The notes under the pieces: model-generated
What the model was told of the DNA's origin: nothing
Database searches by the model: none
The model's input: only the letters and a program-made list of their open reading frames with translations
In this document: positions 1-64,000 of the stretch, piece by piece
Layout of the letters: each line of letters opens with the position of its first letter
Position numbering within the stretch: position 1 is the stretch's first letter
NCBI GenBank assembly: GCA_019637645.1
Contig: JAHBVH010000046.1
Coordinates: forward strand, 1-64,000
DNA: 64,000 bases
Direction of reading: 5' to 3'
DNA from: Caldilineaceae bacterium
GTDB lineage: Bacteria > Chloroflexota > Anaerolineae > Caldilineales > Caldilineaceae
Program-made: the position numbers and the translations under genes

Positions 1-93
1 ATCGACTACTCGTGTACGCAAATTCGTCGCGTTATTCGTTGTCGCTTTCTCATAAATCGTTCTGTATACCTTTCAATGCAAAGGAGAAGGCAA

Positions 94-1491
94 ATGGAGC
101 AAACTGATCGAGCCCTATCGCGACGCACCTTTTTGAAAGCCACTGTAGCTGGTGTAGGGATCACCGCCTTCGGTGGGTTATTGGCGGCTTGTGCGCCATC
201 CACAGGGCAAACAGGCGGTGGTGCCGCGGCACCCGGCACAGCAACCACGGAAATTTCCTGGTATGAATGGGGGGATGTGCTGGACAAAGACATTGCCGAC
301 CGCTGTATTGCCGACTTCCAGGAAGCACACCCCGGTATTACGATCCGCCTCGAGCAATCACCGACAGGCTACTATGATAAATTGCAAACCGCACTGGCTG
401 GTGGCACCGCGGCTGATATTATCAACAACCAAACATGGCTCTTCCAAAGCTTTTCCGCCAAGAACGTCTATATGGCGCTTGACGAACTACGCGCTAGAGA
501 CGATTACAACACCCCCTATCCTGACGCCTGGCACGATGTCTACGAAGCCCAAACCAAGTTCCGCGGTAACTTATATGGCGTGCCTTGGAACATGAATGCC
601 ATGGTCATCTTCTATGCGAAAGCGCCTTTTGACAAGCTCGGCATCCCCTATCCCACTGACGATTGGACCTACGACGAGTTTGTTGAACTGACCCAAAAGC
701 TCACAGGAACCATTGATGGCGTCCAACATTTTGGCTACCAAACCAATGTCTCCTACGAGCGTTTGGCCTGTTGGATGCGCTTGAACGGAGATAAAGAGTG
801 GGACCAGGAAATTGAACCCAAGACGGCCATGTGGGATCAAGAGTACATCATGCAGATGATCAACTTCCAACTCTATCAGTCGGTAAATGAATTCAAAGTC
901 AGCCCAACACCCGCCATGATGGAGGGGGGCCTGAATCAATTGGATTCTGGCAATGTGGCGATGAAGATGGAAGGCCCCTGGTTCTTCCCCAAGATGGCCT
1001 GCGGTGAATGGGCTTGCACCGAAGAGCAACAGGCTGACGGTGGCGTTCCATTCGGGGTGGCGCAACTACCCCTGTCGCCCACCGGGAAGCGAGCCCATAT
1101 GGTCTTTGGTCATGTTCTCTTGATGAATGCCAAGACGCAAAACAGCGACGCGGTTTGGGAATTCTTAAAGTTTGCAGGCAGTGAAGACGCACAAAAGTAT
1201 GTTGCTTCCTCAGGCCGCCAACCCGTCACGCCGGAATTTAATGATAAGTTGTGGGTGCCCGCGACCCGGGAAAAGTGGGGGCTAGAAGAGCTGCAACCCT
1301 TTATTGACGCCTTCCAAACGGGTATTCTCCATGAGGCGGGCGAGATCGATGACCGCCTTATCACCAATGAGGTCTTTGGCCCGGCGCGCGACAAGATGGT
1401 CGCAGGCCAAGCCGACGCCTTTACCGTAGTACCAGAGATGAACATAGCCCTCCAAAAACTACTAGACGATTATTGGGCCAAGCAGGGCTAA
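94..1491 (+). CDS. Sugar ABC transporter substrate-binding lipoprotein (Tat-exported)
   Basis: This is an extracellular solute-binding protein of the family-1 (sugar) type, the ligand-capturing lipoprotein of an ABC importer. The N-terminus shows a twin-arginine motif (S9-R10-R11-T-F-L-K15), a hydrophobic stretch and a lipobox LAAC with the lipidated cysteine at residue 33, so it should be exported folded and anchored to the outer face of the membrane. The remainder (about 465 residues in all) has the usual aromatic-rich sugar-binding pattern. I chose the ATG at 94 rather than the in-frame ATG at 76 because AAGGAG lies just upstream of 94 and the upstream codons add nothing. No permease or ATPase gene follows; partners may lie upstream of the window. 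The substrate cannot be read from sequence; a sugar or oligosaccharide is inferred from the family. Confidence 0.9.
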   Translation: MEQTDRALSRRTFLKATVAGVGITAFGGLLAACAPSTGQTGGGAAAPGTATTEISWYEWGDVLDKDIADRCIADFQEAHPGITIRLEQSPTGYYDKLQTALAGGTAADIINNQTWLFQSFSAKNVYMALDELRARDDYNTPYPDAWHDVYEAQTKFRGNLYGVPWNMNAMVIFYAKAPFDKLGIPYPTDDWTYDEFVELTQKLTGTIDGVQHFGYQTNVSYERLACWMRLNGDKEWDQEIEPKTAMWDQEYIMQMINFQLYQSVNEFKVSPTPAMMEGGLNQLDSGNVAMKMEGPWFFPKMACGEWACTEEQQADGGVPFGVAQLPLSPTGKRAHMVFGHVLLMNAKTQNSDAVWEFLKFAGSEDAQKYVASSGRQPVTPEFNDKLWVPATREKWGLEELQPFIDAFQTGILHEAGEIDDRLITNEVFGPARDKMVAGQADAFTVVPEMNIALQKLLDDYWAKQG

Positions 1492-1567
1492 GCAAGGTTA
1501 TTCTTGTTGGCGGTTGCGCAGTTAGCAGCATCTACCAACTGCACCATTCTTGATTGTATAGATACCG

Positions 1568-1648
1568 CAGCGGATTTAGGTACCAGCGCCTTTGCCCTAT
1601 GATTGGCAGAAGCCCATAGGGCAAAAGGGCTATTACTTAAATCCGCTG
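1568..1648. repeat. Nested palindrome between the binding protein and desaturase genes
   Basis: An 81-base element has an outer perfect 11-bp stem (CAGCGGATTTA at 1568-1578 with its complement at 1638-1648). Inside it is a second stem (1589-1601 with 1615-1628) carrying one bulged base. It could fold as one long hairpin in RNA or as a cruciform. It lies between two same-strand genes, 77 bases after the first stop and 32 before the next start, so it could act as terminator, processing site or mobile palindromic repeat. There is no U-run, so a simple rho-independent terminator is less likely. Confidence 0.7.
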
Positions 1649-1679
1649 TTGCGTTGCTTTCAGGCAAAGGATAGGGAGT

Positions 1680-2744
1680 ATGCTTGCTGAACAAAAACAT
1701 CCAAAGATCAACTGGTACCGCACGCCGATCGATCGTGCAACCTTGGCCGAGTTAAATCAGCGCAGCGATTTCTGGGGAACCCTACAAACGTTGGGGCATT
1801 TAGGCTTGCTGATCCTGACCGGGGCCGCGGCCTTCTATGCCGCGGCCTATCTGCCCGTGTGGGTGTTACTGCTGGTGCTGTTCCTCCATGGTACCTTCTA
1901 CGCCTTTTTACTCAACGGCTTCCACGAGCTATGTCACAGCACCGTCTTTAAGACAAAAGGGTTGAATACTTTTTTCCTCTATGTCTTTAGCTTTTTAGGT
2001 AGCTTTAACCATGTTCTCTTTTGGACAAGCCATCAGGAGCATCACAAGTATACCCTCCATCCTCCGGATGACTTGGAAGTGATGCTGCCCTTCAAAATTA
2101 CCATGGATGGGTTTCTCAAAAGCGCGATAGCCAACCCCTGGGGCTTCTATCAGCGGGTCAAGGGTGTCCTGCGCCTCAGCCAGGGCCGCCTAGAAGGGGA
2201 GTGGGAAAATCTCCTTTTCCCCGAAACTGAGCCAGAAAAACGCCGACGTTTGTTCGGCTGGGCACGCTTTTTGTTGATTGGTCATGGATTGTTGATTGTA
2301 CTTTCGTTGGCGCTACACGGCTGGTTGGGAATGAATCTCTGGCTACTGCCCGTGCTCATTACCGTAGCGCCATTTTATGGGGGATGGTTACTCTTTTTAT
2401 GTAACAATACACAGCATGTGGGGCTGCAGGACAATGTGGCCGATTTCCGCCTCTGTACACGCACTTTCCGCGTGAATCCCTTTGTCCAGTTTCTCTACTG
2501 GCATATGAACTACCACATTGAACACCACATGTACGCGGCCGTGCCTTGCTATAAATTGGGGAAATTACACCGTGCCATTGCTCATGATCTGCCACCCACA
2601 CCGGTTGGGTTGGTCGCCACTTGGCAGGAGATTATTCCCATTGTGCAAAAACAACAGGTAGATCCGACTTATCAATATGTCCCGTCGGTACCCACCCCCG
2701 TAGCCGGTTCCGTAGGGCGAGCAGGCTTGGCGTCTTACGGATAA
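1680..2744 (+). CDS. Fatty acid desaturase (membrane di-iron)
   Basis: A 354-residue integral-membrane desaturase of the FA_desaturase superfamily, which uses a di-iron centre to introduce double bonds into acyl chains. The three histidine boxes are present: H82-ELC-H86, H118-QEHH122 and H279-IEHH283, with a further histidine in NNTQH near residue 246. Hydrophobic segments at about 40-70, 95-115 and 195-240 give the usual topology. The start at 1680 follows a GGGAG ribosome site. It is followed by a strong convergent hairpin shared with rsmI, so it is probably monocistronic. The family also contains carotenoid and sphingolipid hydroxylases and desaturases, so lipid desaturation is likely but the exact substrate is open. 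Confidence 0.85.
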   Translation: MLAEQKHPKINWYRTPIDRATLAELNQRSDFWGTLQTLGHLGLLILTGAAAFYAAAYLPVWVLLLVLFLHGTFYAFLLNGFHELCHSTVFKTKGLNTFFLYVFSFLGSFNHVLFWTSHQEHHKYTLHPPDDLEVMLPFKITMDGFLKSAIANPWGFYQRVKGVLRLSQGRLEGEWENLLFPETEPEKRRRLFGWARFLLIGHGLLIVLSLALHGWLGMNLWLLPVLITVAPFYGGWLLFLCNNTQHVGLQDNVADFRLCTRTFRVNPFVQFLYWHMNYHIEHHMYAAVPCYKLGKLHRAIAHDLPPTPVGLVATWQEIIPIVQKQQVDPTYQYVPSVPTPVAGSVGRAGLASYG

Positions 2745-2792
2745 GGGGAAAACAGGCTGCTGACTTCTCACAAACCAACGAATGTCGCGCAA

Positions 2793-2822
2793 ACGCAGGC
2801 TAAAGCCCGCTTTAGCCTGCGT
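2793..2822. terminator. Bidirectional hairpin between convergent desaturase and rsmI
   Basis: A perfect 13-bp stem (arm from ACGCAGGCTAAAG) with a 4-base loop lies in the 83-base gap between two converging genes, followed on the plus strand by GTTCCC. Position and strength suggest a transcription terminator for both strands, though no clear U-tract is present. Confidence 0.7.
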
Positions 2823-2827
2823 GTTCC

Positions 2828-3574
2828 CTAGCCCTGTGGCTTTAGATCAAAGGGATCATCTAGATCTTCATCTGCCAGATCTTCTGCACCAGTTTCACCC
2901 TCCCCCTCTGTCCACCCACCGATCACCACAATAAACTCACCTTTCAGGGCGCTTCCATCCAACGTGGCGAGGAGTGATGACAGGCTGCCCCGCTGCACTT
3001 GCTCGTAGAGTTTGGTCAGATCATTGGCAATGGCCGCGGGTCGGTCGCCGTAGACTTCTAGGGCATCTTTCAGAAACTCGACCAATCGATAGGGACTTTC
3101 ATAGAAAATTAGGGTGTGGGGCGACTGTTGATCCACGGCGAGAAACCGTTGGCGCTGCCCTCGTTTGCGGGGTGGAAAGCCACGGAAGGTAAAGCTATGG
3201 ACCGGCAGGCCGGAGAGGACCACCGCCATGATCAAGCCCGTGGGGCCGGGGATCATAGTGACGGGCAGTTCCTCTTCCAGCGCACGGCGCACGGCAATAA
3301 AGCCAGGATCGGCAATGCCTGGTGTCCCCGCATCGGTCACCACGGCCACGGCCTTCCCCTCGCGCAGCAGCCCCATGATCCGTTCAACGGCCTGCCGTTC
3401 GTTATGTTCGTGAAAAGCGATCTGTGGTTTGCTAATCTCGAAATGTTTGAGCAGACGGCCTGTTTTGCGCGTGTCCTCGCTGGCGACAAAATCGACCGTG
3501 CGCAGCGTTTCCAACGCGCGCAGGGTGATGTCGTCGAGGTTACCGATGGGTGTTGCAACAAGATAAAGCATCAT
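2828..3574 (-). CDS. rsmI: 16S rRNA 2'-O-ribose C1402 methyltransferase RsmI
   Basis: RsmI uses S-adenosylmethionine to methylate the 2'-OH of C1402 in the 16S rRNA decoding centre. The family hallmarks are clear: [18 protein letters not shown] at the N-terminus, [11 protein letters not shown], then [13 protein letters not shown], and [17 protein letters not shown] start it at the first of two adjacent ATG codons before [11 protein letters not shown], giving about 248 residues. The frame stays open another 32 codons upstream, but those residues are unlike the family and overlap a possible promoter. The C-terminus ends in an acidic tail. The gene lies downstream of uvrA on the same strand, about 160 bases away, with a small hairpin between. 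Confidence 0.92.
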
Positions 3575-3612
3575 GACTGGCTGACCATCCCTGGAGCTTG
3601 CGAATTTTTGTG

Positions 3613-3643
3613 GTATTATGCGCCCAAAGTAGGATAAGTGCAA
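3613..3643 (-). promoter_or_regulatory. Possible rsmI promoter
   Basis: On the minus strand TTGCAC (3643-3638) is followed after 19 bases by TAATAC (3618-3613). The spacing is long, so the call is tentative. It lies just ahead of the preferred rsmI start and inside the doubtful upstream extension of that frame. Confidence 0.35.
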
Positions 3644-3695
3644 TTCACCGGGGATGTGCCAGCAACGCAAGTGCGAACTTCATGATAACCGCGAA

Positions 3696-3713
3696 AAGCG
3701 CCTGCGGGCGCTT
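3696..3713 (-). terminator. Small hairpin downstream of uvrA
   Basis: A 7-bp GC-rich stem (AAGCGCC with its complement) and 4-base loop lie 20 bases after the uvrA stop. On the uvrA sense strand the stem is followed by TTTTCG. It may be a weak terminator or attenuator between uvrA and rsmI. Confidence 0.4.
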
Positions 3714-3733
3714 CTCGTTGTCAGCCGCGGGTT

Positions 3734-6613
3734 TTAACCCTGCTGATTCAGATGTGCGAGCACTTTCCGCAAATATTGGCCGGTATAGGACTGCTCACAC
3801 TGGGCAATCATTTCTGGCGGGCCTTGGGCGACGATGTAACCGCCTTGCTTCCCGCCCTCTGGCCCCAAGTCGATAACCCAATCGGCACTTTTGATCACAT
3901 CCAGGTGGTGTTCAATCACGAGAACACTGTTACCCGCGTCAACCAACTGATTCAGGGCATCGAGCAGCCGTTGAATATCAGCCAGGTGGAGGCCGGTTGT
4001 CGGCTCGTCTAGGATATAGAGCGTACGCCCACCCCGCTTGATCTTCCCCAGTTCATGGGCCAGTTTGATCCGCTGGGCTTCGCCACCAGAAATCGTCGTT
4101 GAAGATTGACCTAATTTCAGGTAGCCCAACCCCAGTTGCGCCAATACCCGTAGTTTGTGGGCAAGCAGCGGCGAAGCGTGGAAGAACTGCACTGCTTCCT
4201 CAATCGACAAGTCAAGCACCTGGGCAATGTTCTTGCCTTTGTAGGTGATCTCCAAAGTCTCTTCGTTGTAGCGAGCCCCTTTACAAGCATGGCAGAGCAC
4301 TTCCACATCGGCCATAAACTGGAGGGAGGTGACAATCATCCCTTGGCCGCGACACTCTTCGCAACGGCCCCCTTTCGTGTTGAAACTAAAACGCCCCGCA
4401 GCGTAGCCACGCCGTTGACTCTCTTCCGTAGCCACAAAAAGAGCGCGAATGGGGTCAAAAAGCCCAACATAGGTGGCCGGATTGGAGGTGGGCGTGCGCC
4501 CGATGGGTGTTTGGTCAATGTCAATCACCGCCTGGATATGCTCTAGCCCTTCAATCCGTTCATGCGCGCCAGGCAGAATGCGACTGGCATAGAGGGCGAC
4601 CTGTAGTTGTTTAAAGAGGATCTCATTGATCAACGTGCTCTTCCCCGAACCCGAAACGCCTGTGATACAGACCAGCAACCCCAACGGGATGGCGACATCG
4701 ATACGCTTTAGATTGTTCTCCGTAGCACAGTGAACGATCAACCGCTGCTCGGTGCGTGGGCGATATTGTTGGGGCAGGGGAATCGAGCGCTGCCCACTGA
4801 GAAATTGCCCCGTGAGCGAAGTTCCTTGCTGTATCAACTGGGTAAGGGGGCCTTGGGCGACAACCTCGCCACCATATTGGCCTGGCCCTGGCCCGATCTC
4901 AATAATATGGTCCGCCGCGCGCATGGTCTCTTCGTCATGCTCGACCACGATCACGGTGTTGCCTTGGTCGCGCAGCCGTTGGAGGGTGTAGATCATCTTG
5001 CGATTGTCACGTGGGTGCAGACCGATGCTCGGCTCATCGAGGACATACAACATCCCCATCAACTCCGAGCCAATCTGAACCGACAGACGCACCCGCTGGG
5101 ATTCACCCCCCGACAGCGTCGTCGAACGGCGGTTGAGGCTGAGATATTCAATGCCAATCTCGATCAAGAGATCAAGCCGTTTGCTGATCTCGCGCCCAAT
5201 CTCGGCCCCGGCTTGGGGGTTGCGCTTAAAAGGGGCAAGGTTGGCAAAGAAGTCGCGCAACTCGCTCAGGGTGAGATCGCCGAGTTCCATGATATTCTTG
5301 CCCCCAATGGTGCTCAGCAACCGCTGCGGTTTGAGCTGACGCCCCCGACAATCGGGACAAGTTCGCTCGACCATCACCCGCTTCATATACTCTTCGACCC
5401 AGGCATTAGCAGTTTTGTCGCGCCGATAGCGCCGATAGCGCCGTTCGATCTCGCCCACGATCCCTTCGTAGGGGAAGGACTTGCCAATGTGGTGGCTATG
5501 GCTTGGCGAGCTGCCGGGTGGTTGCAGGATGGTGATCTTTTCCATGCCGCTCCCCTGCATGATCACTTGGTGTGCGGCGGCAGGGAGATCCTGCCAGGGC
5601 GTATCCAGGCTAAAGCCATAATGGGCAGCCATGCTATGCATCATCCGCCCAGCCCAGCTATCCTTGTCATAGTGAAAGGCTTTGGGTTCTAGCGCGCCGC
5701 CCCGCAGGCTCTTGGTCTTGTCCAACACCAGCAGTTCGGGCTGGACATACCAATACATGCCCAAGCCAGTGCAGGTGGGACAAGCCCCCACCGGCTCATT
5801 GAAGGAAAAGTAGACCGGCTCTAACTCACCGCCGATAATTTGATGTTCGGGGCAGGTAAAGCCAGCAAAGAACGCGTCCGTCCCGCCTTGGACGGGCGTG
5901 AGAATCCGCAAACGCAGAAAGCCTTCGCCAACCCGTAAACCATTCTCGATGGCAACCACCAATGGCTTGAAGAGATCGGGCTTGACTACAAATTTGTCAA
6001 TCACCGCTTCCATCTCATAGGTGAGGGTCTCATCCACTTCCAACGCTTCACTTAGATCGACCAGTTCATCGTCGATCCGCAGCCGCCGGTACCCCTTCGT
6101 ACGGATCTCGCCAAAGAGATAGGGGTAATCTTCGCCATAGATCTTAAAGATAGGGGCATCGATCTCCACCAGCGTCCCCACCGGGAGCGCGAGAATATGT
6201 TCGGCAATCTGCACCGGCGTGCGCGTGGGCACTTCAGTCCGACAGTGCGGACAGTGAGCTGTGCCGGCGGTAGTAAAGAGGACACGCAGATAGTCATAAA
6301 TGTCGGTCATGGTGCCGACGGTGGAACGGGGGTTGCGGCTCACTGATTTTTGTTCAATGGAAATTACGGGCGAGAGACCATAGATGGCATCGACCTTGGG
6401 CTTTTGCAATTGCGCCACATACTTGCGCGAATAGGCAGAAAGCGATTCTAAAAAGCGCCGTTGCCCTTCGGCATAGATCGTTTCAAAGGCTAGCGAGGAC
6501 TTCCCCGAGCCACTGAGGCCCGTCAAGACCACCAGCTTGTCGCGCGGGATCTCGACATTAATGTTTTTTAGGTTGTTCTCACGAGCACCCTGGACCGAAA
6601 TCGTCTGTCTCAC
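3734..6613 (-). CDS. uvrA: Excinuclease ABC subunit UvrA
   Basis: UvrA is the DNA damage sensor of nucleotide excision repair; a dimer with two ABC ATPase modules per subunit loads UvrB at lesions. At 959 residues the length is normal. Visible landmarks are the first Walker A ([19 protein letters not shown]), an N-terminal zinc-binding region (CPHC near residue 120), signature [17 protein letters not shown] with LDEPSIGLH, the second Walker A ([13 protein letters not shown]), a CEEC...CHAC zinc module, and signature [16 protein letters not shown] with LDEPTTGLH. The start is a GTG preceded by GAAGGAG. No uvrB lies nearby. Long open frames on the opposite strand inside this gene are codon-bias shadows. 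Confidence 0.97.
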
Positions 6614-6654
6614 GTTTTGGCTCCTTCAAGACTATGAACCACGGTTTGAGAAAG

Positions 6655-6685
6655 AGTATACAGGTAGATAGGATAGCGTGGTAAA
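6655..6685 (-). promoter_or_regulatory. Possible uvrA promoter
   Basis: On the minus strand TTTACC (6685-6680) and TATACT (6660-6655) are separated by 19 bases, about 40 bases ahead of the uvrA GTG. The -10 is good but the spacing is long. Confidence 0.3.
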
Positions 6686-6834
6686 CTAATAGACAACCCA
6701 TTTCAACGTCGCACCTTTGAGGCTGCTTTGGCACGAGAACGCTTGGACGACTTTGAAGGGGTTTATCTAAAAGGAATATCTAACCACCAACAGATCAGAG
6801 CCAAGTTCACAGCAAAAGGTTACCCAACAGAGAA

Positions 6835-7353
6835 ATGATTCAGATTGGTCTCTTTTATGGCAGTACCAATGGGGCGACGGCCGCCGTTGCCGGGTTGATT
6901 GAGCAAGCCTTTACCGCCCACGCCATCCCGATCGATTGCTTTGACATTGCCGACTATCTGTTAGAGACGATGCTCGACTTTGATCAGCTGATCTTGGGCG
7001 TCTCGACCTGGAATGTCGGCCAGCTCCAGAAAGATTGGGAAGCGGTCTTTGCCGAGTTTGATACGCTTGACTTGCACGGTAAACAAGTGGCGCTCTTCGG
7101 CCTAGGCGATCAGGTTGGCTATCCTGATACCTTTTTAGATGCGCTCTTTTTCGTCGCCGACAAAGTACGCGAGCGGGGGGCGACATTGGTGGGTGCTTGG
7201 CCCACGGCAGGCTATACCTTCACCCAATCATGGGCCGTCGAAGCCGGCCATTTCGTGGGGCTGGCCCTGGATGAAGATAATCAAGCCGCGTTAACCGCAG
7301 CCCGCGTAGAAACTTGGGTGGCGCAGCTCCGCGCGGAATTTGCCACCGGATGA
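6835..7353 (+). CDS. Long-chain flavodoxin
   Basis: A 172-residue flavodoxin, the small FMN electron carrier that can replace ferredoxin. The FMN phosphate loop is GLFYGSTNGAT at residues 4-14, a slight variant of the usual T/S-x-T-G-x-T. The 50s loop contains STWNVGQLQKDW with the flavin-stacking Trp, and the 90s loop contains FGLGDQVGYPDTFLDAL. The 20-residue insert of long-chain members is present (GAWPTAGYTFTQS). There is no strong Shine-Dalgarno sequence, only AGAGAA immediately before the ATG. It stands alone between uvrA and a DUF1304 gene, so the redox partner is unknown. Confidence 0.93.
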   Translation: MIQIGLFYGSTNGATAAVAGLIEQAFTAHAIPIDCFDIADYLLETMLDFDQLILGVSTWNVGQLQKDWEAVFAEFDTLDLHGKQVALFGLGDQVGYPDTFLDALFFVADKVRERGATLVGAWPTAGYTFTQSWAVEAGHFVGLALDEDNQAALTAARVETWVAQLRAEFATG

Positions 7354-7427
7354 CCTCCCCGGTTGTCATCAAGCCAGCCAGTTACTACCTTGAGAGAGCG
7401 TGGAAGAAGATAGTCATTCCGGCATTC

Positions 7428-7436
7428 TGTTATAAT
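7428..7436 (+). promoter_or_regulatory. Extended -10 promoter upstream of the DUF1304 gene
   Basis: A consensus TATAAT at 7431-7436 is preceded by TG one base upstream (extended -10). No good -35 is present at 16-18 bases. It lies 50 bases ahead of the DUF1304 start and a clear AGGGGGAG ribosome site. Confidence 0.5.
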
Positions 7437-7485
7437 AAGCTGGTGTTTTGCTTTTTATCGGCCATAGAGGTAAATAGGGGGAGCT

Positions 7486-7842
7486 ATGTCTATCATCGCC
7501 ATGATTATGGTTGCACTGGTTGCGCTCATTCACGTCTATATTTTGGTATTGGAGATGTTCTTGTGGGATAAACCGGCGGGGCTGCGCGCCTTTGGGCAGA
7601 GCCAAGAGGCCGCCACTGCCTCCAAAGTCTTGGCAGCCAATCAGGGGCTGTATAACGGCTTCCTCGCCGCGGGCTTGCTTTGGGGACTCATCCAGGGAGC
7701 AGCCGGTAAAGATGTCACGATCTTTTTTCTGAGCTGTGTCCTAATTGCTGGTCTCTATGGCGCCGCCACAGCAAGCCGCAAAATTCTTTTTGTCCAAGCA
7801 CTCCCCGCGGCGATTGGGTTGCTCCTGGTTCTGTTTACCTAG
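7486..7842 (+). CDS. DUF1304 small membrane protein
   Basis: A 118-residue protein of the DUF1304 family, whose function is unknown. It begins with the family signature (IAMIMVALVALIHVYILVLEM, shown here only to its core residues V-A-L-x-H-x-Y-I-x-x-L-E-M), then FLWDKPAGLRAFGQ, and an N-Q-G-x-Y-N-G-F-L-A-A-G-L block. Four hydrophobic segments are predicted at about 3-22, 50-70, 77-95 and 99-117. It has its own extended -10 promoter and a strong ribosome site. No functional link to the neighbouring flavodoxin or mannonate dehydratase is visible. Confidence 0.85.
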   Translation: MSIIAMIMVALVALIHVYILVLEMFLWDKPAGLRAFGQSQEAATASKVLAANQGLYNGFLAAGLLWGLIQGAAGKDVTIFFLSCVLIAGLYGAATASRKILFVQALPAAIGLLLVLFT

Positions 7843-7847
7843 GCCAT

Positions 7848-7918
7848 AGGCTGAAGCCCTGTGGTTGGCAGCGGAAGCCCACTCAAGCAGGCTACAACCA
7901 GCGTGTGCTTGCCCTAGG
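7848..7918. repeat. Intergenic repeat, copy 1 of the GGCTGAAGCCC family
   Basis: The stretch after the DUF1304 gene contains GGCTGAAGCCC, GAAGCCC, CTCAAGC and GGCTAC in the same order and spacing as a second stretch at 30262-30336. It is framed by two CCTAGG palindromes. No coding potential is evident. Confidence 0.5.
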
Positions 7919-7935
7919 CGGCGCTTGCCGATTGA

Positions 7936-7964
7936 TTGACAGGAAAAGTAAAAATCGCTATACT
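7936..7964 (+). promoter_or_regulatory. Strong sigma70-type promoter for mannonate dehydratase
   Basis: A perfect TTGACA (7936-7941), a 17-base spacer and TATACT (7959-7964) form a near-consensus housekeeping promoter. Transcription would start near 7971, leaving a leader of about 145 bases before the uxuA start at 8118. The leader holds GC-rich complementary segments that could fold, but matches no riboswitch class I can identify by eye. Confidence 0.8.
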
Positions 7965-8117
7965 GCCACCATTGTTTTCCTTGCTACCCAATCTCTTTTG
8001 CCATCCGAAACAAAGACCGGAAAACTTCTGCAGCCATTCTATCCAGCCAAGGCGCGCCTGCGGGTGGCGCTGGGCGGGAAGAATGAAACGACGATGAAAT
8101 GACGGAGATCAATTGTC

Positions 8118-9176
8118 ATGAGCACCACAACCAATGCAATCCCCATGCGCGCTGTGCCTGGCTACTATTCGAGCACAGCTGGCATCCAGATCGCGATCCA
8201 AACCGGCGCTGACGCCAGCGACGAAGATCTACAGTTTTTTCAGCAGCTTGGCGTCGAATGGGCCATGGTCGGCATTCGCCACCAAGAGCAGCATAATCGT
8301 GACTTCTACAAAAGCCTGGTGAAACGCTTTGGCGATTATGGCCTCAAAATTTACCGCATTACCAATATGAGCGTCCATAATGTGCCGGAGATCACCCTCA
8401 ACCTGCCTGGCCGTGATGCCAAGGTCGAAGAATTTAAGCAATTTATCCGCAACTTGGGCGCGGCGGGCATTCAGTATAACACCTACGCCCACATGGCGAA
8501 TGGTATCTGGTCTTCGGGCCGGGCCGTGGGCCGTGGCGGGATGGATGCACGTATGCTCGATATTAACAATGCCGTGGGCCGCTGGGGAGACAAGAGCTAC
8601 ACAGGCGAATTGACCCATGGCCGCGCCTACAGCGAAGAAGAACTGTGGGACAACTATGCCTACCTGATCCGCCAAATCGGGCCGGTCGCCGAGGAAGAAG
8701 GCGTCTATATCGGCATTCACCCCGACGATCCGCCCGTCTATCCGCTGGGTGGCATTCCTCGTTGTATGTTTGGCAACTTTGCCGGCTATCAAAAAGCCAT
8801 GGAGATCGCCGACAGCCCGAACATCGGCGTCTGTCTCTGTGTGGGGTGCTGGCTCGAAGGCGGCACCATTGGGATGGGCGTCGGTGTTGTCGATGCGATC
8901 AAGCACTTTGCGGCGAAAAACCAACTCTTCAAAGTCCATTTCCGCAATGTATCGAACCCCATGCCCGAGCCGTGGGTCGAAACCTTAATCGACAATGGCT
9001 ACCAGGATATGCATGAAGTGATGAGAGCGCTACGCGAAGTCAAGTTCGATGGCTGTATCATCCCTGATCACATTCCGGCCATGTTGGGTGGGCCTCGGGT
9101 GGGTACCGCCTATTCGATCGCCTATATGCGGGCCTTGATCCAGGCCGTCAACAACGAATTTGGTGGCCCAGCCTAA
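8118..9176 (+). CDS. uxuA: Mannonate dehydratase
   Basis: UxuA dehydrates D-mannonate to 2-keto-3-deoxygluconate in hexuronate breakdown, using a divalent metal in a TIM-barrel of the xylose-isomerase-like fold. The 352-residue length fits the shorter (Bacillus-like) members. Typical blocks are visible: NTYAHMANGIWSSGRAVGRG, HPDDPPVYPLGGIPR, a C-x-C-x-G-C-W segment near residue 240, HFRNVSNPMP and DGCIIPDHIP near the C-terminus, which supply metal and substrate ligands. It is expressed from its own strong promoter. A palindrome follows the stop immediately. No other glucuronate-pathway gene lies beside it, although the binding protein at the window start could feed sugars to such a pathway. 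Confidence 0.9.
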   Translation: MSTTTNAIPMRAVPGYYSSTAGIQIAIQTGADASDEDLQFFQQLGVEWAMVGIRHQEQHNRDFYKSLVKRFGDYGLKIYRITNMSVHNVPEITLNLPGRDAKVEEFKQFIRNLGAAGIQYNTYAHMANGIWSSGRAVGRGGMDARMLDINNAVGRWGDKSYTGELTHGRAYSEEELWDNYAYLIRQIGPVAEEEGVYIGIHPDDPPVYPLGGIPRCMFGNFAGYQKAMEIADSPNIGVCLCVGCWLEGGTIGMGVGVVDAIKHFAAKNQLFKVHFRNVSNPMPEPWVETLIDNGYQDMHEVMRALREVKFDGCIIPDHIPAMLGGPRVGTAYSIAYMRALIQAVNNEFGGPA

Positions 9177-9185
9177 TAGTCAATA

Positions 9186-9222
9186 GTCAATAGTCAATGG
9201 CCGTTAACCATTGACTATTGAC
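9186..9222. terminator. Bidirectional hairpin between uxuA and the sigma-factor gene
   Basis: A perfect 15-bp stem (GTCAATAGTCAATGG and its complement) with a 7-base loop lies between two convergent genes; it overlaps the last codons of the minus-strand gene. The left arm is built from three tandem TAGTCAA heptamers (9177-9197). Confidence 0.7.
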
Positions 9223-10753
9223 CATCCCTTGGGGCTTGATAAGTACCATCATAATAGTAGGCCGCTTCATCCACTGTCACCTGGCTTTTGACCGTCAGCC
9301 GCACCGGTGACGGCACCTTCTGAATGACCCCTTTGTCGGCCAACCACTCAAAAATATTGCTCAGTGGCTGGTTTTGGACTTGTTTGTGGAAATAGGTTTC
9401 GATCTCACTAGTCGTGCGGATGCCTTGCGCTTCCTGGAGATAATCGAGCACGGGGCCAAAGAGCAACAGCAGATTTTGATCAAGATATTGGTTGATCAGG
9501 TCGAGCGCTTGCTGAATGGTCGCCTCATCTTTTTTGCCGTGGATCAGATCATGGTAGATCGGGTTGAAGAAGGTTGGGTTGATCTTGGACGCTTGCGGAA
9601 TGACTTCCCGGCTGGTAATCTCCCCTTTGAGCAATACCTCAATCTCCGCTAAATATTTGATCGCATACATGATCCATAAAAAGCTATACGAAATATCCTT
9701 GCGGGTAATGAGCCATTTTTCCGCTTTCGCCAGCGTATATAATACGCCCGAACCCGAAACCATGAGACGCAGTTGCCGATCGCGCGCGCCAACACTTTGG
9801 GCATTGAGATAGAGTTCACGGATCGAATCATCGGTCGTGTAGATCAAGGTGCTCAGCGCAAACGCGGAATGCAGAAAAGTTCCTTGGAGTGCGCCTTCAA
9901 TGCTCGCCCGGAACTTACTCCGTGGCACCAGATCGACATGAATGTTAACGCCATTCTCGACCAAGGCAAAGTGGCGGAGCGGCTTTTCATCGCGCCCAAC
10001 TAACATAATATCAATATCGCTCTTGCGCCAAACCGTGTCATGGGACAAACTGCCATAGAGAATAGCCGCGATGATATAGCGATCTTGTTTTACCTTGGCA
10101 ATAAAGGCATCGAGCGCTTGGTTATAGAGCGCCACCGTTTCGGCAAATTGTTCATTGCGCGAAGGACGTTTCTCTTGTAGGGTATCACGGACCATAGCTT
10201 CCATTCCTTCTCGTAGTTTCTTACGGGCGTCAAAGAGCCGTTTTTTCACGGTGGTAACGGGTACTTCTAAAAAAGTAGCTATCTCGTTTTGCGAATAATC
10301 CCCAACATAGAAGAGCGCGGTGACCATGCGCTCATGTTCGGGCAAGGCGCGAATCGCGGCATAGACGCGAATCTGGCGCTCGACTTGTTCATAGGTGAGG
10401 ACCGGATCCGAATCGCGCGCGGGCAGATCCCAAATCGCATCCAACGAAACCAAGTCCAGCCGTTTGCCACGCGTCAGGCGGTTGCATTGCGTCAGCACAA
10501 TCCGTTTAAACCACCCTGGGAAGGCTTCCGGTTGGCGCAGCTGATCAAGGTTGCGCCAAGCACTGAGAAAGGCTTCTTGGGCCGCATCCTCGGCTAGGTG
10601 AAAATCACCAAGCACGGCATAGGCACAGCCAAACGCGAGATCCTGAAAACGTTGGACCACTTCGGCGAAGGCCAGTTGTTTATCCGCCCGCGCGGTGCGC
10701 TCAGCCGCCGCCCTGGCAATTAATTGGCTAATATCTTGCAAAGATCGATCCAA
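9215..10753 (-). CDS. ECF-type sigma factor fused to a nucleotidyltransferase domain
   Basis: This minus-strand protein joins two activities. Positions below count from a TTG at 10921, the longest frame (568 residues). Residues 84-150 match sigma70 region 2 (EDAAQEAFLSAWRNLD, then GWFKRIVLTQCNR). Residues 183-240 match region 4 with a helix-turn-helix (YSQNEIATFLEVPVTTVKKRL). Residues 280-335 form a Pol-beta-type nucleotidyltransferase: ILYGSLS, then SDIDIMLV (D302, D304) and a third acid D330. A helical region and a winged-helix-like tail (about 505-560) follow. No ATG lies near the N-terminus; I prefer the TTG at 10753 because GGAG precedes it by 10 bases. No anti-sigma gene is adjacent. 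The fusion implies transcription control linked to nucleotide transfer or sensing; the substrate is unknown. Confidence 0.82.
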   Translation of the reverse strand: MDRSLQDISQLIARAAAERTARADKQLAFAEVVQRFQDLAFGCAYAVLGDFHLAEDAAQEAFLSAWRNLDQLRQPEAFPGWFKRIVLTQCNRLTRGKRLDLVSLDAIWDLPARDSDPVLTYEQVERQIRVYAAIRALPEHERMVTALFYVGDYSQNEIATFLEVPVTTVKKRLFDARKKLREGMEAMVRDTLQEKRPSRNEQFAETVALYNQALDAFIAKVKQDRYIIAAILYGSLSHDTVWRKSDIDIMLVGRDEKPLRHFALVENGVNIHVDLVPRSKFRASIEGALQGTFLHSAFALSTLIYTTDDSIRELYLNAQSVGARDRQLRLMVSGSGVLYTLAKAEKWLITRKDISYSFLWIMYAIKYLAEIEVLLKGEITSREVIPQASKINPTFFNPIYHDLIHGKKDEATIQQALDLINQYLDQNLLLLFGPVLDYLQEAQGIRTTSEIETYFHKQVQNQPLSNIFEWLADKGVIQKVPSPVRLTVKSQVTVDEAAYYYDGTYQAPRDGQ

Positions 10754-11043
10754 TCTACGGTTACTCCGCCTGGTTATAGGTGCATTCTTACCACCGGCGA
10801 GCCTGCTTTGGTTTGTTCTGTCCTGCTTGACAAGCTTGTTATCATCAAGAGCCAATTTCCTACGCAAAGGATACCAACAAGGATGTAGAAACTGTTCGGC
10901 GCTAGGCAAGACAAACCACAACGCCTAACAATAATCAAAGCTGACATAAATAAAACGCAAAGATACAGAAATAACTAAAGAGCTACTGTAAAGCGAACTC
11001 TATTTTTACCAAAACTACCCGCCATCTTGTCAGGAAAATGCTA

Positions 11044-11072
11044 TTGCTAGTCCTTGGTTACTATGTTATACT
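11044..11072 (+). promoter_or_regulatory. Good promoter without an adjacent gene
   Basis: TTGCTA (11044-11049), a 17-base spacer and TATACT (11067-11072) form a good sigma70-like promoter. No open frame starts nearby; the next plausible start is over 1 kb downstream. It may drive a non-coding RNA or a long leader. Confidence 0.6.
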
Positions 11073-11078
11073 GGAAAA

Positions 11079-11180
11079 CGGAGAAGTTGTTGTGTGACTT
11101 GATGAAGTGATAGGTCAGTTACCAGTACCAGCGATGGAGCACACAACCATAGGAAAATCGGCGCATTTGCGTTATTTTTC
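11079..11180 (+). ncRNA. Candidate small RNA
   Basis: Downstream of the 11044 promoter the sequence GTTGTGTG (11089-11096) can pair with CACACAAC (11140-11147), enclosing a 43-base loop. A short CGCA/TGCG hairpin followed by TTATTTTT (11172-11179) resembles a weak terminator. I recognise no RNA family; the call rests only on promoter, stem and T-rich end. Confidence 0.3.
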
Positions 11181-11522
11181 TCGGAAAGAAATAGGTGTAT
11201 TTACATTGATGATTCATCAGCGACACCAACGTTGGCCTAAATCCATCCTCTCTTCAACCTGATCCTTCAAACGGGTCTTATATTTTGTCATAGTCTAAGA
11301 CAGTGAGTCTAAGGCAGTGTCACACCGCTGTGTCACCACGCTTTCTTCCCATATTCATTGAGATCCTCCCTCATGCTCATGATTTACCCTATTTCTGTTT
11401 TAATGCACCTGCTAGGTAGGAAACCGTGACTGCGCCAAGCGCTGCTAGAGGGTGGCGGTTTGCCTATCACCCAATGGGCGGAGAGTGTGCCCTTGTGTCG
11501 ATGAAATGGGTGGGGTGACCAG

Positions 11523-11555
11523 AGCGCTGATAGGTTTTCACAACCGGTCAGCGCT
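11523..11555. repeat. Dispersed palindrome with adjoining GCGTTACG module (minus orientation)
   Basis: Arms AGCGCTGA (11523-11530) and TCAGCGCT (11548-11555) flank AGGTTTT-like inner bases. Reading the minus strand, GCGTTACGG (11573-11565) precedes it, the same order seen in other copies of this family. Confidence 0.6.
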
Positions 11556-11583
11556 TGTCCAAGTCCGTAACGCATAGAAAAAT

Positions 11584-11616
11584 ATGAGGCACTCGAAAAT
11601 TTTTCGAGTGCCTCAT
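11584..11616. repeat. Perfect long palindrome
   Basis: ATGAGGCACTCG (11584-11595) pairs perfectly with 11605-11616, and the central A4 and T4 can extend the stem to 16 bp around a single base. It sits in the gene-poor stretch and could terminate transcription in either direction. Confidence 0.65.
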
Positions 11617-11628
11617 CAAGGCATCTTC

Positions 11629-11670
11629 TCGCGTTCCTGCCTGCGCTGGCAACGACCGACAGGAACGCGA
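11629..11670. repeat. Inverted repeat
   Basis: TCGCGTTCCTG (11629-11639) is repeated in inverted form at 11660-11670 around a 20-base loop, a perfect 11-bp stem directly after the preceding palindrome. Confidence 0.6.
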
Positions 11671-12162
11671 GCTGTATAAAACCTTTGCACAACAGTGCAA
11701 GGGCGGTTTTATATACCTTTTTTTATTATATCTACTTTTTTTTCACATCGCAAGTCAGACAAAAATTGCGGCAATATAGCATGTTCCCAAAACAGACAAT
11801 CCAAGCAAATCGTAAATTGTCCAAAAATGTTGGCTAGGCCCATCATCCAACCAAGGCCCAAATTTTCGCCGTATTTCTGCATCATCAACCCCTGATTGCT
11901 CTGGAAAGTAGGGTGAAAACACTATGCTGACGGGCATAACGGATCTTGACAATTATTGTCAGGAGATTGAATCATTTACAACACCCATTTAATGGTACAG
12001 TTGACCCAGCTTGTCGCTTATACAGTAGGCCGCCTAACAACATAGGCCGCGCAGCAGCTTTGTTTGGGATCGCGTGGAATCGGTACGGCGCACATTCCAC
12101 GTAGGCTAACCAGCCGTTTCAAGCGCTAACGGGGATAAAGTGCGTAGCATAAAGTGGTCTCG

Positions 12163-12579
12163 ATGAAAACGATTTTGAGTCCAAAAGAGCAGCCGCAACG
12201 ACGCGGCTTGCTGAGCTTACCAGGCGAGCAAGCGCGCGATTGGCGTTGGGGGCGCATCTGCCTACTGGTAGCCTTGATCTTGCTGCTGTCCATGTTGTTG
12301 CCAGCCGACCCACCACCGGAGAGCCATACCCCCAAGCAGCCAAGGGCACAGGTGGATGATTCTTATCGCGATACAGGAATAGCAAGACTTGCAACAGCGC
12401 TAAAGACAACCGAGCATGCGCGCACGCGGGTCAACGCCCGCCATAACGACAACCGTCGCGCTGGGTTACTCATTGGATCCAGTGACGTTGCTGCTGATTC
12501 CAACTGGCATTATTCAAGGGGAAAGATCGCCAGCCCGATCAGCCAACCGCGCAATGCGGCCCATCTAGCTACCCTTTAG
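12163..12579 (+). CDS. Hypothetical single-pass membrane protein (doubtful)
   Basis: An open frame of 138 residues from the ATG at 12163 (a GTG at 12154 is in frame). It shows a basic N-terminus, one clear hydrophobic segment at about residues 31-47 (CLLVALILLLSMLLP) followed by a proline-rich linker, and a polar Arg/Asn/Ser-rich tail. I recognise no family. The ribosome site is poor (AAGTGG). In favour are the membrane segment with the positive-inside pattern and a terminator-like hairpin 40 bases after the stop; against are the unusual composition and the gene-poor context. It could be a degraded gene at the edge of the EPS island. Confidence 0.4.
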   Translation: MKTILSPKEQPQRRGLLSLPGEQARDWRWGRICLLVALILLLSMLLPADPPPESHTPKQPRAQVDDSYRDTGIARLATALKTTEHARTRVNARHNDNRRAGLLIGSSDVAADSNWHYSRGKIASPISQPRNAAHLATL

Positions 12580-12618
12580 TGGCCTACGGAGCAAAAAGCC
12601 ACGGATAGCAGTTGGGGT

Positions 12619-12643
12619 GCAGCACTAGTTTCACTGGTGCTGC
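12619..12643 (+). terminator. Hairpin after the small hypothetical gene
   Basis: GCAGCACTAG pairs with CTGGTGCTGC (one G-U pair) around a 5-base loop, followed by TTTCATCATTTC. It resembles a modest rho-independent terminator. Confidence 0.45.
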
Positions 12644-12827
12644 TTTCATCATTTCTGTGTTTGGGCGAAGGATTGCTTTGTCATTATTTATATTCTTGAG
12701 GTTGTACGAAAGGTAGGCGTTACGCTTTTGGGCAAGCTCGATCAGAGCTGGCAAAGCGGACAGCGCACTGGCCGTATCGATCAACGGCGTAACCACTACC
12801 AGGGTTGGATGAGGAGAAAGAGAAAAT

Positions 12828-13952
12828 ATGGTACGTCTACTAATACTACGTCTCTTAGAAAGCTATTTTCGCCACCGTTGGCTCTATCTGCTGCCTTGCC
12901 TGCTGATGGCAGGCGCAGCGTATGGGTATCTTACCCTGCAACCAGCCAACTACATTGCGCGAGGCACAATTTATGTACAAGACAAAACCCTGCTGGCCGC
13001 CTTAACCGCCAGTGGGAATGAGGGCTTCACTTGGGTCACACCAGCACAGATCACCGTTGGGGAGTTAACAGAATTGCTGAATACACAGGCCTTCCTGCGC
13101 GCGATTATCAAAGAGAGCGATCTGGAAGTTCGGGTAACAAATAACCCCGAGACCCTGGAAGATACCATTAAGGAAGTGCGCAAAGCCCTATGGACCCAAA
13201 CGTTGGGCGACAATCTAGTTTCGATCAGCGCCGCGCATGAAATGCCGCGCGTTGCCCACCAGATCGTAGCCGCAGCCATTGAGACCTATATTTCTTGGAA
13301 AACCAATCTTTCCCGCAGCGATAGCGTTGCGGCGCAAACTTTCTTTGCGGATCTGATCAAAACTTATGAAGCAGATGTGGAACCAGCGCGTGCCGAGCTA
13401 AACACCTATCTCCAAGCTCACCCACGCCCCGTACGCGGCGAACGGACAGAGCAAGAAGAAGCGGAAATTGCGCGCCTGCAAGGCGCAGTGAATCGCGCCG
13501 AAGAACGCCTACAACGCGCCCAGAATCAAGAAGAGAGCGCACGGTTGGCGCGTGTACAAGCCGAAAGCGATGTGCGTCAATCGTATTCGATGGTAGATGC
13601 CCCGATGCGCCCCTTGCTCCCCGAGCGTGCCTTGAAGACGCTTTTGCTGACCTTCATGATCTTTATGATCGGCGGCTTTATCCTGACCGCGGTTGGGGTT
13701 GCAACTGGAGCCCTGTTGGATCAGAGCTTCCGCTTCCCTGTCGAAGTCAGCAATACGCTCGACCTGCCTATCCTTGCAACCGTGCCTATCAGCCGGATCG
13801 AGACCTTGGAAAGAGTCACGCAGCCGATTGGAGAGGAGCGAAAAGCCCTTTATACCAATCCCGTTACCAAGGCGCTACGGCCAGCCACACTGAACCCAGC
13901 CCCAACACCTTTGTTGAGTAGCCAAGCCAACCAGCAGCAGATCTTTGGCTAA
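12828..13952 (+). CDS. Wzz-like polysaccharide chain-length protein (copy A)
   Basis: A 374-residue polysaccharide co-polymerase of the Wzz/chain-length-determinant type, which sets the modal length of Wzy-made polymers at the inner membrane. It has TM1 at about 17-36, a periplasmic domain with a predicted coiled coil at about 205-250, the proline-rich segment VDAPMRPLLPE before TM2 (about 270-292), and an 80-residue cytoplasmic tail ending in QQIFG. The start ATG follows GAGGAGAAAG. A paralogue (copy B) lies at 29005, sharing the N-terminal block ESYFRHRWLYLLP and the C-terminal IFG. The kinase domain found in fused BY-kinases is absent; a separate degenerate kinase-like protein is encoded at 31999. 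It opens the EPS island. Confidence 0.85.
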   Translation: MVRLLILRLLESYFRHRWLYLLPCLLMAGAAYGYLTLQPANYIARGTIYVQDKTLLAALTASGNEGFTWVTPAQITVGELTELLNTQAFLRAIIKESDLEVRVTNNPETLEDTIKEVRKALWTQTLGDNLVSISAAHEMPRVAHQIVAAAIETYISWKTNLSRSDSVAAQTFFADLIKTYEADVEPARAELNTYLQAHPRPVRGERTEQEEAEIARLQGAVNRAEERLQRAQNQEESARLARVQAESDVRQSYSMVDAPMRPLLPERALKTLLLTFMIFMIGGFILTAVGVATGALLDQSFRFPVEVSNTLDLPILATVPISRIETLERVTQPIGEERKALYTNPVTKALRPATLNPAPTPLLSSQANQQQIFG

Positions 13953-14068
13953 CCTGAAAATCTATTGTCGACCAAACCACCGATTGCGTCACCGACGCCA
14001 TACAACACAAACGCCGATAGATAGGCGTAGCAGCTGGTAGTTTGTTGGATGAGCACAGAGAGACAAGC

Positions 14069-15280
14069 ATGTACGAAAGTATGAAACAAGCGAACTCACG
14101 GTGGGCTGGCCCCCGGCCCACGCCTCCCACCCAGCAAAATACGTCGGCTTTGCAGACAAGCCAATATGACCTATCCACTAAACCGATCCACACAACGTTT
14201 GTGATGGAGCAGCATTTAGGTCACGCCACTTTCTATCAAAATCTGCGCCGCTGCCTCCAAAATGAAGCAGCCTTACACGCGCGTTGGGTAGAAGTCACCT
14301 ATCAGGATCACAGTCTTTGGTCAAAAGCGACGGCCTTTCTCTCCAACCACCATCAGGGGATTTTAGCCGGTCAGCGGCAAGTATTGGCGGGGCTCTATCA
14401 ACAACCCGATGATGTTGTCTTTTTTAATACCCAGGTGCCAGCAGCCTTGGTTAGCCATGCCCTCCGTCGGCGGCCCTACGTCCTCTGCACCGATATTACG
14501 CCGATCCAATATGATCGCATGGCCGCGGCCTATCACCATCAGCCCGACCGCAATCCACTAATGAAGACGATCAAACATCAACTCAATCGTCAGCTCTTTC
14601 GCCGGGCGACGCATTGGGTGCCGTGGTCGCAATGGGTACGGAAGTCGCTCATCGAAGATTACGATGTTGCACCGGAACGTATTACGGTGGTTCCCCCAGG
14701 GGTGGACATTGTGCAATGGCAACCCCAGCAGCATACGCAGTCGGGGGGTCCCACCCAAATCCTCTTTGTTGGTGGCGACTTTTATCGCAAAGGTGGCGAA
14801 TTGCTCCTAGAAGCCTTTCGCGCTTTGCCAGCCGGCAGTGCGGAATTGGTCTTGGTCACACGCTCACCCATCCAAGGGGGAGAAGGGGTCACCGTGCGGC
14901 AGGATCTACAGCCCAATTCGCCGGAACTCATTGCGCTCTACCAACGCAGTGATCTTTTTGTTCTGCCCACCAAAGCGGAAGCCTTTGGCATTGCCGCTGC
15001 CGAAGCCGCCGCCGTTGGCCTTCCCGTCATTGCGACCAACATTGGGGGCGTTAGCGATATTGTACGGCATCAGCAAACTGGGCTGCTCATGCAAAGCTAC
15101 ACGGTTGAACACTTACGGTCACTGCTCGAGCGCTTAATTGAAAACAGTGAGCAGCGCCTAGCCATGGGGCGAGCCGCGCGACAACATGTAGAGACCCATT
15201 TTGACGCCCAGAAAAATGCGCGGCGTATTCTTGATCTGCTTGTGCAGAGCGGACAACACCAATCGGATAGCAGCCCATAG
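14069..15280 (+). CDS. Glycosyltransferase family 4 (copy A)
   Basis: A 403-residue retaining GT-B glycosyltransferase of the GT4 type. The C-terminal half has the typical nucleotide-sugar site: PPGVDIVQWQP, ILFVGGDFYRKGGELLLEAF and the E-x7-E region KAEAFGIAAAEAAAVGLPVIAT, followed by a GGVSDIV segment. The start at 14069 is preferred over an in-frame TTG at 14042 because AGAGAGAC lies upstream of it. It is closely related in layout to the GT4 at 40791; both carry a VFFNTQVPA/LFIHTQVPA motif and a DxTPxQYD motif in the N-terminal acceptor domain, which suggests paralogy. Donor and acceptor sugars cannot be read from sequence. Confidence 0.88.
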   Translation: MYESMKQANSRWAGPRPTPPTQQNTSALQTSQYDLSTKPIHTTFVMEQHLGHATFYQNLRRCLQNEAALHARWVEVTYQDHSLWSKATAFLSNHHQGILAGQRQVLAGLYQQPDDVVFFNTQVPAALVSHALRRRPYVLCTDITPIQYDRMAAAYHHQPDRNPLMKTIKHQLNRQLFRRATHWVPWSQWVRKSLIEDYDVAPERITVVPPGVDIVQWQPQQHTQSGGPTQILFVGGDFYRKGGELLLEAFRALPAGSAELVLVTRSPIQGGEGVTVRQDLQPNSPELIALYQRSDLFVLPTKAEAFGIAAAEAAAVGLPVIATNIGGVSDIVRHQQTGLLMQSYTVEHLRSLLERLIENSEQRLAMGRAARQHVETHFDAQKNARRILDLLVQSGQHQSDSSP

Positions 15281-15362
15281 CCCATCGCATTGGCTGCCAC
15301 CACAACGGCCTAGCGGCCACGCTTCCACCACGGAAGCGCGTTCTGATGAAGGAAAGGTATTC

Positions 15363-17147
15363 ATGCAGGCTTTTCTCCTCGCTACCGGCGAAGGGAACAA
15401 ACTGACACCACTATCGACGACCCTTGCAACACCGATGTTGCCGATTGCCAACCGTCCTGTCATGGCGTATAGCGTTGAGCTCCTCGCGCGCGCAGGCGTA
15501 CAGGAGAGTTTTGTCAGTTTGTATCAATTCCCCGCAAGCATTGAAAACTATTTCGGCAACGGCGAACGGTGGAATCTCCAACTTCATTATCTTTTACAGC
15601 GTCAACCTTGGGGAGATGCCGGTGCGCTGAAACGCATGGCAGCCACCCGCAATGAGACCATCTTGCTCCTGCCCGCCGATGCACTCATTGATCTGGATCT
15701 GTCCGCGGCGCTGGCCTTTCATCGGCAGCACGGTGGCGCGGCAACCGCGATTGTAAGCCGCCATCACGCGGCGGCCGCGATTGTAAGCCCCCCGGCCAGG
15801 CCCCTGCTGCAACTGACCCCACAAGGCCACATTCAGCTGCCGACCGGAGCACACCATGCGTCGGCCAACCAGGACGATTTAGCGAGCTATACCGCGACGG
15901 GTGCCTATCTCCTGGAGCCCCAGGCACTTGCGCATATTCCCACCGGCATCGCTTTTACCATCCAGCCCCAGTTGCTCGCGGCTTTGGCACAGGCCGGTGA
16001 GGCCACCTATGGCTATGTCATGGCTGGCTATTGGAATCCTTTGCAGACCTTTGCCGATCTACAAGCGGCCCAAACGGCTTATCTACAAGGGCTGATCGGC
16101 TTGGGGCAGTTGGAGCAACCGCAGACGTTGCGGTATCTCTTTGCCGAAGGGTACGAAGTTCGCCCAGGGGTTTGGTGTGGTCCCAACAGCACCATTCATC
16201 CGACAGCGCGCCTAACGCCGCCAGTCTATGTGGGTGCCTATAGCCGGATCGAACGCGACGTGGAATTGGGTCCCCAGGTCGTCATTGGCGATCGTACCAT
16301 TGTGGATGAAGGGGCGACCTTGCGCGAGAGCACCGTGCTAGCGGATAGCTATGTGGGGCGCTTTCTGCATGTCGATCAACGTCTCATTCATCAAGAGCTG
16401 CTGATCGATGTACAAAGTGGGCAATATCTTCAAATTATCGATCCTTTCTGGCTGGCAGAAAACGATACTCAGTTGGCGTCGCGTGTGCTCAAGCAGGTTG
16501 CCGAACGCGCCTTGGCCAGCCTGCTCCTGCTCCTCGCGCTGCCGCTAGTGCTCCTTTTGGGCTTGCTGGTTGGAATCGCGACAGGTCAATGGCCCTTGGT
16601 CCGCCATACCTATGTGGGCAGCCGCCCCCACCGCGGCAAAGCGCAGCGGACAACATCGCCCCAAACACTGACCCTTTTTCGCTTGCGGACCCGAACCGAG
16701 CCGCATACCCCTTCGGCCTTGGAACGCTGGCTAGAAGCCAGTGAGCTACACCGTCTACCCGAACTCTGGCAGGTGGTCTGTGGCGAGTTAGGCTTGGTGG
16801 GTGTCAAACCCCTTACGCCAGAAGAAGCCAACCAAGTCACCGAAAGCTGGCAACAGAAACGGTACGATGCACCGGCTGGCTTTACAGGTCTATGGTACAC
16901 CGCGACGGTTCACCCAGCCAGCTTTGAGGAGATTTGCATCCTCGATACCTATTACGCGGCGACTCATACTTGGTCGCACAAATTCCAGCAGTTGCTTTAT
17001 ACCCCCCGCGCTTGGTGGCGGCATCTGCAAACCAGACGCGCCGTCCCGTCAACCGCGGCTTCAACAGCGAAAGCGGCTAGCGCCTATGGCCCCCTGCTCC
17101 ATCCACCGATTGGGGAAACAGCCGCCCGTAACTCGCGCATTCACTAG
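15363..17147 (+). CDS. Fused sugar-nucleotidyltransferase-like / beta-helix / degenerate phosphoglycosyltransferase protein
   Basis: A 594-residue three-part protein. Residues 1-240 resemble sugar-1-phosphate nucleotidyltransferases (GDP-mannose or glucose type), but the signature is altered: LATGEGNKLTPL instead of G-x-G-T-R-L, and ATPMLPI where the catalytic P-K-P lysine is expected. Residues 266-345 form a left-handed beta-helix of hexapeptide repeats. A membrane segment (384-406) leads to a domain like bacterial sugar transferases (PglC/WcaJ), with LPELWQVVCGELGLVG and GFTGLWYTATVHPASFEE. There the catalytic Asp-Glu of IDELPQ is replaced by H463-R464, and GPRP is GVKP. It is probably not a working enzyme in either role; scaffold or regulator is inferred. 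The start follows GAAGGAAAG. A shorter paralogue lies at 47117. Confidence 0.75.
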   Translation: MQAFLLATGEGNKLTPLSTTLATPMLPIANRPVMAYSVELLARAGVQESFVSLYQFPASIENYFGNGERWNLQLHYLLQRQPWGDAGALKRMAATRNETILLLPADALIDLDLSAALAFHRQHGGAATAIVSRHHAAAAIVSPPARPLLQLTPQGHIQLPTGAHHASANQDDLASYTATGAYLLEPQALAHIPTGIAFTIQPQLLAALAQAGEATYGYVMAGYWNPLQTFADLQAAQTAYLQGLIGLGQLEQPQTLRYLFAEGYEVRPGVWCGPNSTIHPTARLTPPVYVGAYSRIERDVELGPQVVIGDRTIVDEGATLRESTVLADSYVGRFLHVDQRLIHQELLIDVQSGQYLQIIDPFWLAENDTQLASRVLKQVAERALASLLLLLALPLVLLLGLLVGIATGQWPLVRHTYVGSRPHRGKAQRTTSPQTLTLFRLRTRTEPHTPSALERWLEASELHRLPELWQVVCGELGLVGVKPLTPEEANQVTESWQQKRYDAPAGFTGLWYTATVHPASFEEICILDTYYAATHTWSHKFQQLLYTPRAWWRHLQTRRAVPSTAASTAKAASAYGPLLHPPIGETAARNSRIH

Positions 17148-17243
17148 TACCGACGTACACAGCACGCCGGTTCCCTAGAGAGGTCCGAGAAGAGTCACAC
17201 CTGAGTATAGGGGAGCCCGCCCGCTTGGTGCGACTTTTTAGAG

Positions 17244-17308
17244 GGTAGGCGTTACGCAGTTGGCGAAGCAACAAGAGAGCGGACAGGTTTTCCAAAGCTG
17301 TCCGCTCT
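17244..17308. repeat. GCGTTACGC module plus palindrome (plus orientation)
   Basis: GGTAGGCGTTACGC (17244-17257) followed by AGTTGGC is placed 18 bases ahead of a perfect 11-bp stem, AGAGCGGACAG (17276-17286) with 17298-17308. It lies in the gap between the fused protein and the phosphatase gene and probably ends the upstream transcript. Confidence 0.65.
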
Positions 17309-17414
17309 GGTTCAACTGCATAATGCCTAAAGGAGTTTATCTATCCGGCGTTTTATCAGCGACAAGTTCACTGAATTCATGGCTACCATCGTTCAATCGC
17401 AGTGAGGATCGTCT

Positions 17415-18443
17415 ATGTTACAAACCCTTTTTTCAGCCCAACGCCCCCAATTTGATGCCCTAGCCAACGCCTGGTTGCGCTCGGGTGCAACGGCCGTAAG
17501 TGTCTGGAGCCAAGAAGGGTTACTCGATCATTGGCCCCCCGACTCGGCGCTACCGACGAGCAACTTTAGCGAACCCATTCGCATGGGTAACCAAACCATT
17601 GGGGAGATTCGGGTGGCAGGCTATCAAGATGCCCCAGCCCACCGGCAATTAGCCTTCACCACCATGCTGATGTCGTATTTGACGGAGCTTGAAGTTGAGT
17701 TAGCGCTCGCTAGAAATGTACAGACCGGCTTCCTGCCGCTGAAATTTCCCCCCATTCCCGGGCTACAACTCTATGGCGAATCGCGGGCGGCCAAGCAAGT
17801 CAATGGCGACTACTACGATTTTATTCCGCTCTCCAACCATCAACTCCTCTTTGCCGTAGGCGATGTCGTCAACAAGGGGATGTCTGCCGCCTTGTTGATG
17901 GCCGTCATGCGCAAGGTGATCCGTACCGCGATTAAGTTAAGTGACACCCCTGCGCCCGCGGCCATTCTGAGCTATGTCAACACCGACATGTATGAAGAAT
18001 TTGATCGCAGTGCGACCTTTGCCACCGCCTTTGTGGGCCAATTTGACGCCACCCACCAAAAGCTGACCTATGTCAACGCTGGTCATGCCCCCGTGATCTA
18101 CCGGCCAGCCCAAGGCAAGGCCCAGCTTCTCCAAGCAGAGCATTTTCCGATTGGGATCACGGCCCAAAGCACCTATACCAACGGAACACTCCACCTCGCG
18201 GCGGACGATCTATTGATTATCGCCACCGATGGGTTGATCGAAGCCAGCAATCAAGCCGGCCAGTTCTTTGAGATCGAGACACTGTTGGCTCTGATCGATC
18301 AGCATAGTGACGATTCTGCCCAAAATCTGGCCGCGGTTATCTATGCCGCGGTCAATCAATTCTCCGCTGCCGCCGCCCCCGAAGACGATCAGACCGTCGT
18401 TGTTTTGAAGGGAACACCCCCACGCCCGTTTAGCGAAGGATAG
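17415..18443 (+). CDS. SpoIIE/RsbU-type PP2C serine phosphatase
   Basis: A 342-residue phosphatase of the PP2C SpoIIE family, which dephosphorylates STAS-domain anti-anti-sigma proteins in partner-switching systems. The N-terminal 100 residues look like a divergent sensory or linker region, then a short helix (LARNVQTGFLPLKFPPIPG, the usual RsbU switch segment) leads into the catalytic domain. Metal-binding acids are intact: VNGDYYDFI, AVGDVVNKGMSAALLMA, ATDGLIEA and EDDQTVVVL. The ATG follows GTGAGGATC. There is no membrane segment. The likely partners are the STAS protein (48410), the kinase (48938) and the STAS-fused WecG (45720) at the far end of the same island. Confidence 0.9.
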   Translation: MLQTLFSAQRPQFDALANAWLRSGATAVSVWSQEGLLDHWPPDSALPTSNFSEPIRMGNQTIGEIRVAGYQDAPAHRQLAFTTMLMSYLTELEVELALARNVQTGFLPLKFPPIPGLQLYGESRAAKQVNGDYYDFIPLSNHQLLFAVGDVVNKGMSAALLMAVMRKVIRTAIKLSDTPAPAAILSYVNTDMYEEFDRSATFATAFVGQFDATHQKLTYVNAGHAPVIYRPAQGKAQLLQAEHFPIGITAQSTYTNGTLHLAADDLLIIATDGLIEASNQAGQFFEIETLLALIDQHSDDSAQNLAAVIYAAVNQFSAAAAPEDDQTVVVLKGTPPRPFSEG

Positions 18444-18510
18444 GTTTGCCACGGCCCGCCCCAGGCACCGAGAGATACCACGGAACCCTGGCGCAAGCGC
18501 ACCGTCGCGC

Positions 18511-18528
18511 GTATGCCATCGTGCATAC
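18511..18528. repeat. Hairpin between phosphatase and exported protein genes
   Basis: GTATGC pairs with GCATAC around six bases; GGCGCAAGCGC-like and GCGCTTGCC arms further out (18490-18541) extend the structure with a bulge. Confidence 0.45.
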
Positions 18529-18603
18529 TTCGGCGCTTGCCCATGGTTACATCCGGTGTCGATTCGTTGGTGTCCATACCTATTCAAAAGGAAACCAAAT
18601 CAG

Positions 18604-20211
18604 ATGAAGTTGCTTACCAAAATTGTTCTATCCTTGTTTGCTGTACTCAGCTTGGTCCTCTTGCTAGCCTTTAGCTACGACTTGGCGGCCACACCGCTTG
18701 TACAGCAGTTGACCCAGGTCTTGGTCAACGACAATACAGTCGATCCAGCCGCAGCCGTGGCAGCTTACAGCAGTGTTTACGCCGCGGCGGCCCCGCAGCC
18801 ACGCGATGCCACCACCGGTCCCTTCCCGAGCCTCGTCGCTCCAGCGCTCCAAGCACCCATTTGCTCTGTGCCGGATACCCAAGCAGCCGCGCGCAGTGAA
18901 CAAAGCGAGAGTGACACGGGTTGGGCATTTATCGAGACCTTTGATGGCGATCCGAGTGCGCCTTCCCAGGATCTGCTGCCCCGCACCTTTGACTACGCCG
19001 TTACCCACCGCACTTTGCCAGGTCAGCATGAGCGCACCTTTGTCCCCTACCCCGCCGACCATGGCATGGACTGTAGCGGCCCCAACCCGGCAGTCTCACC
19101 GTTGCCCCAGCACATGGTAGTCACGTCGCACAATACCGATGGGGCAGTGCCAGATCAAAGTTTTTTCATCTGTAAAGATCACCTGATGTCGTCGATGGGG
19201 GATGTGGAGGGCTATTCGGTGACCGCCTTCTGGCCCAAGCAAGCTTTCGACTTTAGCAATGGTGGCGTGCTGGAATTCGATGTCAATATTAGCGCCAATC
19301 ATCCTCGCAGTTGGTGGGAAGTGTTGATTGTACCCCGCAATGAGTTACGGATTGGTCCTGCCCACGAGTGGTTACCCATTGATGAAACCTACCCCAAAGA
19401 GCGGCTGCTCTTTAGCTTTTTCAATAATGTCCGCAACATTCAAGTGGGGGCCGGGGCGATCGATCCCGCTGGCCGGCTCGTGGATGAGAGCGATTGGAGC
19501 GATTGGGCGAGCCGCTATCCCGCTGATCCCGCGAACCAAGATCGGCGCATTCGGCGCACCATGCGCATTACCTTTGGGAAAGGTGAGATCACTTGGTCGA
19601 TCCGCAAAGAAGATGGCACCTTTGATGACTACACCGTTGCCGTCTCCCAATTGCCCTTCACCCAGGGGCTTGTGCTATTTAAGACCCATGCCTACACACC
19701 AAACAAGGATGGCAATCGGGATCAATACACCTTCCACTGGGACAATATTCGGTTTAGCGGGCCTGTCGTGGGAGCCTACGAAGCCTATGAAACCACGGCG
19801 CTTGCCGACCTCCAAGTCGGCGAACAGAGCAACATAGGTGCTACGACTACGTTGGCAATTAGCCTGCCGCCCACCAGGACCAATCCGTTGCTCTTTGGGC
19901 AGGTCCACAACGCAATGCAAGGGCAGGTTCTCCTGAGCATTAACGATGGGCCGTTTATGACCATCAATCCGCCCGAGTATAACGTCAATAGCTGTTACTC
20001 CACCGATTGGCGTTCGTTTCTGCTGCCCCTGGATCCGAGTTGGCTGCGCGAAGGCGAAAATACTTTCACCTGGAAGGTTGGTCCTCGCCCGACTTGTGTT
20101 GCGGATTGGGTACAGAATGGCTTTGCCATCAAAGGCCTAGAGGTACAGCTCGACCGCAAAGCAGGGCCAGCCATGCCCTATACGGTTCTTCTACCGATGG
20201 TTGACCAATAA
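18604..20211 (+). CDS. Large exported protein of unknown function in the EPS island
   Basis: A 535-residue protein I do not recognise. It begins with a clear signal sequence or anchor (KIVLSLFAVLSLVLLLAFS), preceded by an AAGGAAACC ribosome site at the chosen ATG. The rest is rich in aromatic, Asp, Asn and Pro residues with beta-strand patterns of lectin-like or carbohydrate-binding sandwiches, for example GGVLEFDVNISANHPRSWWE and YTFHWDNIRFSGPV, followed by a second beta-rich region. Several cysteines (CSVPDT, DCSGPN, FICKDH, NSCYSTDW, PTCVADW) may form disulfides outside the cell. Its place between the phosphatase and sugar genes suggests a role in export, binding or trimming of the polymer; this is inference. 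Confidence 0.75.
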   Translation: MKLLTKIVLSLFAVLSLVLLLAFSYDLAATPLVQQLTQVLVNDNTVDPAAAVAAYSSVYAAAAPQPRDATTGPFPSLVAPALQAPICSVPDTQAAARSEQSESDTGWAFIETFDGDPSAPSQDLLPRTFDYAVTHRTLPGQHERTFVPYPADHGMDCSGPNPAVSPLPQHMVVTSHNTDGAVPDQSFFICKDHLMSSMGDVEGYSVTAFWPKQAFDFSNGGVLEFDVNISANHPRSWWEVLIVPRNELRIGPAHEWLPIDETYPKERLLFSFFNNVRNIQVGAGAIDPAGRLVDESDWSDWASRYPADPANQDRRIRRTMRITFGKGEITWSIRKEDGTFDDYTVAVSQLPFTQGLVLFKTHAYTPNKDGNRDQYTFHWDNIRFSGPVVGAYEAYETTALADLQVGEQSNIGATTTLAISLPPTRTNPLLFGQVHNAMQGQVLLSINDGPFMTINPPEYNVNSCYSTDWRSFLLPLDPSWLREGENTFTWKVGPRPTCVADWVQNGFAIKGLEVQLDRKAGPAMPYTVLLPMVDQ

Positions 20212-20250
20212 CCGGATAGGCAGCGCCGGAAATCCACGCATGAACGCGCC

Positions 20251-20299
20251 AGCGCTGGCCGGATGATTTTCTTGCCCCTCATCTAAACCGGCCAGCGCT
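20251..20299. terminator. Bidirectional hairpin between exported protein gene and hisB
   Basis: A perfect 12-bp stem, AGCGCTGGCCGG (20251-20262) with CCGGCCAGCGCT (20288-20299), and a 25-base loop lie in the 118-base gap between convergent genes. A second GC-rich inverted repeat follows at about 20306-20325. Confidence 0.65.
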
Positions 20300-20329
20300 T
20301 TGGGCCGCCACCGCCATGGGGTGGTGCGC

Positions 20330-20938
20330 TTAGGCCGTTAAGGTGCCTTTGGTGCTCGGGACATCGCCACGGCGGGCATCCACTTGGGTGGCGGCGTCGA
20401 GAGCACGGGCCAATGCTTTGAAGAGCGCCTCGACCTTATGATGGTCGTTGCGGCCATAGAAGACTTTGGCATGGAGATTGAGGCGGCCATGGATGGCAAA
20501 GCTTTCAAAGAGGTGAAAGAGTAGATCGGTGCCCAACTGGCCGACTTTGGGCGTCACAAAGTCGGCCTCAAAGACACAATAAGGCCGTCCGCCCAGGTCG
20601 ATGGCGACCAAAGCCAGCGCTTCATCCATGGGGACAAAGCTGTGGGCGGTGCGCACAATCCCCCGGCGATCACCCAGCGCTTGATCGAGTGCTTTTCCGA
20701 GGCAGATCATCATATCTTCGGCGGTGTGATGGTCATCAATCTGCAGATCACCCGTGGCCTGCACCTTAATGTCAAAGAGCCCATGACCAGCCAAGAGCGT
20801 TAGCATATGGTCCAGAAAACCAATGCCCGTATTGACTTCGGCCCGGCCACTGCCATCCAGGTCAATTGCCACCGCGATTTGGGTCTCTTTGGTTTGTCGT
20901 TCGAGCTGCCCTTGGCGGCGTAGTTGCGTATGTTTCAT
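20330..20938 (-). CDS. hisB: Imidazoleglycerol-phosphate dehydratase HisB
   Basis: HisB dehydrates imidazole glycerol phosphate in histidine synthesis. The 202-residue protein is the single-function form without a phosphatase domain. Metal-binding blocks are intact: [46 protein letters not shown] and [20 protein letters not shown] chose the ATG at 20938, preceded by GGAAGAAAGAAG; the frame runs 23 codons further upstream into the neighbouring gene's stop region without family resemblance. It follows the sugar isomerase-like gene by 28 bases on the same strand, so the two are probably co-transcribed. hisC is 30 kb away, so the his pathway is scattered. Confidence 0.95.
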
Positions 20939-20966
20939 CAGTTGCTTCTTTCTTCCGTTGTTTATC

Positions 20967-21878
20967 TTACCCCCGTTGCGCCGCGACCATCGCCGCAAAG
21001 CGCGCACCAGTTGTATGGGCTTGGGCTAAAAATTGCGCGGCATCAGCAATGCCAGCATTGCGCATGGATACTTCATAGCTCATGGGCTTGGCATAGGGCG
21101 ATTCGGCAATGAGCGCCGCCGCGAACCCCCAATCAACGACGCCATCGAAGAGCAGACGGTGAAGATCAGCCTCACCGTCATTGTCATGCAGATGGAGCAC
21201 AGCCAGGCGGCGCATGAGCGGTGCTAGGCGTCCCATCCGATTATGGCCGAGGATGGCATGGCCGGAATCGTAGCAAAAGCCAAGATACTCAGGCGGGTAG
21301 TGTGCATAGAGCTGTTCGATCAACGCAAAGTTATCAGCCGCCGCGGCCCGGGTCACAGCACCGGCACTGACGCCGCGAAAATCGATCAGATTTTCTAACG
21401 CAATCCGCACGCCGCGCGCCAGCGCATAAGGTTGAAGGGCATCTAAAGATTTGCGCACTTGCTCCCAGATCAGAGGATTGAAGGGCGCTAAGGCCGGATC
21501 TTGCGTCGGAGGGTAAAGATGCATCACCACCGCATCGGCTCCCAATTGGGCGGCAAAGTCGATCCGATTTTTGACCAATTCGACACCGGCCAACCGCGCA
21601 TATTCGAGCGGTGAATACCAGAACTTCTCTTTCCCCTCGGAGCCATGGATGTCGGCCAATTGGAGTCCATAGGCGGTCAGCCAACGTTGGATCTGGTCAA
21701 TCTCGGCGGCATGATACACAAAGTCGGTATTCCATTGGTGACACCAGTGGATATGAGTAAAGCCCGCTTCCGCAATGGCCCGCAAGAAGGGCTCAGGATC
21801 ACCGAAATCAAGTTGATAGTCAGTCGTAATGGAGAGCGCGGTCAAGTAATTGCTCCGTTTCAGCAATAGATGGTTCAT
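20967..21878 (-). CDS. Sugar phosphate isomerase/epimerase-like TIM-barrel protein
   Basis: A 303-residue protein of the xylose-isomerase-like TIM-barrel (AP endonuclease 2) superfamily, which includes sugar epimerases, hydroxypyruvate isomerases and inosose dehydratases. Metal-ligand patterns are visible: [28 protein letters not shown] with a likely metal-binding Glu, [10 protein letters not shown] with Asp/His, LHLHDNDG, and SYEVSM near the end. It is upstream of hisB on the same strand. No histidine-pathway role is known for this family, so co-transcription may be only positional. I saw no clear ribosome site at the ATG, so the start carries some doubt. Confidence 0.8.
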
Positions 21879-22252
21879 TCGGTCAGTTCATGAAGGTGGG
21901 CCAAGCCACCTAGCAGCGTAAGCCAGCTCTTCCCGAACGGAGGCACAGCCCATTCTCCAGCAACAAGCTACTCACTACCCCTCTCGGGAAGGCGGTCGAT
22001 GGTGGCTCTTTCCCGCCACGCGAAGCTGTTCCCACCCCTAGGGAAAGCGGCTGATCCTGTGGTACAGACCTACCGAATCAACCCACAAATGATGCTATGA
22101 CGAAATATACACCTTACTCTTGAAAGTATATTGACAGGGTTTTTCCTCAAGAACAAAGCTATAGTTAACCTAGAGAGGGACAGTTACCTAAAGCAAGGGT
22201 AAACAAAAAAGCAGGGACCCTACTCTAGCAAGTGCAAGAAAGGAATCCAACC
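21879..22252. other. Intergenic stretch between divergent genes
   Basis: About 370 bases between the minus-strand isomerase gene and the plus-strand GT2 gene, presumably with promoters for both. A TTGACA at 22131-22136 and TATAGT at 22160-22165 are 23 bases apart, too far for a normal promoter. The last 100 bases are AT-rich. No gene is evident. Confidence 0.5.
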
Positions 22253-23164
22253 GTGAGTCCGCCCAAAGTTAGTATTGGTCTGCCTGTCTACAATGGGGAA
22301 GAGTTTTTAGCAAAGGCCATTGAATCCATCTTAGGGCAAACTTTTACAGATTTTGAACTGATTATATCAGATAACGCCTCGACTGATAAGACGGCGATGA
22401 TCTGTCAGACCTATGCTGCGCAGGATGCGCGCATTCGCTATTATCGCAATGCCACGAATATTGGGGGGGCGAAAAACGGTAATCGCACTTTTCTCTTGTC
22501 GGAAGGCCAATACTATCGCCGAGCGGCACACGATGACATCTGTGCGCCGACATTGCTCGAAAAGTGTGTGGCAGTGCTCGATCAAAATCCAGAAATTGTG
22601 CTCTGTTATACCCAAACCATCAATATCGATCAACAGGGCCAAGAATTGGATTTGGTGACGCTCAGCCGTGCGACCTCCGATCAAGTCACCAAGCGGTTTC
22701 GGGATCTCGCTTTTCGCAACGACTTCTGCGAACCCTCTTATGGGGTTATGCGCAGTGATATTCTACGCCAGACACGCCCAGAACAAGATTTTACAGGCTC
22801 CGATCGGGTCTTATTATGCGAGCTAGCCTTCCACGGAAAATTTCATGAGGTGGCTGAGCCCCTCTTTTATAAACGCCACCATGCCAAGAATATTTACTTG
22901 GATTGGCGAGCACGGATGGCTTGGTTCAATCCAGAGTTGAAGGGCAAGATCACCTTTCCGAACTGGCTACAATTTTTAAATTATTTACAGATTATCCACC
23001 AAGGACCGCTCTCACCCTTAGAAAAAGGGCGTTGCTATCTCACCATGCTCGAATGGCTGGGCGTTCACGGCAAAAGCATGGTAAAAGACGTCACGGTCGC
23101 CCTGACCATGGCGCTACATAGTAAGGAATGGCGAAAAAATGTACAAAGCTACAACTGGGAATAA
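22253..23164 (+). CDS. Glycosyltransferase family 2
   Basis: A 303-residue inverting GT-A glycosyltransferase (GT2). The nucleotide-binding start is VSIGLPVYNGEEFLAKAIES, followed by ELIISDNASTDKT, and a metal-binding acidic cluster appears in RRAAHDDICAPTLL where the usual DxD sits. The start is taken as the GTG at 22253, which has AAAGGA eight bases upstream; another GTG at 22232 is in frame. It is the first gene of a tightly packed seven-gene run to 28893, overlapping the next gene by 26 bases. It likely adds the modified sugar made by this run, but donor and acceptor are unknown. Confidence 0.9.
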   Translation: MSPPKVSIGLPVYNGEEFLAKAIESILGQTFTDFELIISDNASTDKTAMICQTYAAQDARIRYYRNATNIGGAKNGNRTFLLSEGQYYRRAAHDDICAPTLLEKCVAVLDQNPEIVLCYTQTINIDQQGQELDLVTLSRATSDQVTKRFRDLAFRNDFCEPSYGVMRSDILRQTRPEQDFTGSDRVLLCELAFHGKFHEVAEPLFYKRHHAKNIYLDWRARMAWFNPELKGKITFPNWLQFLNYLQIIHQGPLSPLEKGRCYLTMLEWLGVHGKSMVKDVTVALTMALHSKEWRKNVQSYNWE

Positions 23165-24404
23165 AAATTTCCACCAACCACACTGCCGTTTTTGTGGCAA
23201 TCCTTTGCACCACACCTTTGTCGATCTCGGCATGTCACCGTTGTGCGAAAGCTATGTGAGTGGCGAACAATTAAATGCGATGGAGCCCTTCTACCCGCTC
23301 CATGTTTATGTGTGCGATCAATGTTTTCTAGTGCAATTAGAGGAGTTTGTGAGCCCGGAGCATATCTTCACCGAATATGCCTACTTCTCATCCTATGCCG
23401 ATAGCTGGCTGCAACATTGCCAACGCTATACCGATCAGGTTGTCGAGCGCTTTGGCTACAACCAAACGAACTTTGTCGTCGAGCTGGCCAGCAACGATGG
23501 CTATCTGCTCCAATATTTTGTGGAAAAGCAGATCCCAGCCTTGGGCGTTGAACCAGCGGCCAATGTAGCAAAAGTAGCTATCGAGAAAGGGGTGCCGACC
23601 CTGGTAGAGTTCTTTGGCACAGCCTGTGCGCGCCAGATGGCGGCCAATGGACAACAGGCCGATCTGATTATCGGCAACAATGTGTTGGCCCAAGTCACGG
23701 ATCTCAATGACTTTGTCGCCGGGATGAAGCTGCTGCTCAAGCCGACCGGTGTAATTACCATGGAATTTCCCCACCTGAGCCGGTTGGTGGAAGGCAATCA
23801 GTTTGACACGATCTATCATGAACACTTTTCCTACTTTAGCTTTTTCACAGTGGAAAAGATCTTTGCCGCCCACGGCTTGACCCTCTTCGATGTGGAAGAA
23901 CTGCCCACCCATGGTGGCTCCATCCGCATCTATGGTCGCCACACGGAGGATAGTTCCAAACCAGTGGGCGAGCGCGTGCGCGCCATGCACGCCACGGAAG
24001 AAGCCGAGGGCGTTACCGGGCTAGCCTATTACAGCGCTTTTGCCGAACAGGTCAAGGAGACCAAGCGGAAGTTGCTGAATTTCTTGATCGAAGCCCGCGC
24101 CGATGGCAAACAAGTCGCCGGTTATGGTGCGCCAGGCAAGGGCAACACCTTGCTCAACTATTGTGGCGTACGCACCGACTTTTTGGACTATACCGTCGAT
24201 CGCAATCCCTACAAGCAGGGCAAATTCCTGCCGGGTACCCATATTCCGATCTTTACCCCAGAGAAGATTCAAGAGACAAAACCAGAATATGTGCTGATTT
24301 TGCCCTGGAATTTCAAGGAAGAGATCATGACACAAATGGCCTATATTCGCACCTGGGGCGGCAAATTTGTGGTGCCGATTCCCGAGGTAACGGTCTACGC
24401 CTAA
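23139..24404 (+). CDS. NDP-sugar C-methyltransferase
   Basis: A 421-residue SAM-dependent methyltransferase of the three-domain sugar C-methyltransferase class (TylC3/NovU type). The N-terminal zinc module has CRFCGNPL and VCDQC, followed by the SAM site FVVELASNDGYLLQYF and LGVEPAANVAKVA, then the central HEHFSYFS catalytic stretch, and a C-terminal Rossmann-like domain with AGYGAPGKGNTLLNYCG. These enzymes add a methyl group to C-3 of keto-sugar nucleotides, producing branched sugars. It overlaps the GT2 start of the run and is followed by an SDR gene. A branched sugar in the polymer is therefore likely; the exact sugar is inference. Confidence 0.9.
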   Translation: MYKATTGNKNFHQPHCRFCGNPLHHTFVDLGMSPLCESYVSGEQLNAMEPFYPLHVYVCDQCFLVQLEEFVSPEHIFTEYAYFSSYADSWLQHCQRYTDQVVERFGYNQTNFVVELASNDGYLLQYFVEKQIPALGVEPAANVAKVAIEKGVPTLVEFFGTACARQMAANGQQADLIIGNNVLAQVTDLNDFVAGMKLLLKPTGVITMEFPHLSRLVEGNQFDTIYHEHFSYFSFFTVEKIFAAHGLTLFDVEELPTHGGSIRIYGRHTEDSSKPVGERVRAMHATEEAEGVTGLAYYSAFAEQVKETKRKLLNFLIEARADGKQVAGYGAPGKGNTLLNYCGVRTDFLDYTVDRNPYKQGKFLPGTHIPIFTPEKIQETKPEYVLILPWNFKEEIMTQMAYIRTWGGKFVVPIPEVTVYA

Positions 24405-24455
24405 ACGACGAGCAACGCTAGCGCCGTGAGCTACCATCCGGCAAGGAGGAAATCA

Positions 24456-25544
24456 ATGCGAGTTTTAGTAACAGGTCATAAAGGCTATATCGGTGCGGTC
24501 CTCATGCCCATGTTGGCCGCAGCAGGCCATGCAGCCGTCGGCGTAGACAGCGATCTCTATGCGCGTTGTACCTTTGGCCATTCGTTAGCCGAGACCCCTA
24601 CGCTCTATAAAGATCTTCGCGATCTAGAAGTCGATGACTTGGCCGACTTTGACGCTGTCATTCACTTGGCCGCGCTCTCCAACGATCCGTTGGGCAATCT
24701 CAATCCCGACTTGACCTACGCCATCAATCAACGGGCATCCGTACGGCTGGCGCGCTTGGCAAAGATCGCAGGCGTCCAGCGTTTTCTCTTTTCCTCCTCG
24801 TGCAGCACCTATGGCGCGGCGGGGGAAGCCATGCTAACCGAAACAGCCACCTTTAACCCCGTCACGCCCTATGGTCATTCCAAGGTGTTGGTGGAACAAG
24901 AAGTGGCAGCGCTGGCCGACCGCTCTTTTAGCCCAACCTATCTGCGCAATGCCACCGCCTATGGCGTTTCACCGCGCCACCGCTTTGACATTGTGCTCAA
25001 CAACTTGGTGGCTTGGGCCTACACCACCGGCAAGGTTTTCATCAAGAGCGATGGCACGGCGTGGCGTCCAATTGTGCATATTGAAGATATTTCGCGCGCC
25101 TTCTTGGCCGTCCTCGAAGCGCCGCGGGAAGCCGTTCACAACGAAGCGTTTAATGTCGGGCGGAATGACGAAAACTATCGCATTCGCGAGTTGGCGACGA
25201 TTGTCCAAGAGACCGTGCCGAGCTGTGAGATCGAGTATGCGAAAGATGGCGAGCCCGACAAGCGCACCTATCGCGTCGATTTCAGCAAGATCGAGCGGGT
25301 GTTGCCCACCTTCCAACCGCAGTGGACGGCGCGACGGGGCGCGCAGGAACTATTAGCCGCCTATCAGCAGAGCGATCTGACGCTGGATGAGTTTGAAGGC
25401 GAACGCTACAAACGCATCGACCACATTAAATATCTGTTGCGCACCGGCTTGCTCAGCGCGGAACTGCGTTGGCAACGCGCCGCCGTGACCGCCCAATCGT
25501 TACCGCGGCAGGAGAAGATGGCCGATGCTGTTCCAGCCGACTAA
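24456..25544 (+). CDS. NAD-dependent sugar epimerase/dehydratase (extended SDR)
   Basis: A 362-residue extended short-chain dehydrogenase/reductase acting on nucleotide sugars. It starts [14 protein letters not shown] (G-x-x-G-x-x-G NAD site), has [15 protein letters not shown], the SSSCSTYG segment, and catalytic Y-G-H-S-K (YxxxK). The ATG at 24456 has a near-perfect AAGGAGGA site. The C-terminal third contains [19 protein letters not shown], typical of the family. It overlaps the downstream rfbC by 20 bases, so translation is coupled. It could be a 4-ketoreductase, epimerase or dehydratase; no separate CDP-glucose 4,6-dehydratase is seen, so its precise step is open. Confidence 0.88.
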
Positions 25545-26052
25545 GCTCGCCGACGCCTACCTAGTTGAGGTGCAGCCGATCAGGGATGAGCGGGGCTTCT
25601 TTGCCCGGGCGTGGTGTGTCCAAGAATTTGCCGACCATGGGCTCGACACCAAGCTGGTGCAATGTAACCTTTCCTTTAATCAGCAACGGGGTACATTGCG
25701 GGGTATGCACTATCAACAGGAGCCGCACGCCGAGACCAAGCTGGTACGGTGCATCCGAGGGGCCATCTACGATGTGATCATCGACTTGCGGCCCACCTCA
25801 CCGACCTATTTACAGTGGCTAGGGGTGACGTTGAGCGCAGCGAATCGGTCTATGCTCTATATTCCCAAAGGCTTTGCCCACGGGTTTCAAACGCTAGCGG
25901 ATGAGACAGAAGTCTTTTACCAGATGTCCGATTTCTATGCACCGGCGGCGGCCCAAGGTCTGCGTTGGAATGATCCACACTTTGGGATCGACTGGCCACT
26001 ACCGGTAACGGTGATTTCGGCCAAGGACCAAGCCTATCCCGATTTTCAGTAG
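25525..26052 (+). CDS. dTDP-4-dehydrorhamnose 3,5-epimerase family protein
   Basis: A 175-residue cupin of the RfbC/RmlC family, which epimerises C-3 and/or C-5 of 4-keto-6-deoxy sugar nucleotides. Hallmarks are [25 protein letters not shown] with the catalytic His, [16 protein letters not shown] with the catalytic Asp, and [20 protein letters not shown] precedes the ATG. It is coupled to the SDR gene upstream, and a peptidase-like gene follows 12 bases later. In such clusters RfbC-like proteins may act on CDP- or dTDP-linked sugars. The presence of a glucose-1-phosphate cytidylyltransferase downstream favours a CDP-sugar here. Confidence 0.9.
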
Positions 26053-26064
26053 GTAGGGCAAGCT

Positions 26065-27375
26065 ATGGAAAGTACAAGTAACCACGCAGCAGGTCAGGCG
26101 ATGCATCAGTTGATGGCCGCGCTCTATCCGATCTGCCGCAGCATTACGGGCGACGGTGTCCGTCACTCTTTGCAGCTGCTTCAAAAGGAGATCCCGCTGA
26201 CGCTCCATGAGGTGCCGACGGGAACGCCGGTCTTTGATTGGACGGTGCCGAATGAGTGGAACATTCGCGATGCCTATGTCAAAAATGCACGCGGCGAGAA
26301 GGTGATCGACTTTCAAGCCTCGTCGTTGCATGTTCTCAACTATAGCACGCCCATTGCCGCGCGGATGTCGTTGGCAGCGTTGAAGCCGCATCTCTTCTCG
26401 CTGCCCGAGCAGCCCCAGCGCATCCCCTATCGCACGTCGTACTATCACGAAACCTGGGGCTTTTGCCTGAGCCATGAAACGTTAGAAGGGCTGGAAGAGG
26501 GTGAGTATGAGGTCTACATTGACAGCACCTTGGCGCCTGGGCACTTAACCTACGGTGAATTGGTCATTCCGGGCATCAGCGCAGAGACGGTTCTGATCTC
26601 TTGTCACTGCTGCCATCCGTCGCTCTGCAACGACAATCTTTCGGGCATGGTGGTGAGCACCTATCTGGCAAAAGCGCTACTGGCGCAGCAGGCAGTCCAA
26701 CCCCTGCGCTACACCTATCGCTTTCTCTTTATTCCGGGTACGATTGGCTCGATCACCTGGCTGGCCCTACACGAAGACGCGGCCCGCCAGATCAAACATG
26801 GGCTCGTCGTTGCCTGTGTCGGCGATGAGGGCAATTTTACCTATAAGCAAAGCCGCCGCGGCAATGCCGAGATCGATCAGGTTGTCAGTCACTATTTGGC
26901 GCAGCGCCAAGCGCCCGCGACGATCCTTGACTTTTCGCCCTTTGGCTACGATGAGCGACAGTATTGCTCGCCCGGCTTTAACCTGGCGGTGGGCAGCCTC
27001 ACCCGGACTCCCCACGGACGCTTCCCCCAATATCATACCTCGGCGGACGATCTGACCTTTGTCACGGCAACGGCCTTGGCCGAGTCGCTCACCGCCTATC
27101 GAGACATTTGTACCATACTCGAACAAAACGGGACTTATCGCAATCTCAGTCCCTATGGCGAGCCGCAATTGGGCAAACGCGGTTTGTATAGCGCCTTTGG
27201 CGGTAAGAAAGAGGCCAAAGCCAGTGAGTTAGCGATGTTGTGGGTGCTTAACTTTGCCGATGGCAGCCACTCACTGCTCGACATTGCGGAAAAATCGGGC
27301 TACCCCTTTGCGCTCATCGCCACGGTTGCCCAGACGCTCGAAGCGCATGGATTATTACGGCGCAGCGCCGAATAG
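26065..27375 (+). CDS. Aminopeptidase-like domain protein with C-terminal winged helix (DUF2172/DUF4910 type)
   Basis: A 436-residue protein of the family annotated as DUF4910/DUF2172, which has an M28-like zinc peptidase fold with an inserted domain and a C-terminal winged helix and is often found in polysaccharide clusters. Metal-site candidates are visible: LISCHCCHPSLCNDNLSG (His and Asp), GDEGNFTYKQSRRGN (Glu), and FPQYHTSADDL (His). The C-terminal 65 residues (KRGLYSAFGG, then a helical winged-helix segment) match the usual tail. It lies inside the sugar-modification run, 12 bases after rfbC. The natural substrate is unknown; hydrolysis of an amide on a sugar precursor is a guess from context. 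Confidence 0.82.
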   Translation: MESTSNHAAGQAMHQLMAALYPICRSITGDGVRHSLQLLQKEIPLTLHEVPTGTPVFDWTVPNEWNIRDAYVKNARGEKVIDFQASSLHVLNYSTPIAARMSLAALKPHLFSLPEQPQRIPYRTSYYHETWGFCLSHETLEGLEEGEYEVYIDSTLAPGHLTYGELVIPGISAETVLISCHCCHPSLCNDNLSGMVVSTYLAKALLAQQAVQPLRYTYRFLFIPGTIGSITWLALHEDAARQIKHGLVVACVGDEGNFTYKQSRRGNAEIDQVVSHYLAQRQAPATILDFSPFGYDERQYCSPGFNLAVGSLTRTPHGRFPQYHTSADDLTFVTATALAESLTAYRDICTILEQNGTYRNLSPYGEPQLGKRGLYSAFGGKKEAKASELAMLWVLNFADGSHSLLDIAEKSGYPFALIATVAQTLEAHGLLRRSAE

Positions 27376-27448
27376 CCAAGGTTGCAGATCAGCCTTGGCT
27401 TGGCTATTCAGCAAATTTTGCGAATTTATCGCTTTATACGGGAGATCG

Positions 27449-28297
27449 ATGATGAAAGTTGTTCTTTTCTGCGGTGGTCTGGGAACACGCTTGCGGGAAT
27501 ATTCCGAAACCATTCCAAAACCTTTGGTAGACATTGGCTATCGGCCGATTATGTGGCACCTCATGAAATATTATGCGCACTTTGGTCATAAGGAATTTAT
27601 TCTTTGCTTGGGCTATCGCGGGGATCTGATCAAAGAGTATTTTCTGAAATACAACGAGTGGCTCTCCAATGACTTTGTCCTTTCGGACGGTGGGCGCAGC
27701 ATGCAGCTGTACAACCACGACATTGCTGATTGGCAAATTACCTTTGTAGATACCGGGCTCAACAGCAATATTGGCCAGCGCTTGGTCGCGGTGAAAGACT
27801 TTTTGGGCGACGATGAGCAGTTTATGGCGAATTATACCGATGGCCTTTCGGATCTCGATCTGCCCGCCTACATCAACTTTTTCCAAGAGCAGAACAAGGT
27901 TGCGAGCTTTTTATCGGTGACGCCGTCCCAATCATTCCATGTTGTCTCGGGGCAGGAAAATGGGGTTGTCGAGACGATCAAGCCCATTAACCGGGGTGAT
28001 ATGTGGATCAATGGCGGCTTCTTCATCTTCAAACGTGCGATCTTTGATTATATCGAAGAGGGCGAAGAGTTAGTCATGGAGCCTTTCCAACGGCTCATTC
28101 GCGCCAATCAACTGGTCACCTATCGGAATACCGGCTTTTGGGCCTGCATGGACACCTTCAAAGAGAAGCGTCTGTTTGACGATATGTATGCCAATGGCAA
28201 TATGCCGTGGGCCGTTTGGCAGAAGACCGAGGAGAAACGATGTTTAAGTTTACACCTGCCCTTGCGCATGGAACTCCCAAGCACCTTCTCTGCCTAG
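27449..28297 (+). CDS. Glucose-1-phosphate cytidylyltransferase-like nucleotidyltransferase
   Basis: A 282-residue sugar-1-phosphate nucleotidyltransferase of the RfbF type, which makes CDP-glucose from CTP and glucose-1-phosphate. The signature is intact: VVLFCGGLGTRLREYSETIPKPLVDIG with the catalytic Arg and Lys, then NYTDGLSDLDL with metal-binding Asp, and WINGGFFIFKRAIFDYI. The start ATG follows GGGAGATC; an adjacent second ATG is possible. Unlike the two nucleotidyltransferase-like proteins at 15363 and 47117, its active site looks complete. It overlaps the following LmbE gene by 58 bases, so the last 19 residues are encoded in shared DNA. Confidence 0.9.
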   Translation: MMKVVLFCGGLGTRLREYSETIPKPLVDIGYRPIMWHLMKYYAHFGHKEFILCLGYRGDLIKEYFLKYNEWLSNDFVLSDGGRSMQLYNHDIADWQITFVDTGLNSNIGQRLVAVKDFLGDDEQFMANYTDGLSDLDLPAYINFFQEQNKVASFLSVTPSQSFHVVSGQENGVVETIKPINRGDMWINGGFFIFKRAIFDYIEEGEELVMEPFQRLIRANQLVTYRNTGFWACMDTFKEKRLFDDMYANGNMPWAVWQKTEEKRCLSLHLPLRMELPSTFSA

Positions 28298-28893
28298 GCG
28301 CGCATAGTGATGATATCGAGATCGGCTGTGGGGGTGCCTTGTTGCGCTTGACCCAAGAGCACCCCGGCCTGACCGTCGATTGGGTAGTATTGAGCGGTAG
28401 CGGCGTGCGGGCCGCCGAGGCCCAAGCCAGCGCCGAGCACTTTTTGCAACACGCGGGCCAAGCCAATATTCGGCTGCAAACCTTTCAAGATGGCTTTTTT
28501 CCCTATACGGGAGCGGAGATCAAAGGTTATTTTGAACAGCTAAAACGCGAGATCAACCCTGATCTGATTTTTACCCACTGCCGCCATGATTTTCATCAAG
28601 ATCATCGGGTGGTCAATGAGTTGACGTGGAATACGTTTCGCGATCATCTGATCCTGGAGTATGAAATTCCCAAATACGATGGGGATCTACAGTCGCCCAA
28701 TCTGTTTATTCAGCTTGATCGAGCGATCTGTCAGCAGAAGATCGACTACTTAATGCAACACTTTGCGACGCAGACGAATCGCTATTGGTTCACGCCAGAA
28801 ACGTTCAGCAGCGTCATGCGCTTAAGAGGCATTGAATCTCGAGCCCCCGAAGGCTATGCCGAGGGCTTTTACTGTCGCAAAGTGGTGGTCTAA
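28240..28893 (+). CDS. LmbE/PIG-L family deacetylase
   Basis: A 217-residue zinc-dependent amidohydrolase of the PIG-L/LmbE family, which removes acyl groups from N-acylated sugars. The zinc site is visible as LGAHSDDIEIGCGG (His-x-x-Asp-Asp) and the second histidine region FTHCRHDFHQDHRVVNE. GAGGAGAAAC precedes the ATG at 28240. The gene begins inside the 3' end of the cytidylyltransferase gene, an arrangement that favours coupled translation. It ends the compact sugar-modification run and is followed by a palindrome. An N-deacetylation step on a sugar precursor or on the polymer is the likely role. Confidence 0.88.
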   Translation: MFKFTPALAHGTPKHLLCLGAHSDDIEIGCGGALLRLTQEHPGLTVDWVVLSGSGVRAAEAQASAEHFLQHAGQANIRLQTFQDGFFPYTGAEIKGYFEQLKREINPDLIFTHCRHDFHQDHRVVNELTWNTFRDHLILEYEIPKYDGDLQSPNLFIQLDRAICQQKIDYLMQHFATQTNRYWFTPETFSSVMRLRGIESRAPEGYAEGFYCRKVVV

Positions 28894-28896
28894 GGA

Positions 28897-28962
28897 GCGT
28901 TACGCAGTGCGGTTGACAGAGAGTACGGCCAGAGCTGACAGGTTCTCAATACCTGTCAGCTC
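28897..28962. repeat. GCGTTACGC module plus palindrome, end of sugar-modification run
   Basis: GCGTTACGCAG (28897-28907) is followed by a perfect 12-bp stem, GAGCTGACAGGT (28932-28943) with 28951-28962, around a 7-base loop. It begins within a few bases of the LmbE stop and probably acts as terminator. Confidence 0.7.
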
Positions 28963-29004
28963 GCTCGACATCACGTAGGCAATGTCAGTAGGAGAAGGTT
29001 GATT

Positions 29005-30255
29005 GTGTTACGTCTAGTTTTATTACGCGTGTTAGAAAGTTATTTTCGTCATCGGTGGCTCTATCTGTTGCCCATTGTCTTCATGGCCGTGACCGCGGTT
29101 GGTTATACGGCATCGCAGCCAGCCACCTATGTCGTCAGTGGCACGTTATATATTCAAGATAAGAATCTCCTTTCTTCCTTGACCAATATCCGTAGTGATG
29201 GCTTCACCTACATCACACCAGCGCAGGCGACCATGGGCGAGTTATACCAACTGCTGAATGCCAAGGCTTTTCTGCGGGCCATTATCCAAAAGACGGATAT
29301 GGAAGCCAAGATGGCGCTGGATTCAACCACAGTCGAGGCGACCATCCAAGAAGTACGCGAGGCCATTAGCGTTGAAGAGCTGGGCAACAACTTAGTCAAG
29401 ATCGTGGCCAAACATGAGATGCCGCGCACCGCCCAACAGGTGGCCGATGCGACGGTCGAAACCTATATCCAGTGGAAGATCAATCTCAACCGCGAAGAAA
29501 GCCTCGCTGCGCAGAACTTCTTTGTCGATCTGGCGAAAACCTACCGTGCCGAAGTTGAGCCAGCCCAACAAGCCTTGGATATTTACTTGCGTAACCATCC
29601 AAGGCCGCTCCAAGGCGAACGCCCCGACGAAGAGACCGCCGCGATCCGGCAATTGCAAGCGGCGCTTGACGCCGCCGAAGAACGTCTGCAACGGACAGAA
29701 AATCAGGAAGAGAGTGCGCGTCTGGCCTTGATCCAAGCCGAAAGCACCGTACGGCAGAGCTACTTTGTGGTCGATGAACCAACACGGCCCTTGAAGCCCG
29801 AACAAGGCAAGAAAGATATGCTGCTGACGATCGGGATCTTTCTCGTCGCGGGCGTCTTTCTCAGTGGGGTTGCTATCATCGGCGGGGCGCTACTGGACAA
29901 TACCTTCCGCTTTCCCGTTGATGTCGAGCATGGGATGGCGACACCGGTATTAACGATGGTTCTCGAAAATCCGGTCGAGGAGATCAACATTCAGCGGGCA
30001 TTGGATACAACCCACACGCCCCGTCGCCCATCCACGGCAGCGCTCGACAGCCCAACCGGCGCTCCAGCCCGTCCGGCTATGCCGACACCAGCGCGCCAAC
30101 CCGCCGTCTATACCCTCGCAGGAGCACCATTGGCGGAAGCCAGCGAGCCCTATCTGATGCACCAACCGGATGAACCGGCGCAGAGAGCCCCTCGCCATAC
30201 GCAAGGGTTGCCTGTCACTGGGGAACCACACCGTCGCAAGAGCATTTTTGGGTAA
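29005..30255 (+). CDS. Wzz-like polysaccharide chain-length protein (copy B)
   Basis: A 416-residue paralogue of the Wzz-like protein at 12828. It has the same N-terminal block (ESYFRHRWLYLLP) with TM1, the same middle region (FTYITPAQATMGELYQLLNAKAFLRAI), a coiled coil, VDEPTRPLKPE before TM2, and the same C-terminal tripeptide IFG. Its cytoplasmic tail is about 40 residues longer and rich in Ala, Pro and Thr. I start it at the GTG at 29005, which aligns exactly with copy A's start and follows AGGAGAAGG; a TTG at 28999 is also in frame. It precedes the Wzx flippase. Two chain-length proteins may set different polymer lengths or serve two repeat units. Confidence 0.85.
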   Translation: MLRLVLLRVLESYFRHRWLYLLPIVFMAVTAVGYTASQPATYVVSGTLYIQDKNLLSSLTNIRSDGFTYITPAQATMGELYQLLNAKAFLRAIIQKTDMEAKMALDSTTVEATIQEVREAISVEELGNNLVKIVAKHEMPRTAQQVADATVETYIQWKINLNREESLAAQNFFVDLAKTYRAEVEPAQQALDIYLRNHPRPLQGERPDEETAAIRQLQAALDAAEERLQRTENQEESARLALIQAESTVRQSYFVVDEPTRPLKPEQGKKDMLLTIGIFLVAGVFLSGVAIIGGALLDNTFRFPVDVEHGMATPVLTMVLENPVEEINIQRALDTTHTPRRPSTAALDSPTGAPARPAMPTPARQPAVYTLAGAPLAEASEPYLMHQPDEPAQRAPRHTQGLPVTGEPHRRKSIFG

Positions 30256-30261
30256 TGGCCC

Positions 30262-30336
30262 AGGCTGAAGCCCTAGGGCTGGCCGAAGAAGCCCCGCTCA
30301 AGCGGGCTACCACCGCAACCGTGCGCTTGAGCGCAG
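30262..30336. repeat. Intergenic repeat, copy 2 of the GGCTGAAGCCC family
   Basis: This copy carries GGCTGAAGCCC, GAAGCCC, GCTCAAGCGGGCTAC in the order seen at 7848-7918. It also contains an inverted pair GCTCAAGCG (30296-30304) and CGCTTGAGC (30324-30332), so it can fold. Confidence 0.5.
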
Positions 30337-30475
30337 CTTGCCACTAAACAGGCGATGGTTTCAACCACTGCCGGCCGCCGGTTTTAACCTTGATCAGGGC
30401 GGTGCGTACAACGAACGCCAAAAAACTTTGTAAATAGTGAATTGATTGGTACACAGTCAAGTTTTGGATAGAATC

Positions 30476-31960
30476 ATGCTAGGTCATACAACAAAGAGTA
30501 TTGCCAAAAACGCCTCCGTTCTCTTTGGCTCACAGGTGCTCATGTGGTTGCTGACGATGGGATTTATGGTCGTCATGCCCCGCTATTTGGGCGTTACGGG
30601 CGTTGGTAAATTACAATTCGCCACTTCCCTTTGGATGATTGTCGGGATTGTCACCGCCTTTGGCACCGATATCCTGCTCACCAAAGAGATTGCGCGCCAG
30701 CCGGAAAAGACAACAGCGTTATTTGGCCGGGTGGCGATTTTACGCGTGCTCCTCTTTTCTGTGGGCTATGGCCTAACGCTCGTTGCCCTTCGCTATTTTG
30801 ACTATCCCGCCGACACCATCGAAATTGTAGCCATTGTTGGTCTCTCTACGCTTCTCCGCCAATTGATCACGGCGGCACAGGCTGCCCTCCAGGGCTTGGA
30901 AAAGATGGAGTTTTTATCGATCGGCGAAATCGTAAGCAATGCGCTCTACACGGTTGTGGGGATTGGGCTCTTGCTCGGCGGCTGGAATATTTACGCCATT
31001 GCCACGCTCATGGTGATTGTTGCTGGGGTCAACCTAGCCATTCAACTCTTTTATCTGCATCGCTTCCATCCCATCCGGCCAAACTTTCAACTTGGGCAGA
31101 GCTATGCATTGCTACGAGACGGCTGGCCCTATCTGCTTTCCAGCTTCTTCTTGGTCGCCTATATGCAGGTCGATATTTTGATCATCTCGGCCTTGGTCGA
31201 TGAAGAGGCGATTGGGTGGTATGGTGCGGCGGACCGGCTCTTTGGCACTTTCTTATTCATCCCATCCGTCTATATTACTGCCGCCTTCCCGGTCTTTGCC
31301 CGGATGTTTATTAACAACCAAAGTGGGTTGCAGCGGCTGATTGCCAAAAGCTTTGACATGCTCTTTCTCGTCAGTGTCCCCATTGGTTTGGGCATCACCA
31401 TTATTGCCAATCCGTTGGTCGTGCTCATCTTTGGGGAAGCCTTTGCCAATAGCGGCCCAGTGTTGGCAGTGCTCGGTGTGGTGCTCATCTTGACCTATCA
31501 AAATATTCTGATCGGTCACTTCCTGACCTCCACCGACCGCCAGAATGCCTGGACCAAGGTGATGGCGATGGCGACCATTGCGACGATTCCCCTCGATATG
31601 CTGCTAGTACCATGGTGCGAGAGTACCTTTGGCAATGGGGCCATTGGGGGCGCGCTGGCCTTTGTGGTGACCGAGCTAGGCATGATTCTTGCCGGGCTCA
31701 TGCTCCTCCCATCTGGAGCGCTCACCCGGACCAATCTGTGGACAGCCCTCCGCACCTTGGTCGCGGGCTTGGGGATGATCACCATTGTCTGGCAGTTTGA
31801 ACATCTCTTTATTGGCATCCAAATTTTCGCAGGTGTGATCGCCTATATCACTTTTGTCTACCTACTACGCATTATTCCGCGTGAAGATGTCAAGCTATTC
31901 CAGAGCTTGCTCCAGAGTTTGATCAACAAGTTCCGTGGCAGTGCGGCGTCAATTGCGTAA
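30476..31960 (+). CDS. Wzx-type polysaccharide flippase
   Basis: A 494-residue multi-spanning membrane protein of the oligosaccharide flippase (MOP/PST) superfamily, which moves lipid-linked repeat units across the inner membrane. It starts GHTTKSIAKNASVLFGSQVLMW, the usual first amphipathic stretch and TM, with PRYLGVTGVGKLQFA in the first loop and about 12-14 hydrophobic segments throughout. The ATG at 30476 with GGATAG upstream is preferred over a start at 30446 because the first ten extra residues are not membrane-like. It follows Wzz copy B and precedes the degenerate kinase gene. With the Wzy-like protein at 35437 and the sugar transferase at 44403 it completes a Wzx/Wzy pathway. Confidence 0.9.
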   Translation: MLGHTTKSIAKNASVLFGSQVLMWLLTMGFMVVMPRYLGVTGVGKLQFATSLWMIVGIVTAFGTDILLTKEIARQPEKTTALFGRVAILRVLLFSVGYGLTLVALRYFDYPADTIEIVAIVGLSTLLRQLITAAQAALQGLEKMEFLSIGEIVSNALYTVVGIGLLLGGWNIYAIATLMVIVAGVNLAIQLFYLHRFHPIRPNFQLGQSYALLRDGWPYLLSSFFLVAYMQVDILIISALVDEEAIGWYGAADRLFGTFLFIPSVYITAAFPVFARMFINNQSGLQRLIAKSFDMLFLVSVPIGLGITIIANPLVVLIFGEAFANSGPVLAVLGVVLILTYQNILIGHFLTSTDRQNAWTKVMAMATIATIPLDMLLVPWCESTFGNGAIGGALAFVVTELGMILAGLMLLPSGALTRTNLWTALRTLVAGLGMITIVWQFEHLFIGIQIFAGVIAYITFVYLLRIIPREDVKLFQSLLQSLINKFRGSAASIA

Positions 31961-31998
31961 ATGCTGACAACGTTCCAGCATGAGAAAGGAATTTATCG

Positions 31999-32742
31999 AT
32001 GTTTGAAAAACGGTTGCAACCAGTTCCACGGCGGAATTTTGCGGATTCGCTCTTAGCAGACGAGGATATCGTTGAGTTTATTGCCGGAGGCAGCGATACG
32101 CTCTATCGCTTCCCACCCCATTTAGTCCATTCGATCCGCCACATGGTGACAAAGTTAAACCATGCCCAGAAGTTACCGAACAAGGTAGCTGTTGTCTCGG
32201 CGCTGCGTCAGGAAGGGGTATCCTTCACCGCCCAAGCACTTGCCACGATCATGGCCCATGATCTGTCACAACGCATCTGCTTGGTCGATCTCAACTGGTG
32301 GTGGCCGAGTGAAGCGATGCAAAAGCTAGCCAGCCACAGCCCAGGGCTGCTGCCTTTGTTACAGGGGGGCATTACCTGGCAAAATACGGTGGTACGCACC
32401 AACTATCCCAATCTTTCGGTCCTGCCCGCCGGGGCCATTCCCATGGCCCAACGGCCTGTGGTCGCCCGGAGTGAGGCCCTGCAAAAGTTGCTGAGCACAC
32501 TAGGCCAACACTTTGAGCATGTCATTTTGGATGTACCGGCCCTCTTTGGCACGAGCGACGCCATTTCGCTAGCCTCCTTGGCCGACGCCGCTTGTGTCGT
32601 GGTCCAGCAAGGTGCCACACCGCGGCCGGTTGTCAAGCGCGCCCTGACTGAAATTGAGCATCTACCTACGCTTGGGGTCATTATGAACCGCGTCGAAGTC
32701 GCTACGCCAGGGTGGCTGCTTAAGTGGATTCCCCAAATCTAG
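31999..32742 (+). CDS. CpsD/CapB-like P-loop protein with degenerate active site
   Basis: A 247-residue protein related to bacterial tyrosine kinases (CpsD/CapB/Wzc C-domain), which pair with Wzz-like proteins to control export. The fold pattern is preserved (KVAVVSALRQEGVSFTAQALA, RICLVDLNWWWPS, HVILDVPAL, then ADAACVVVQQG). However, the Walker A lysine and threonine are replaced (E-G-V74-S-F76 instead of E-G-K-S-T), the second Asp and the Arg of Walker A' are Asn99 and Trp, and no tyrosine cluster exists at the C-terminus. ATP binding by the usual means seems impossible. It probably acts as a non-catalytic partner of the Wzz-like proteins. AAAGGA precedes the ATG. Confidence 0.78.
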   Translation: MFEKRLQPVPRRNFADSLLADEDIVEFIAGGSDTLYRFPPHLVHSIRHMVTKLNHAQKLPNKVAVVSALRQEGVSFTAQALATIMAHDLSQRICLVDLNWWWPSEAMQKLASHSPGLLPLLQGGITWQNTVVRTNYPNLSVLPAGAIPMAQRPVVARSEALQKLLSTLGQHFEHVILDVPALFGTSDAISLASLADAACVVVQQGATPRPVVKRALTEIEHLPTLGVIMNRVEVATPGWLLKWIPQI

Positions 32743-32785
32743 GGAAGCCGCAAGTGGCTTCCCCCAATATTAGGGAGGGACAACC

Positions 32786-32932
32786 ATGAAGCTCTTTTTA
32801 CTTTTTCTCTTGGCGAGCTTTATCTTCGGCATCACCGCCGATCAGATGACAGTGGCGCAACGCCGTTGGCTCATTTCTGGCTTGGTCTTGTTCGTTACCA
32901 TGACCTACTTTTTCTTTGACCAAAATATTTGA
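32786..32932 (+). CDS. 48-residue membrane microprotein
   Basis: A very short gene with a strong AGGGAGGG ribosome site six bases before the ATG. The product has two hydrophobic segments (about residues 2-17, KLFLLFLLASFIFGI, and 29-44, LISGLVLFVTMTYFFF) joined by a polar loop with QRRW, so it should be a two-pass membrane peptide. I recognise no family. The TGA is separated from the next gene's ATG by one base, so translation of the glycosidase that follows, which lacks its own ribosome site, probably depends on this frame. It may be a leader for coupling, an accessory to export, or both. Confidence 0.7.
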   Translation: MKLFLLFLLASFIFGITADQMTVAQRRWLISGLVLFVTMTYFFFDQNI

Positions 32933-32933
32933 T

Positions 32934-35213
32934 ATGAATTTCAAATTTCTTACACCCATTTTACTCTTCTTGCTCGTCCTTGTTGGCTTGTGGACCGCGG
33001 TCTTTGCCGCCCAGCGCGAATGGTCGCTCACGGCTGAGCCCAATCCTGCAGCGGCACTCGCGGCCCCCAATGCAGCCGCCGCCCCGATCGCGCCGGCTAC
33101 CGCTGGCACGGTTGCGCATACCACCGGGGAACAAGCCGCCACCCAGCCCACAACACCGGTGAGGATCAAAAGTGAATATCTCATCTATGACGATACCTTG
33201 GCCGACGACTGGCAGGAATGGTCGTGGAGTGTCACCAGCCAGTGGGACGCCACCGAGCCAGTGCAACAAGGGAGTGCGGCGCTGGCCGTGACCTATGACA
33301 CCGGCTGGGGTGCTTTCTATTTGCATCGCAATACCTTGATCAAAAGCGACGACTATGACCTGTTGCGCTTCTGGATTCACGGGGGCAGCCAAGGTGGACA
33401 GCAATTCCATGTTGTCCTGGCCGACGACAGTAACTCCTTCTTGAGCGAGAGCAAAGCCGTGACCGCCCAAGCCGGGCGCTGGACCTTGGTTGAAATCAAT
33501 CTCAACGAACTCGGGGTCGAGGGGGGCATTAGCGGCATTGCGTGGCAAGATAGCACGGGCAATGCCCAGCCCACCTTCTATCTAGATGGCTTAGCCTTGA
33601 TCGATCTGGATCTGCCGCCGACGCCGACACCTGTGCCGAGCCAGGGACCAACGCTGCAAGTCGATCTCAGTGCAGAGCGCTATCCGATCCAGCCAGGGAT
33701 TTATGGCATCAACTATGCCGAAGAAGCATTGGCGACCGCGGTAAATTTACCGGCACGGCGCTGGGGTGGTAACGCGACTACGCGCTATAATTGGCAGAAT
33801 GACACGGCGAATCGCGCCAGCGATTGGTTTTTTGAAAACATTCCCGAAGAAAATCCAGCGCCAGAAGAGCTGCCAGACAACTCCGCCGCCAACCGGTTTA
33901 TCGAACAAGACCGCCGCACGGGCACCCAGACTTTACTGACGATCCCGATGATCGGCTGGACCCCCAAGAGCCGTGAGACGACCTGTGGCTTTAGTGTCCA
34001 GCGCTATGGCCCGCAGCAGCAGACCGATGGTTGGCGGCCCGATTGTGGCAATGGGCTGAAGCCCAACGGCGACCCGCTTCAGGGCAATGATCCGACAGAC
34101 ACGAGCATGGCCATTGGCCCCAGCTTTGTCAAAGAGTGGATTGCTTATCTGACGGCGCGCTATGGGACCGCCGCGGAAGGGGGCGTCACCTACTACAACC
34201 TTGACAATGAACTCATGCTTTGGCATCACACCCACCGCGATGTCCATCCAGAGCCCGTTGGCTATGACGAACTGCGCGATCTGACCTATACCTATGGGGC
34301 GGCGGTCAAAGAAGCCGATCCCACCGCGCAAACCCTTGGCCCGGCGGCTTGGGGCTGGACAGCCTATTTTTTCTCTGCCTTGGATGGCGCCGAGGGCGGC
34401 ACCTGGTGGAATAAGGCCCCTGATCGAGCTGCCCATGGGGGAATGCCGCTCGTGGCTTGGTATCTCCAAGAGATGCAACGCTATGAGCAAGAGAAGGGGG
34501 TGCGGATTCTTGATTATCTTGATCTGCATTACTATCCCCAAGCCGCCAGTGTGGCGTTAACCAGTGCGGGGAATGTCGATACGCGGGCTTTGCGCTTGCG
34601 CTCCACCCGTTCGCTCTGGGACAGCACCTATACCGACGAGAGCTGGATCGATGAACCTGTCCAGCTCATTCCACGTATGCGCGAGTGGGTCGATACCTAT
34701 TATCCAGGCACCAAGCTAGCCCTGAGCGAATACAACTGGGGCGCGCTTGATCACATCAACGGGGCTGTGGCCCAAGCCGATATTCTGGGAATCTTCGGGC
34801 GCGAGCGGCTGGATCTAGCCTTCCTCTGGGCCCCACTTGCCATAGACGATCCCTATGTCTTTGCCTTCCGCATGTATCGCAACTATGATGGCGCGGGCAG
34901 TGCCTTTGGCGATCTGAGTGTACGCGCCACCAGCAGTAACCAGGAGCAGCTGTCGATCTATGCGGCGCAACGCAGCCAAGACCAAGCCCTCACCGTCATG
35001 GTGATCAACAAGAGCACCCTCTCCTTGATCAGTGAAGTACAACTCACCGGCGCAACAGTACCGGCCACAGCCGAAGTCTATCGCTATAGCACAGCCGACT
35101 TAGAAAACATTCAGACGCTGCCCGCCCAAGCTGTGGTCAATGGCCGGATGCAGGCAAACTTCCCGGCCCAGTCCATTACACTCTTTGTCTTGCCCGCCAA
35201 CAGCGCCCCATAA
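32934..35213 (+). CDS. Exported glycoside hydrolase family 44 with N-terminal carbohydrate-binding-like domain
   Basis: A 759-residue exported glycosidase. A signal sequence (TPILLFLLVLVGLWTAVFAA) is followed by an Ala/Pro/Thr linker. A beta-sandwich domain at about 75-215 (YDDTLADDWQEW to FYLDGLAL) resembles carbohydrate-binding modules, and the stretch PPTPTPVPSQGP links it to a GH44-like catalytic domain. GH44 enzymes are retaining endo-glucanases or xyloglucanases. The acid/base Glu is probably E426 in NLDNELMLWHH and the nucleophile E599 in LALSEYNWG; RRWGGNATTRYNW is another family block. The ATG at 32934 lies one base after the microprotein stop. Inside an EPS island it likely trims or releases the polymer. 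Substrate assignment is inference. Confidence 0.85.
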   Translation: MNFKFLTPILLFLLVLVGLWTAVFAAQREWSLTAEPNPAAALAAPNAAAAPIAPATAGTVAHTTGEQAATQPTTPVRIKSEYLIYDDTLADDWQEWSWSVTSQWDATEPVQQGSAALAVTYDTGWGAFYLHRNTLIKSDDYDLLRFWIHGGSQGGQQFHVVLADDSNSFLSESKAVTAQAGRWTLVEINLNELGVEGGISGIAWQDSTGNAQPTFYLDGLALIDLDLPPTPTPVPSQGPTLQVDLSAERYPIQPGIYGINYAEEALATAVNLPARRWGGNATTRYNWQNDTANRASDWFFENIPEENPAPEELPDNSAANRFIEQDRRTGTQTLLTIPMIGWTPKSRETTCGFSVQRYGPQQQTDGWRPDCGNGLKPNGDPLQGNDPTDTSMAIGPSFVKEWIAYLTARYGTAAEGGVTYYNLDNELMLWHHTHRDVHPEPVGYDELRDLTYTYGAAVKEADPTAQTLGPAAWGWTAYFFSALDGAEGGTWWNKAPDRAAHGGMPLVAWYLQEMQRYEQEKGVRILDYLDLHYYPQAASVALTSAGNVDTRALRLRSTRSLWDSTYTDESWIDEPVQLIPRMREWVDTYYPGTKLALSEYNWGALDHINGAVAQADILGIFGRERLDLAFLWAPLAIDDPYVFAFRMYRNYDGAGSAFGDLSVRATSSNQEQLSIYAAQRSQDQALTVMVINKSTLSLISEVQLTGATVPATAEVYRYSTADLENIQTLPAQAVVNGRMQANFPAQSITLFVLPANSAP

Positions 35214-35267
35214 AACGTTATGCATTTGGGATAATCCCTTGTCGTCGTTGACACCGGCATACACCCC

Positions 35268-35310
35268 AACAAAGAGCTGTCAGGTCTAATCAACCTGACA
35301 GCTCTTTGTT
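35268..35310 (+). terminator. Very strong palindromic terminator after the GH44 gene
   Basis: A perfect 18-bp stem (arm 35268-35285, including AAGAGCTGTCAGGT) with a 7-base loop is followed by ACATTTTATC. A degenerate GCGTTACGC-like module (35215-35229) precedes it. This is the longest stem of the dispersed palindrome family in the window. Confidence 0.75.
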
Positions 35311-35334
35311 ACATTTTATCAGCCGTGTAACACC

Positions 35335-35340
35335 TATAAT
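35335..35340 (+). promoter_or_regulatory. Possible promoter -10 for the Wzy gene
   Basis: A perfect TATAAT lies 97 bases ahead of the Wzy-like start and directly after the terminator, a sensible place for a new transcription start. No good -35 is found at 16-18 bases. Confidence 0.35.
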
Positions 35341-35436
35341 GATACCGTAAGTTGTGACATCTCGACCTGGCGCAGTCGCCACACAAACCGATCTACCATG
35401 GGATGGACACACCTTGGGAGATGATAATCAAGAGTG

Positions 35437-36972
35437 ATGACAATGATAGATGCATTTGCAAACGAAGCGATTTTGCGTACAGTCCAGGTTCAACGGCAGC
35501 GTGCAGCGCGCTTTTGGTGGCTTTGGTTTGCCCTCATCATGGGCGTCACCGCAGTGACGGCGCTGGCAATGATTACTGGTGTCCCAACCCTAACTCCGGT
35601 GCCCTTGCGCTTGGTCGTTGCGATTGGTATGCTCGTCGCCACGGCCTATGCCCCGCGCTATGGCATCTACCTGATCCTCTTCTCAACGCTGGTTGGGGAT
35701 TCGCTCTTGCTGCCAGCCTATCCCTTCGTCAAAAACTTCTCGAGCATCGAGTCGCTATTCTATATCAACGGGGCCTTGATCTTCAGCCCGCTAGAGCTTT
35801 CCCTTGTGCTGGTGCTGGTCATCTGGTTGGGCCGCGGAGCCATGCAACGGCGCTTGAATTTTGTCACCGGCGTCTTGTTTTGGCCCATGATCTTCTTTAC
35901 CCTGATGTTGGTTTATGGCGTAGTCTACGGGCTTGGCACCGGCGGCAATATGAACATTGCCCTCTGGGAAGTACGGCCAATCTTCTACCTCATTCTCATG
36001 ATGGTTTTCGTCAGCAACCTGTTAGAGAAGCCCTCTGATTTTTCGCATATGATGTGGGCATGCATGATTGCCCTGAGTATTGAAGGCATCATCGGTACCC
36101 ATTACTTCTTTGCCGTCTTGCAGATGGATTTGAGCATGGTTGAGCGGATTACCGAGCACTCAGCCGCCATCCACATGAATACGCTTTTCGTCTTCATCCT
36201 GGCGGCTTGGCTCTATCATGCTTCGCCAACCAAACGTTGGCTCCTGTTGCTCGCCGTGCCACCCGTACTACTCACCTATTTGGCAACGCAACGGCGGGCG
36301 GCCTTTCTATCCCTAGGGATTGCACTCGTCTGTCTAGCCATTCTCCTCTACCGAGAAAAGCGCCGTCTCTTTTGGCAAATCGTCCCCATCGTTGGGATTC
36401 TGGCCATCGGGTATATTGGCGTTTTCTGGAATAGCGGTGGGGCCTTGGGTCTACCGGCCCAAGCGATCAAATCGGTGGTGGCACCAGAGCAAGGCAGCAG
36501 TGATGCCCAATCGAACTTGTACCGCGAGATCGAGAATCGCAATGTCAGTTTCACCATTGAGAATGCACCGTTCACAGGGGTGGGCTTTGGGAACAAATTC
36601 TATATTATCCAGCCCATGCCCGATATTAGTTTCTTTATTTGGTGGGAATATATTGTCCATAACTCAATCTTCTGGATCTGGATGAAGACAGGCATCTTTG
36701 GCTTTTTATCGATGCTTTTTATGATTGGCTTTAGCATCATGACCGGTGTCCGTACCCTGCATCACGTCAAAGATGCCAACCTAAAAGCGGTTATGCTCAC
36801 GGCCACCTTATATATCGTTATGCATTTTCTCTACGCCTATGTCGATATGTCGTGGGATAACCAAAGTATGATCTATGTGGGCGCTATGCTTGGCGTGATC
36901 AACGCGATGGCAACTGCCGTGGAAAAGAAAAAGTGGGAAGTCGATGAAGCATCTCTGGCACGTCCTGCGTGA
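35437..36972 (+). CDS. O-antigen polymerase/ligase-like membrane protein (Wzy type)
   Basis: A 511-residue protein with about 11-12 hydrophobic segments and one large periplasmic loop (about residues 330-390, QAIKSVVAPEQGSSDAQSNLYREIENRNV), the layout of O-antigen ligase/Wzy-polymerase family members. The segment FTGVGFGNKF and the histidine-containing WWEYIVHNSIFWIWMKTG after the loop match the conserved GxG and H-N-x2-L motifs of that family. It should polymerise or ligate lipid-linked repeat units. Start codons at 35434 (GTG), 35437 and 35443 are all in frame. It overlaps the following acyltransferase gene by 29 bases. Confidence 0.85.
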   Translation: MTMIDAFANEAILRTVQVQRQRAARFWWLWFALIMGVTAVTALAMITGVPTLTPVPLRLVVAIGMLVATAYAPRYGIYLILFSTLVGDSLLLPAYPFVKNFSSIESLFYINGALIFSPLELSLVLVLVIWLGRGAMQRRLNFVTGVLFWPMIFFTLMLVYGVVYGLGTGGNMNIALWEVRPIFYLILMMVFVSNLLEKPSDFSHMMWACMIALSIEGIIGTHYFFAVLQMDLSMVERITEHSAAIHMNTLFVFILAAWLYHASPTKRWLLLLAVPPVLLTYLATQRRAAFLSLGIALVCLAILLYREKRRLFWQIVPIVGILAIGYIGVFWNSGGALGLPAQAIKSVVAPEQGSSDAQSNLYREIENRNVSFTIENAPFTGVGFGNKFYIIQPMPDISFFIWWEYIVHNSIFWIWMKTGIFGFLSMLFMIGFSIMTGVRTLHHVKDANLKAVMLTATLYIVMHFLYAYVDMSWDNQSMIYVGAMLGVINAMATAVEKKKWEVDEASLARPA

Positions 36973-37630
36973 AGAAGTCGCTGAATACCATCTTCGCCTA
37001 CAGTTGGCGCAGCTGCTCATGGCTCCGCTACCTCCGCATGTGGGCAATCGCTTGCGCGCCGCCCTACTCCGCTTGATTGGCTTTCGGATCGGGCGAGGCA
37101 CCGTTTTCTGGGGAACGCCCACGATCACGGGGAGTGGGGCCCTGTACTCGCGGCTCACGATTGGTGAAGCTTGCTGGATCAATGGAGGCTGTTTTCTCAA
37201 CTTGGGCGCGTCTATCACCATTGGCAACCACGTCGCCATTGGCCACCAAGTGATGCTGCTGACCGATACCCATGCCATTGGCGATGCCACGCGGCGGGCC
37301 GGGCCGCTCTATGCCCAACCCATTCAGATTCACGATGGAGCCTGGATCGGTGCCCGCAGCACGTTGCTCCCCGGCGTGACCATCGGCGAAGGGGCCGTCG
37401 TTGCGGCTGGGGCGTTGGTCACCAAGGCGGTCCCCTCCCATGCATTGGTGGCGGGCGTACCGGCACGGCTGCTGCGCGCGTTAACCGAGCCAGAGACGGC
37501 GCTCAACGTCCAGCGCGATCGGAAGCATGCTACGATTTCTGATCAGCCAGAAGAGCTGCCATCGCTAGCCAATCCGCCCTTGTCAGGAACCGCCATCGGG
37601 CAAAAGGAGCAGCGGCATGAAACCGCATGA
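36944..37630 (+). CDS. Hexapeptide-repeat acyltransferase (1)
   Basis: A 228-residue left-handed beta-helix acyltransferase of the WcaF/NodL/maltose-acetyltransferase group, which acetylates sugars using acetyl-CoA. Hexapeptide repeats run from about residue 55 to 170 (IGRGTVFWGTPTITGSGALY to IGEGAVVAAGALVTKAVPSHALVAGVPARL), with the catalytic His likely in LLTDTHAIG. GGGAAG precedes the ATG. It overlaps the Wzy-like gene by 29 bases and the next acyltransferase by 14, so the three are translated as a coupled unit. A polar C-terminal extension of about 45 residues is not typical of the family. Confidence 0.87.
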   Translation: MKHLWHVLREEVAEYHLRLQLAQLLMAPLPPHVGNRLRAALLRLIGFRIGRGTVFWGTPTITGSGALYSRLTIGEACWINGGCFLNLGASITIGNHVAIGHQVMLLTDTHAIGDATRRAGPLYAQPIQIHDGAWIGARSTLLPGVTIGEGAVVAAGALVTKAVPSHALVAGVPARLLRALTEPETALNVQRDRKHATISDQPEELPSLANPPLSGTAIGQKEQRHETA

Positions 37631-38153
37631 ACTCTGGCACAATGGGTTGGCCGTTTTACAAGCCCAGTGGTCCTTGCGTACCGCCAACCAAGTGGGACCC
37701 AAGGTGCGTGTATGGGGCAGACCTGTAATCCAAAATCGCGGGCGCATGGTCATTGGGGAACGCGTCCGCTTGGTCTCTACCATTGCAACATCGGAATTAG
37801 TGGCCGAGGCCGGTGGCCTCCTTGAAATTGGGAACAGCGCCTTTATCAACTATGGCTGTTCCATTGCCGCCACCCAGTTGGTGCGGATCGGCGCCCGTTG
37901 CAATATTGGCACCTATGTCATCATGATGGATAACGATTTCCATCGTCTGGAGCCAGAACAGCGCGATGAATATCCGCCTTCGGCTCCGATTATCTTAGAA
38001 GAGAATGTGTGGCTTGGCGCGCGGGTGATTGTGCTACGGGGAGTGGCGATTGGCGCCGGTAGCGTTGTTGGTGCTGGCAGTGTCGTCACCCGCGACATCC
38101 CCTCACGGACGTTGGCCGCTGGCGTGCCAGCCAAGGTGATCCGACAGTTGTAG
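37617..38153 (+). CDS. Hexapeptide-repeat acyltransferase (2)
   Basis: A 178-residue acyltransferase of the same beta-helix superfamily. Repeats are visible from VRVWGRPVIQNRGRMVIGE to LGARVIVLRGVAIGAGSVVGAGSVV, and the likely catalytic histidine is in MMDNDFHRLE. A strong AAAGGAG site precedes the ATG, and the start lies within the previous gene's last codons. The pair of adjacent acyltransferases suggests O-acetylation of two positions or two sugars of the repeat unit. Confidence 0.87.
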   Translation: MKPHELWHNGLAVLQAQWSLRTANQVGPKVRVWGRPVIQNRGRMVIGERVRLVSTIATSELVAEAGGLLEIGNSAFINYGCSIAATQLVRIGARCNIGTYVIMMDNDFHRLEPEQRDEYPPSAPIILEENVWLGARVIVLRGVAIGAGSVVGAGSVVTRDIPSRTLAAGVPAKVIRQL

Positions 38154-38255
38154 AGATCATACCAGATCCGTGCAGGGGATTGCCCGCCCAGCTAGTCACG
38201 GCACAATCGTGCCATCTGCGGCTTGCCAGTGGTATCACGAGGATACAAAGACATT

Positions 38256-39281
38256 ATGCCCAAAGCAAGTATTATTTTGCCAACCTATAATCGCCTGGCG
38301 CAATTGCAACAGGTCTTAGCTGGCCTCGCGGCACAAACCCAACCGACGGTTGATTTTGAAGTCGTTGTGGTCTCGGATGGTTCGACGGACGGGACCAATG
38401 AATTTCTGCAACGCTATGCTGGCCCTTTACAGCTACGAGCCTGTGTCCAAGCCAATGGCGGGGCAGCCGCAGCGCGCAACCAAGGGCTGGCCTTGGCCCA
38501 AGGGGAACTTGTCATTTTCCTCGATGACGATGTGGTGCCCGCGCCACAACTCGTGGCCGAGCATTTGCGCACCCATGCCCAACAGAGCACAGCGTGTGTA
38601 GTCTTAGGCCCCATGCTGACGCCAACCGATTTTGCCATGCAGCCCTGGGTACGCTGGGAGCAGGCCATGCTCTATAAACAATATGGGGATATGGCCGCAG
38701 GACGGTGGGAACCGACCGCACGGCAATTCTATACCGGCAATGCCTCGGTGGCGCGACAACATCTAGCCGCCGTGGGGGGGTTTGACACCACCTTCCGCCG
38801 CGCCGAAGATGTTGAGTTGGCCTATCGCCTAGCCAAGCATGGGCTTGGCTTTCTCTTCAACCCCCAAGCCATCGGTTATCACTATGCGGTCCGCAGTTTT
38901 TCAGCTTGGCTACAGATTCCCTATCTCTATGGGCGCAATGATGTTATCTTTGCCCGCGACCTAGGGCAAGATTGGCTGCTGCCAACTGTGATGCAAGAAT
39001 TTCGCCAGCGGCATCCGCTGGTCAAACAATTGACCGGGCTCTGTCTCTCGCGCCCGTGGTTGCGCAAACCAGTCGTCACCTTGCTGCGTGGGATGGCAAG
39101 CTTGGGCAACCACTACCAGCGGTCCCGACTGGCCCACTGGTCCTACAGCGGCATTTTCAATCTCTGTTACTACCAAGGGATGGCCGATGAATTAGGGGGA
39201 CGCCAACACTTTTTTCAATTGACCCGCCAACCGGCAACCGCGGCAAATACGAATGGTTTTTTCCTATTTGAGGGGCAATGA
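38256..39281 (+). CDS. Glycosyltransferase family 2
   Basis: A 341-residue GT2 with the standard GT-A start ASIILPTYNRLAQLQQVLAG, then VVVVSDGSTDGTNEFL and a metal-binding LVIFLDDDVVPAP. The acceptor region has GGFDTTFRRAEDVELAYRLAKHG, the E-D-V-E-L motif typical of GT2 catalytic bases. The start at 38256 is the first ATG before the conserved strand; GAGGA lies 12 bases upstream. It is followed at once by another acyltransferase gene. The sugar it transfers is unknown. Confidence 0.9.
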   Translation: MPKASIILPTYNRLAQLQQVLAGLAAQTQPTVDFEVVVVSDGSTDGTNEFLQRYAGPLQLRACVQANGGAAAARNQGLALAQGELVIFLDDDVVPAPQLVAEHLRTHAQQSTACVVLGPMLTPTDFAMQPWVRWEQAMLYKQYGDMAAGRWEPTARQFYTGNASVARQHLAAVGGFDTTFRRAEDVELAYRLAKHGLGFLFNPQAIGYHYAVRSFSAWLQIPYLYGRNDVIFARDLGQDWLLPTVMQEFRQRHPLVKQLTGLCLSRPWLRKPVVTLLRGMASLGNHYQRSRLAHWSYSGIFNLCYYQGMADELGGRQHFFQLTRQPATAANTNGFFLFEGQ

Positions 39282-39283
39282 TC

Positions 39284-39901
39284 ATGTGGAAAGCCTTTAA
39301 ACAAGATGCAGCACGTTGGGTTGTCCCTGGCTCGATTGCCAATCCCGATCAGCTGAGCTGGTCCCTGCTCCTAAAGCTTTTATTGCGGCACATGCCACTA
39401 CGCGCCATGGCCTGGTATCGCCTGGCCACTTGGTGCAAAGCACGCCACATTCCCTTTGTCTTTGGCGCGATTTTACGTTGGATCTTCATTCGCTTTGGCC
39501 TTGAGCTGGGCGGCGAGATCGGTGGTGGCCTCTATATTGCCCACCCCGTTGGTACGGTGATCAATGTCAAGCAAATGGGCGAAAATTGTAGTGTCATTGC
39601 CGCTATTACGATTGGCATGCGCAACGAGTGGGCCTTTCCAGTGATTGGCAATCAAGTGTTTGTGGGCGCGGGTGCGCGCATTTTAGGTGATATTCACATT
39701 GGCGACCATGCCAAAATCGGGGCGAATGCCGTTGTGTTACACGACGTACCAGCGAACGCGACTGCCGTTGGCATTCCCGCCCGTGTTGTTAAAATTGAAA
39801 CGGCAGAGATGGATAAAGACAATGATTACACCACAGTATGCACTCATGATCAGGCCGCAGCCGAAGCCGGCGCCGCGGTCCCAACTCTTGCGGCTTTTTA
39901 A
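39284..39901 (+). CDS. Serine-acetyltransferase-like hexapeptide acyltransferase (3)
   Basis: A 205-residue protein related to serine O-acetyltransferase/CysE-like sugar acetyltransferases. A helical N-terminal part (RHMPLRAMAWYRLATWC) precedes the beta-helix (GGEIGGGLYIAHPVGTVIN, NCSVIAAITIG, VFVGAGARILGDIHIGDHAKIGANAVV), which holds the His of IAHPVG. I prefer the ATG at 39284 with AGGGG at an 8-base distance; an ATG at 39278 overlaps the GT2 stop in ATGA fashion but is only two bases from that site. In polysaccharide clusters this subtype usually acetylates sugars rather than making O-acetylserine. Confidence 0.85.
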   Translation: MWKAFKQDAARWVVPGSIANPDQLSWSLLLKLLLRHMPLRAMAWYRLATWCKARHIPFVFGAILRWIFIRFGLELGGEIGGGLYIAHPVGTVINVKQMGENCSVIAAITIGMRNEWAFPVIGNQVFVGAGARILGDIHIGDHAKIGANAVVLHDVPANATAVGIPARVVKIETAEMDKDNDYTTVCTHDQAAAEAGAAVPTLAAF

Positions 39902-40736
39902 AGTTACGTGGCTGCTTTTTGGCTTGGGTTGTTTGCTCACAGGTTATCGACTGGTGGCAAACGAGTTTCCGGCGATGAATGTGCTGCAAGCCGCCGAAGG
40001 CGTCCAAGCCGATGAAGTCGCCGACGACCAAACCGTGACACCCATTCCGACGGTAGCCCTGCTCTTCCGCACCGATGCCGTCATCTTGCCGACGCCCAGC
40101 CTCCCGGCCTTGGTGCTGGTGCCAACGGCCACCCCGGTTGCCCCGGTGAAAGCAACCCCGGTTGCCACCGACTACCGAGAAGTGGTCGTCTATGGGGATG
40201 AGCTAGACGCCAATTGGAGCGTGGAGCATAGCACCGATACGCAGATCAACTTGTGGGATACGAGCCACTGGTTTCAGCCCCTCCAAGGCGAAACAACCAG
40301 CGGTGCCACCAGCATTGTGGTATCGCCCCAGGCCGACTATGGCAAGCTGCTCTTTAGTGTCCGCCCAGAGAGTGGTCTCCAATATAAGCGCAATGATGTC
40401 ATTGGGGTTAGCTTTTGGTTGAATAGCGGTCAAGATGGGATTACCACCGCCGATCTCGCTGTCACCCTCCAAGGGAGCAATGACGTTCCTTATTGGCAAG
40501 CCGATGATCGCTCCGTCTTTGGCGATAGCACGGGTGAATTCTCGGAAACACGGTTGTACTATTTGGATATTAATCGAACGATCCCACCGAATACTTGGGT
40601 AAATGTGATTGTTTGGCTCAATCAGTTGCAATTTGATCCGGCCTACCAATATGTCACCGGCTTTTATATTAAGAATGACCTAGGCTTTCGCAACACCTAT
40701 TATATCGACCAAGTGTCACTGCTCATGGCCCCCTAA
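39822..40736 (+). CDS. Membrane-anchored protein with carbohydrate-binding-like domain
   Basis: A 304-residue protein that starts inside the previous gene (80-base overlap). It has one membrane segment (LFKVTWLLFGLGCLLTGY), a Thr/Pro/Val-rich spacer (VPTATPVAPVKATPV), then a beta-sandwich domain of about 190 residues that opens VVYGDELDANWSVEHSTDT and closes with YYIDQVSLL. This pattern parallels the N-terminal domain of the GH44 protein (IYDDTLADDWQEW to FYLDGLALI), so both may bind the island's own polymer. No catalytic residues are evident. Start codons at 39822 and 39846 are both possible. Confidence 0.72.
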   Translation: MITPQYALMIRPQPKPAPRSQLLRLFKVTWLLFGLGCLLTGYRLVANEFPAMNVLQAAEGVQADEVADDQTVTPIPTVALLFRTDAVILPTPSLPALVLVPTATPVAPVKATPVATDYREVVVYGDELDANWSVEHSTDTQINLWDTSHWFQPLQGETTSGATSIVVSPQADYGKLLFSVRPESGLQYKRNDVIGVSFWLNSGQDGITTADLAVTLQGSNDVPYWQADDRSVFGDSTGEFSETRLYYLDINRTIPPNTWVNVIVWLNQLQFDPAYQYVTGFYIKNDLGFRNTYYIDQVSLLMAP

Positions 40737-40790
40737 GACGCCTGCCAGTAAGACGCTTTTATCGTAGACCACTTGGAATAAGGGATCGTT

Positions 40791-41957
40791 ATGAGCAAAT
40801 CACGCACCTATACCTTTGGGTTCTTATTAGAACAGACCTTAGGGCATCGTACCCACACGCAGAATCTACAGACCAACGTACCCAAAGACCCAACCGTCCA
40901 CCCCCTTTGGGGGCCAATTGAATGGGATCTGCAAGGATTGGCGGCCAAGATACCTGTCTATAATAGTAACTGGACCGTACGCGCGGGCTTGCGGGCCCGG
41001 CAAACTTTGCGGCGGATGGAACAGCAGAGTCCGTTGGATGTGCTCTTTATTCATACACAGGTGCCAGCGGTTTTGCTCAGTGATCAGATGCAGCGGCTGC
41101 CCACTATTGTTTCGCTGGATGCAACCCCCCAGCAATATGATGCGCTGGGAGCCTATTATGCCCATGCGCGCGGTGCCAGTTGGTTGGAGACGTGGAAGTG
41201 GCGCGCCAATGCCCGTTGTTTTGCCAAGGCCCACCATTTGGTCGCCTGGTCGGATTGGACCAAACAAGGGTTGATCCAAGAATATGGGGTACCTGCCGAA
41301 AAAATTACGGTGATCCCGCCTGGCGTCAATAGCCAGGCTTGGCTGCGACCCACGGCGCGCGTCCCGCAGACAGGGCCGACCAAAATTTTATTTGTGGGAG
41401 GCGATCTACAGCGCAAGGGGGGTGATCTCTTGATCGAAGCCTTCCGTGCCTTGCGCCAACAAGGTCATAGCACCCTAGAGTTACACTTGGTGACGCGCGA
41501 CCCTGTGTCCAGCGAGCCGGGCATCTTCGCCTATCATCAGATGCAACCGAACAGCCCAGCGCTGAAGGATCTTTTTTATGCGGCGGATATCTTTGCCCTG
41601 CCCACCTTGGGCGATTGTCTGCCCATGGTCTTGTCCGAGGCCGGGGCCGCGGGTCTCCCCTTAATCGCGACCCAAGTAGGTGGCATCCGCGAAATTGTGC
41701 AAGATGGCGAGAATGGCTTTCTGATTCCGACCGGGGATGTAGCCGCCTTGACCCAAGCCCTGCGCACGCTCGTGGAAAATCCCAACCTACGGCTGACCTT
41801 GGGCAGCGCGGCAACGACATTCGTGCAACAGACCTTTGATGCCGAGCGGAATACCGAGCGCCTGCTAGATTTGATGAAGAGCTGTGCAGATCAAGTGAGG
41901 GTCCAGGTGCGCAAGCCAGATGTCGCGCTCCGCCCGGCTACCGAGAAATTACCATAG
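40791..41957 (+). CDS. Glycosyltransferase family 4 (copy B)
   Basis: A 388-residue GT-B glycosyltransferase similar in layout to the GT4 at 14069: LFIHTQVPAVLLS, SLDATPQQYDALGAYY, VAWSDWTKQGLIQEYGVPAEKITVIPPGVN, ILFVGGDLQRKGGDLLIEAF, and the C-terminal E-x7-E region ALPTLGDCLPMVLSEAGAAGLPLIAT. AAGGGA precedes the ATG. Paralogy with copy A, and the matching pairs of Wzz-like and nucleotidyltransferase-like genes, suggest that part of the island was duplicated. Donor sugar unknown. Confidence 0.88.
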   Translation: MSKSRTYTFGFLLEQTLGHRTHTQNLQTNVPKDPTVHPLWGPIEWDLQGLAAKIPVYNSNWTVRAGLRARQTLRRMEQQSPLDVLFIHTQVPAVLLSDQMQRLPTIVSLDATPQQYDALGAYYAHARGASWLETWKWRANARCFAKAHHLVAWSDWTKQGLIQEYGVPAEKITVIPPGVNSQAWLRPTARVPQTGPTKILFVGGDLQRKGGDLLIEAFRALRQQGHSTLELHLVTRDPVSSEPGIFAYHQMQPNSPALKDLFYAADIFALPTLGDCLPMVLSEAGAAGLPLIATQVGGIREIVQDGENGFLIPTGDVAALTQALRTLVENPNLRLTLGSAATTFVQQTFDAERNTERLLDLMKSCADQVRVQVRKPDVALRPATEKLP

Positions 41958-42000
41958 GATTTACACAGGAAATTACGTAGGAAATCACATAGGAAATGAC
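41953..42000 (+). repeat. Four tandem 12-base repeats carrying ribosome-site-like AGGAAA
   Basis: Four 12-mers, CATAGGATTTAC, ACAGGAAATTAC, GTAGGAAATCAC and ATAGGAAATGAC, lie head to tail between two GT4 genes. Each contains AGGA, and the last supplies the ribosome site of the next gene (ATG at 42002). The array starts before the stop of copy B. Confidence 0.75.
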
Positions 42001-42001
42001 G

Positions 42002-43117
42002 ATGGCCGATGTATTGATCACTGTTTCAGGCACCATTGCCACTGATATAGAAACCCAAATTGCCACGGGGCAACGACCACGCGCCGACTACCTGGAACTG
42101 GCGCGGACTTTTGGCGCAGATCTGCTTGACTATCCACGCGCGCGCCAGTTGGCTGGCCCGTTGGGCCGTTGGATCGAGCGCTTGGGTGGCCCCAACCTGC
42201 TCTTAGCCTGGGTTTGTTTTCGCCAGCAAGCAAAGTATCGCGTGATCTTTACGGATGGCGAACAAGTGGGGTTGCCCTTTGCTCTGCTCTGTTCGCTGAC
42301 TGGGCGCAAATCGGTCAAGCATCTCATGATCACCCACATTCTATCGGTGGGCAAAAAGATGTGGTTGATGGATCGCTTTCACCTGCAAAATGCCATTGAC
42401 ACCTTTTTTGTCTATGCAAGTTGGCAGAAACGCTTTATCGAAGCCCGCTGGCAGGTCTCACCGGTGCGCGTGGTCTTGACCCCCTTTATGGTGGATAGCC
42501 AATTCTTTGCCCCGCAACAAGTCACAGCACAGCCACGGCGGATGATCTGTGCGGTGGGGCTCGAATTTCGCGATTATCCCACTTTGTTGGAAGCCGTGCG
42601 CGATCTCGATGTCGAGGTGGTGATCGCCGCTGCCAGCCCATGGTCGAAACGCAGTGATAGCACCCAACAAGCCGCCATTCCGGCCAATGTCACCGTGCGA
42701 AAATTCACCCAATACGAGCTGCGCCAGCTTTACGCCGATAGCCGTTTTGTGGTCATGCCGCTCTACAACGTTAATTTTCAAGCCGGGGTTACCGCGATTC
42801 TAGAGGCGATGGCTATGGGCAAAGCGGTGATCTGTTCACGCACCCCCGGCCAGACAGATGTGATCGAAGAAGGGGTGAACGGCCTCTATGTGCCCCCGGG
42901 CGATGTGCAAGCACTCCGGATGCGCATCCAACAGCTGCTCGATGATCCCGCCGAGGCGGAACAACTAGGCCAGGCGGGCCGTGTGCTCGTCGAGGCGGAG
43001 ATGGAGTTGAGCCGCTACGCTCAGCGCCTGCAGCGCCATCTCCAAGAGCCCTTGCAAATGGCAGACCCGGCGCGCGATTCCACACCGGCCTTTCGCCATT
43101 CTAGCCTGTTATCCTAG
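42002..43117 (+). CDS. Glycosyltransferase family 4
   Basis: A 371-residue GT-B glycosyltransferase. The C-terminal domain has MICAVGLEFRDYPTLLEAVRD, YADSRFVVMPLYNVNFQAGVTAILEAMAMGKAVICSRTPG (E-x7-E-like site) and IEEGVNGLYVPPGD. The ATG at 42002 is chosen because the AGGAAA of the last tandem repeat lies seven bases away; the ATG at 41996 overlaps that site. It is distinct from the two paralogous GT4 proteins, with a shorter N-terminal domain. Together with the neighbours it probably contributes one linkage of the repeat unit. Confidence 0.86.
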   Translation: MADVLITVSGTIATDIETQIATGQRPRADYLELARTFGADLLDYPRARQLAGPLGRWIERLGGPNLLLAWVCFRQQAKYRVIFTDGEQVGLPFALLCSLTGRKSVKHLMITHILSVGKKMWLMDRFHLQNAIDTFFVYASWQKRFIEARWQVSPVRVVLTPFMVDSQFFAPQQVTAQPRRMICAVGLEFRDYPTLLEAVRDLDVEVVIAAASPWSKRSDSTQQAAIPANVTVRKFTQYELRQLYADSRFVVMPLYNVNFQAGVTAILEAMAMGKAVICSRTPGQTDVIEEGVNGLYVPPGDVQALRMRIQQLLDDPAEAEQLGQAGRVLVEAEMELSRYAQRLQRHLQEPLQMADPARDSTPAFRHSSLLS

Positions 43118-43133
43118 AGAAAGGGGTAGTTGC

Positions 43134-44351
43134 GTGCTTAGCTGGATATTTTTCTTTCAACTAATGCTGTGGCTTGTGGGTGCGCTGTTGGCCTTGCCCA
43201 TTGGCTATCTGCTGCTGCTGACCGTGGCGGCTTGGCTGAGCCCCAAAACGACGCCGCGGCCAGTGACCGGGCCGACCCATCGTTTTGTCTTTCTTGTGCC
43301 GGCGCACAATGAAGAAAAGCTCTTGCCAGCCTTGTTAGCCAATCTGCGTCAACTGGATTATCCAACGGCGCTCGTCACCTTGGCGATCGTAGCCGACAAT
43401 TGCACCGATCAAACCGCAGCCTTGGCCCGGGCAGGCGGGGCGCGTGTCTATGAACGCTTTGATCAGCACCAAATTGGCAAAGGCTATGCCCTGCAATGGC
43501 TGCTAGCTCAACTACAGGCAGAGGGGCTTCCTTTCGATGCAGCCGTGATTCTCGATGCCGATTCGGTCATCTCACCTAATTTTCTGACCGTCATGGACGC
43601 CAAGCTGGCGCAAGGTGAGCGGGTGATCCAAGCCCATTATGCCGTTTTGGAGCCCAACCGGAGTTGGGTGATGGGGCTGCGCGCCGCGGCCCTGGCCTTG
43701 GTCCATTATCTGCGCCCCCTGGGCCGCACGACATTGGGGGCGTCGGTGGGGCTGAAGGGCAATGGCATGGTCTTTCATCACACCATTCTTGCCGAACACC
43801 AATGGTCGGCTTCGGTCACAGAGGATATTGAATACCACATGTCCTTGGTGTTAGCGGGCGAGCGGGTGGCCTTTGCCCCCGATGCCACGGTTTGGGCCGA
43901 AATGCCGGGCAGCTTACAAGGTGCCCAAACCCAGAATGTCCGGTGGGAACAGGGCCGTTTCCAGTTGGCGCGCCAATATGTGCCGCGCCTGGTACGCGCG
44001 GCTTTTCAGCGGTCCTCCCAAGCCAAAGTGCCTACCGTTTTTGTGCTCTTGGACAGTGCGATGGAACATCTCATCCCACCCTTTACAATCGTTACCGGCA
44101 TGACGGCGCTCTATCTCCTGTTCACCTGGCTCCAACCGGCGTTCGCTTTGCGGGCTTTCGGGCTCATCCTGTTCGGTGGTCAATTACTCTATATCATGGC
44201 TGGTCTAATTTTGGCCCGCACGCCGCTCCGAACTTACTTGGCCTTTTTCTATGCGCCGATCTTCCTGCTCTGGAAGTTGCGCTTGTTATTCCGTGTGATG
44301 ACCCGTACCGAGCAGCAAGGCTGGGTGCGCACGGCGCGTGATGGGGCCTAA
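43134..44351 (+). CDS. Processive-type glycosyltransferase family 2 membrane protein
   Basis: A 405-residue GT2 with membrane segments at the N-terminus (about 2-32) and C-terminus (about 320-385), the layout of cellulose-synthase-like or hyaluronan-synthase-like enzymes. The catalytic core shows FVFLVPAHNEEKLLPALLANL, AIVADNCTDQTAA, VILDADSVISPNFL (D-x-D), VTEDIEYHMSLVLAG (catalytic E-D) and QNVRWEQGRFQL in the place of Q-x-x-R-W. The start is a GTG after AAAGGGG. It could add a single sugar or make a homopolymer; the missing PilZ domain and the Wzx/Wzy context favour the former. Confidence 0.85.
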   Translation: MLSWIFFFQLMLWLVGALLALPIGYLLLLTVAAWLSPKTTPRPVTGPTHRFVFLVPAHNEEKLLPALLANLRQLDYPTALVTLAIVADNCTDQTAALARAGGARVYERFDQHQIGKGYALQWLLAQLQAEGLPFDAAVILDADSVISPNFLTVMDAKLAQGERVIQAHYAVLEPNRSWVMGLRAAALALVHYLRPLGRTTLGASVGLKGNGMVFHHTILAEHQWSASVTEDIEYHMSLVLAGERVAFAPDATVWAEMPGSLQGAQTQNVRWEQGRFQLARQYVPRLVRAAFQRSSQAKVPTVFVLLDSAMEHLIPPFTIVTGMTALYLLFTWLQPAFALRAFGLILFGGQLLYIMAGLILARTPLRTYLAFFYAPIFLLWKLRLLFRVMTRTEQQGWVRTARDGA

Positions 44352-44402
44352 CCTTGGGCCACTAGCCATTTCAACCGCACAATGCGCGGAGGAGAGGTTT
44401 GT

Positions 44403-45158
44403 ATGACACAACCGTTTCTAACTCATAAGCCACTGAATGAGCCAGCCGATCCAAAGGTGGCGCACATTCTACAGATGTATGCAGCCGAAGAATTTCCGGC
44501 AACCCGCGCCGAACGCCGCTTGCAAATGCGCCTTTTGCTCTGGAGCATTCAGTTGCAGATCGTCCAGCGCCTCAAGCGCGGCCTTGATCTTGTCTTAGCC
44601 AGCGTGGCAGTGCTCGCGCTTATGCCACTCATGCTGCTCACGGCGTTGGCCATTCGGCTCGAGTCACCTGGCCCTGTGATCTTTAAGCAGGCGCGCGTGG
44701 GTAAATGGGGCAAGCCCTTTACTTGCTATAAATTTCGCTCGATGTGTATTGATGCCGAGGCCCGGAAAAAAGAGTTGCTGAAACAAAATGAAGTCGATGG
44801 CCCCATCTTTAAGATGCAGGTGGACCCACGAGTAACTCGTGTAGGACGGATTATTCGCAAATTGAGCATTGATGAATTGCCGCAACTCTTTAATGTCATC
44901 AAAGGCGATATGAGCTTGGTCGGGCCACGCCCGCCTGTGCCCCAGGAAGTCAGCCAATACAAGTTTGATCACTTGCGCCGGTTGGATGCGATCCCAGGGT
45001 TAACTGGGCTGCAACAAGTCTCGGGCCGCAGCGACCTTTCCTTTGAACGCTGGGTAGAGCTAGATATGCAATATATTGCACAACAGAGCCTGCGCAAAGA
45101 TATTGAAATTTTACTCAAAACTATCCCAGCCGTCCTGTTAGGCAAGGGAGCGTATTAG
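44403..45158 (+). CDS. Polyprenyl-phosphate sugar-1-phosphate transferase (initiating transferase)
   Basis: A 251-residue phosphoglycosyltransferase of the PglC/WcaJ/WbaP catalytic type, which starts repeat-unit assembly by moving a sugar-1-phosphate to undecaprenyl phosphate. It has a re-entrant hydrophobic helix ([20 protein letters not shown]), [21 protein letters not shown], the catalytic Asp-Glu in [27 protein letters not shown] and [11 protein letters not shown]. All key residues are intact, in contrast to the related domain in the 15363 protein. GGAGGAGAGG precedes the ATG. It lacks the large N-terminal membrane domain of WcaJ. It closes this operon and is followed by a 561-base gap. 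Confidence 0.92.
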
Positions 45159-45719
45159 GCAGTAAGTCTGTAGACAGTAAGGGCAGTAGGTAATCGAGTC
45201 GTGAGGTAGGGAAATCGGTAGATGAGTGGGAGGACGGCTTCTCCACACAGCTACCGATTTACGCTTTTCCCGTAAGCCGCTTCTGCCTATCTCTAGTTCC
45301 TGGCAGATTGGACTTTGGTAAGCCGTGTGTTGTGTGTGTGCGCGTGGTCGGTTTTTTCAAACCGAACCGCAGTTGGTGGTGCGGAAGTCCGGATAGAAAC
45401 ATAGCCAGGCGTAGGCAGTCATTCATTTGTCGTATGTAGCGACCATCCTCCTCTCTTTTCTACTGAGCGGTTCCACCCTACATTTCAGTAATGGAAAAGG
45501 CAAGTCACCACGCCTGCGCCATTTCTCTCTCCTGTAATTACCCGATTTCCTCGAGCATACCCCAAGCAAAATTGCTGGCTGATATGATGTTGTCAGGTTT
45601 ATCAGCTTAACTTCATGATACCATTAAATCATACAAAAGAACTACACACGACCTACGTCATACGTTCTCAACCCATGCGCTTGGCCTGAGACGATTGTGT
45701 AGATAAGGAGGTAGCTGCA
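45159..45719. other. Intergenic stretch before the WecG-STAS gene
   Basis: No coding region is evident in these 561 bases. A hairpin with a 10-bp stem (AAATCGGTAG at 45212-45221 with 45251-45260, 29-base loop) may end the upstream operon. The last 150 bases are AT-richer and probably hold the promoter for the WecG-STAS gene, but no convincing -35/-10 pair stands out. Confidence 0.5.
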
Positions 45720-46910
45720 ATGCTTATGCGTAAATTGCTCATCATCTTGGGTACACCCATTGACGACATTAACATGGATGAAGCCTTGAATCGAATGGAA
45801 GACTTTATTGCCGCTGGCCGTGTCACCGGCAAGGGTCACCAAATCGCGACGGTCAATGCCGACTTTGTGGTGAAATCACTCCACGATGCAGAATTACGGC
45901 GCATTTTGCAGGAAGCCGATATGGCTACCGCCGATGGGATGCCCCTTGTTTGGAGTGCGCGCTTGTTGGGCGTGCCCATTGAAGGGCGCGTTACGGGTGC
46001 CGATATGGTACCCGCATTGGCCGAGCGAGCCGCCCAAAAAGGCTTTTCCATCTACTTTCTGGGCGCAGCACCAGGCGTAGCCAAAAAAGCAGCCCAGATC
46101 TTGCAACAGCAATATCCGAGCCTTAAAATTGCCGGGATCGCGTCGCCTTCGCCAGAAGAGGTCCAACAAGGGAATCCAGCCATCATTGCCGCGTGCAAAG
46201 CAGCCAAGCCTGACATTTTGCTGGTGGCCTTTGGCAATCCCAAACAGGAGAAATGGATCTACCGCCACGCCCAAGAGTTAGGCGTTCCGGTGATGATTGG
46301 CGTCGGCGGCACCTTTGACTTTATTGCGGGCGTTACCAAACGGGCCCCCTATTGGATGCAACAGAGCGGGCTCGAGTGGATCTATCGTTTGCTCCAACAG
46401 CCTGGCCGCCTCTGGAAGCGGTATACGACCGATTTCTTTGGCTTCGGCTACTTTTTCTTATGGCAGTGGTGGATCATGCAGCAGAAGAACTCTTCGACGC
46501 CCTTGTTACCAACCTCTGAGCTGATCACCGTACGTGAAACCGTCATTATGAATGTCAAAGGGCGGTTGGACCGCAGCAATCAGGACAGCTTTATGGAAAA
46601 AGCGTACCGTGCACTGGCCGAACAGCCCTATCTAGTTGTCAATTTGGCACAGACGGACTTTCTGGACAGCTCGGCCATTGGTACGTTAGTGGCGCTGTGC
46701 AAACAGGCCCGCGAGCGCGGAGGCAACCTCTGGCTGGTCAATGTACCCCATACGATTCAACAGGTGCTCTCACTCTTACGGCTCGACCAATTTTTCACGG
46801 TCTGCCCCACCATCGAAGAGGCATTACAAGATCGCCACCAATGGCGTATGGCCAAAGTGACCCACTATGCCATGGAACAAGGACAAAACAAGGTTATTGC
46901 CCTGAACTGA
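45720..46910 (+). CDS. WecG/TagA-family glycosyltransferase fused to a STAS domain
   Basis: A 396-residue two-domain protein. Residues 1-255 match the GT26 family (WecG/TagA/CpsF), which adds the second sugar to a lipid-linked precursor: VNADFVVKSLHDAELRRILQ, ATADGMPLVWSARLLG, RVTGADMVPALAERA, LVAFGNPKQEKWI and GVGGTFDFIAG. Residues 265-375 form a STAS domain as in anti-anti-sigma proteins: VIMNVKGRLDRSNQDSF, LVVNLAQTDFLDSSAIGTLV with candidate phosphorylated serines S317/S318, and GGNLWLVNVPHTIQQVLSLL. A perfect AAGGAGG site precedes the ATG. A STAS protein, a kinase and a phosphatase in the same island make direct phosphorylation control plausible. I know of no standard fusion of this kind. 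Confidence 0.87.
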   Translation: MLMRKLLIILGTPIDDINMDEALNRMEDFIAAGRVTGKGHQIATVNADFVVKSLHDAELRRILQEADMATADGMPLVWSARLLGVPIEGRVTGADMVPALAERAAQKGFSIYFLGAAPGVAKKAAQILQQQYPSLKIAGIASPSPEEVQQGNPAIIAACKAAKPDILLVAFGNPKQEKWIYRHAQELGVPVMIGVGGTFDFIAGVTKRAPYWMQQSGLEWIYRLLQQPGRLWKRYTTDFFGFGYFFLWQWWIMQQKNSSTPLLPTSELITVRETVIMNVKGRLDRSNQDSFMEKAYRALAEQPYLVVNLAQTDFLDSSAIGTLVALCKQARERGGNLWLVNVPHTIQQVLSLLRLDQFFTVCPTIEEALQDRHQWRMAKVTHYAMEQGQNKVIALN

Positions 46911-47116
46911 GCCAACAATTGTCAATCTCATCCGAGTGATTGGCTGGTTATTTTTACCCATCAACGACCGGAACAGAGACGGATCAGAGCGAAGCTGATT
47001 TGTAAAAAGAAATGTTCGCAGCGCAAGAGGGTTCTGCCCTTGCTATGCCACGCGATAGCACGTTGGAAAAGGCAGCAGCGCTCGTTACGTTCGGATGAAG
47101 ACGAGGGAGTTTAGAA

Positions 47117-48346
47117 ATGCAAGCAATTTTGATTGCCACCGATGAGGGAAAAAATCTATACCCACTAACGGCGACCATGCCCTCATCGCTGCTACCGATC
47201 GCAGAGCGCCCTATTATCGTCTATGCGATCGAATTGCTGGCACGCGCCAGCATCTGTGACATCTTTATCGCTGTCGATGACCCGACAGGAATGCTGGCCG
47301 CAACGTTAGGCCAGGGCGAGCGGTGGAATGTCCAACTCCACTATCACCTCCCGGCTGCCTTGGATGAAACCTGCCTCGTGCTGCCCGCCGATGCCCTGCT
47401 CGATCTAGCGATTGAAGATGCTTTGGCCTATCACCAAAGCCATGGCAGGCCGGTCACGGCCATTCGCGGTCGGCAGCAGTGGCGCAACGCTGAAATTCGC
47501 GAGACCGGTGCCTTTCTTGTGGAACCCACTTGGCTAAATACGCTGCTGAAACCAGTAGCTGCGGCGGAGCGAGCCCAGTTGCTGGCCTCGTTGCACCAAA
47601 GCCACACACCGGCGGCTGATTACGTGATGACAGGGTATTGGAATGCATTGCGCGATTTCGGTGACTTCCAAGCCGCCCAGCAAACCGTCTTGGCGAGTCT
47701 GCATCCCATGGGCGCAGCGGCGCCATCATCCCTGCTGCGCTACCCCTACGTCGAAGCAGGCGAAGTGCAACCGGGCATTTGGGTTGCACCGCATTGCATC
47801 ATCCATCCCACGGCCCAGCTGACAGCACCGCTTTTGATCGGTACGGGTTGCCGCATTGGCCCCCACGTAGAAGTCGGGCCGGGAACCGTGCTTGGGGCAG
47901 GGGTTGTCTTGGATGAGGGCGTTACGATCCAAGCGAGCACAGTACTCCCTAACACCTATGTCGGCCAATTCTTGCACCTAGCTCAACGTGTCGCTTATCA
48001 CGCGGAACTGATTGATATCGAAACCGGCACGAATGTGCAAATTGCCGATCCTTGGCTGTTAGCCCAAGTGAACCCAACCTTGGCCAGCGATCTAGCGCAG
48101 ACGATCAGCCAGAAAGTGCAGACGCTGGTGCTTGGCCTCTTGAAACCCTTACTGGCCTTGATCGGTTTCGTGATGGGGCTTGTGCTCCCAAAGCGCGACT
48201 TAGGTCACTTTGGACAGCAGGGGGCAACGCCCACACCGTTACAGACAAACAGTGTTTATGAGTTCAAGGCCCCGCCTGCGACCGCAACAGCACTGAATGC
48301 AAACCAACGGTTGGAATTGGCCGAGCTCTATCGGCGACCTGAATAG
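47117..48346 (+). CDS. Truncated nucleotidyltransferase-like / beta-helix paralogue
   Basis: A 409-residue paralogue of the 15363 protein. The nucleotidyltransferase-like part begins LIATDEGKNLYPLTATMPSSLLPIAERP: both the G-x-G-T-R-L arginine and the P-K-P lysine are lost, though the LPADALLDL acid remains. A beta-helix (about 215-300; QPGIWVAPHCIIHPTAQLTAPLLIG) and a membrane segment (about 340-360) follow. The end, LELAELYRRPE, corresponds to the point of the sister protein just past its altered dyad (LEASELHRLPE), where this protein stops, so nearly the whole transferase domain is missing. GAGGGAG precedes the ATG. Enzyme activity is unlikely. Confidence 0.72.
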   Translation: MQAILIATDEGKNLYPLTATMPSSLLPIAERPIIVYAIELLARASICDIFIAVDDPTGMLAATLGQGERWNVQLHYHLPAALDETCLVLPADALLDLAIEDALAYHQSHGRPVTAIRGRQQWRNAEIRETGAFLVEPTWLNTLLKPVAAAERAQLLASLHQSHTPAADYVMTGYWNALRDFGDFQAAQQTVLASLHPMGAAAPSSLLRYPYVEAGEVQPGIWVAPHCIIHPTAQLTAPLLIGTGCRIGPHVEVGPGTVLGAGVVLDEGVTIQASTVLPNTYVGQFLHLAQRVAYHAELIDIETGTNVQIADPWLLAQVNPTLASDLAQTISQKVQTLVLGLLKPLLALIGFVMGLVLPKRDLGHFGQQGATPTPLQTNSVYEFKAPPATATALNANQRLELAELYRRPE

Positions 48347-48409
48347 GACACTGCTGCGCTGTCACAACGCAGAAATAGAAGTTTTGCAAGGAAAGAAGAA
48401 GGTACGGTC

Positions 48410-48790
48410 GTGAATTTACAGGTTCATGTCTTTGATCATGTCACATTAATTAAAATTGCTGGTCGCATTGATACGCACACCGCGCAGCGGTTGCGCCAAC
48501 AATTGCACGCGAGTATGGAAGACAGCAATAAAAATATTATCCTCGATTTGGGTGGCGTTGACTTTATCGATTCCAGCGGTTTGGCGACCATCGTACATGC
48601 CATGAAGCAATGTCGTGCCGGTGGTGGCGATCTGCGCCTGAGCAAACCACCGCAAACGGTGCGGATGGTCTTAGAGTTGACTCGGCTCGACAAAGCCATG
48701 GACATCTATCCGACCACCGAAGGGGCCTTGCTCTCTTTTGTAGCGCCTCAGGTTGTGACCGAAACCCAACCGGCACTCCCGGTTCTCTAA
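48410..48790 (+). CDS. STAS-domain anti-anti-sigma factor
   Basis: A 126-residue single STAS domain, like SpoIIAA/RsbV. In partner switching, the unphosphorylated form binds the kinase/anti-sigma protein and frees its other target. Visible are IKIAGRIDTHTAQRLRQQL, ILDLGGVDFIDSSGLATIVHAMK with candidate phospho-serines S55/S56, and GGDLRLSKPPQTVRMVLELT. The start is a GTG after AAGGAAAGAAGAAGG. It lies 147 bases ahead of the kinase gene and 63 after the truncated nucleotidyltransferase-like gene. Its sequence pattern parallels the STAS domain fused to WecG. Confidence 0.92.
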   Translation: MNLQVHVFDHVTLIKIAGRIDTHTAQRLRQQLHASMEDSNKNIILDLGGVDFIDSSGLATIVHAMKQCRAGGGDLRLSKPPQTVRMVLELTRLDKAMDIYPTTEGALLSFVAPQVVTETQPALPVL

Positions 48791-48937
48791 GCGATGGTTG
48801 GAAAAGGAGCCCGCAAGGACCCCATAGCAGTCGGCGGCCATTACGGCAAGAAATTCTGGTGCCAATTTGCGATTCATCCGGTAGCCACCATAAAATGGTA
48901 GCAGTTATAAACCCGCTAGTGGCAAACGGAGTTACGC

Positions 48938-49360
48938 ATGGAGAAACCGGAAACTTTTTGGCTGAAATTGCCGGCGCGCTTTCGCTATCTCAAACTCATT
49001 ACGGATGGCATTGAACTTTTGCTCGCCGAGTTACCCCAACGAGCAGCCCAGGAAACTGTTGTCTACGGGCTGAAACTAGCTGTCCATGAAGTCGCCAATA
49101 ATATTATTGAACATGCCTATCAGGATGAAGAGGGGCTTCTCGAGGTGACCTTACAGTTCGACCCCACATCCGCCCGTTTCACCGCCCACCTAGCGGATAC
49201 GGGGCTTCGCTTCGACGCCGCCCAAAGCACGACGCCATCCCTTGACGAGCCGCAGGAATCTGGGTATGGCCTTTTCCTCGCCCAGCAGTTTATGGATGAA
49301 GTTACCTACACACGGCAAGCAGATCGCAACCATTGGCGGTTGAGCAAACAGCTTGTCTAA
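48938..49360 (+). CDS. RsbW/SpoIIAB-like serine kinase (anti-sigma-type regulator)
   Basis: A 140-residue GHKL-fold ATP-binding protein of the HATPase_c_2 group. These kinases phosphorylate STAS proteins and sequester a target, usually a sigma factor. The N-box is LAVHEVANNIIEHAY, the G1 box HLADTGLRFD and the G2-like lid SGYGLFLAQQFMDEV, all intact. GGAG precedes the ATG. No sigma factor gene is adjacent; the only one in the window is the fused one at 9.2 kb, of a different class. Together with the STAS protein upstream and the phosphatase at 17.4 kb it completes a partner-switching module. Confidence 0.9.
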   Translation: MEKPETFWLKLPARFRYLKLITDGIELLLAELPQRAAQETVVYGLKLAVHEVANNIIEHAYQDEEGLLEVTLQFDPTSARFTAHLADTGLRFDAAQSTTPSLDEPQESGYGLFLAQQFMDEVTYTRQADRNHWRLSKQLV

Positions 49361-49386
49361 GCACCTATTGAAAAGGCACCCTCTCC

Positions 49387-49416
49387 ACCTGACAGGTTTT
49401 TGAAACCCTGTCAGGT
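49387..49416. terminator. Bidirectional palindrome between the kinase and PhnZ-like genes
   Basis: ACCTGACAGG (49387-49396) pairs with CCTGTCAGGT (49407-49416) between convergent genes. On the minus strand GCGTAGTTGG (within 49421-49437) precedes it, matching the module order seen elsewhere. Confidence 0.65.
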
Positions 49417-49437
49417 CTCTGCCAACTACGCTCACGC

Positions 49438-50010
49438 TTATAGCCGTTCAGCAGCCAAATGCCGTACCATCATTGCGCGATAGGCCAACAAGGGTGGGGT
49501 GGCTAATTCTGGCTCTTTGCCCATTTCATCCCAAGCACGCATGCGTAATTTCGCTTGAAATAGCGGATCTTGCTCAAAGGCAGCGACTTCCGCGGCCGTC
49601 ATGGGGCCGCCTTGATGCTTGAGCGTTGCCGTGCTGGCGGCGGAGAGTTGGGCCGCATAGTTGGCATTGGTCGCCACCAAATAGCGCTTTGCAGCAACAT
49701 GCGCACTCACCAACTCGGCCAGCTTCGGCGAAAAGCCACGGCTATGCAAAAACCGAGCGCCAATCCCTTCATGATCGATCATGCCGATGCCCGCGTCCAT
49801 CTCAGTGGCGGTTGGATCACAGAGATGACCAATATCGTGCAAAAGCGCGGCAAGAATCAACTCCTCATCATTGGTCACGTCCGCCGCAAATTTGGCACAT
49901 TGCAAGGCATGGTCAAGCTGCGTTACCCCTTCACCGTAATAAAGGGTGCTGCCAGGACCAGCCAGCAATGCCAGAATCTCCTCGACCACGGCGGTTGGAT
50001 CTGTCTGCAT
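49438..50010 (-). CDS. PhnZ-like HD-domain di-iron oxygenase
   Basis: A 190-residue HD-domain protein that looks like PhnZ, the mixed-valence di-iron oxygenase that cleaves 2-amino-1-hydroxyethylphosphonate to glycine and phosphate. The expected ligands appear at matching positions: H34 (QLDHALQC), H58-D59 (LLHDIGH), H80 (MIDHEGIG), H104 (SAHVAAKRYL) and D161 (RAWDEMGKEP), along with the substrate-binding Tyr24 and Glu27 in LYYGEG. AAAGG precedes the ATG. No PhnY hydroxylase or phosphonate transporter is nearby, so it may act on another phosphonate or related compound. The long shared blocks (HVAAKRYLV, LKHQGGPM) make the family assignment firm. Confidence 0.87.
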   Translation of the reverse strand: MQTDPTAVVEEILALLAGPGSTLYYGEGVTQLDHALQCAKFAADVTNDEELILAALLHDIGHLCDPTATEMDAGIGMIDHEGIGARFLHSRGFSPKLAELVSAHVAAKRYLVATNANYAAQLSAASTATLKHQGGPMTAAEVAAFEQDPLFQAKLRMRAWDEMGKEPELATPPLLAYRAMMVRHLAAERL

Positions 50011-50052
50011 GGGGTGGGTACCTTTCTTAACGCTTAGTCCATTAGCCGCGTT

Positions 50053-51177
50053 TCAGATACGCCGCAACACAGCGAGGAGTTGATCGGTTTGCGCGGGGCG
50101 GCCTACGGAGATCCGAATACAGTTATCCAACCCCGGTTTGTTGTAGTAGCGCACCAGGATACCCTGTTGCTCGAGGGCTTGTTTCAATGCGCGGGCATCA
50201 CGCGTCACCACGCGACAGAGGATAAAGTTGGCTTGGGTCGGATAGGGCTGTAAATAGGGGATGGTCTGGAGCGCGGCAAAGAGCCGGTTCCGCTCGTCTT
50301 TGATCTGCCCGACCACGGCCATGATCTGATCGACGTAGCGCAGACTAGCCAAGCCCGCGACGGTTGCCGCGACACCCACATTGTAGGGCTGCTTGAACTT
50401 CCACAACTCCTGCATTAACCACAGGGGACAAATACCATAGCCCAAGCGCAGGCCAGCGATCCCAGCCGCCTTGCTAAAGGTCCGCAATACCACGAGATTC
50501 TCATGCTCCAATACCCAACTGGCGCGGCTGGGTTGCTCAGCAAATTCCACATACGCCTCATCCAGAACCACCAACAGCGGCAAGGCCAACAAACGCCGTA
50601 GTTCAGCATCGGGCAACCAATTGCCCGATGGGTTATTGGGCGAGGTCAGGAAAAGCAGCTTGGCCCGTAAGGGTTGCTCAGCCGTTTGGCCGCTACTTTG
50701 GGCCAGCCGTTCGATTTCAGCCAGGTTCAGTGAATAATCGGGGTTGCGCCAGGCATCCAATACGCCAGCACCGGCCAAACCGGCGTCAATACTGTACATT
50801 CCAAAAGTCGGTGGGCAATTGATAATCGCGTCACCTGGTTGCAAAAAGAGCCGACAGAGATAATCCAACATCTCATCAGCCCCATGGCTGGGCAGAATAT
50901 GCTCCGCTGGCACGCCCACAAAATGGCTCAACGCTGCCCGCAATTCCGTTTGCTGCGGGTCAGGATAGACATGATAGTAGGGATACTCGGCCAGCGCTTC
51001 ACTGACAGCCGGTAACGGCCCATAGGGGTTTTCATTGGCATCGAGTTTGACGATGCGGTCGGCCGGAATGCCTAGACGCTGGCTAAGGACCTCAAACGGT
51101 TGAATCGGCACATACTCTTCCAGACCGGCAATTTCTGGGCGCAATAAGGAATGAACGGAAAAGGGTTGAGCAGTCAT
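50053..51177 (-). CDS. hisC: Histidinol-phosphate aminotransferase
   Basis: HisC is a fold-type I PLP enzyme that converts imidazole acetol phosphate to histidinol phosphate. It has [60 protein letters not shown], and the PLP lysine in [17 protein letters not shown]. The ATG at 51177 has GGAAAG ten bases upstream; the ATG at 51195 adds six residues and lacks a ribosome site. A good minus-strand promoter lies at 51263-51235. hisB is 30 kb away. Some members of this family also act on phenylalanine or on cobalamin precursors, but the residues here fit HisC. Confidence 0.92.
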
Positions 51178-51234
51178 AAAGGGTACGCTTTCCATGCTGA
51201 TGGTTGCATAGGAGGGGGTAAAATCACGGCTTTC

Positions 51235-51263
51235 ATTCTACGCCCAATCCGACCATCCGCCAA
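51235..51263 (-). promoter_or_regulatory. hisC promoter
   Basis: On the minus strand TTGGCG (51263-51258), a 17-base spacer and TAGAAT (51240-51235) form a good promoter, with transcription starting near 51228. It lies back to back with the moxR promoter; the two -35 boxes are only eight bases apart. Confidence 0.65.
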
Positions 51264-51271
51264 GTACGGTT

Positions 51272-51299
51272 TTGCACGAGCAACATTCGCGCTTATACT
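51272..51299 (+). promoter_or_regulatory. moxR promoter, predicted to give a leaderless mRNA
   Basis: TTGCAC (51272-51277), a 16-base spacer and TATACT (51294-51299) lie so close to the moxR ATG (51306) that transcription should start at or within a base or two of the start codon. No ribosome site is present in the few bases between. Confidence 0.65.
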
Positions 51300-51305
51300 A
51301 CCTTT

Positions 51306-52244
51306 ATGCAACCATCAGCTTTTGCGACCCAACTCCAGGCCAACATTGCGCGCGTCATCATTGGAAAACAACAGGCCGTTGAATTGATGCTGGTCGCCCT
51401 GCTCTGTGACGGCCATGTTCTGCTCGAAGATGTGCCGGGGATTGGAAAAACCACCTTAGCCAAAGCCTTGGCGCGTAGCATCGATTGTCGCTTTGCGCGC
51501 ATCCAGTTTACGCCGGATCTGCTGCCCAGCGATGTGACGGGGATTAATTACTATAATCAGAAGGTACAGGAGTTCCAATTTCGGCCCGGGCCTGTCTTTC
51601 ACCAACTCCTCCTCAGCGATGAGATCAATCGTGCCACACCGCGTACGCAGGCGAGCCTCTTGGAAGCCATGCAAGAGAAGCAGGTGACCATCGATGGCGA
51701 AAGTATGGCCTTGCCCCAACCGTTTTTTGTGGTAGCGACCCAAAACCCCATTGAGCTAGAAGGCACTTTTCCACTGCCCGAGGCCCAACTTGATCGTTTT
51801 CTGCTCCAGATCCAGCTCGGCTATCCAACCTTGGCGGAAGAAGAAGAGATCCTACTGCGGTACGAACAGCAAGAACCATTGGCCGCCTTACAACCGGTCA
51901 CCGATGCGGCCACGGTCGTTGCGCTACAGCAGCAGGTGCGCACCGTACATGTAAGTGCTGATGTGCGGCGTTATATTTTGGCGATTGTCCGCCATACGCG
52001 GGAACATAGTGCCGTGCAGCTTGGTGTTTCGCCCCGTGGCACCCTGGCGCTCTATCGGGCCAGCCAAGCCCTTGCCGCGCTACGCGGGCGCGACTATGTG
52101 ATCCCCAGCGATGTGAAATATTTGTGCCCCGCGGTCCTCAATCACCGCATTCACATCAGCGCCCAAACCCGTCTTCGTGGCCGCACCACGAGCCAAATTA
52201 TTCAAGAGATTGTAGATGGCACCCCCGCGCCGGTGGCATCCTAA
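51306..52244 (+). CDS. MoxR-family AAA ATPase
   Basis: A 312-residue AAA+ ATPase of the MoxR group, chaperone-like proteins that help activate enzymes, often with von Willebrand factor A partners. It has GKQQAVELMLVALLCDGHVLLEDVPGIGKTTLAKALA in pieces (Walker A GIGKTT), Walker B LLLSDEINRATPRTQ, sensor VATQNPIELEGTFPLPEAQ, and the arginine-finger region LDRFLLQI. The C-terminal lid ends in RTTSQIIQEIVDG. The promoter lies immediately upstream and suggests a leaderless message. No VWA or DUF58 gene follows; instead a DUF2877 gene begins ten bases later. Confidence 0.93.
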   Translation: MQPSAFATQLQANIARVIIGKQQAVELMLVALLCDGHVLLEDVPGIGKTTLAKALARSIDCRFARIQFTPDLLPSDVTGINYYNQKVQEFQFRPGPVFHQLLLSDEINRATPRTQASLLEAMQEKQVTIDGESMALPQPFFVVATQNPIELEGTFPLPEAQLDRFLLQIQLGYPTLAEEEEILLRYEQQEPLAALQPVTDAATVVALQQQVRTVHVSADVRRYILAIVRHTREHSAVQLGVSPRGTLALYRASQALAALRGRDYVIPSDVKYLCPAVLNHRIHISAQTRLRGRTTSQIIQEIVDGTPAPVAS

Positions 52245-52253
52245 GCCGGTACG

Positions 52254-53144
52254 ATGGGGCCAATAACTCCTTGGTGCCCAATAGACGCGCAGCAACCCAT
52301 CCGCGCGGCGCAATCCTATAGTACGGCCCTCAAGGTGGCGCGGCAGGGCGCGGCTTGCCCCGATGAACCACTGCCCCTCACGCTCCTCAGCCAACATACC
52401 AATGCATATAACCTGATCACCGCGACCGGGGTCATTCTTGCCTTGGTGACGCCACAACAGGGCAATGGGCCTTTTCAGATCGTTCTCCCGGCCCCCCTAC
52501 CACCCTTGCCACCGGCAGGCCAACCCATTCACGGGACATGGCACCAGACAAAACTGAGCTTGGCCCATTGGCAGATCACCCTAACCACCGCCCAAGCCTG
52601 GAATCCTCAAATACCCAAGCTTACAGCCGCGAGAGCCAACGCCTATCAGACCCTGGTTACAATCACCCAGCCTTTTCCGGCTTCACCGCTTGCCCCTGGC
52701 AACGGCCCCTTCGCCCAACGCGCCCAACAGGGGCTCGCAGCTTTACAACGGGGCTTGATCACACAGAATGATGACCAAGTGAGGAACGGCGTTATCCAGC
52801 TGGCTGGGCTTGGCCCCGGCCTTACGCCCGCCGGTGACGATTTTTTGGTCGGCCTATTAGCTGCGCGTCACGCGCAGCACGACCAGCGCGCCACAGCAAT
52901 CGCCCATTACGGTGCCCTCATCGGCGCAACCGCAGCCAGCCGCACCACCCGCCTCAGCGCCACCTGGCTACGCCATGCGGGTCAAGGCAACTTTGGCGAA
53001 AGGTGGCATCAGCTCATTACGGCCCTGAACGCCGGCCCACCACAACCGATCATCCAAGCCACCCACCGTATCCTCACCACCGGTGCCACCTCTGGCAGCG
53101 ACGCCATGTATGGCTTTCTCTTTGGCCTGGGATTGGAGACTTAG
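52254..53144 (+). CDS. DUF2877 protein (AllH-like)
   Basis: A 296-residue protein of the DUF2877 family, recognised by GLGPGLTPAGDDFLVGLLAARH near residue 190. Members include AllH, one subunit of the oxamate carbamoyltransferase used in allantoin breakdown, but many stand alone with unknown roles. The start ATG lies nine bases after the moxR stop, so the two are co-transcribed; no strong ribosome site is present. There are no allantoin-pathway genes nearby, so the enzymatic role is uncertain. It ends 8 bases before a strong palindrome. Confidence 0.82.
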   Translation: MGPITPWCPIDAQQPIRAAQSYSTALKVARQGAACPDEPLPLTLLSQHTNAYNLITATGVILALVTPQQGNGPFQIVLPAPLPPLPPAGQPIHGTWHQTKLSLAHWQITLTTAQAWNPQIPKLTAARANAYQTLVTITQPFPASPLAPGNGPFAQRAQQGLAALQRGLITQNDDQVRNGVIQLAGLGPGLTPAGDDFLVGLLAARHAQHDQRATAIAHYGALIGATAASRTTRLSATWLRHAGQGNFGERWHQLITALNAGPPQPIIQATHRILTTGATSGSDAMYGFLFGLGLET

Positions 53145-53152
53145 GCAAAGCT

Positions 53153-53185
53153 AGATCTGAGAGGTTTTGAAAACCTCTCAGATCT
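53153..53185. terminator. Perfect palindrome between convergent DUF2877 and lipoprotein genes
   Basis: AGATCTGAGAGGTTTT (53153-53168) and its exact complement (53170-53185) flank one central base, a 16-bp palindrome. It touches the last base of the minus-strand lipoprotein gene. It belongs to the dispersed family by its AGGTTTT/AAAACCT core. Confidence 0.7.
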
Positions 53186-53946
53186 CACTCTCCCCTACCC
53201 TCTTGCCGATAACGCACATAGAGTTCGCGCGTAACCTCATCGGCGGTTAACTCAAAGGTAACCGGTGGACCCGCGGGATTCTGTTGCGGATCGAGCAACT
53301 GAATATCCCAGCGACCGGCTTGAGGCTCAACAAAGACGACATCCAGATTGGCAAAGCGCGTATAAGGCCCAGGCTCATTGCGGGTTTGGACTGGTACGCC
53401 AGCCGTTGACACTTTATCGACCGTCAGGGCAGAGCCATTATGGGTAACTTGGAGCGTATAGTCGGCCAAGCCATAGGTCTCCGGGGCATAGACATACAGA
53501 TAGATCCGCACCACATTGGCTGTCAGCGAATCGGTCGGGAACTTCTCGGCAGCCTCAAGGACAAAGCGAAAGGCTACCGTAGCCGTTGGTTCAGGTGTTG
53601 GCGTATCGGCAGGTGTATTGGTCGGTTCGGGTGTTGGGGATTCTGCTGGCGTTTCGGTGGGTGTTTCGGTTGGGATTGGGGTGGGTTCGGCTGGCACCGG
53701 CGTATCGGCTGGTGGTGGCGGTGGCAGGGTTGCCGTGGGTGTGGCTGGTAGCTCAGCCACCGGCGTATTCACCGACGGCTGCTCAGACACCGTAGGCGTC
53801 CAGGTGGGAAAGGGTGTACGCGTTGGCGTCGCCTCGCGAAAACTACAACCACTCCCTAATACCAGGAACAAAACACAGGCAACCCAATGTACCGGCATAG
53901 CAGGGCATGGGGAAAAAAGGGTGCGATGATGATTTCGATCACCCAT
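53185..53946 (-). CDS. Lipoprotein with Pro/Thr-rich spacer and a beta-rich C-terminal domain
   Basis: A 253-residue protein of unknown function. The ATG is marked by GAGGAGG ten bases upstream. The N-terminus has a polar stretch, a hydrophobic segment (VHWVACVLFLVLGSGC) and a lipobox ending in Cys at about residue 34. A spacer of about 90 residues follows, built from degenerate TPxPxxT repeats (for example PTPIPTETPTETPAESP), a common cell-wall-spanning linker in this group of bacteria. The C-terminal 130 residues show beta-strand patterns (YTLQVTHNGSALTVDKV, WDIQLLDPQQNPAG). No catalytic motif is seen. It may be a surface or envelope-bound protein. Confidence 0.82.
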   Translation of the reverse strand: MGDRNHHRTLFSPCPAMPVHWVACVLFLVLGSGCSFREATPTRTPFPTWTPTVSEQPSVNTPVAELPATPTATLPPPPPADTPVPAEPTPIPTETPTETPAESPTPEPTNTPADTPTPEPTATVAFRFVLEAAEKFPTDSLTANVVRIYLYVYAPETYGLADYTLQVTHNGSALTVDKVSTAGVPVQTRNEPGPYTRFANLDVVFVEPQAGRWDIQLLDPQQNPAGPPVTFELTADEVTRELYVRYRQEGRGE

Positions 53947-54085
53947 GATAGCATAGCCTCCTCAACTGAGCCATTGTTGCACGACAGATTTCCTTGCACA
54001 TTATGTGCGCCAGTATACCACAATTCTCAGCAAAATGGCCTAGCAGGCAATGGGATAGATGGCAAAGTCAGTGGGATTCCTAGAA

Positions 54086-54120
54086 AAGAGCTGTCAGGTT
54101 TTGGAAACCTGACAGCTCTT
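54086..54120 (-). terminator. Strong hairpin downstream of glmS
   Basis: AAGAGCTGTCAGGTTT (54086-54101) and its perfect complement (54105-54120) form a 16-bp stem with a 3-base loop between the glmS stop and the lipoprotein start. It is a clean copy of the dispersed palindrome. Confidence 0.75.
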
Positions 54121-54209
54121 GCGTTGGTGGTTGTGGGAAGCACAGAGCCAACCAGATGACAAGCTCTTGCGTTGGTGGTTATGGAAACCACAGAGCCACC
54201 CAGTGACAA
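54115..54209. repeat. Two tandem copies of a 47-48 base sequence
   Basis: The sequence beginning GCTCTTGCGTTGGTGGTT at 54115-54162 is repeated with a few substitutions at 54163-54209, directly after the glmS terminator. The first copy starts inside the right arm of that hairpin. Each unit has partly complementary ends (GGTGGTT and CCAACC/CCACCC). Confidence 0.8.
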
Positions 54210-54229
54210 GCGCTAAGCTCCCATCCATG

Positions 54230-56089
54230 CTATTCTACTGTGACACTCTTGGCAAGATTGCGCGGCTGATCGACATCGGCACCGCGGCGGACTGCAATGG
54301 CATAGGCCAAGATCTGCAGGGGCATCACGGCCAGGATTGGAGTTAAAAGTTCGTGAATTTTGGGAATCGGCAGGACAATATCCGCCTTTTGGCGAATATA
54401 GGGATCATCGGCATGAGCAACCGCCAAGACCAAACCACGCCGGGCTTTAACTTGCTCTATTTGGCTCACCATCTTGTCATAGACACTATCACTCGGCGCA
54501 ATGACGACCGTCGGCATCTGTTCATCAATCAAGGCAATCGGGCCATGTTTCATCTCCCCTGCGGGATAGCCTTCGGCATGAATATAGCTGATCTCCTTGA
54601 GCTTGAGGGCACCTTCGCGGGCAATGGCGTAGTTAATGCCGCGCCCGAGATAGAGAAAATTATGGAAAGAATGAAATTGCTCGGCCAACCGTGCATAGAA
54701 GTCGCTCTGCCAAGCTTCCTCAAGCAACGCACCGGCTAGCCCCGGCAAGGTAGCAACCGCTTGTAACAATTCGGTCCGTTCAGCGACGGTCAAAGTGCCG
54801 CGCTCTTGGCCCAAATAAAAGGCGAGCAGAAAGAGATCGGTCACCGACGCCGTAAAGGCTTTGGTGCTAGCCACGCCGATCTCTGGCCCCGCCTGCATGT
54901 AGATCACCCCGTCACAGAGCCGCGCCGCCTGGCTACCAATCGCGTTGACAATGGCAGCCGTAAAAGCGCCGCTAGTACGTGCCTCTTCCAGCGCGGCCAA
55001 GGTATCGACCGTCTCCCCACTTTGGGTAATCGCCAACACCAGATGGTTGGGCGACACCAAAGGCGAGCGATAGCGAAACTCGCTTGCATAATCGACTTCC
55101 ACGGGCAGCCGCGCGAGCCGCTCAATCAGGTATTTACCGACGAGCCCCGCGTAATAGCTGGTGCCACAGGCCACAATCGTCACCTTTTGAATGGCTTGTA
55201 ATTTTTCGCCATCGAGGTTCAACGTCTCTAGACAAACACGCTGCTGGACAAAATCGAGGCGGCCACGCAAGGTATCGGTGAGGCTACGTCCCTGCTCGAA
55301 GATCTCTTTTTGCATGTAGTGGGCAAATTCCCCTTTCTCCGCAGCCTGGGCGTCCCACTCGATGGTGGTAGCCGTTTTCTGCACGGGTTGTCCCTCTAGA
55401 TCCCAATATTCAGCACCTTGGCGAGTGATCACCGCCATTTGGCGCGTCTCCAAAAAGACGACTTGGCGGGTATGTTGCAAGAGTGCGGGAATATCACTGG
55501 CAATCAAGGTCTCTTCTTCGCCCAAGCCAATGGCAACGCCACCGGCATTCCCCAACCGCGCCGCAATCAATCGATCGGGATAATCCTCACACAAGAGCAC
55601 AATCGCGCTTGGCCCTTTGAGATCCGCCAAAGTCTTGCGCACAGCCGCGGTCAGATCCCCCGCACAGCCATTGTGATAGTAGCGATGTACCAGATGAACA
55701 ATCACCTCGGTGTCAGTATCGCTGTGAAAGATATAGCCTTCGGCCTGTAAGCGTTCACGCAGCTCGACAAAGTTCTCAACGATCCCATTTTGCACCACCA
55801 CCATTCGCCCGTCCGGGCTCCGATGAGGATGGGCATTACGCTGGCTGGGCGGGCCGTGGGTGGCCCAACGCGTATGCCCCACAGCTATGCCCCCTTCCAC
55901 CGGGGTTTCGGCGACCAGCTTCGCCAAATTGCCTAATTTCCCCACCTCGCGGCGCACCTGAATTGCGCCGGTCGGATCCAACACAGCCAGCCCAGCTGAA
56001 TCATAGCCACGATACTCTAGCTGGCGCAGTCCATTCAAAACAATCGGGGCCGCGGCCCGCGTGCCAATATAGCCAACAATGCCACACAT
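54230..56089 (-). CDS. glmS: Glutamine-fructose-6-phosphate aminotransferase (isomerizing)
   Basis: GlmS makes glucosamine-6-phosphate, the entry to UDP-GlcNAc for cell wall and EPS. It begins MCGIVGYIG with the N-terminal nucleophile Cys, has GHTRWATHGPPSQRNAHPH in the glutaminase domain, and two SIS domains (IVACGTSYYAGLVGKYL and LYLGRGINYAIAREGALKLKEISYIHAEGYPAGEMKHGPIALI in the isomerase part). The end LAKSVTVE carries the usual C-terminal lid. The length (619) is slightly above average. AAGGAG precedes the ATG. I looked for a glmS ribozyme upstream and did not find the core. It supplies precursors the EPS genes need. Confidence 0.96.
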   Translation of the reverse strand: MCGIVGYIGTRAAAPIVLNGLRQLEYRGYDSAGLAVLDPTGAIQVRREVGKLGNLAKLVAETPVEGGIAVGHTRWATHGPPSQRNAHPHRSPDGRMVVVQNGIVENFVELRERLQAEGYIFHSDTDTEVIVHLVHRYYHNGCAGDLTAAVRKTLADLKGPSAIVLLCEDYPDRLIAARLGNAGGVAIGLGEEETLIASDIPALLQHTRQVVFLETRQMAVITRQGAEYWDLEGQPVQKTATTIEWDAQAAEKGEFAHYMQKEIFEQGRSLTDTLRGRLDFVQQRVCLETLNLDGEKLQAIQKVTIVACGTSYYAGLVGKYLIERLARLPVEVDYASEFRYRSPLVSPNHLVLAITQSGETVDTLAALEEARTSGAFTAAIVNAIGSQAARLCDGVIYMQAGPEIGVASTKAFTASVTDLFLLAFYLGQERGTLTVAERTELLQAVATLPGLAGALLEEAWQSDFYARLAEQFHSFHNFLYLGRGINYAIAREGALKLKEISYIHAEGYPAGEMKHGPIALIDEQMPTVVIAPSDSVYDKMVSQIEQVKARRGLVLAVAHADDPYIRQKADIVLPIPKIHELLTPILAVMPLQILAYAIAVRRGADVDQPRNLAKSVTVE

Positions 56090-56250
56090 TGCCTATGCTC
56101 CTTGGAAAAGGGTGAGCGCGTCCAGGAAAGCAGCCATGATCTGCTTTCAACGCAACTCCTATGTTCGGTTTTTGCTGGGCCGACCCCTTTAACCAAAGCA
56201 GCGCTTGTCTTTGCGAGAGCGCTTAAAAAGGGAAATAGAAGCACTCCACA

Positions 56251-56278
56251 GCTGATAGGTTTTCCAAAACCTGTCAGC
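56251..56278. repeat. Dispersed palindrome copy
   Basis: GCTGATAGGTTTT (56251-56263) pairs with AAAACCTGTCAGC (56266-56278), one G-U pair, loop of two bases. It stands away from any gene end, so it is probably a repeat rather than a dedicated terminator. Confidence 0.6.
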
Positions 56279-57094
56279 CCTATCGGGTACCTGTTCAAAC
56301 CGTTTCTAGGCGGCAACTATAGAGCCGTTAGCGGCAAAACGCCAACGACAGGTAGGCCAACAACGCCCCATTGGGTCTATGCCCAATGCAAGCAACGGCC
56401 ACAATTACCACCACTCCTTCAGCTGCGATCTGGTCAAAGGGTTCCACTGCTTCGTGCTTCTGTACCGCCGGTTACCCAGCGGATTTAGGCACGTGCTTTT
56501 CCAAGAAGTTGGATATGAGGAAAGATAACACCCAAAAGAAGCGTTCCTTTGGGTCAGGCCGGTGGAAACGGCCTGGGGGCATCCGCTGATCAATCGATTT
56601 TCCTGTAGCACGCCTGCCGGGTGGCTCTCCGGCTACAGTTATCCTGTGTTGCATCATCATGGATTTTCGTAAACCCGATGACTCGGCACAGGAACCCCAT
56701 CCTCGTCACCCGCAACGTCCACCCCAATTACCGTGGCGAATTTTTGCGGGCCATGCGCTCTCTTTCCTAATCAGCTAGTTTATAACGTTAGGCACCTCCG
56801 CTACAGTCTACCAAACAACCAATGGGCCCAGTCTAGCAGAAAATCCGCGGTTTGACAACCCTCATTTTCTGTAAGGAGCTGACAAAATGCCGACAGGGCT
56901 AGTACCCAAGGCCCATGCCAGAAACGGGTTTATTCAGTCTTTTGATATCTGGTGTGCGCACCGCCCTAATGAAGGTTAACCATTAACTTCGGTAAACCAG
57001 CGCTGATTGAAATCTGGGACTGCTCGGTCAAGCTGCGCTTCAGCCTGGGGCTTTTCCACCATTCTCGTCAAACACACGCTCTCTTTCCAACACT

Positions 57095-57124
57095 TTGACG
57101 GAGAAGGCTGCTTTTGCCTATAAT
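57095..57124 (+). promoter_or_regulatory. sixA-rpiA promoter
   Basis: TTGACG (57095-57100), an 18-base spacer and a perfect TATAAT (57119-57124). Transcription would start near 57131, about 100 bases before the sixA ATG. Confidence 0.75.
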
Positions 57125-57233
57125 GGAGCGTGTGGGCTATGTTGAACACGTCATGTCAGCCATTATCAGCAAGAAAAATCCACGGTTGAACAAATGGTTG
57201 AGAAAAATAGTTGGCAATTGTTGAGGAACCGCG

Positions 57234-57752
57234 ATGAAGACCTTATCCATCATTCGTCACGCCAAGGCTCTTGCACCAGAAGAAGCCACGACTGATTTTG
57301 ATCGGCCACTGACCAAACGGGGCCAGAAAGACGCCGCGCAGTTGGGTCACCTCTTGGCAACTTTGCAGCCCGAGGTTGATTGGCTGATCAGTTCGCCATC
57401 CCTACGTACTCGCGAGACGACAGATTTACTACGCAGGCCGCTAAACTACACAAAATCCATTCAATGGGAAGAGAGCGCCTATCTCGCCGAGGCCGAACAG
57501 TGGCTGACATTGCTCAAACAAGCACCACCGGAAGCGCAACATATTGCCATTGTTGGGCACAACCCTGGCTTGGCCGAACTGATTGCCGGGTTAGCCGCCG
57601 GGGCCGCGACCCATCTGAACTTTGCCCTGCCCACCGCGGCCATCGCCCATTTGGAATTAGAGATCTTTTGGTGGAGTCAGATCCGGTGGGGCTGTGGTCA
57701 GCTTGTCTTCCTGTTACCACCGAAATTATCACGCAAATTGCAAGAAAGCTAA
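57234..57752 (+). CDS. sixA: SixA-type phosphohistidine phosphatase
   Basis: A 172-residue histidine phosphatase of the SixA type (branch 1), which removes phosphate from histidine residues of phosphotransfer proteins. The catalytic R8-H9 is in LSIIRHAKAL, with SSPSLRTRETTDLL, a Glu in WEESAYLAEA, and the second histidine in IVGHNPGLAEL. Partner HPt protein is not evident here; some family members have other phospho-substrates. It is followed after five bases by rpiA and shares its promoter. Confidence 0.88.
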   Translation: MKTLSIIRHAKALAPEEATTDFDRPLTKRGQKDAAQLGHLLATLQPEVDWLISSPSLRTRETTDLLRRPLNYTKSIQWEESAYLAEAEQWLTLLKQAPPEAQHIAIVGHNPGLAELIAGLAAGAATHLNFALPTAAIAHLELEIFWWSQIRWGCGQLVFLLPPKLSRKLQES

Positions 57753-57757
57753 TCATC

Positions 57758-58456
57758 ATGAGTAGTGATGTTACCCAACAGAAACAGCGCGCCGCCGACC
57801 ATGCCGCGTCTTTGGTGCAATCAGGGATGGTTATTGGGCTGGGCACTGGCTCAACCGCCATCCTCTTTGTCCGGCGCCTGGCCGAACGGATTGCCCAAGG
57901 CGAACTAACCCACCTGGTCGGCATCCCCACCTCAACGCAAATCGAGGCGGAGGCCAAGCGCCTCAACGTTCCCCTCACCACGCTCGATACCCACCCCCAC
58001 ATCGACCTCACCGTGGATGGGGCGGACGAAGTCGATCCACAGCTCAACCTCATTAAGGGGGGCGGCGGGGCGTTGCTCCGCGAGAAGATGGTCGCCCAAG
58101 CCAGCCAACGCGAAGTGATCATTGTCGATGAAGCCAAACTTTCGCCAGCGCTGGGCACCCAATGGCCTGTGCCAATCGAGGTAGTTCCCTTTGGTTGGCG
58201 CGCCCAGCTGACCTATTTAAGCGGGCTAGGGGCCAAAGTTGTCCTCCGCCAAAGCGCCGAGAACAAGCCCTTTATGACCGACCAAGGCAACTATATCCTT
58301 GACACAAACTTTGGACCCATCCCCGCTCCGGCAGCCCTGGCCCAAACGCTCAATCAGCGGGCCGGTATTGTCGAACATGGCCTCTTTATTCAGCTGGCCC
58401 ACACCGTTATTGTCGGCACCAACAGTGGCGTACGTATCCTGACGCCAGCCGCCTAA
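57758..58456 (+). CDS. rpiA: Ribose-5-phosphate isomerase A
   Basis: RpiA interconverts ribose-5-phosphate and ribulose-5-phosphate in the pentose phosphate pathway. Typical blocks are VIGLGTGSTAILFVRRLAE, the DGADEVDPQLNLIKGGGGALLREKMVA region with the catalytic Asp and Lys, and DEAKLSP. It is 232 residues, a normal length. I start it at the ATG at 57758 (AAGAAAG upstream) because the residues before it in the long frame come from the sixA region read in another frame. A palindrome follows the stop at 58475. Confidence 0.95.
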   Translation: MSSDVTQQKQRAADHAASLVQSGMVIGLGTGSTAILFVRRLAERIAQGELTHLVGIPTSTQIEAEAKRLNVPLTTLDTHPHIDLTVDGADEVDPQLNLIKGGGGALLREKMVAQASQREVIIVDEAKLSPALGTQWPVPIEVVPFGWRAQLTYLSGLGAKVVLRQSAENKPFMTDQGNYILDTNFGPIPAPAALAQTLNQRAGIVEHGLFIQLAHTVIVGTNSGVRILTPAA

Positions 58457-58474
58457 GCGCGGGTAGACTATACC

Positions 58475-58506
58475 AAAGCTGGCAGCTTTTGAAACCTGCC
58501 AGCTTT
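58475..58506 (+). terminator. Palindromic terminator after rpiA
   Basis: AAAGCTGGCAG (58475-58485) pairs with CTGCCAGCTTT (58496-58506) around a 10-base loop, 18 bases after the rpiA stop. A degenerate module (GCGTAGTCG read on the minus strand, 58507-58525) adjoins it. Confidence 0.65.
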
Positions 58507-58655
58507 TACGACTACGCGCAATATCTCTCCCACAGCGACCTCGATGACCTTACTTACTTGAGCGTACTGGCCTTCAGTTCACTTTATTCAACCGGGCTGA
58601 GTGCCGCTTTAACCACTACGATGCATCCAATCCGACTCATCAGAAGGGAACAAGT

Positions 58656-59795
58656 ATGACTATGGCCGCCACCAATGACATTTACGCCGAATATGGCATT
58701 AAACAAGTCATCAATGCAATGGGACATGTGACACTCTTGGGGGGCTCCACCCTTTCGCCTGCGGTCCAAGCCGCCATGGAGGCCGCCAATCGGGGCTATG
58801 CACCGCTCGAAGAAGTGATCGATAAAACAGGCCAGACGATTGCCGGGCTGATTGGCACCGAGCACGCCATGGTTACCTCGGGCTGTTTTGCCGCGCTAGT
58901 ACTCGGCATTGCCAGCCTGATCACCGGTGATGACCGCGAAAAGATTGCCCGCCTGCCCGAGACCACCGGCATGCAGAATGAAATTCTCCTCCAGAAACGG
59001 CAGCGCTACCACTATGATCGCTGCATCACCGTACCGGGTGGAAAGATGATCGAAGTAGGCGACGAAAATGGCACCACCACCGCGCAACTCGCCGCGGCCA
59101 TTGGTCCCAACACCGCTGGGATCTACCACTATGCTCGTGGTGAAATGGTACCAGGCGTGTTGCACCTGGACGAAGTGGTGAGCATTGCCAAAGCCCACGG
59201 AACCCGCGTCATTGTTGATGCCGCAGCCGAGATCTACCCCATTGAGCGGCTACACGAAGTAGCCAACAGCGGTGCCGATCTGATCTGCTTTGGCGCAAAA
59301 TACTTGGGCGCACAAAATTCGGCAGGCATCCTCTGTGGCCGCCGCGATCTAATTCGGGCCGCCAAATCCAATAGCTTCATTGGCTATGAAGCCGAGCGCT
59401 CGCGCGCGGTGGGCCGGGGCTATAAACTGGACCGCCAAGAGGTGATCGGGGTGGCCGTGGCCGTCAAAGAGTGGGTGACGATGGATCACGAAGAGCGCCT
59501 CCAACTACAAAGTGATCGCATTGCCACCATCCAACAGGCATTGGCCGACTTGCCCAACGTGGAAACCGAACAAGTCTGGAATCCCCAACGCGAGGCGTGG
59601 ATGCAATTGCGGATTACGGTTGCGGGGGCCGATGATGCCAAGCTCAACGCCATCTGTACCGAGTTGCGCGACGGCGACCCCAGCATTTGGCTCCGCCCTA
59701 CCTTTGAAGGCGGCCAACTAGCGGTGATGGTCAACACCTTCCAAACTGGCGAAGCCGAGCTTGTGGCGCAACGGCTGCGGGAGGTGTTAGCATGA
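58656..59795 (+). CDS. SelA-like PLP-dependent lyase/transferase
   Basis: A 379-residue fold-type I PLP enzyme of the SelA/D-glucosaminate-6-phosphate ammonia-lyase (DgaE) type. It starts YAEYGIKQVINAMGHVTLLGGS, has a glycine-containing TSGCFAALVLGIASL segment for phosphate binding, the aspartate in RVIVDAAAEIYP, and a Schiff-base lysine in ICFGAKYLGAQNSAGIL. The C-terminal domain contains PSIWLRPTFEGGQLAVMV. GAAGGGAAC precedes the ATG. It overlaps the downstream dehydrogenase by four bases (ATGA). Function beyond PLP chemistry on an amino or amino-sugar acid is not decidable; the dgaF aldolase partner is absent. Confidence 0.8.
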   Translation: MTMAATNDIYAEYGIKQVINAMGHVTLLGGSTLSPAVQAAMEAANRGYAPLEEVIDKTGQTIAGLIGTEHAMVTSGCFAALVLGIASLITGDDREKIARLPETTGMQNEILLQKRQRYHYDRCITVPGGKMIEVGDENGTTTAQLAAAIGPNTAGIYHYARGEMVPGVLHLDEVVSIAKAHGTRVIVDAAAEIYPIERLHEVANSGADLICFGAKYLGAQNSAGILCGRRDLIRAAKSNSFIGYEAERSRAVGRGYKLDRQEVIGVAVAVKEWVTMDHEERLQLQSDRIATIQQALADLPNVETEQVWNPQREAWMQLRITVAGADDAKLNAICTELRDGDPSIWLRPTFEGGQLAVMVNTFQTGEAELVAQRLREVLA

Positions 59796-60898
59796 GCCAG
59801 GCGATCACAGTCTTGGGGGGTGGGAACACCGCCTTTGCGGTCGCGGCCAATCTAGCCTTGCGTGGCTTTGCGGTTACGCTCTATGAACATCCAGCCTTTG
59901 CCAGCGCGCTAGATCCCATTCGCCAACAGCAAACTATCCGGCTGATCGGTGTGGCAGAACAGGGCAACGCCAAACTCGCCCAAGTGACTGACAGCCTGGC
60001 AGAGGCCCTCCGCAATGACCTGCTCCTCCTGATTGTGCCAGCCTATGCCCACAAGCCCTTTGCCGAACTTTGTGCGCCTCACTTGCGCGATGGGCACATG
60101 CTAGTCATCACGCCGGGCACGCTGGGCGCGTTGGAATTTGCCCAGATCGTCCGCGCCGCGGGCAATCGGGCCGACATTGCCTTTGCCGAAACTGATACCG
60201 CGCCCTATGTTTGTCGCAAAACCGCGCCCGACACAGCAACGATCTGGGGAGTAGTGAGTAGCCTGGGCCTGGGGGTCTATCCAGCGACTAAAACCGAAGT
60301 AGTCGCCGACGCGCTGGCCGAGCTTTTCACAACCACGGGCCGCACCGGCGCGCCCACGGCCATCACCCCCTATCCCAATGTGTTGGCCTGTGGGCTCTGT
60401 GCCATGAATCCCGTGGTGCATCCGCCCGGCGTCCTGATGAATGCCGGACGCGTTGAATATAGCCGGGGTGAATTTTACTTCTACGAAGAAGGGGTGACGC
60501 CCACCGTCGCGCAGGTTATCTATGGCGTGGATGCGGAACGCCGCGCGATTGGCCGCGCCTTGGGCTTCGCCTTGCTGCCGGTCGATGCAGCCTTTCATGC
60601 CGCAGGCTTTGGCCCCAAAGGCGATCTCTGGGCAACCATCAATGGCAGCCGCATGTTGACCCAACTGCGTGCGCCCGGTGCCATCAACACGCGCTGGCTG
60701 ACCGAAGACATTCCCTATGGCATTGCGGCTTGGAGTCTGCTCGGCCAGCAGCTCGGCGTCGCGACCCCGTTAATGAACGCCCTAGTCACCCTAGCCAGCG
60801 TGGCGCTGGGTCAAGATTTTTGGCAACGAGCACGCACCCCAGCCCAACTAGGCTTAGCAGACATGGACGCCACAAAGATGTTGCAGCATTGTATCTAG
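59792..60898 (+). CDS. Octopine/nopaline dehydrogenase-family protein
   Basis: A 368-residue NAD(P)-dependent dehydrogenase of the opine family, which reductively joins an amino acid to a 2-oxo acid or carries out the reverse step. The N-terminal Rossmann domain shows ITVLGGGNTAFAVAANLALRG; the C-terminal helical domain has the catalytic HPPGVLMNAGRVE with a conserved histidine, and FHAAGFGPKGDLWATING. The start shares ATGA with the PLP enzyme's stop, so both are translated together. Such pairing suggests a joint amino-acid or opine pathway, though substrates cannot be named. Confidence 0.84.
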   Translation: MSQAITVLGGGNTAFAVAANLALRGFAVTLYEHPAFASALDPIRQQQTIRLIGVAEQGNAKLAQVTDSLAEALRNDLLLLIVPAYAHKPFAELCAPHLRDGHMLVITPGTLGALEFAQIVRAAGNRADIAFAETDTAPYVCRKTAPDTATIWGVVSSLGLGVYPATKTEVVADALAELFTTTGRTGAPTAITPYPNVLACGLCAMNPVVHPPGVLMNAGRVEYSRGEFYFYEEGVTPTVAQVIYGVDAERRAIGRALGFALLPVDAAFHAAGFGPKGDLWATINGSRMLTQLRAPGAINTRWLTEDIPYGIAAWSLLGQQLGVATPLMNALVTLASVALGQDFWQRARTPAQLGLADMDATKMLQHCI

Positions 60899-60957
60899 AC
60901 GGGGTCTGGTCTAAAAGTTGGTGCGCCAAACCCGCGAATCATCACAAAGGAAAAGTT

Positions 60958-61473
60958 ATGTCCCACCTAGAACCCTATCTCCAACGTAAAGCTGAGGTTT
61001 TGGCCCAGCGGCGTGAGCATTTTCGCGCCGAACCAAGCGCGGCGTTAGTCCGCTTGAAAGCAACCTCACAAGTCGCCGGAAACACCGGTGTTCGCCCGGT
61101 CAAGATGGGTGATTATATTGTCATTAGCGATTCCGCGCCTGGCCTTGCCGGTCATTCGCTCGGGCCGAGTTCACCGGAAATGTTGTTGGGTGCGCTGGCT
61201 AGTTGCTTGGTCCACACCTACTTGCTCCAAGCAACGCTGTTGGCGATTCCACTAGATCACATTGAAGTGGTGATTGAAGGCGCGTTGGATATGACCGGCG
61301 TAGTGGGTTTGCCAGCGCCGGGGCCGCTTCAATTAGAAGGATTGAGCTATACGCCGACGGTGACTTCATCGGCCAGTGCGGAAGAGATTGCGCAGTTGCA
61401 TGAGGCGGTCGAACAGACTTGTGCGGTGCTGAATACCTTGCGCAACCCGACACCAGTCGTGCGGAAGAGGTAA
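60958..61473 (+). CDS. OsmC-family peroxide reductase-like protein
   Basis: A 171-residue protein of the OsmC/Ohr superfamily, thiol-dependent reductases of organic hydroperoxides. Two cysteines are present in expected places: LASCLVHTYL and EQTCAVLNTLRNPTPV, the peroxidatic and resolving positions. The SPEMLLGALASC block is typical. AAAGGA precedes the ATG at 60958; the frame continues upstream into the dehydrogenase gene but is not family-like. It follows the dehydrogenase by 59 bases and may be part of the same operon. A strong terminator follows six bases after the stop. Confidence 0.88.
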   Translation: MSHLEPYLQRKAEVLAQRREHFRAEPSAALVRLKATSQVAGNTGVRPVKMGDYIVISDSAPGLAGHSLGPSSPEMLLGALASCLVHTYLLQATLLAIPLDHIEVVIEGALDMTGVVGLPAPGPLQLEGLSYTPTVTSSASAEEIAQLHEAVEQTCAVLNTLRNPTPVVRKR

Positions 61474-61478
61474 AATGT

Positions 61479-61533
61479 GCGCAAAAAAGAGCGTGTAGAG
61501 GTTGTTACGACCCATACACGCTCTTTTTTGCGC
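61479..61533. terminator. Long bidirectional terminator between osmC and the CapD-like gene
   Basis: GCGCAAAAAAGAGCGTGT (61479-61496) and its exact complement (61516-61533) form a stem of at least 18 bp. The A6/T6 tract inside each arm allows termination in both directions. It lies in the 82-base gap between convergent genes. Confidence 0.8.
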
Positions 61534-61555
61534 AAAAGAGGGGGATTCTGTCCGG

Positions 61556-63556
61556 TCAAATCGTTGCTGGTTGCAAAAGAACCGGCAGCGGCGGTTGGGC
61601 TTTCTGGGCGGGTGACGATGGAGCCGTGGCGGCGGGTGGCTGTGTCCAGGGTTTGTACTCAGGAGCCAGGGTTTGGAGGGCTTGCAGCAGGGCTGGTACC
61701 TCGTTCTGCTCGGCGTGGGCCACCAGCGTATCGATCAGGCTATCCAACTGAGCTGGCACTGAAGCACCCGCGTTGGCGGCCATGAGAATCTTTGCATGGC
61801 TGGTCGTACGGTACGCTTCGCCTGGCGTAAACATCTCTTCAAAAAGCTTCTCCCCCGGTCGCAACCCACTAAAGCAGATCTCAATGTCACGTCCCACGGT
61901 ATAGCCCGAAAGTTCAATCAGATCGCGGGCCAGATCCACAATCTTCACCGGCGCCCCCATATCTAACATAAAGACTTCGCCCCCCTTACCCAAGAGAAAC
62001 GCCTGAAGCACTAGTTGCACGGCTTCGGGAATGGTCATAAAATAGCGCACCATCTCGGGATCGGTGACCGTCACCGGTCCGCCAGCGGCAATCTGCCGTT
62101 TGAAGGTGTGGATCACACTGCCCCGGCTGCCCAACACATTGCCAAAGCGCACAATCTGGTAGTGCCCGCGGCCCTGCCGTGCCGCCTGCAAGACCAAAAG
62201 CTCAGCGACCCGTTTGCTGGCCCCCATCACATTGGTGGGATTCACCGCTTTGTCCGTCGAGATCATCACAAAACATTCAACCTGGCTACGCTGGGCCGCC
62301 TGCAACAAATTGCGTGTGCCCATGACATTGTTGGTAATGGCCTCCAGCGGATGGGCTTCCATCAAGGGCACATGTTTGTGAGCCGCGGCATGAAAAACAA
62401 TCTGCGGTTGATATTCGGTAAAGACCATCTGCATACGCTGGGCAAAGCGCAGATCAGCAATGATTGGCGTAATTTGGGTCGCGCTCGGATCACCCCCATC
62501 GGCCAGAAAACGTTGGAGTTCGCCCACAATCTCAAAGACCGAGTTTTCCCCATGGCCCAATACCAAGAGTTGGGCTGGCTGACAACGCAAGATCTGGCGA
62601 CATAGTTCGCTGCCAATCGAACCGCCACCGCCCGTCACCAAGACTCGCTTTCCGTGCAAGCGTTGCATCACTTGCGCCGTGTCAGTCCAGATTGGCTCCC
62701 GCCGCAAGAGATCTTCGATCTGCACATTACGCAAGCTATTAATGGTGACCACCCCGGTCAGCAGATCGTCCAACCCCGGCATGATCTGCGTCTCTACAGC
62801 CAGTTGGCGACAGAGTTCAACAATGGCACGGACGGCTGTGCCTGCGGCGGTGGGCATGGCAATGATCACGCGATCCACCGGCACTTGTCCCGTAAGGGAG
62901 GCCAACGTATCGCGACCACCGAGCACCGGTACCCCATGGATCTGCATCCCCCACTTGCTAGGATCGTCATCGATAAAGCCCAGTAGATTCAGTTGGAGTT
63001 GCCCATTGTTGCGAATTTCATGCGCGACTTTGGCCCCCGTGCCGCCCGCGCCAAAGATGACCACATTCTTGGCAACACTGTGCCGGGGTTTTACCATCCA
63101 GCGCATGCGCATATGCTCGGAAAAACGGACACTGGCACGAAAGCCACCGACCAAACAGAGCACCAACAACGTCTCAATAATCGGCACAGAGCGGGGCAAG
63201 TCAAACCACGGCAGCGTGAGCCGCGCCGCGAGAAAGCTCACGGTGATGAAAAAGAGGGCAATAAAGAGCGCGATCACCAGTTGTGCCATCTCGAGCGCGC
63301 TCGCATAGCGCCAAAAACGCCGATAAAGATTATAGCACGAAAAGACCGCTAACCGAATGAGTATGGCTAGCCCGGTGTAGAGTGCCAGACTCGCGGCAGC
63401 GGCCCGCAAAGCGACCAGATCATCAGTTCGTAAATAGAGCGCCAGCGACGGAGCCGTCGCAAAAACAGCCAGATCAAAGAGCAGAAAATGGCGGTTGCGC
63501 ACCAATAATAACCAATGAGCAAAGGGATATAAATAGGTTCGAGGGCTCTTGGGCAT
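61556..63556 (-). CDS. FlaA1/CapD/WbpM-type nucleoside-diphosphate-sugar epimerase/dehydratase
   Basis: A 666-residue membrane-bound enzyme that converts UDP-GlcNAc-type sugars to 4-keto-6-deoxy derivatives for surface polysaccharides. It has about four N-terminal membrane segments, a first Rossmann domain (NVVIFGAGGTGAKVAHEI), and a catalytic SDR domain with VLVTGGGGSIGSELCRQI, HAAAHKHVPLMEAHPLEAI and STDKAVNPTNVMGASKRVAELL, where the tyrosine is replaced by Met as in the WbpM/FlaA1 group. Near the end is FSGLRPGEKLFEEMF. It lies outside the main EPS island but may feed it, using GlmS-derived precursors. The start codon ATG is followed by a basic stretch before the first membrane helix. Confidence 0.93.
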   Translation of the reverse strand: MPKSPRTYLYPFAHWLLLVRNRHFLLFDLAVFATAPSLALYLRTDDLVALRAAAASLALYTGLAILIRLAVFSCYNLYRRFWRYASALEMAQLVIALFIALFFITVSFLAARLTLPWFDLPRSVPIIETLLVLCLVGGFRASVRFSEHMRMRWMVKPRHSVAKNVVIFGAGGTGAKVAHEIRNNGQLQLNLLGFIDDDPSKWGMQIHGVPVLGGRDTLASLTGQVPVDRVIIAMPTAAGTAVRAIVELCRQLAVETQIMPGLDDLLTGVVTINSLRNVQIEDLLRREPIWTDTAQVMQRLHGKRVLVTGGGGSIGSELCRQILRCQPAQLLVLGHGENSVFEIVGELQRFLADGGDPSATQITPIIADLRFAQRMQMVFTEYQPQIVFHAAAHKHVPLMEAHPLEAITNNVMGTRNLLQAAQRSQVECFVMISTDKAVNPTNVMGASKRVAELLVLQAARQGRGHYQIVRFGNVLGSRGSVIHTFKRQIAAGGPVTVTDPEMVRYFMTIPEAVQLVLQAFLLGKGGEVFMLDMGAPVKIVDLARDLIELSGYTVGRDIEICFSGLRPGEKLFEEMFTPGEAYRTTSHAKILMAANAGASVPAQLDSLIDTLVAHAEQNEVPALLQALQTLAPEYKPWTQPPAATAPSSPAQKAQPPLPVLLQPATI

Positions 63557-63828
63557 AATCTTTCCTTACTACCAAACTTGCATACGCGAATCACTTGGTC
63601 ATCCTTGTCAGGCAATCATGGCGTGGTACAACAGTCAAGGAGAATTTTGCCCTTGCGATGCACTGAATAACGGCGGCTGAGGCTACTTCACTATACCCTA
63701 CTTTCTATACTATTTTTCTTACACTTTCTTTGTGGTTTCTTAGGACTTCCTTAGCACAATATTTCCGTCAATCGCGGTCTTGACACGCATGTCCAGTCGC
63801 CAGTAGCCTTTCCTGCCCTATCTACCAG

Positions 63829-63837
63829 TGGTATACT
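63829..63837 (+). promoter_or_regulatory. Extended -10 promoter of the terminal oxidoreductase gene
   Basis: TGG followed by TATACT (63832-63837) fits an extended -10. The -35 region (TTTCCT at 63809) is weak. It lies about 110 bases ahead of the start codon at 63947. Confidence 0.5.
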
Positions 63838-63847
63838 ACCAATCTAT

Positions 63848-63890
63848 CAGTAGCCAACCTAGCCCAGTAGCCAACCCAGCCCAGTAGCCA
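63848..63890. repeat. Tandem 17-base repeat
   Basis: CAGTAGCCAACCTAGCC and CAGTAGCCAACCCAGCC are adjacent (63848-63864 and 63865-63881), followed by a partial third copy to 63890. It sits in the predicted leader of the downstream gene. Confidence 0.75.
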
Positions 63891-63946
63891 TCGTGTGTCT
63901 GGTCGCTGCCGAGCTACTTAATGAACCGCAAGAAAGGGTTTTTCCC

Positions 63947-64000
63947 ATGGAAATTGCTATTATGCTTGAAGGCCAACATGGCCTGACTTGGCCGCGCTGG
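63947..64000 (+). CDS. LLM-class flavin-dependent oxidoreductase (5' fragment)
   Basis: The first 18 codons of a gene cut off by the window edge. The residues MEIAIMLEGQHGLTWPRW match the N-terminus of LLM-class (luciferase-like, F420 or FMN) oxidoreductases of actinobacteria and chloroflexi, where the I-M-x-E-G-Q-x-G-L-T-W block is typical. AAGAAAGGG lies ten bases upstream. The fragment is too short for a more exact assignment. Confidence 0.6.
   Translation, partial: MEIAIMLEGQHGLTWPRW

Follow-up and report, generated by a model that had tools for sequence, protein, structure and literature searches.

Partner switches are known above all for their control of sigma factors, and one gene in the stretch of Caldilineaceae DNA analysed here (the window, 64,000 nucleotides) raises the question of whether such a switch acts on a biosynthetic enzyme itself. 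The ORF at 45720..46910 on the forward strand, which starts with an ATG preceded by the ribosome-site-like stretch AAGGAGG, encodes a 396-residue protein in which a GT26 glycosyltransferase is followed by a STAS domain. This architecture had been proposed in an initial annotation made from the DNA alone, and Pfam confirmed it, with both domains above their cut-offs in one intact ORF: Glyco_tran_WecG (PF03808) at residues 66-235 (222.2 bits, cut-off 27.4) and STAS (PF01740) at residues 271-368 (69.7 bits, cut-off 22.6). The protein also passed TIGR00696 (163 bits, cut-off 69) and, with its STAS domain, TIGR00377 (61.2 bits, cut-off 53.45). The scores for NF041710, the equivalog of the ManNAc transferase TarA/TagA (128.2 bits, cut-off 350), and for TIGR02886, the SpoIIAA equivalog (47.7 bits, cut-off 114.75), were below the cut-offs. 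According to Pfam and the structural model, the glycosyltransferase occupies residues ~1-206, a catalytic C-terminal appendage with a hydrophobic helix residues ~207-254, and the STAS domain residues ~263-375; the linker between the helix, which ends at 254, and the STAS domain was modeled with lower confidence.

A fold search with this model returned TagA and kinase-bound SpoIIAA, and also RsbS and a stressosome STAS. In TagA, D65 is the likely base and T37 a sugar contact, while R214, R221 and R224 lie in a C-terminal appendage on which activity depends; the appendage also anchors TagA to the membrane, and the inactive dimer masks it (PMC6493773, excerpt). Alignment showed that T37, D65, R214 and R221 correspond to T44, D72, R223 and R230 of the fused protein, all four of which are invariant in 53/53 aligned GT26-STAS sequences. 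The third appendage arginine, R224, is not matched, as it aligns with K233; R234, which follows K233, shows no variation in the same 53 sequences. The appendage of the fused protein continues as a helix up to residue 254 and contains the strongly aromatic stretch FFGFGYFFLWQWW. The window protein is thus like TagA/TarA in its glycosyltransferase fold, in these four equivalents and in the membrane-binding appendage, whereas a lysine stands at the place of R224 and the relatives of the window protein add one or two STAS domains behind the appendage.

The codons for D316-S317-S318, the phosphorylation-site segment of the STAS domain, were computed from the ORF start to lie at 46665..46673 on the forward strand. 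S317 aligns with Ser58 of SpoIIAA, which is the phosphorylation site of that protein (PMC11418112, excerpt), and is the predicted phospho-acceptor of the fused domain. The D-S-S triplet pointed out in the initial annotation is present, but its last residue, unlike D316 and S317, varies among homologues. In the best 120 of 4796 matches, which include the window's own protein, D316 and S317 are invariant (120/120), whereas residue 318 is S in 78, A in 22, T in 16 and R in 3. Across the 103 positions from 269 to 371, only F314, D316, S317, G321 and L355 are invariant in these 120 homologues.

The initial annotation knew of no standard GT26-STAS fusion and proposed a database search for this architecture. 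The databases in fact hold many such proteins, although the fusion is not universal. All of the 120 homologues listed from the 4796 matches combine GT26 with STAS, and the fusion is present in three phyla, Chloroflexota, Armatimonadota and Acidobacteriota. Since the identical join occurs in many separate genomes, a sequencing artefact or a chance join of two genes was ruled out. The architecture has already been seen in automatic annotation; no publication on it was found, judging mostly by titles and the opening lines of abstracts, in the CC-licensed PMC literature searched. A GT26 match at E<=1e-40 was present in 68 of 121 Chloroflexota genomes, and the fused type in at least 5 of the 121, the centre genome of the search included, with the STAS domain checked in about one third of the GT26 rows. 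The contig scan confirmed 94 stretches, from which 80 loci were retained, 41 of them from Chloroflexota. The window protein has a single STAS domain, and a second, tandem STAS stands behind the GT26 domain in 56 of the 120 listed homologues, all of them longer than 470 residues (for example L025 10001-11518, P0068 and P0095). In these two-STAS proteins the first site is D-S in 56/56, and the second retains the Ser in 56/56, with A (35), T (13) or S (8) at the position of the Asp.

A STAS protein, an RsbW-like kinase and an RsbU-like phosphatase had been placed in the same island by the initial annotation, and Pfam finds all three in the window, each on the forward strand: a standalone STAS of the anti-sigma antagonist type, which likewise has a D-S-S (48410..48790), a HATPase_c_2 protein that is a candidate RsbW-like serine kinase (48938..49360) and a SpoIIE/RsbU-type PPM phosphatase (17415..18443). 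Beyond sharing an island, in relatives these genes and the fused gene form one colinear operon (28/80 loci). The full order, namely polyprenyl-phosphate sugar transferase (PGT), GT26-STAS, nucleotidyltransferase, STAS, SpoIIE and HATPase on a single strand, was found in 25 of the 80 loci, and in three further loci the PGT alone is missing. Another four loci carry a partial operon, two of them close to a contig end. Of the 28 loci having both SpoIIE and HATPase, 16 show an overlap of the two frames, 13 of them by one base (stop codon excluded, starts assigned mechanically). In strain isl-2 of Chloroflexus islandicus the operon is complete, five of its parts were confirmed by Pfam, and the phosphatase has an additional GAF domain.

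The window genes run in the order PGT (44382..45158, forward strand, a Bac_transf protein with an intact D-E pair that lies upstream of the fused gene, as it does in the relatives' operons), GT26-STAS (45720), nucleotidyltransferase (47117..48346, forward strand), STAS (48410) and HATPase (48938), with intergenic gaps of 561, 206, 63 and 147 bases. The phosphatase gene, which in relatives usually sits between STAS and HATPase, lies 27 kb from the fused gene here. The window operon looks split into two parts, because the phosphatase gene at 17415 sits downstream of a second gene for a nucleotidyltransferase-left-handed beta-helix (LbH)-pseudoPGT protein (15201..17147, forward strand; its start codon is uncertain, as it overlaps the ORF 14042-15280). 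The window also encodes a protein of the flippase type, one of the O-antigen-ligase type and more glycosyltransferases, and Rfam at gathering thresholds gave no match across it. In the operon's nucleotidyltransferase-LbH proteins, the last domain resembles Bac_transf but has lost the catalytic Asp-Glu pair of PGTs: the Glu is replaced in 36/36 aligned sequences, by Arg in 34, whereas the neighbouring true PGT retains D-E in 39/39. The protein encoded at 47117-48346 is a member of this NTP-LbH-pseudoPGT family in which the last domain is cut off for the most part.

The window HATPase passed PF13581 (74.9 bits, cut-off 27.4) and scored below the cut-offs of the RsbW equivalogs NF003144 (45.3 of 145 bits) and TIGR01924 (38.8 of 155.05 bits). 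Glu51 and Asn55 are invariant in 21/21 aligned operon kinases, and Glu51 aligns with the RsbW glutamate that contacts Ser56 of RsbV (PMC7340262, excerpt). According to the same source, RsbV and RsbW form a tetramer in which two STAS proteins sit on one kinase dimer.

We compared the presence of the phospho-acceptor Ser with that of a nearby kinase gene in the 64 loci that had enough flanking DNA (16 of the 80 were left out). Ser and kinase occur together in 30 loci, Ser without kinase in 5 and neither in 29, and no locus has a kinase without Ser, so that S317 is retained in 30/30 loci with a kinase nearby. The Ser at 317 is missing in 25/25 Acidobacteriota rows, none of which has a kinase nearby. 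In Armatimonadota it is lost in 7/9 fusions (Asp followed by Gly or Ala), again with no kinase near any of them, while L042 and L051 retain Asp-Ser; L041, which has no phylum label, has Cys at the site. In L042, L043, L052 and L055, the four fusions examined for this, the STAS domain passes the Pfam cut-off, and G321 is invariant in all 53 aligned sequences. As Acidobacteriota and most Armatimonadota retain the domain without the Ser, the fused STAS has some Ser-independent role. Fisher's test on the 64 loci gave p = 2e-13. On the glycosyltransferase tree, where the Ser label needs no more than two changes and the kinase label three, phylogenetically independent support for the association was sought and none was obtained; the p value does not count as independent evidence, because the tree gives only one or two independent pairs.

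Several loci are exceptions. In three Chloroploca genomes, orthologues of SpoIIE and HATPase are encoded at another place: in two, the PGT, nucleotidyltransferase, STAS, SpoIIE and HATPase genes stand together without a fused gene in the region read, and in the third, STAS, SpoIIE and HATPase are at the start of a contig. L033 keeps D-S, and its genome holds a weaker STAS-HATPase-STAS module, with no orthologous operon kinase or phosphatase found; L042 also keeps D-S, and neither ortholog was found in its genome. The genome of L051, which is on a short contig outside the count, has a SpoIIE-HATPase fusion and a STAS gene elsewhere. In that Armatimonadota genome, phosphatase and kinase domains are in one ORF with the STAS gene adjoining it (L110, 3-1727 and 1813-2109).

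Trees split the STAS domains into three types, first fused (31), second fused (30) and standalone (29), in which the phospho-acceptor Ser is retained in 30/31 (one unaligned), 29/30 and 29/29, respectively. Kinase-facing residues differ between the fused and the standalone type. Position 284 is D in 18/31 fused versus 28/29 standalone domains, and position 326 (SpoIIAA R67) is L in 26/31 fused (3 unaligned) versus G or A in 29/29 standalone domains. Position 348, which is presumed to be kinase-facing, is Q or R in 22/31 fused (5 unaligned) versus M in 25/29 standalone domains. Because of these differences, one kinase may not serve both types. Of the RsbV contacts named in an excerpt of PMC7340262, which include R84, R87 and I91, Asp23 and Ser56 were mapped.

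A sigma factor was also considered as the output. Sigma-70 region 2 (PF04542) had no match on the operon contig in any of the four genomes in which that contig is known; these genomes do have sigma genes outside it. In the window, a reverse-strand ORF (9215-10921) joins ECF-like sigma-70 regions 2 and 4 to a Polbeta-type nucleotidyltransferase domain. It is the sole sigma-like ORF among the window ORFs scanned and lies 6.5 kb from the phosphatase gene. Because the window holds this ORF, a sigma factor is a possible further output.

We consider it somewhat better than an even chance (probability about 0.55) that the fused protein is a TagA-like GT26 enzyme, that it belongs to an exopolysaccharide pathway linked to undecaprenyl phosphate, and that a partner switch sets its activity by acting on its own STAS domain. 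The HATPase would bind the unphosphorylated fused STAS and phosphorylate S317, and the SpoIIE-type phosphatase, which bears a GAF domain in C. islandicus, would take the phosphate off; the standalone STAS would be a second client and a competitor for the kinase. The STAS domain sits behind the appendage, which in TagA has to fold onto the active site at the membrane, and kinase docking or phosphorylation would decide whether this folding can take place. The simplest assumption on catalysis would be that the kinase-bound enzyme is off and the kinase-free enzyme on, although this sign is a guess. RsbW-type dimers bind two STAS proteins; a kinase dimer holding two fused STAS domains would pair two GT26 units, and since the TagA dimer is inactive, the kinase-bound state is suggested to be the off state. 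The arguments on the sign diverge, as the analogy with SypA says no more than that the unphosphorylated STAS is the active form. Pathways such as that of wall teichoic acid begin with a PGT step and continue with a GT26 step, and control at the GT26 step would halt flux after the first sugar.

That the client is the covalently attached STAS domain, or domains, of a glycosyltransferase from the same operon, and no sigma factor, we regard as a tentative reading that falls a little short of an even chance. The system would then be a post-translational on/off valve for an early, membrane-located step in the assembly of undecaprenyl-linked glycans, in which a single kinase and a single sensor phosphatase read as many as three phosphorylatable STAS domains, one of them free and the other two on the enzyme. 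The initial annotation had suggested partner switching at the enzyme level, and this part of it was only partly borne out. The colinear operon, the S317 retained in every kinase-near locus and lost in fusions of Acidobacteriota and Armatimonadota with no kinase nearby, and the four operon contigs without a sigma-70 region 2 match speak for it, but the comparative support comes down to one or two independent events, the kinase-facing residues differ and the window has the ECF-like ORF. Further points against the switch are the Ser-less fused domains, the D-S of L033 and L042 with no orthologous operon kinase or phosphatase found, the K233 at the place of R224 and the 27 kb between phosphatase gene and fused gene.

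The same observations can be read in other ways. The fused STAS could be a docking or scaffold module, stressosome-like, beside the kinase, phosphatase and STAS proteins, with phosphorylation setting the location of the enzyme and not its catalysis. The persistence of Ser-less STAS domains in Acidobacteriota and most Armatimonadota, the two fused STAS domains in 56 of the 120 listed homologues and the RsbS and stressosome fold matches would fit such a module, whereas the D-S pair that is invariant in those 120 homologues and the colinear kinase and phosphatase genes indicate a switch; we hold the docking role to be unlikely. Ser-less fused domains would also be expected if the STAS were purely structural, serving stability or dimerisation, with the operon kinase and phosphatase acting on the standalone STAS only, from which the fused type differs in tree position and kinase-facing residues. 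However, a spacer would not require S317, D316 or the second Ser. In the 120 listed homologues just five of 103 positions do not vary, S317 and D316 among them, and a second STAS, where present, keeps its Ser in 56/56, which makes this explanation improbable.

Information could also flow in reverse, so that the glycosyltransferase reports substrate or membrane status through a STAS domain that sequesters the kinase, which would then act on the standalone STAS and on an output that may be transcriptional. The standalone STAS of the same operon does have its own invariant Ser (29/29), and the window does contain an ECF-like sigma ORF; but with no sigma-70 region 2 match on the operon contig in 4/4 genomes and no output gene recognised, we regard this direction as rather unlikely.

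The preferred reading, a switch acting on the enzyme through its own STAS domain, can be set beside known systems. With SpoIIAA-SpoIIAB-SpoIIE and RsbV-RsbW-RsbU it shares the D-S STAS, the HATPase, the PPM phosphatase and the fold of the kinase-bound STAS, whereas here the STAS is joined to an enzyme and no sigma factor was found on the operon contig in four genomes. SypA/SypE of Vibrio fischeri likewise combine a STAS with Ser kinase and phosphatase activities for a polysaccharide locus, with the unphosphorylated STAS active; SypA, however, is a lone STAS whose target is given as unknown in an excerpt of PMC4517449, whereas here the STAS belongs to a biosynthetic enzyme. In the SiaABCD system of Pseudomonas aeruginosa, SiaC activates the diguanylate cyclase SiaD through a change of oligomeric state (PMC8457831), thus working in trans on a c-di-GMP enzyme, whereas the domain described here is part of a glycosyltransferase and works in cis. 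The partner switch HmpU/HmpV/HmpW serves the hormogonium motility and polysaccharide locus of Nostoc punctiforme; its target is given as unknown, and the excerpt of PMC8256260 that describes it mentions no enzyme fusion in this system. The same review cites Wang 2007, on heterocyst envelope polysaccharide, for Anabaena all4160, named there as a glycosyltransferase with a STAS domain, which, in contrast to the GT26 fusions, is N-terminal. A STAS-glycosyltransferase fusion is therefore already on record, and the GT26-STAS proteins suggest a partner switch whose client, an enzyme, is in cis. If this holds, the likely target of the switch is covalently attached to the STAS, which would make the target question directly testable, and would point to control of GT26 enzymes through the appendage that TagA requires for activity.

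Plain GT26 genes were found near STAS and HATPase genes in three genomes, G006 and G007 (Chloroflexus) and G126 (loci L141, L142 and L143), where one or two HATPase genes and a STAS gene come downstream of the GT26 gene in the same orientation. This arrangement was considered as an unfused ancestor and not adopted; a carboxyl-transferase gene intervenes in L141, and the link may be incidental. One contig titled Gracilibacteria (L046) carries a complete Chloroflexota-type operon with the fused gene in two overlapping frames, its GT26 row forms a long branch beside Chloroflexus, and it is probably mis-binned. At L129 (277-2262), GT2 and GT26 glycosyltransferases are encoded within one ORF.
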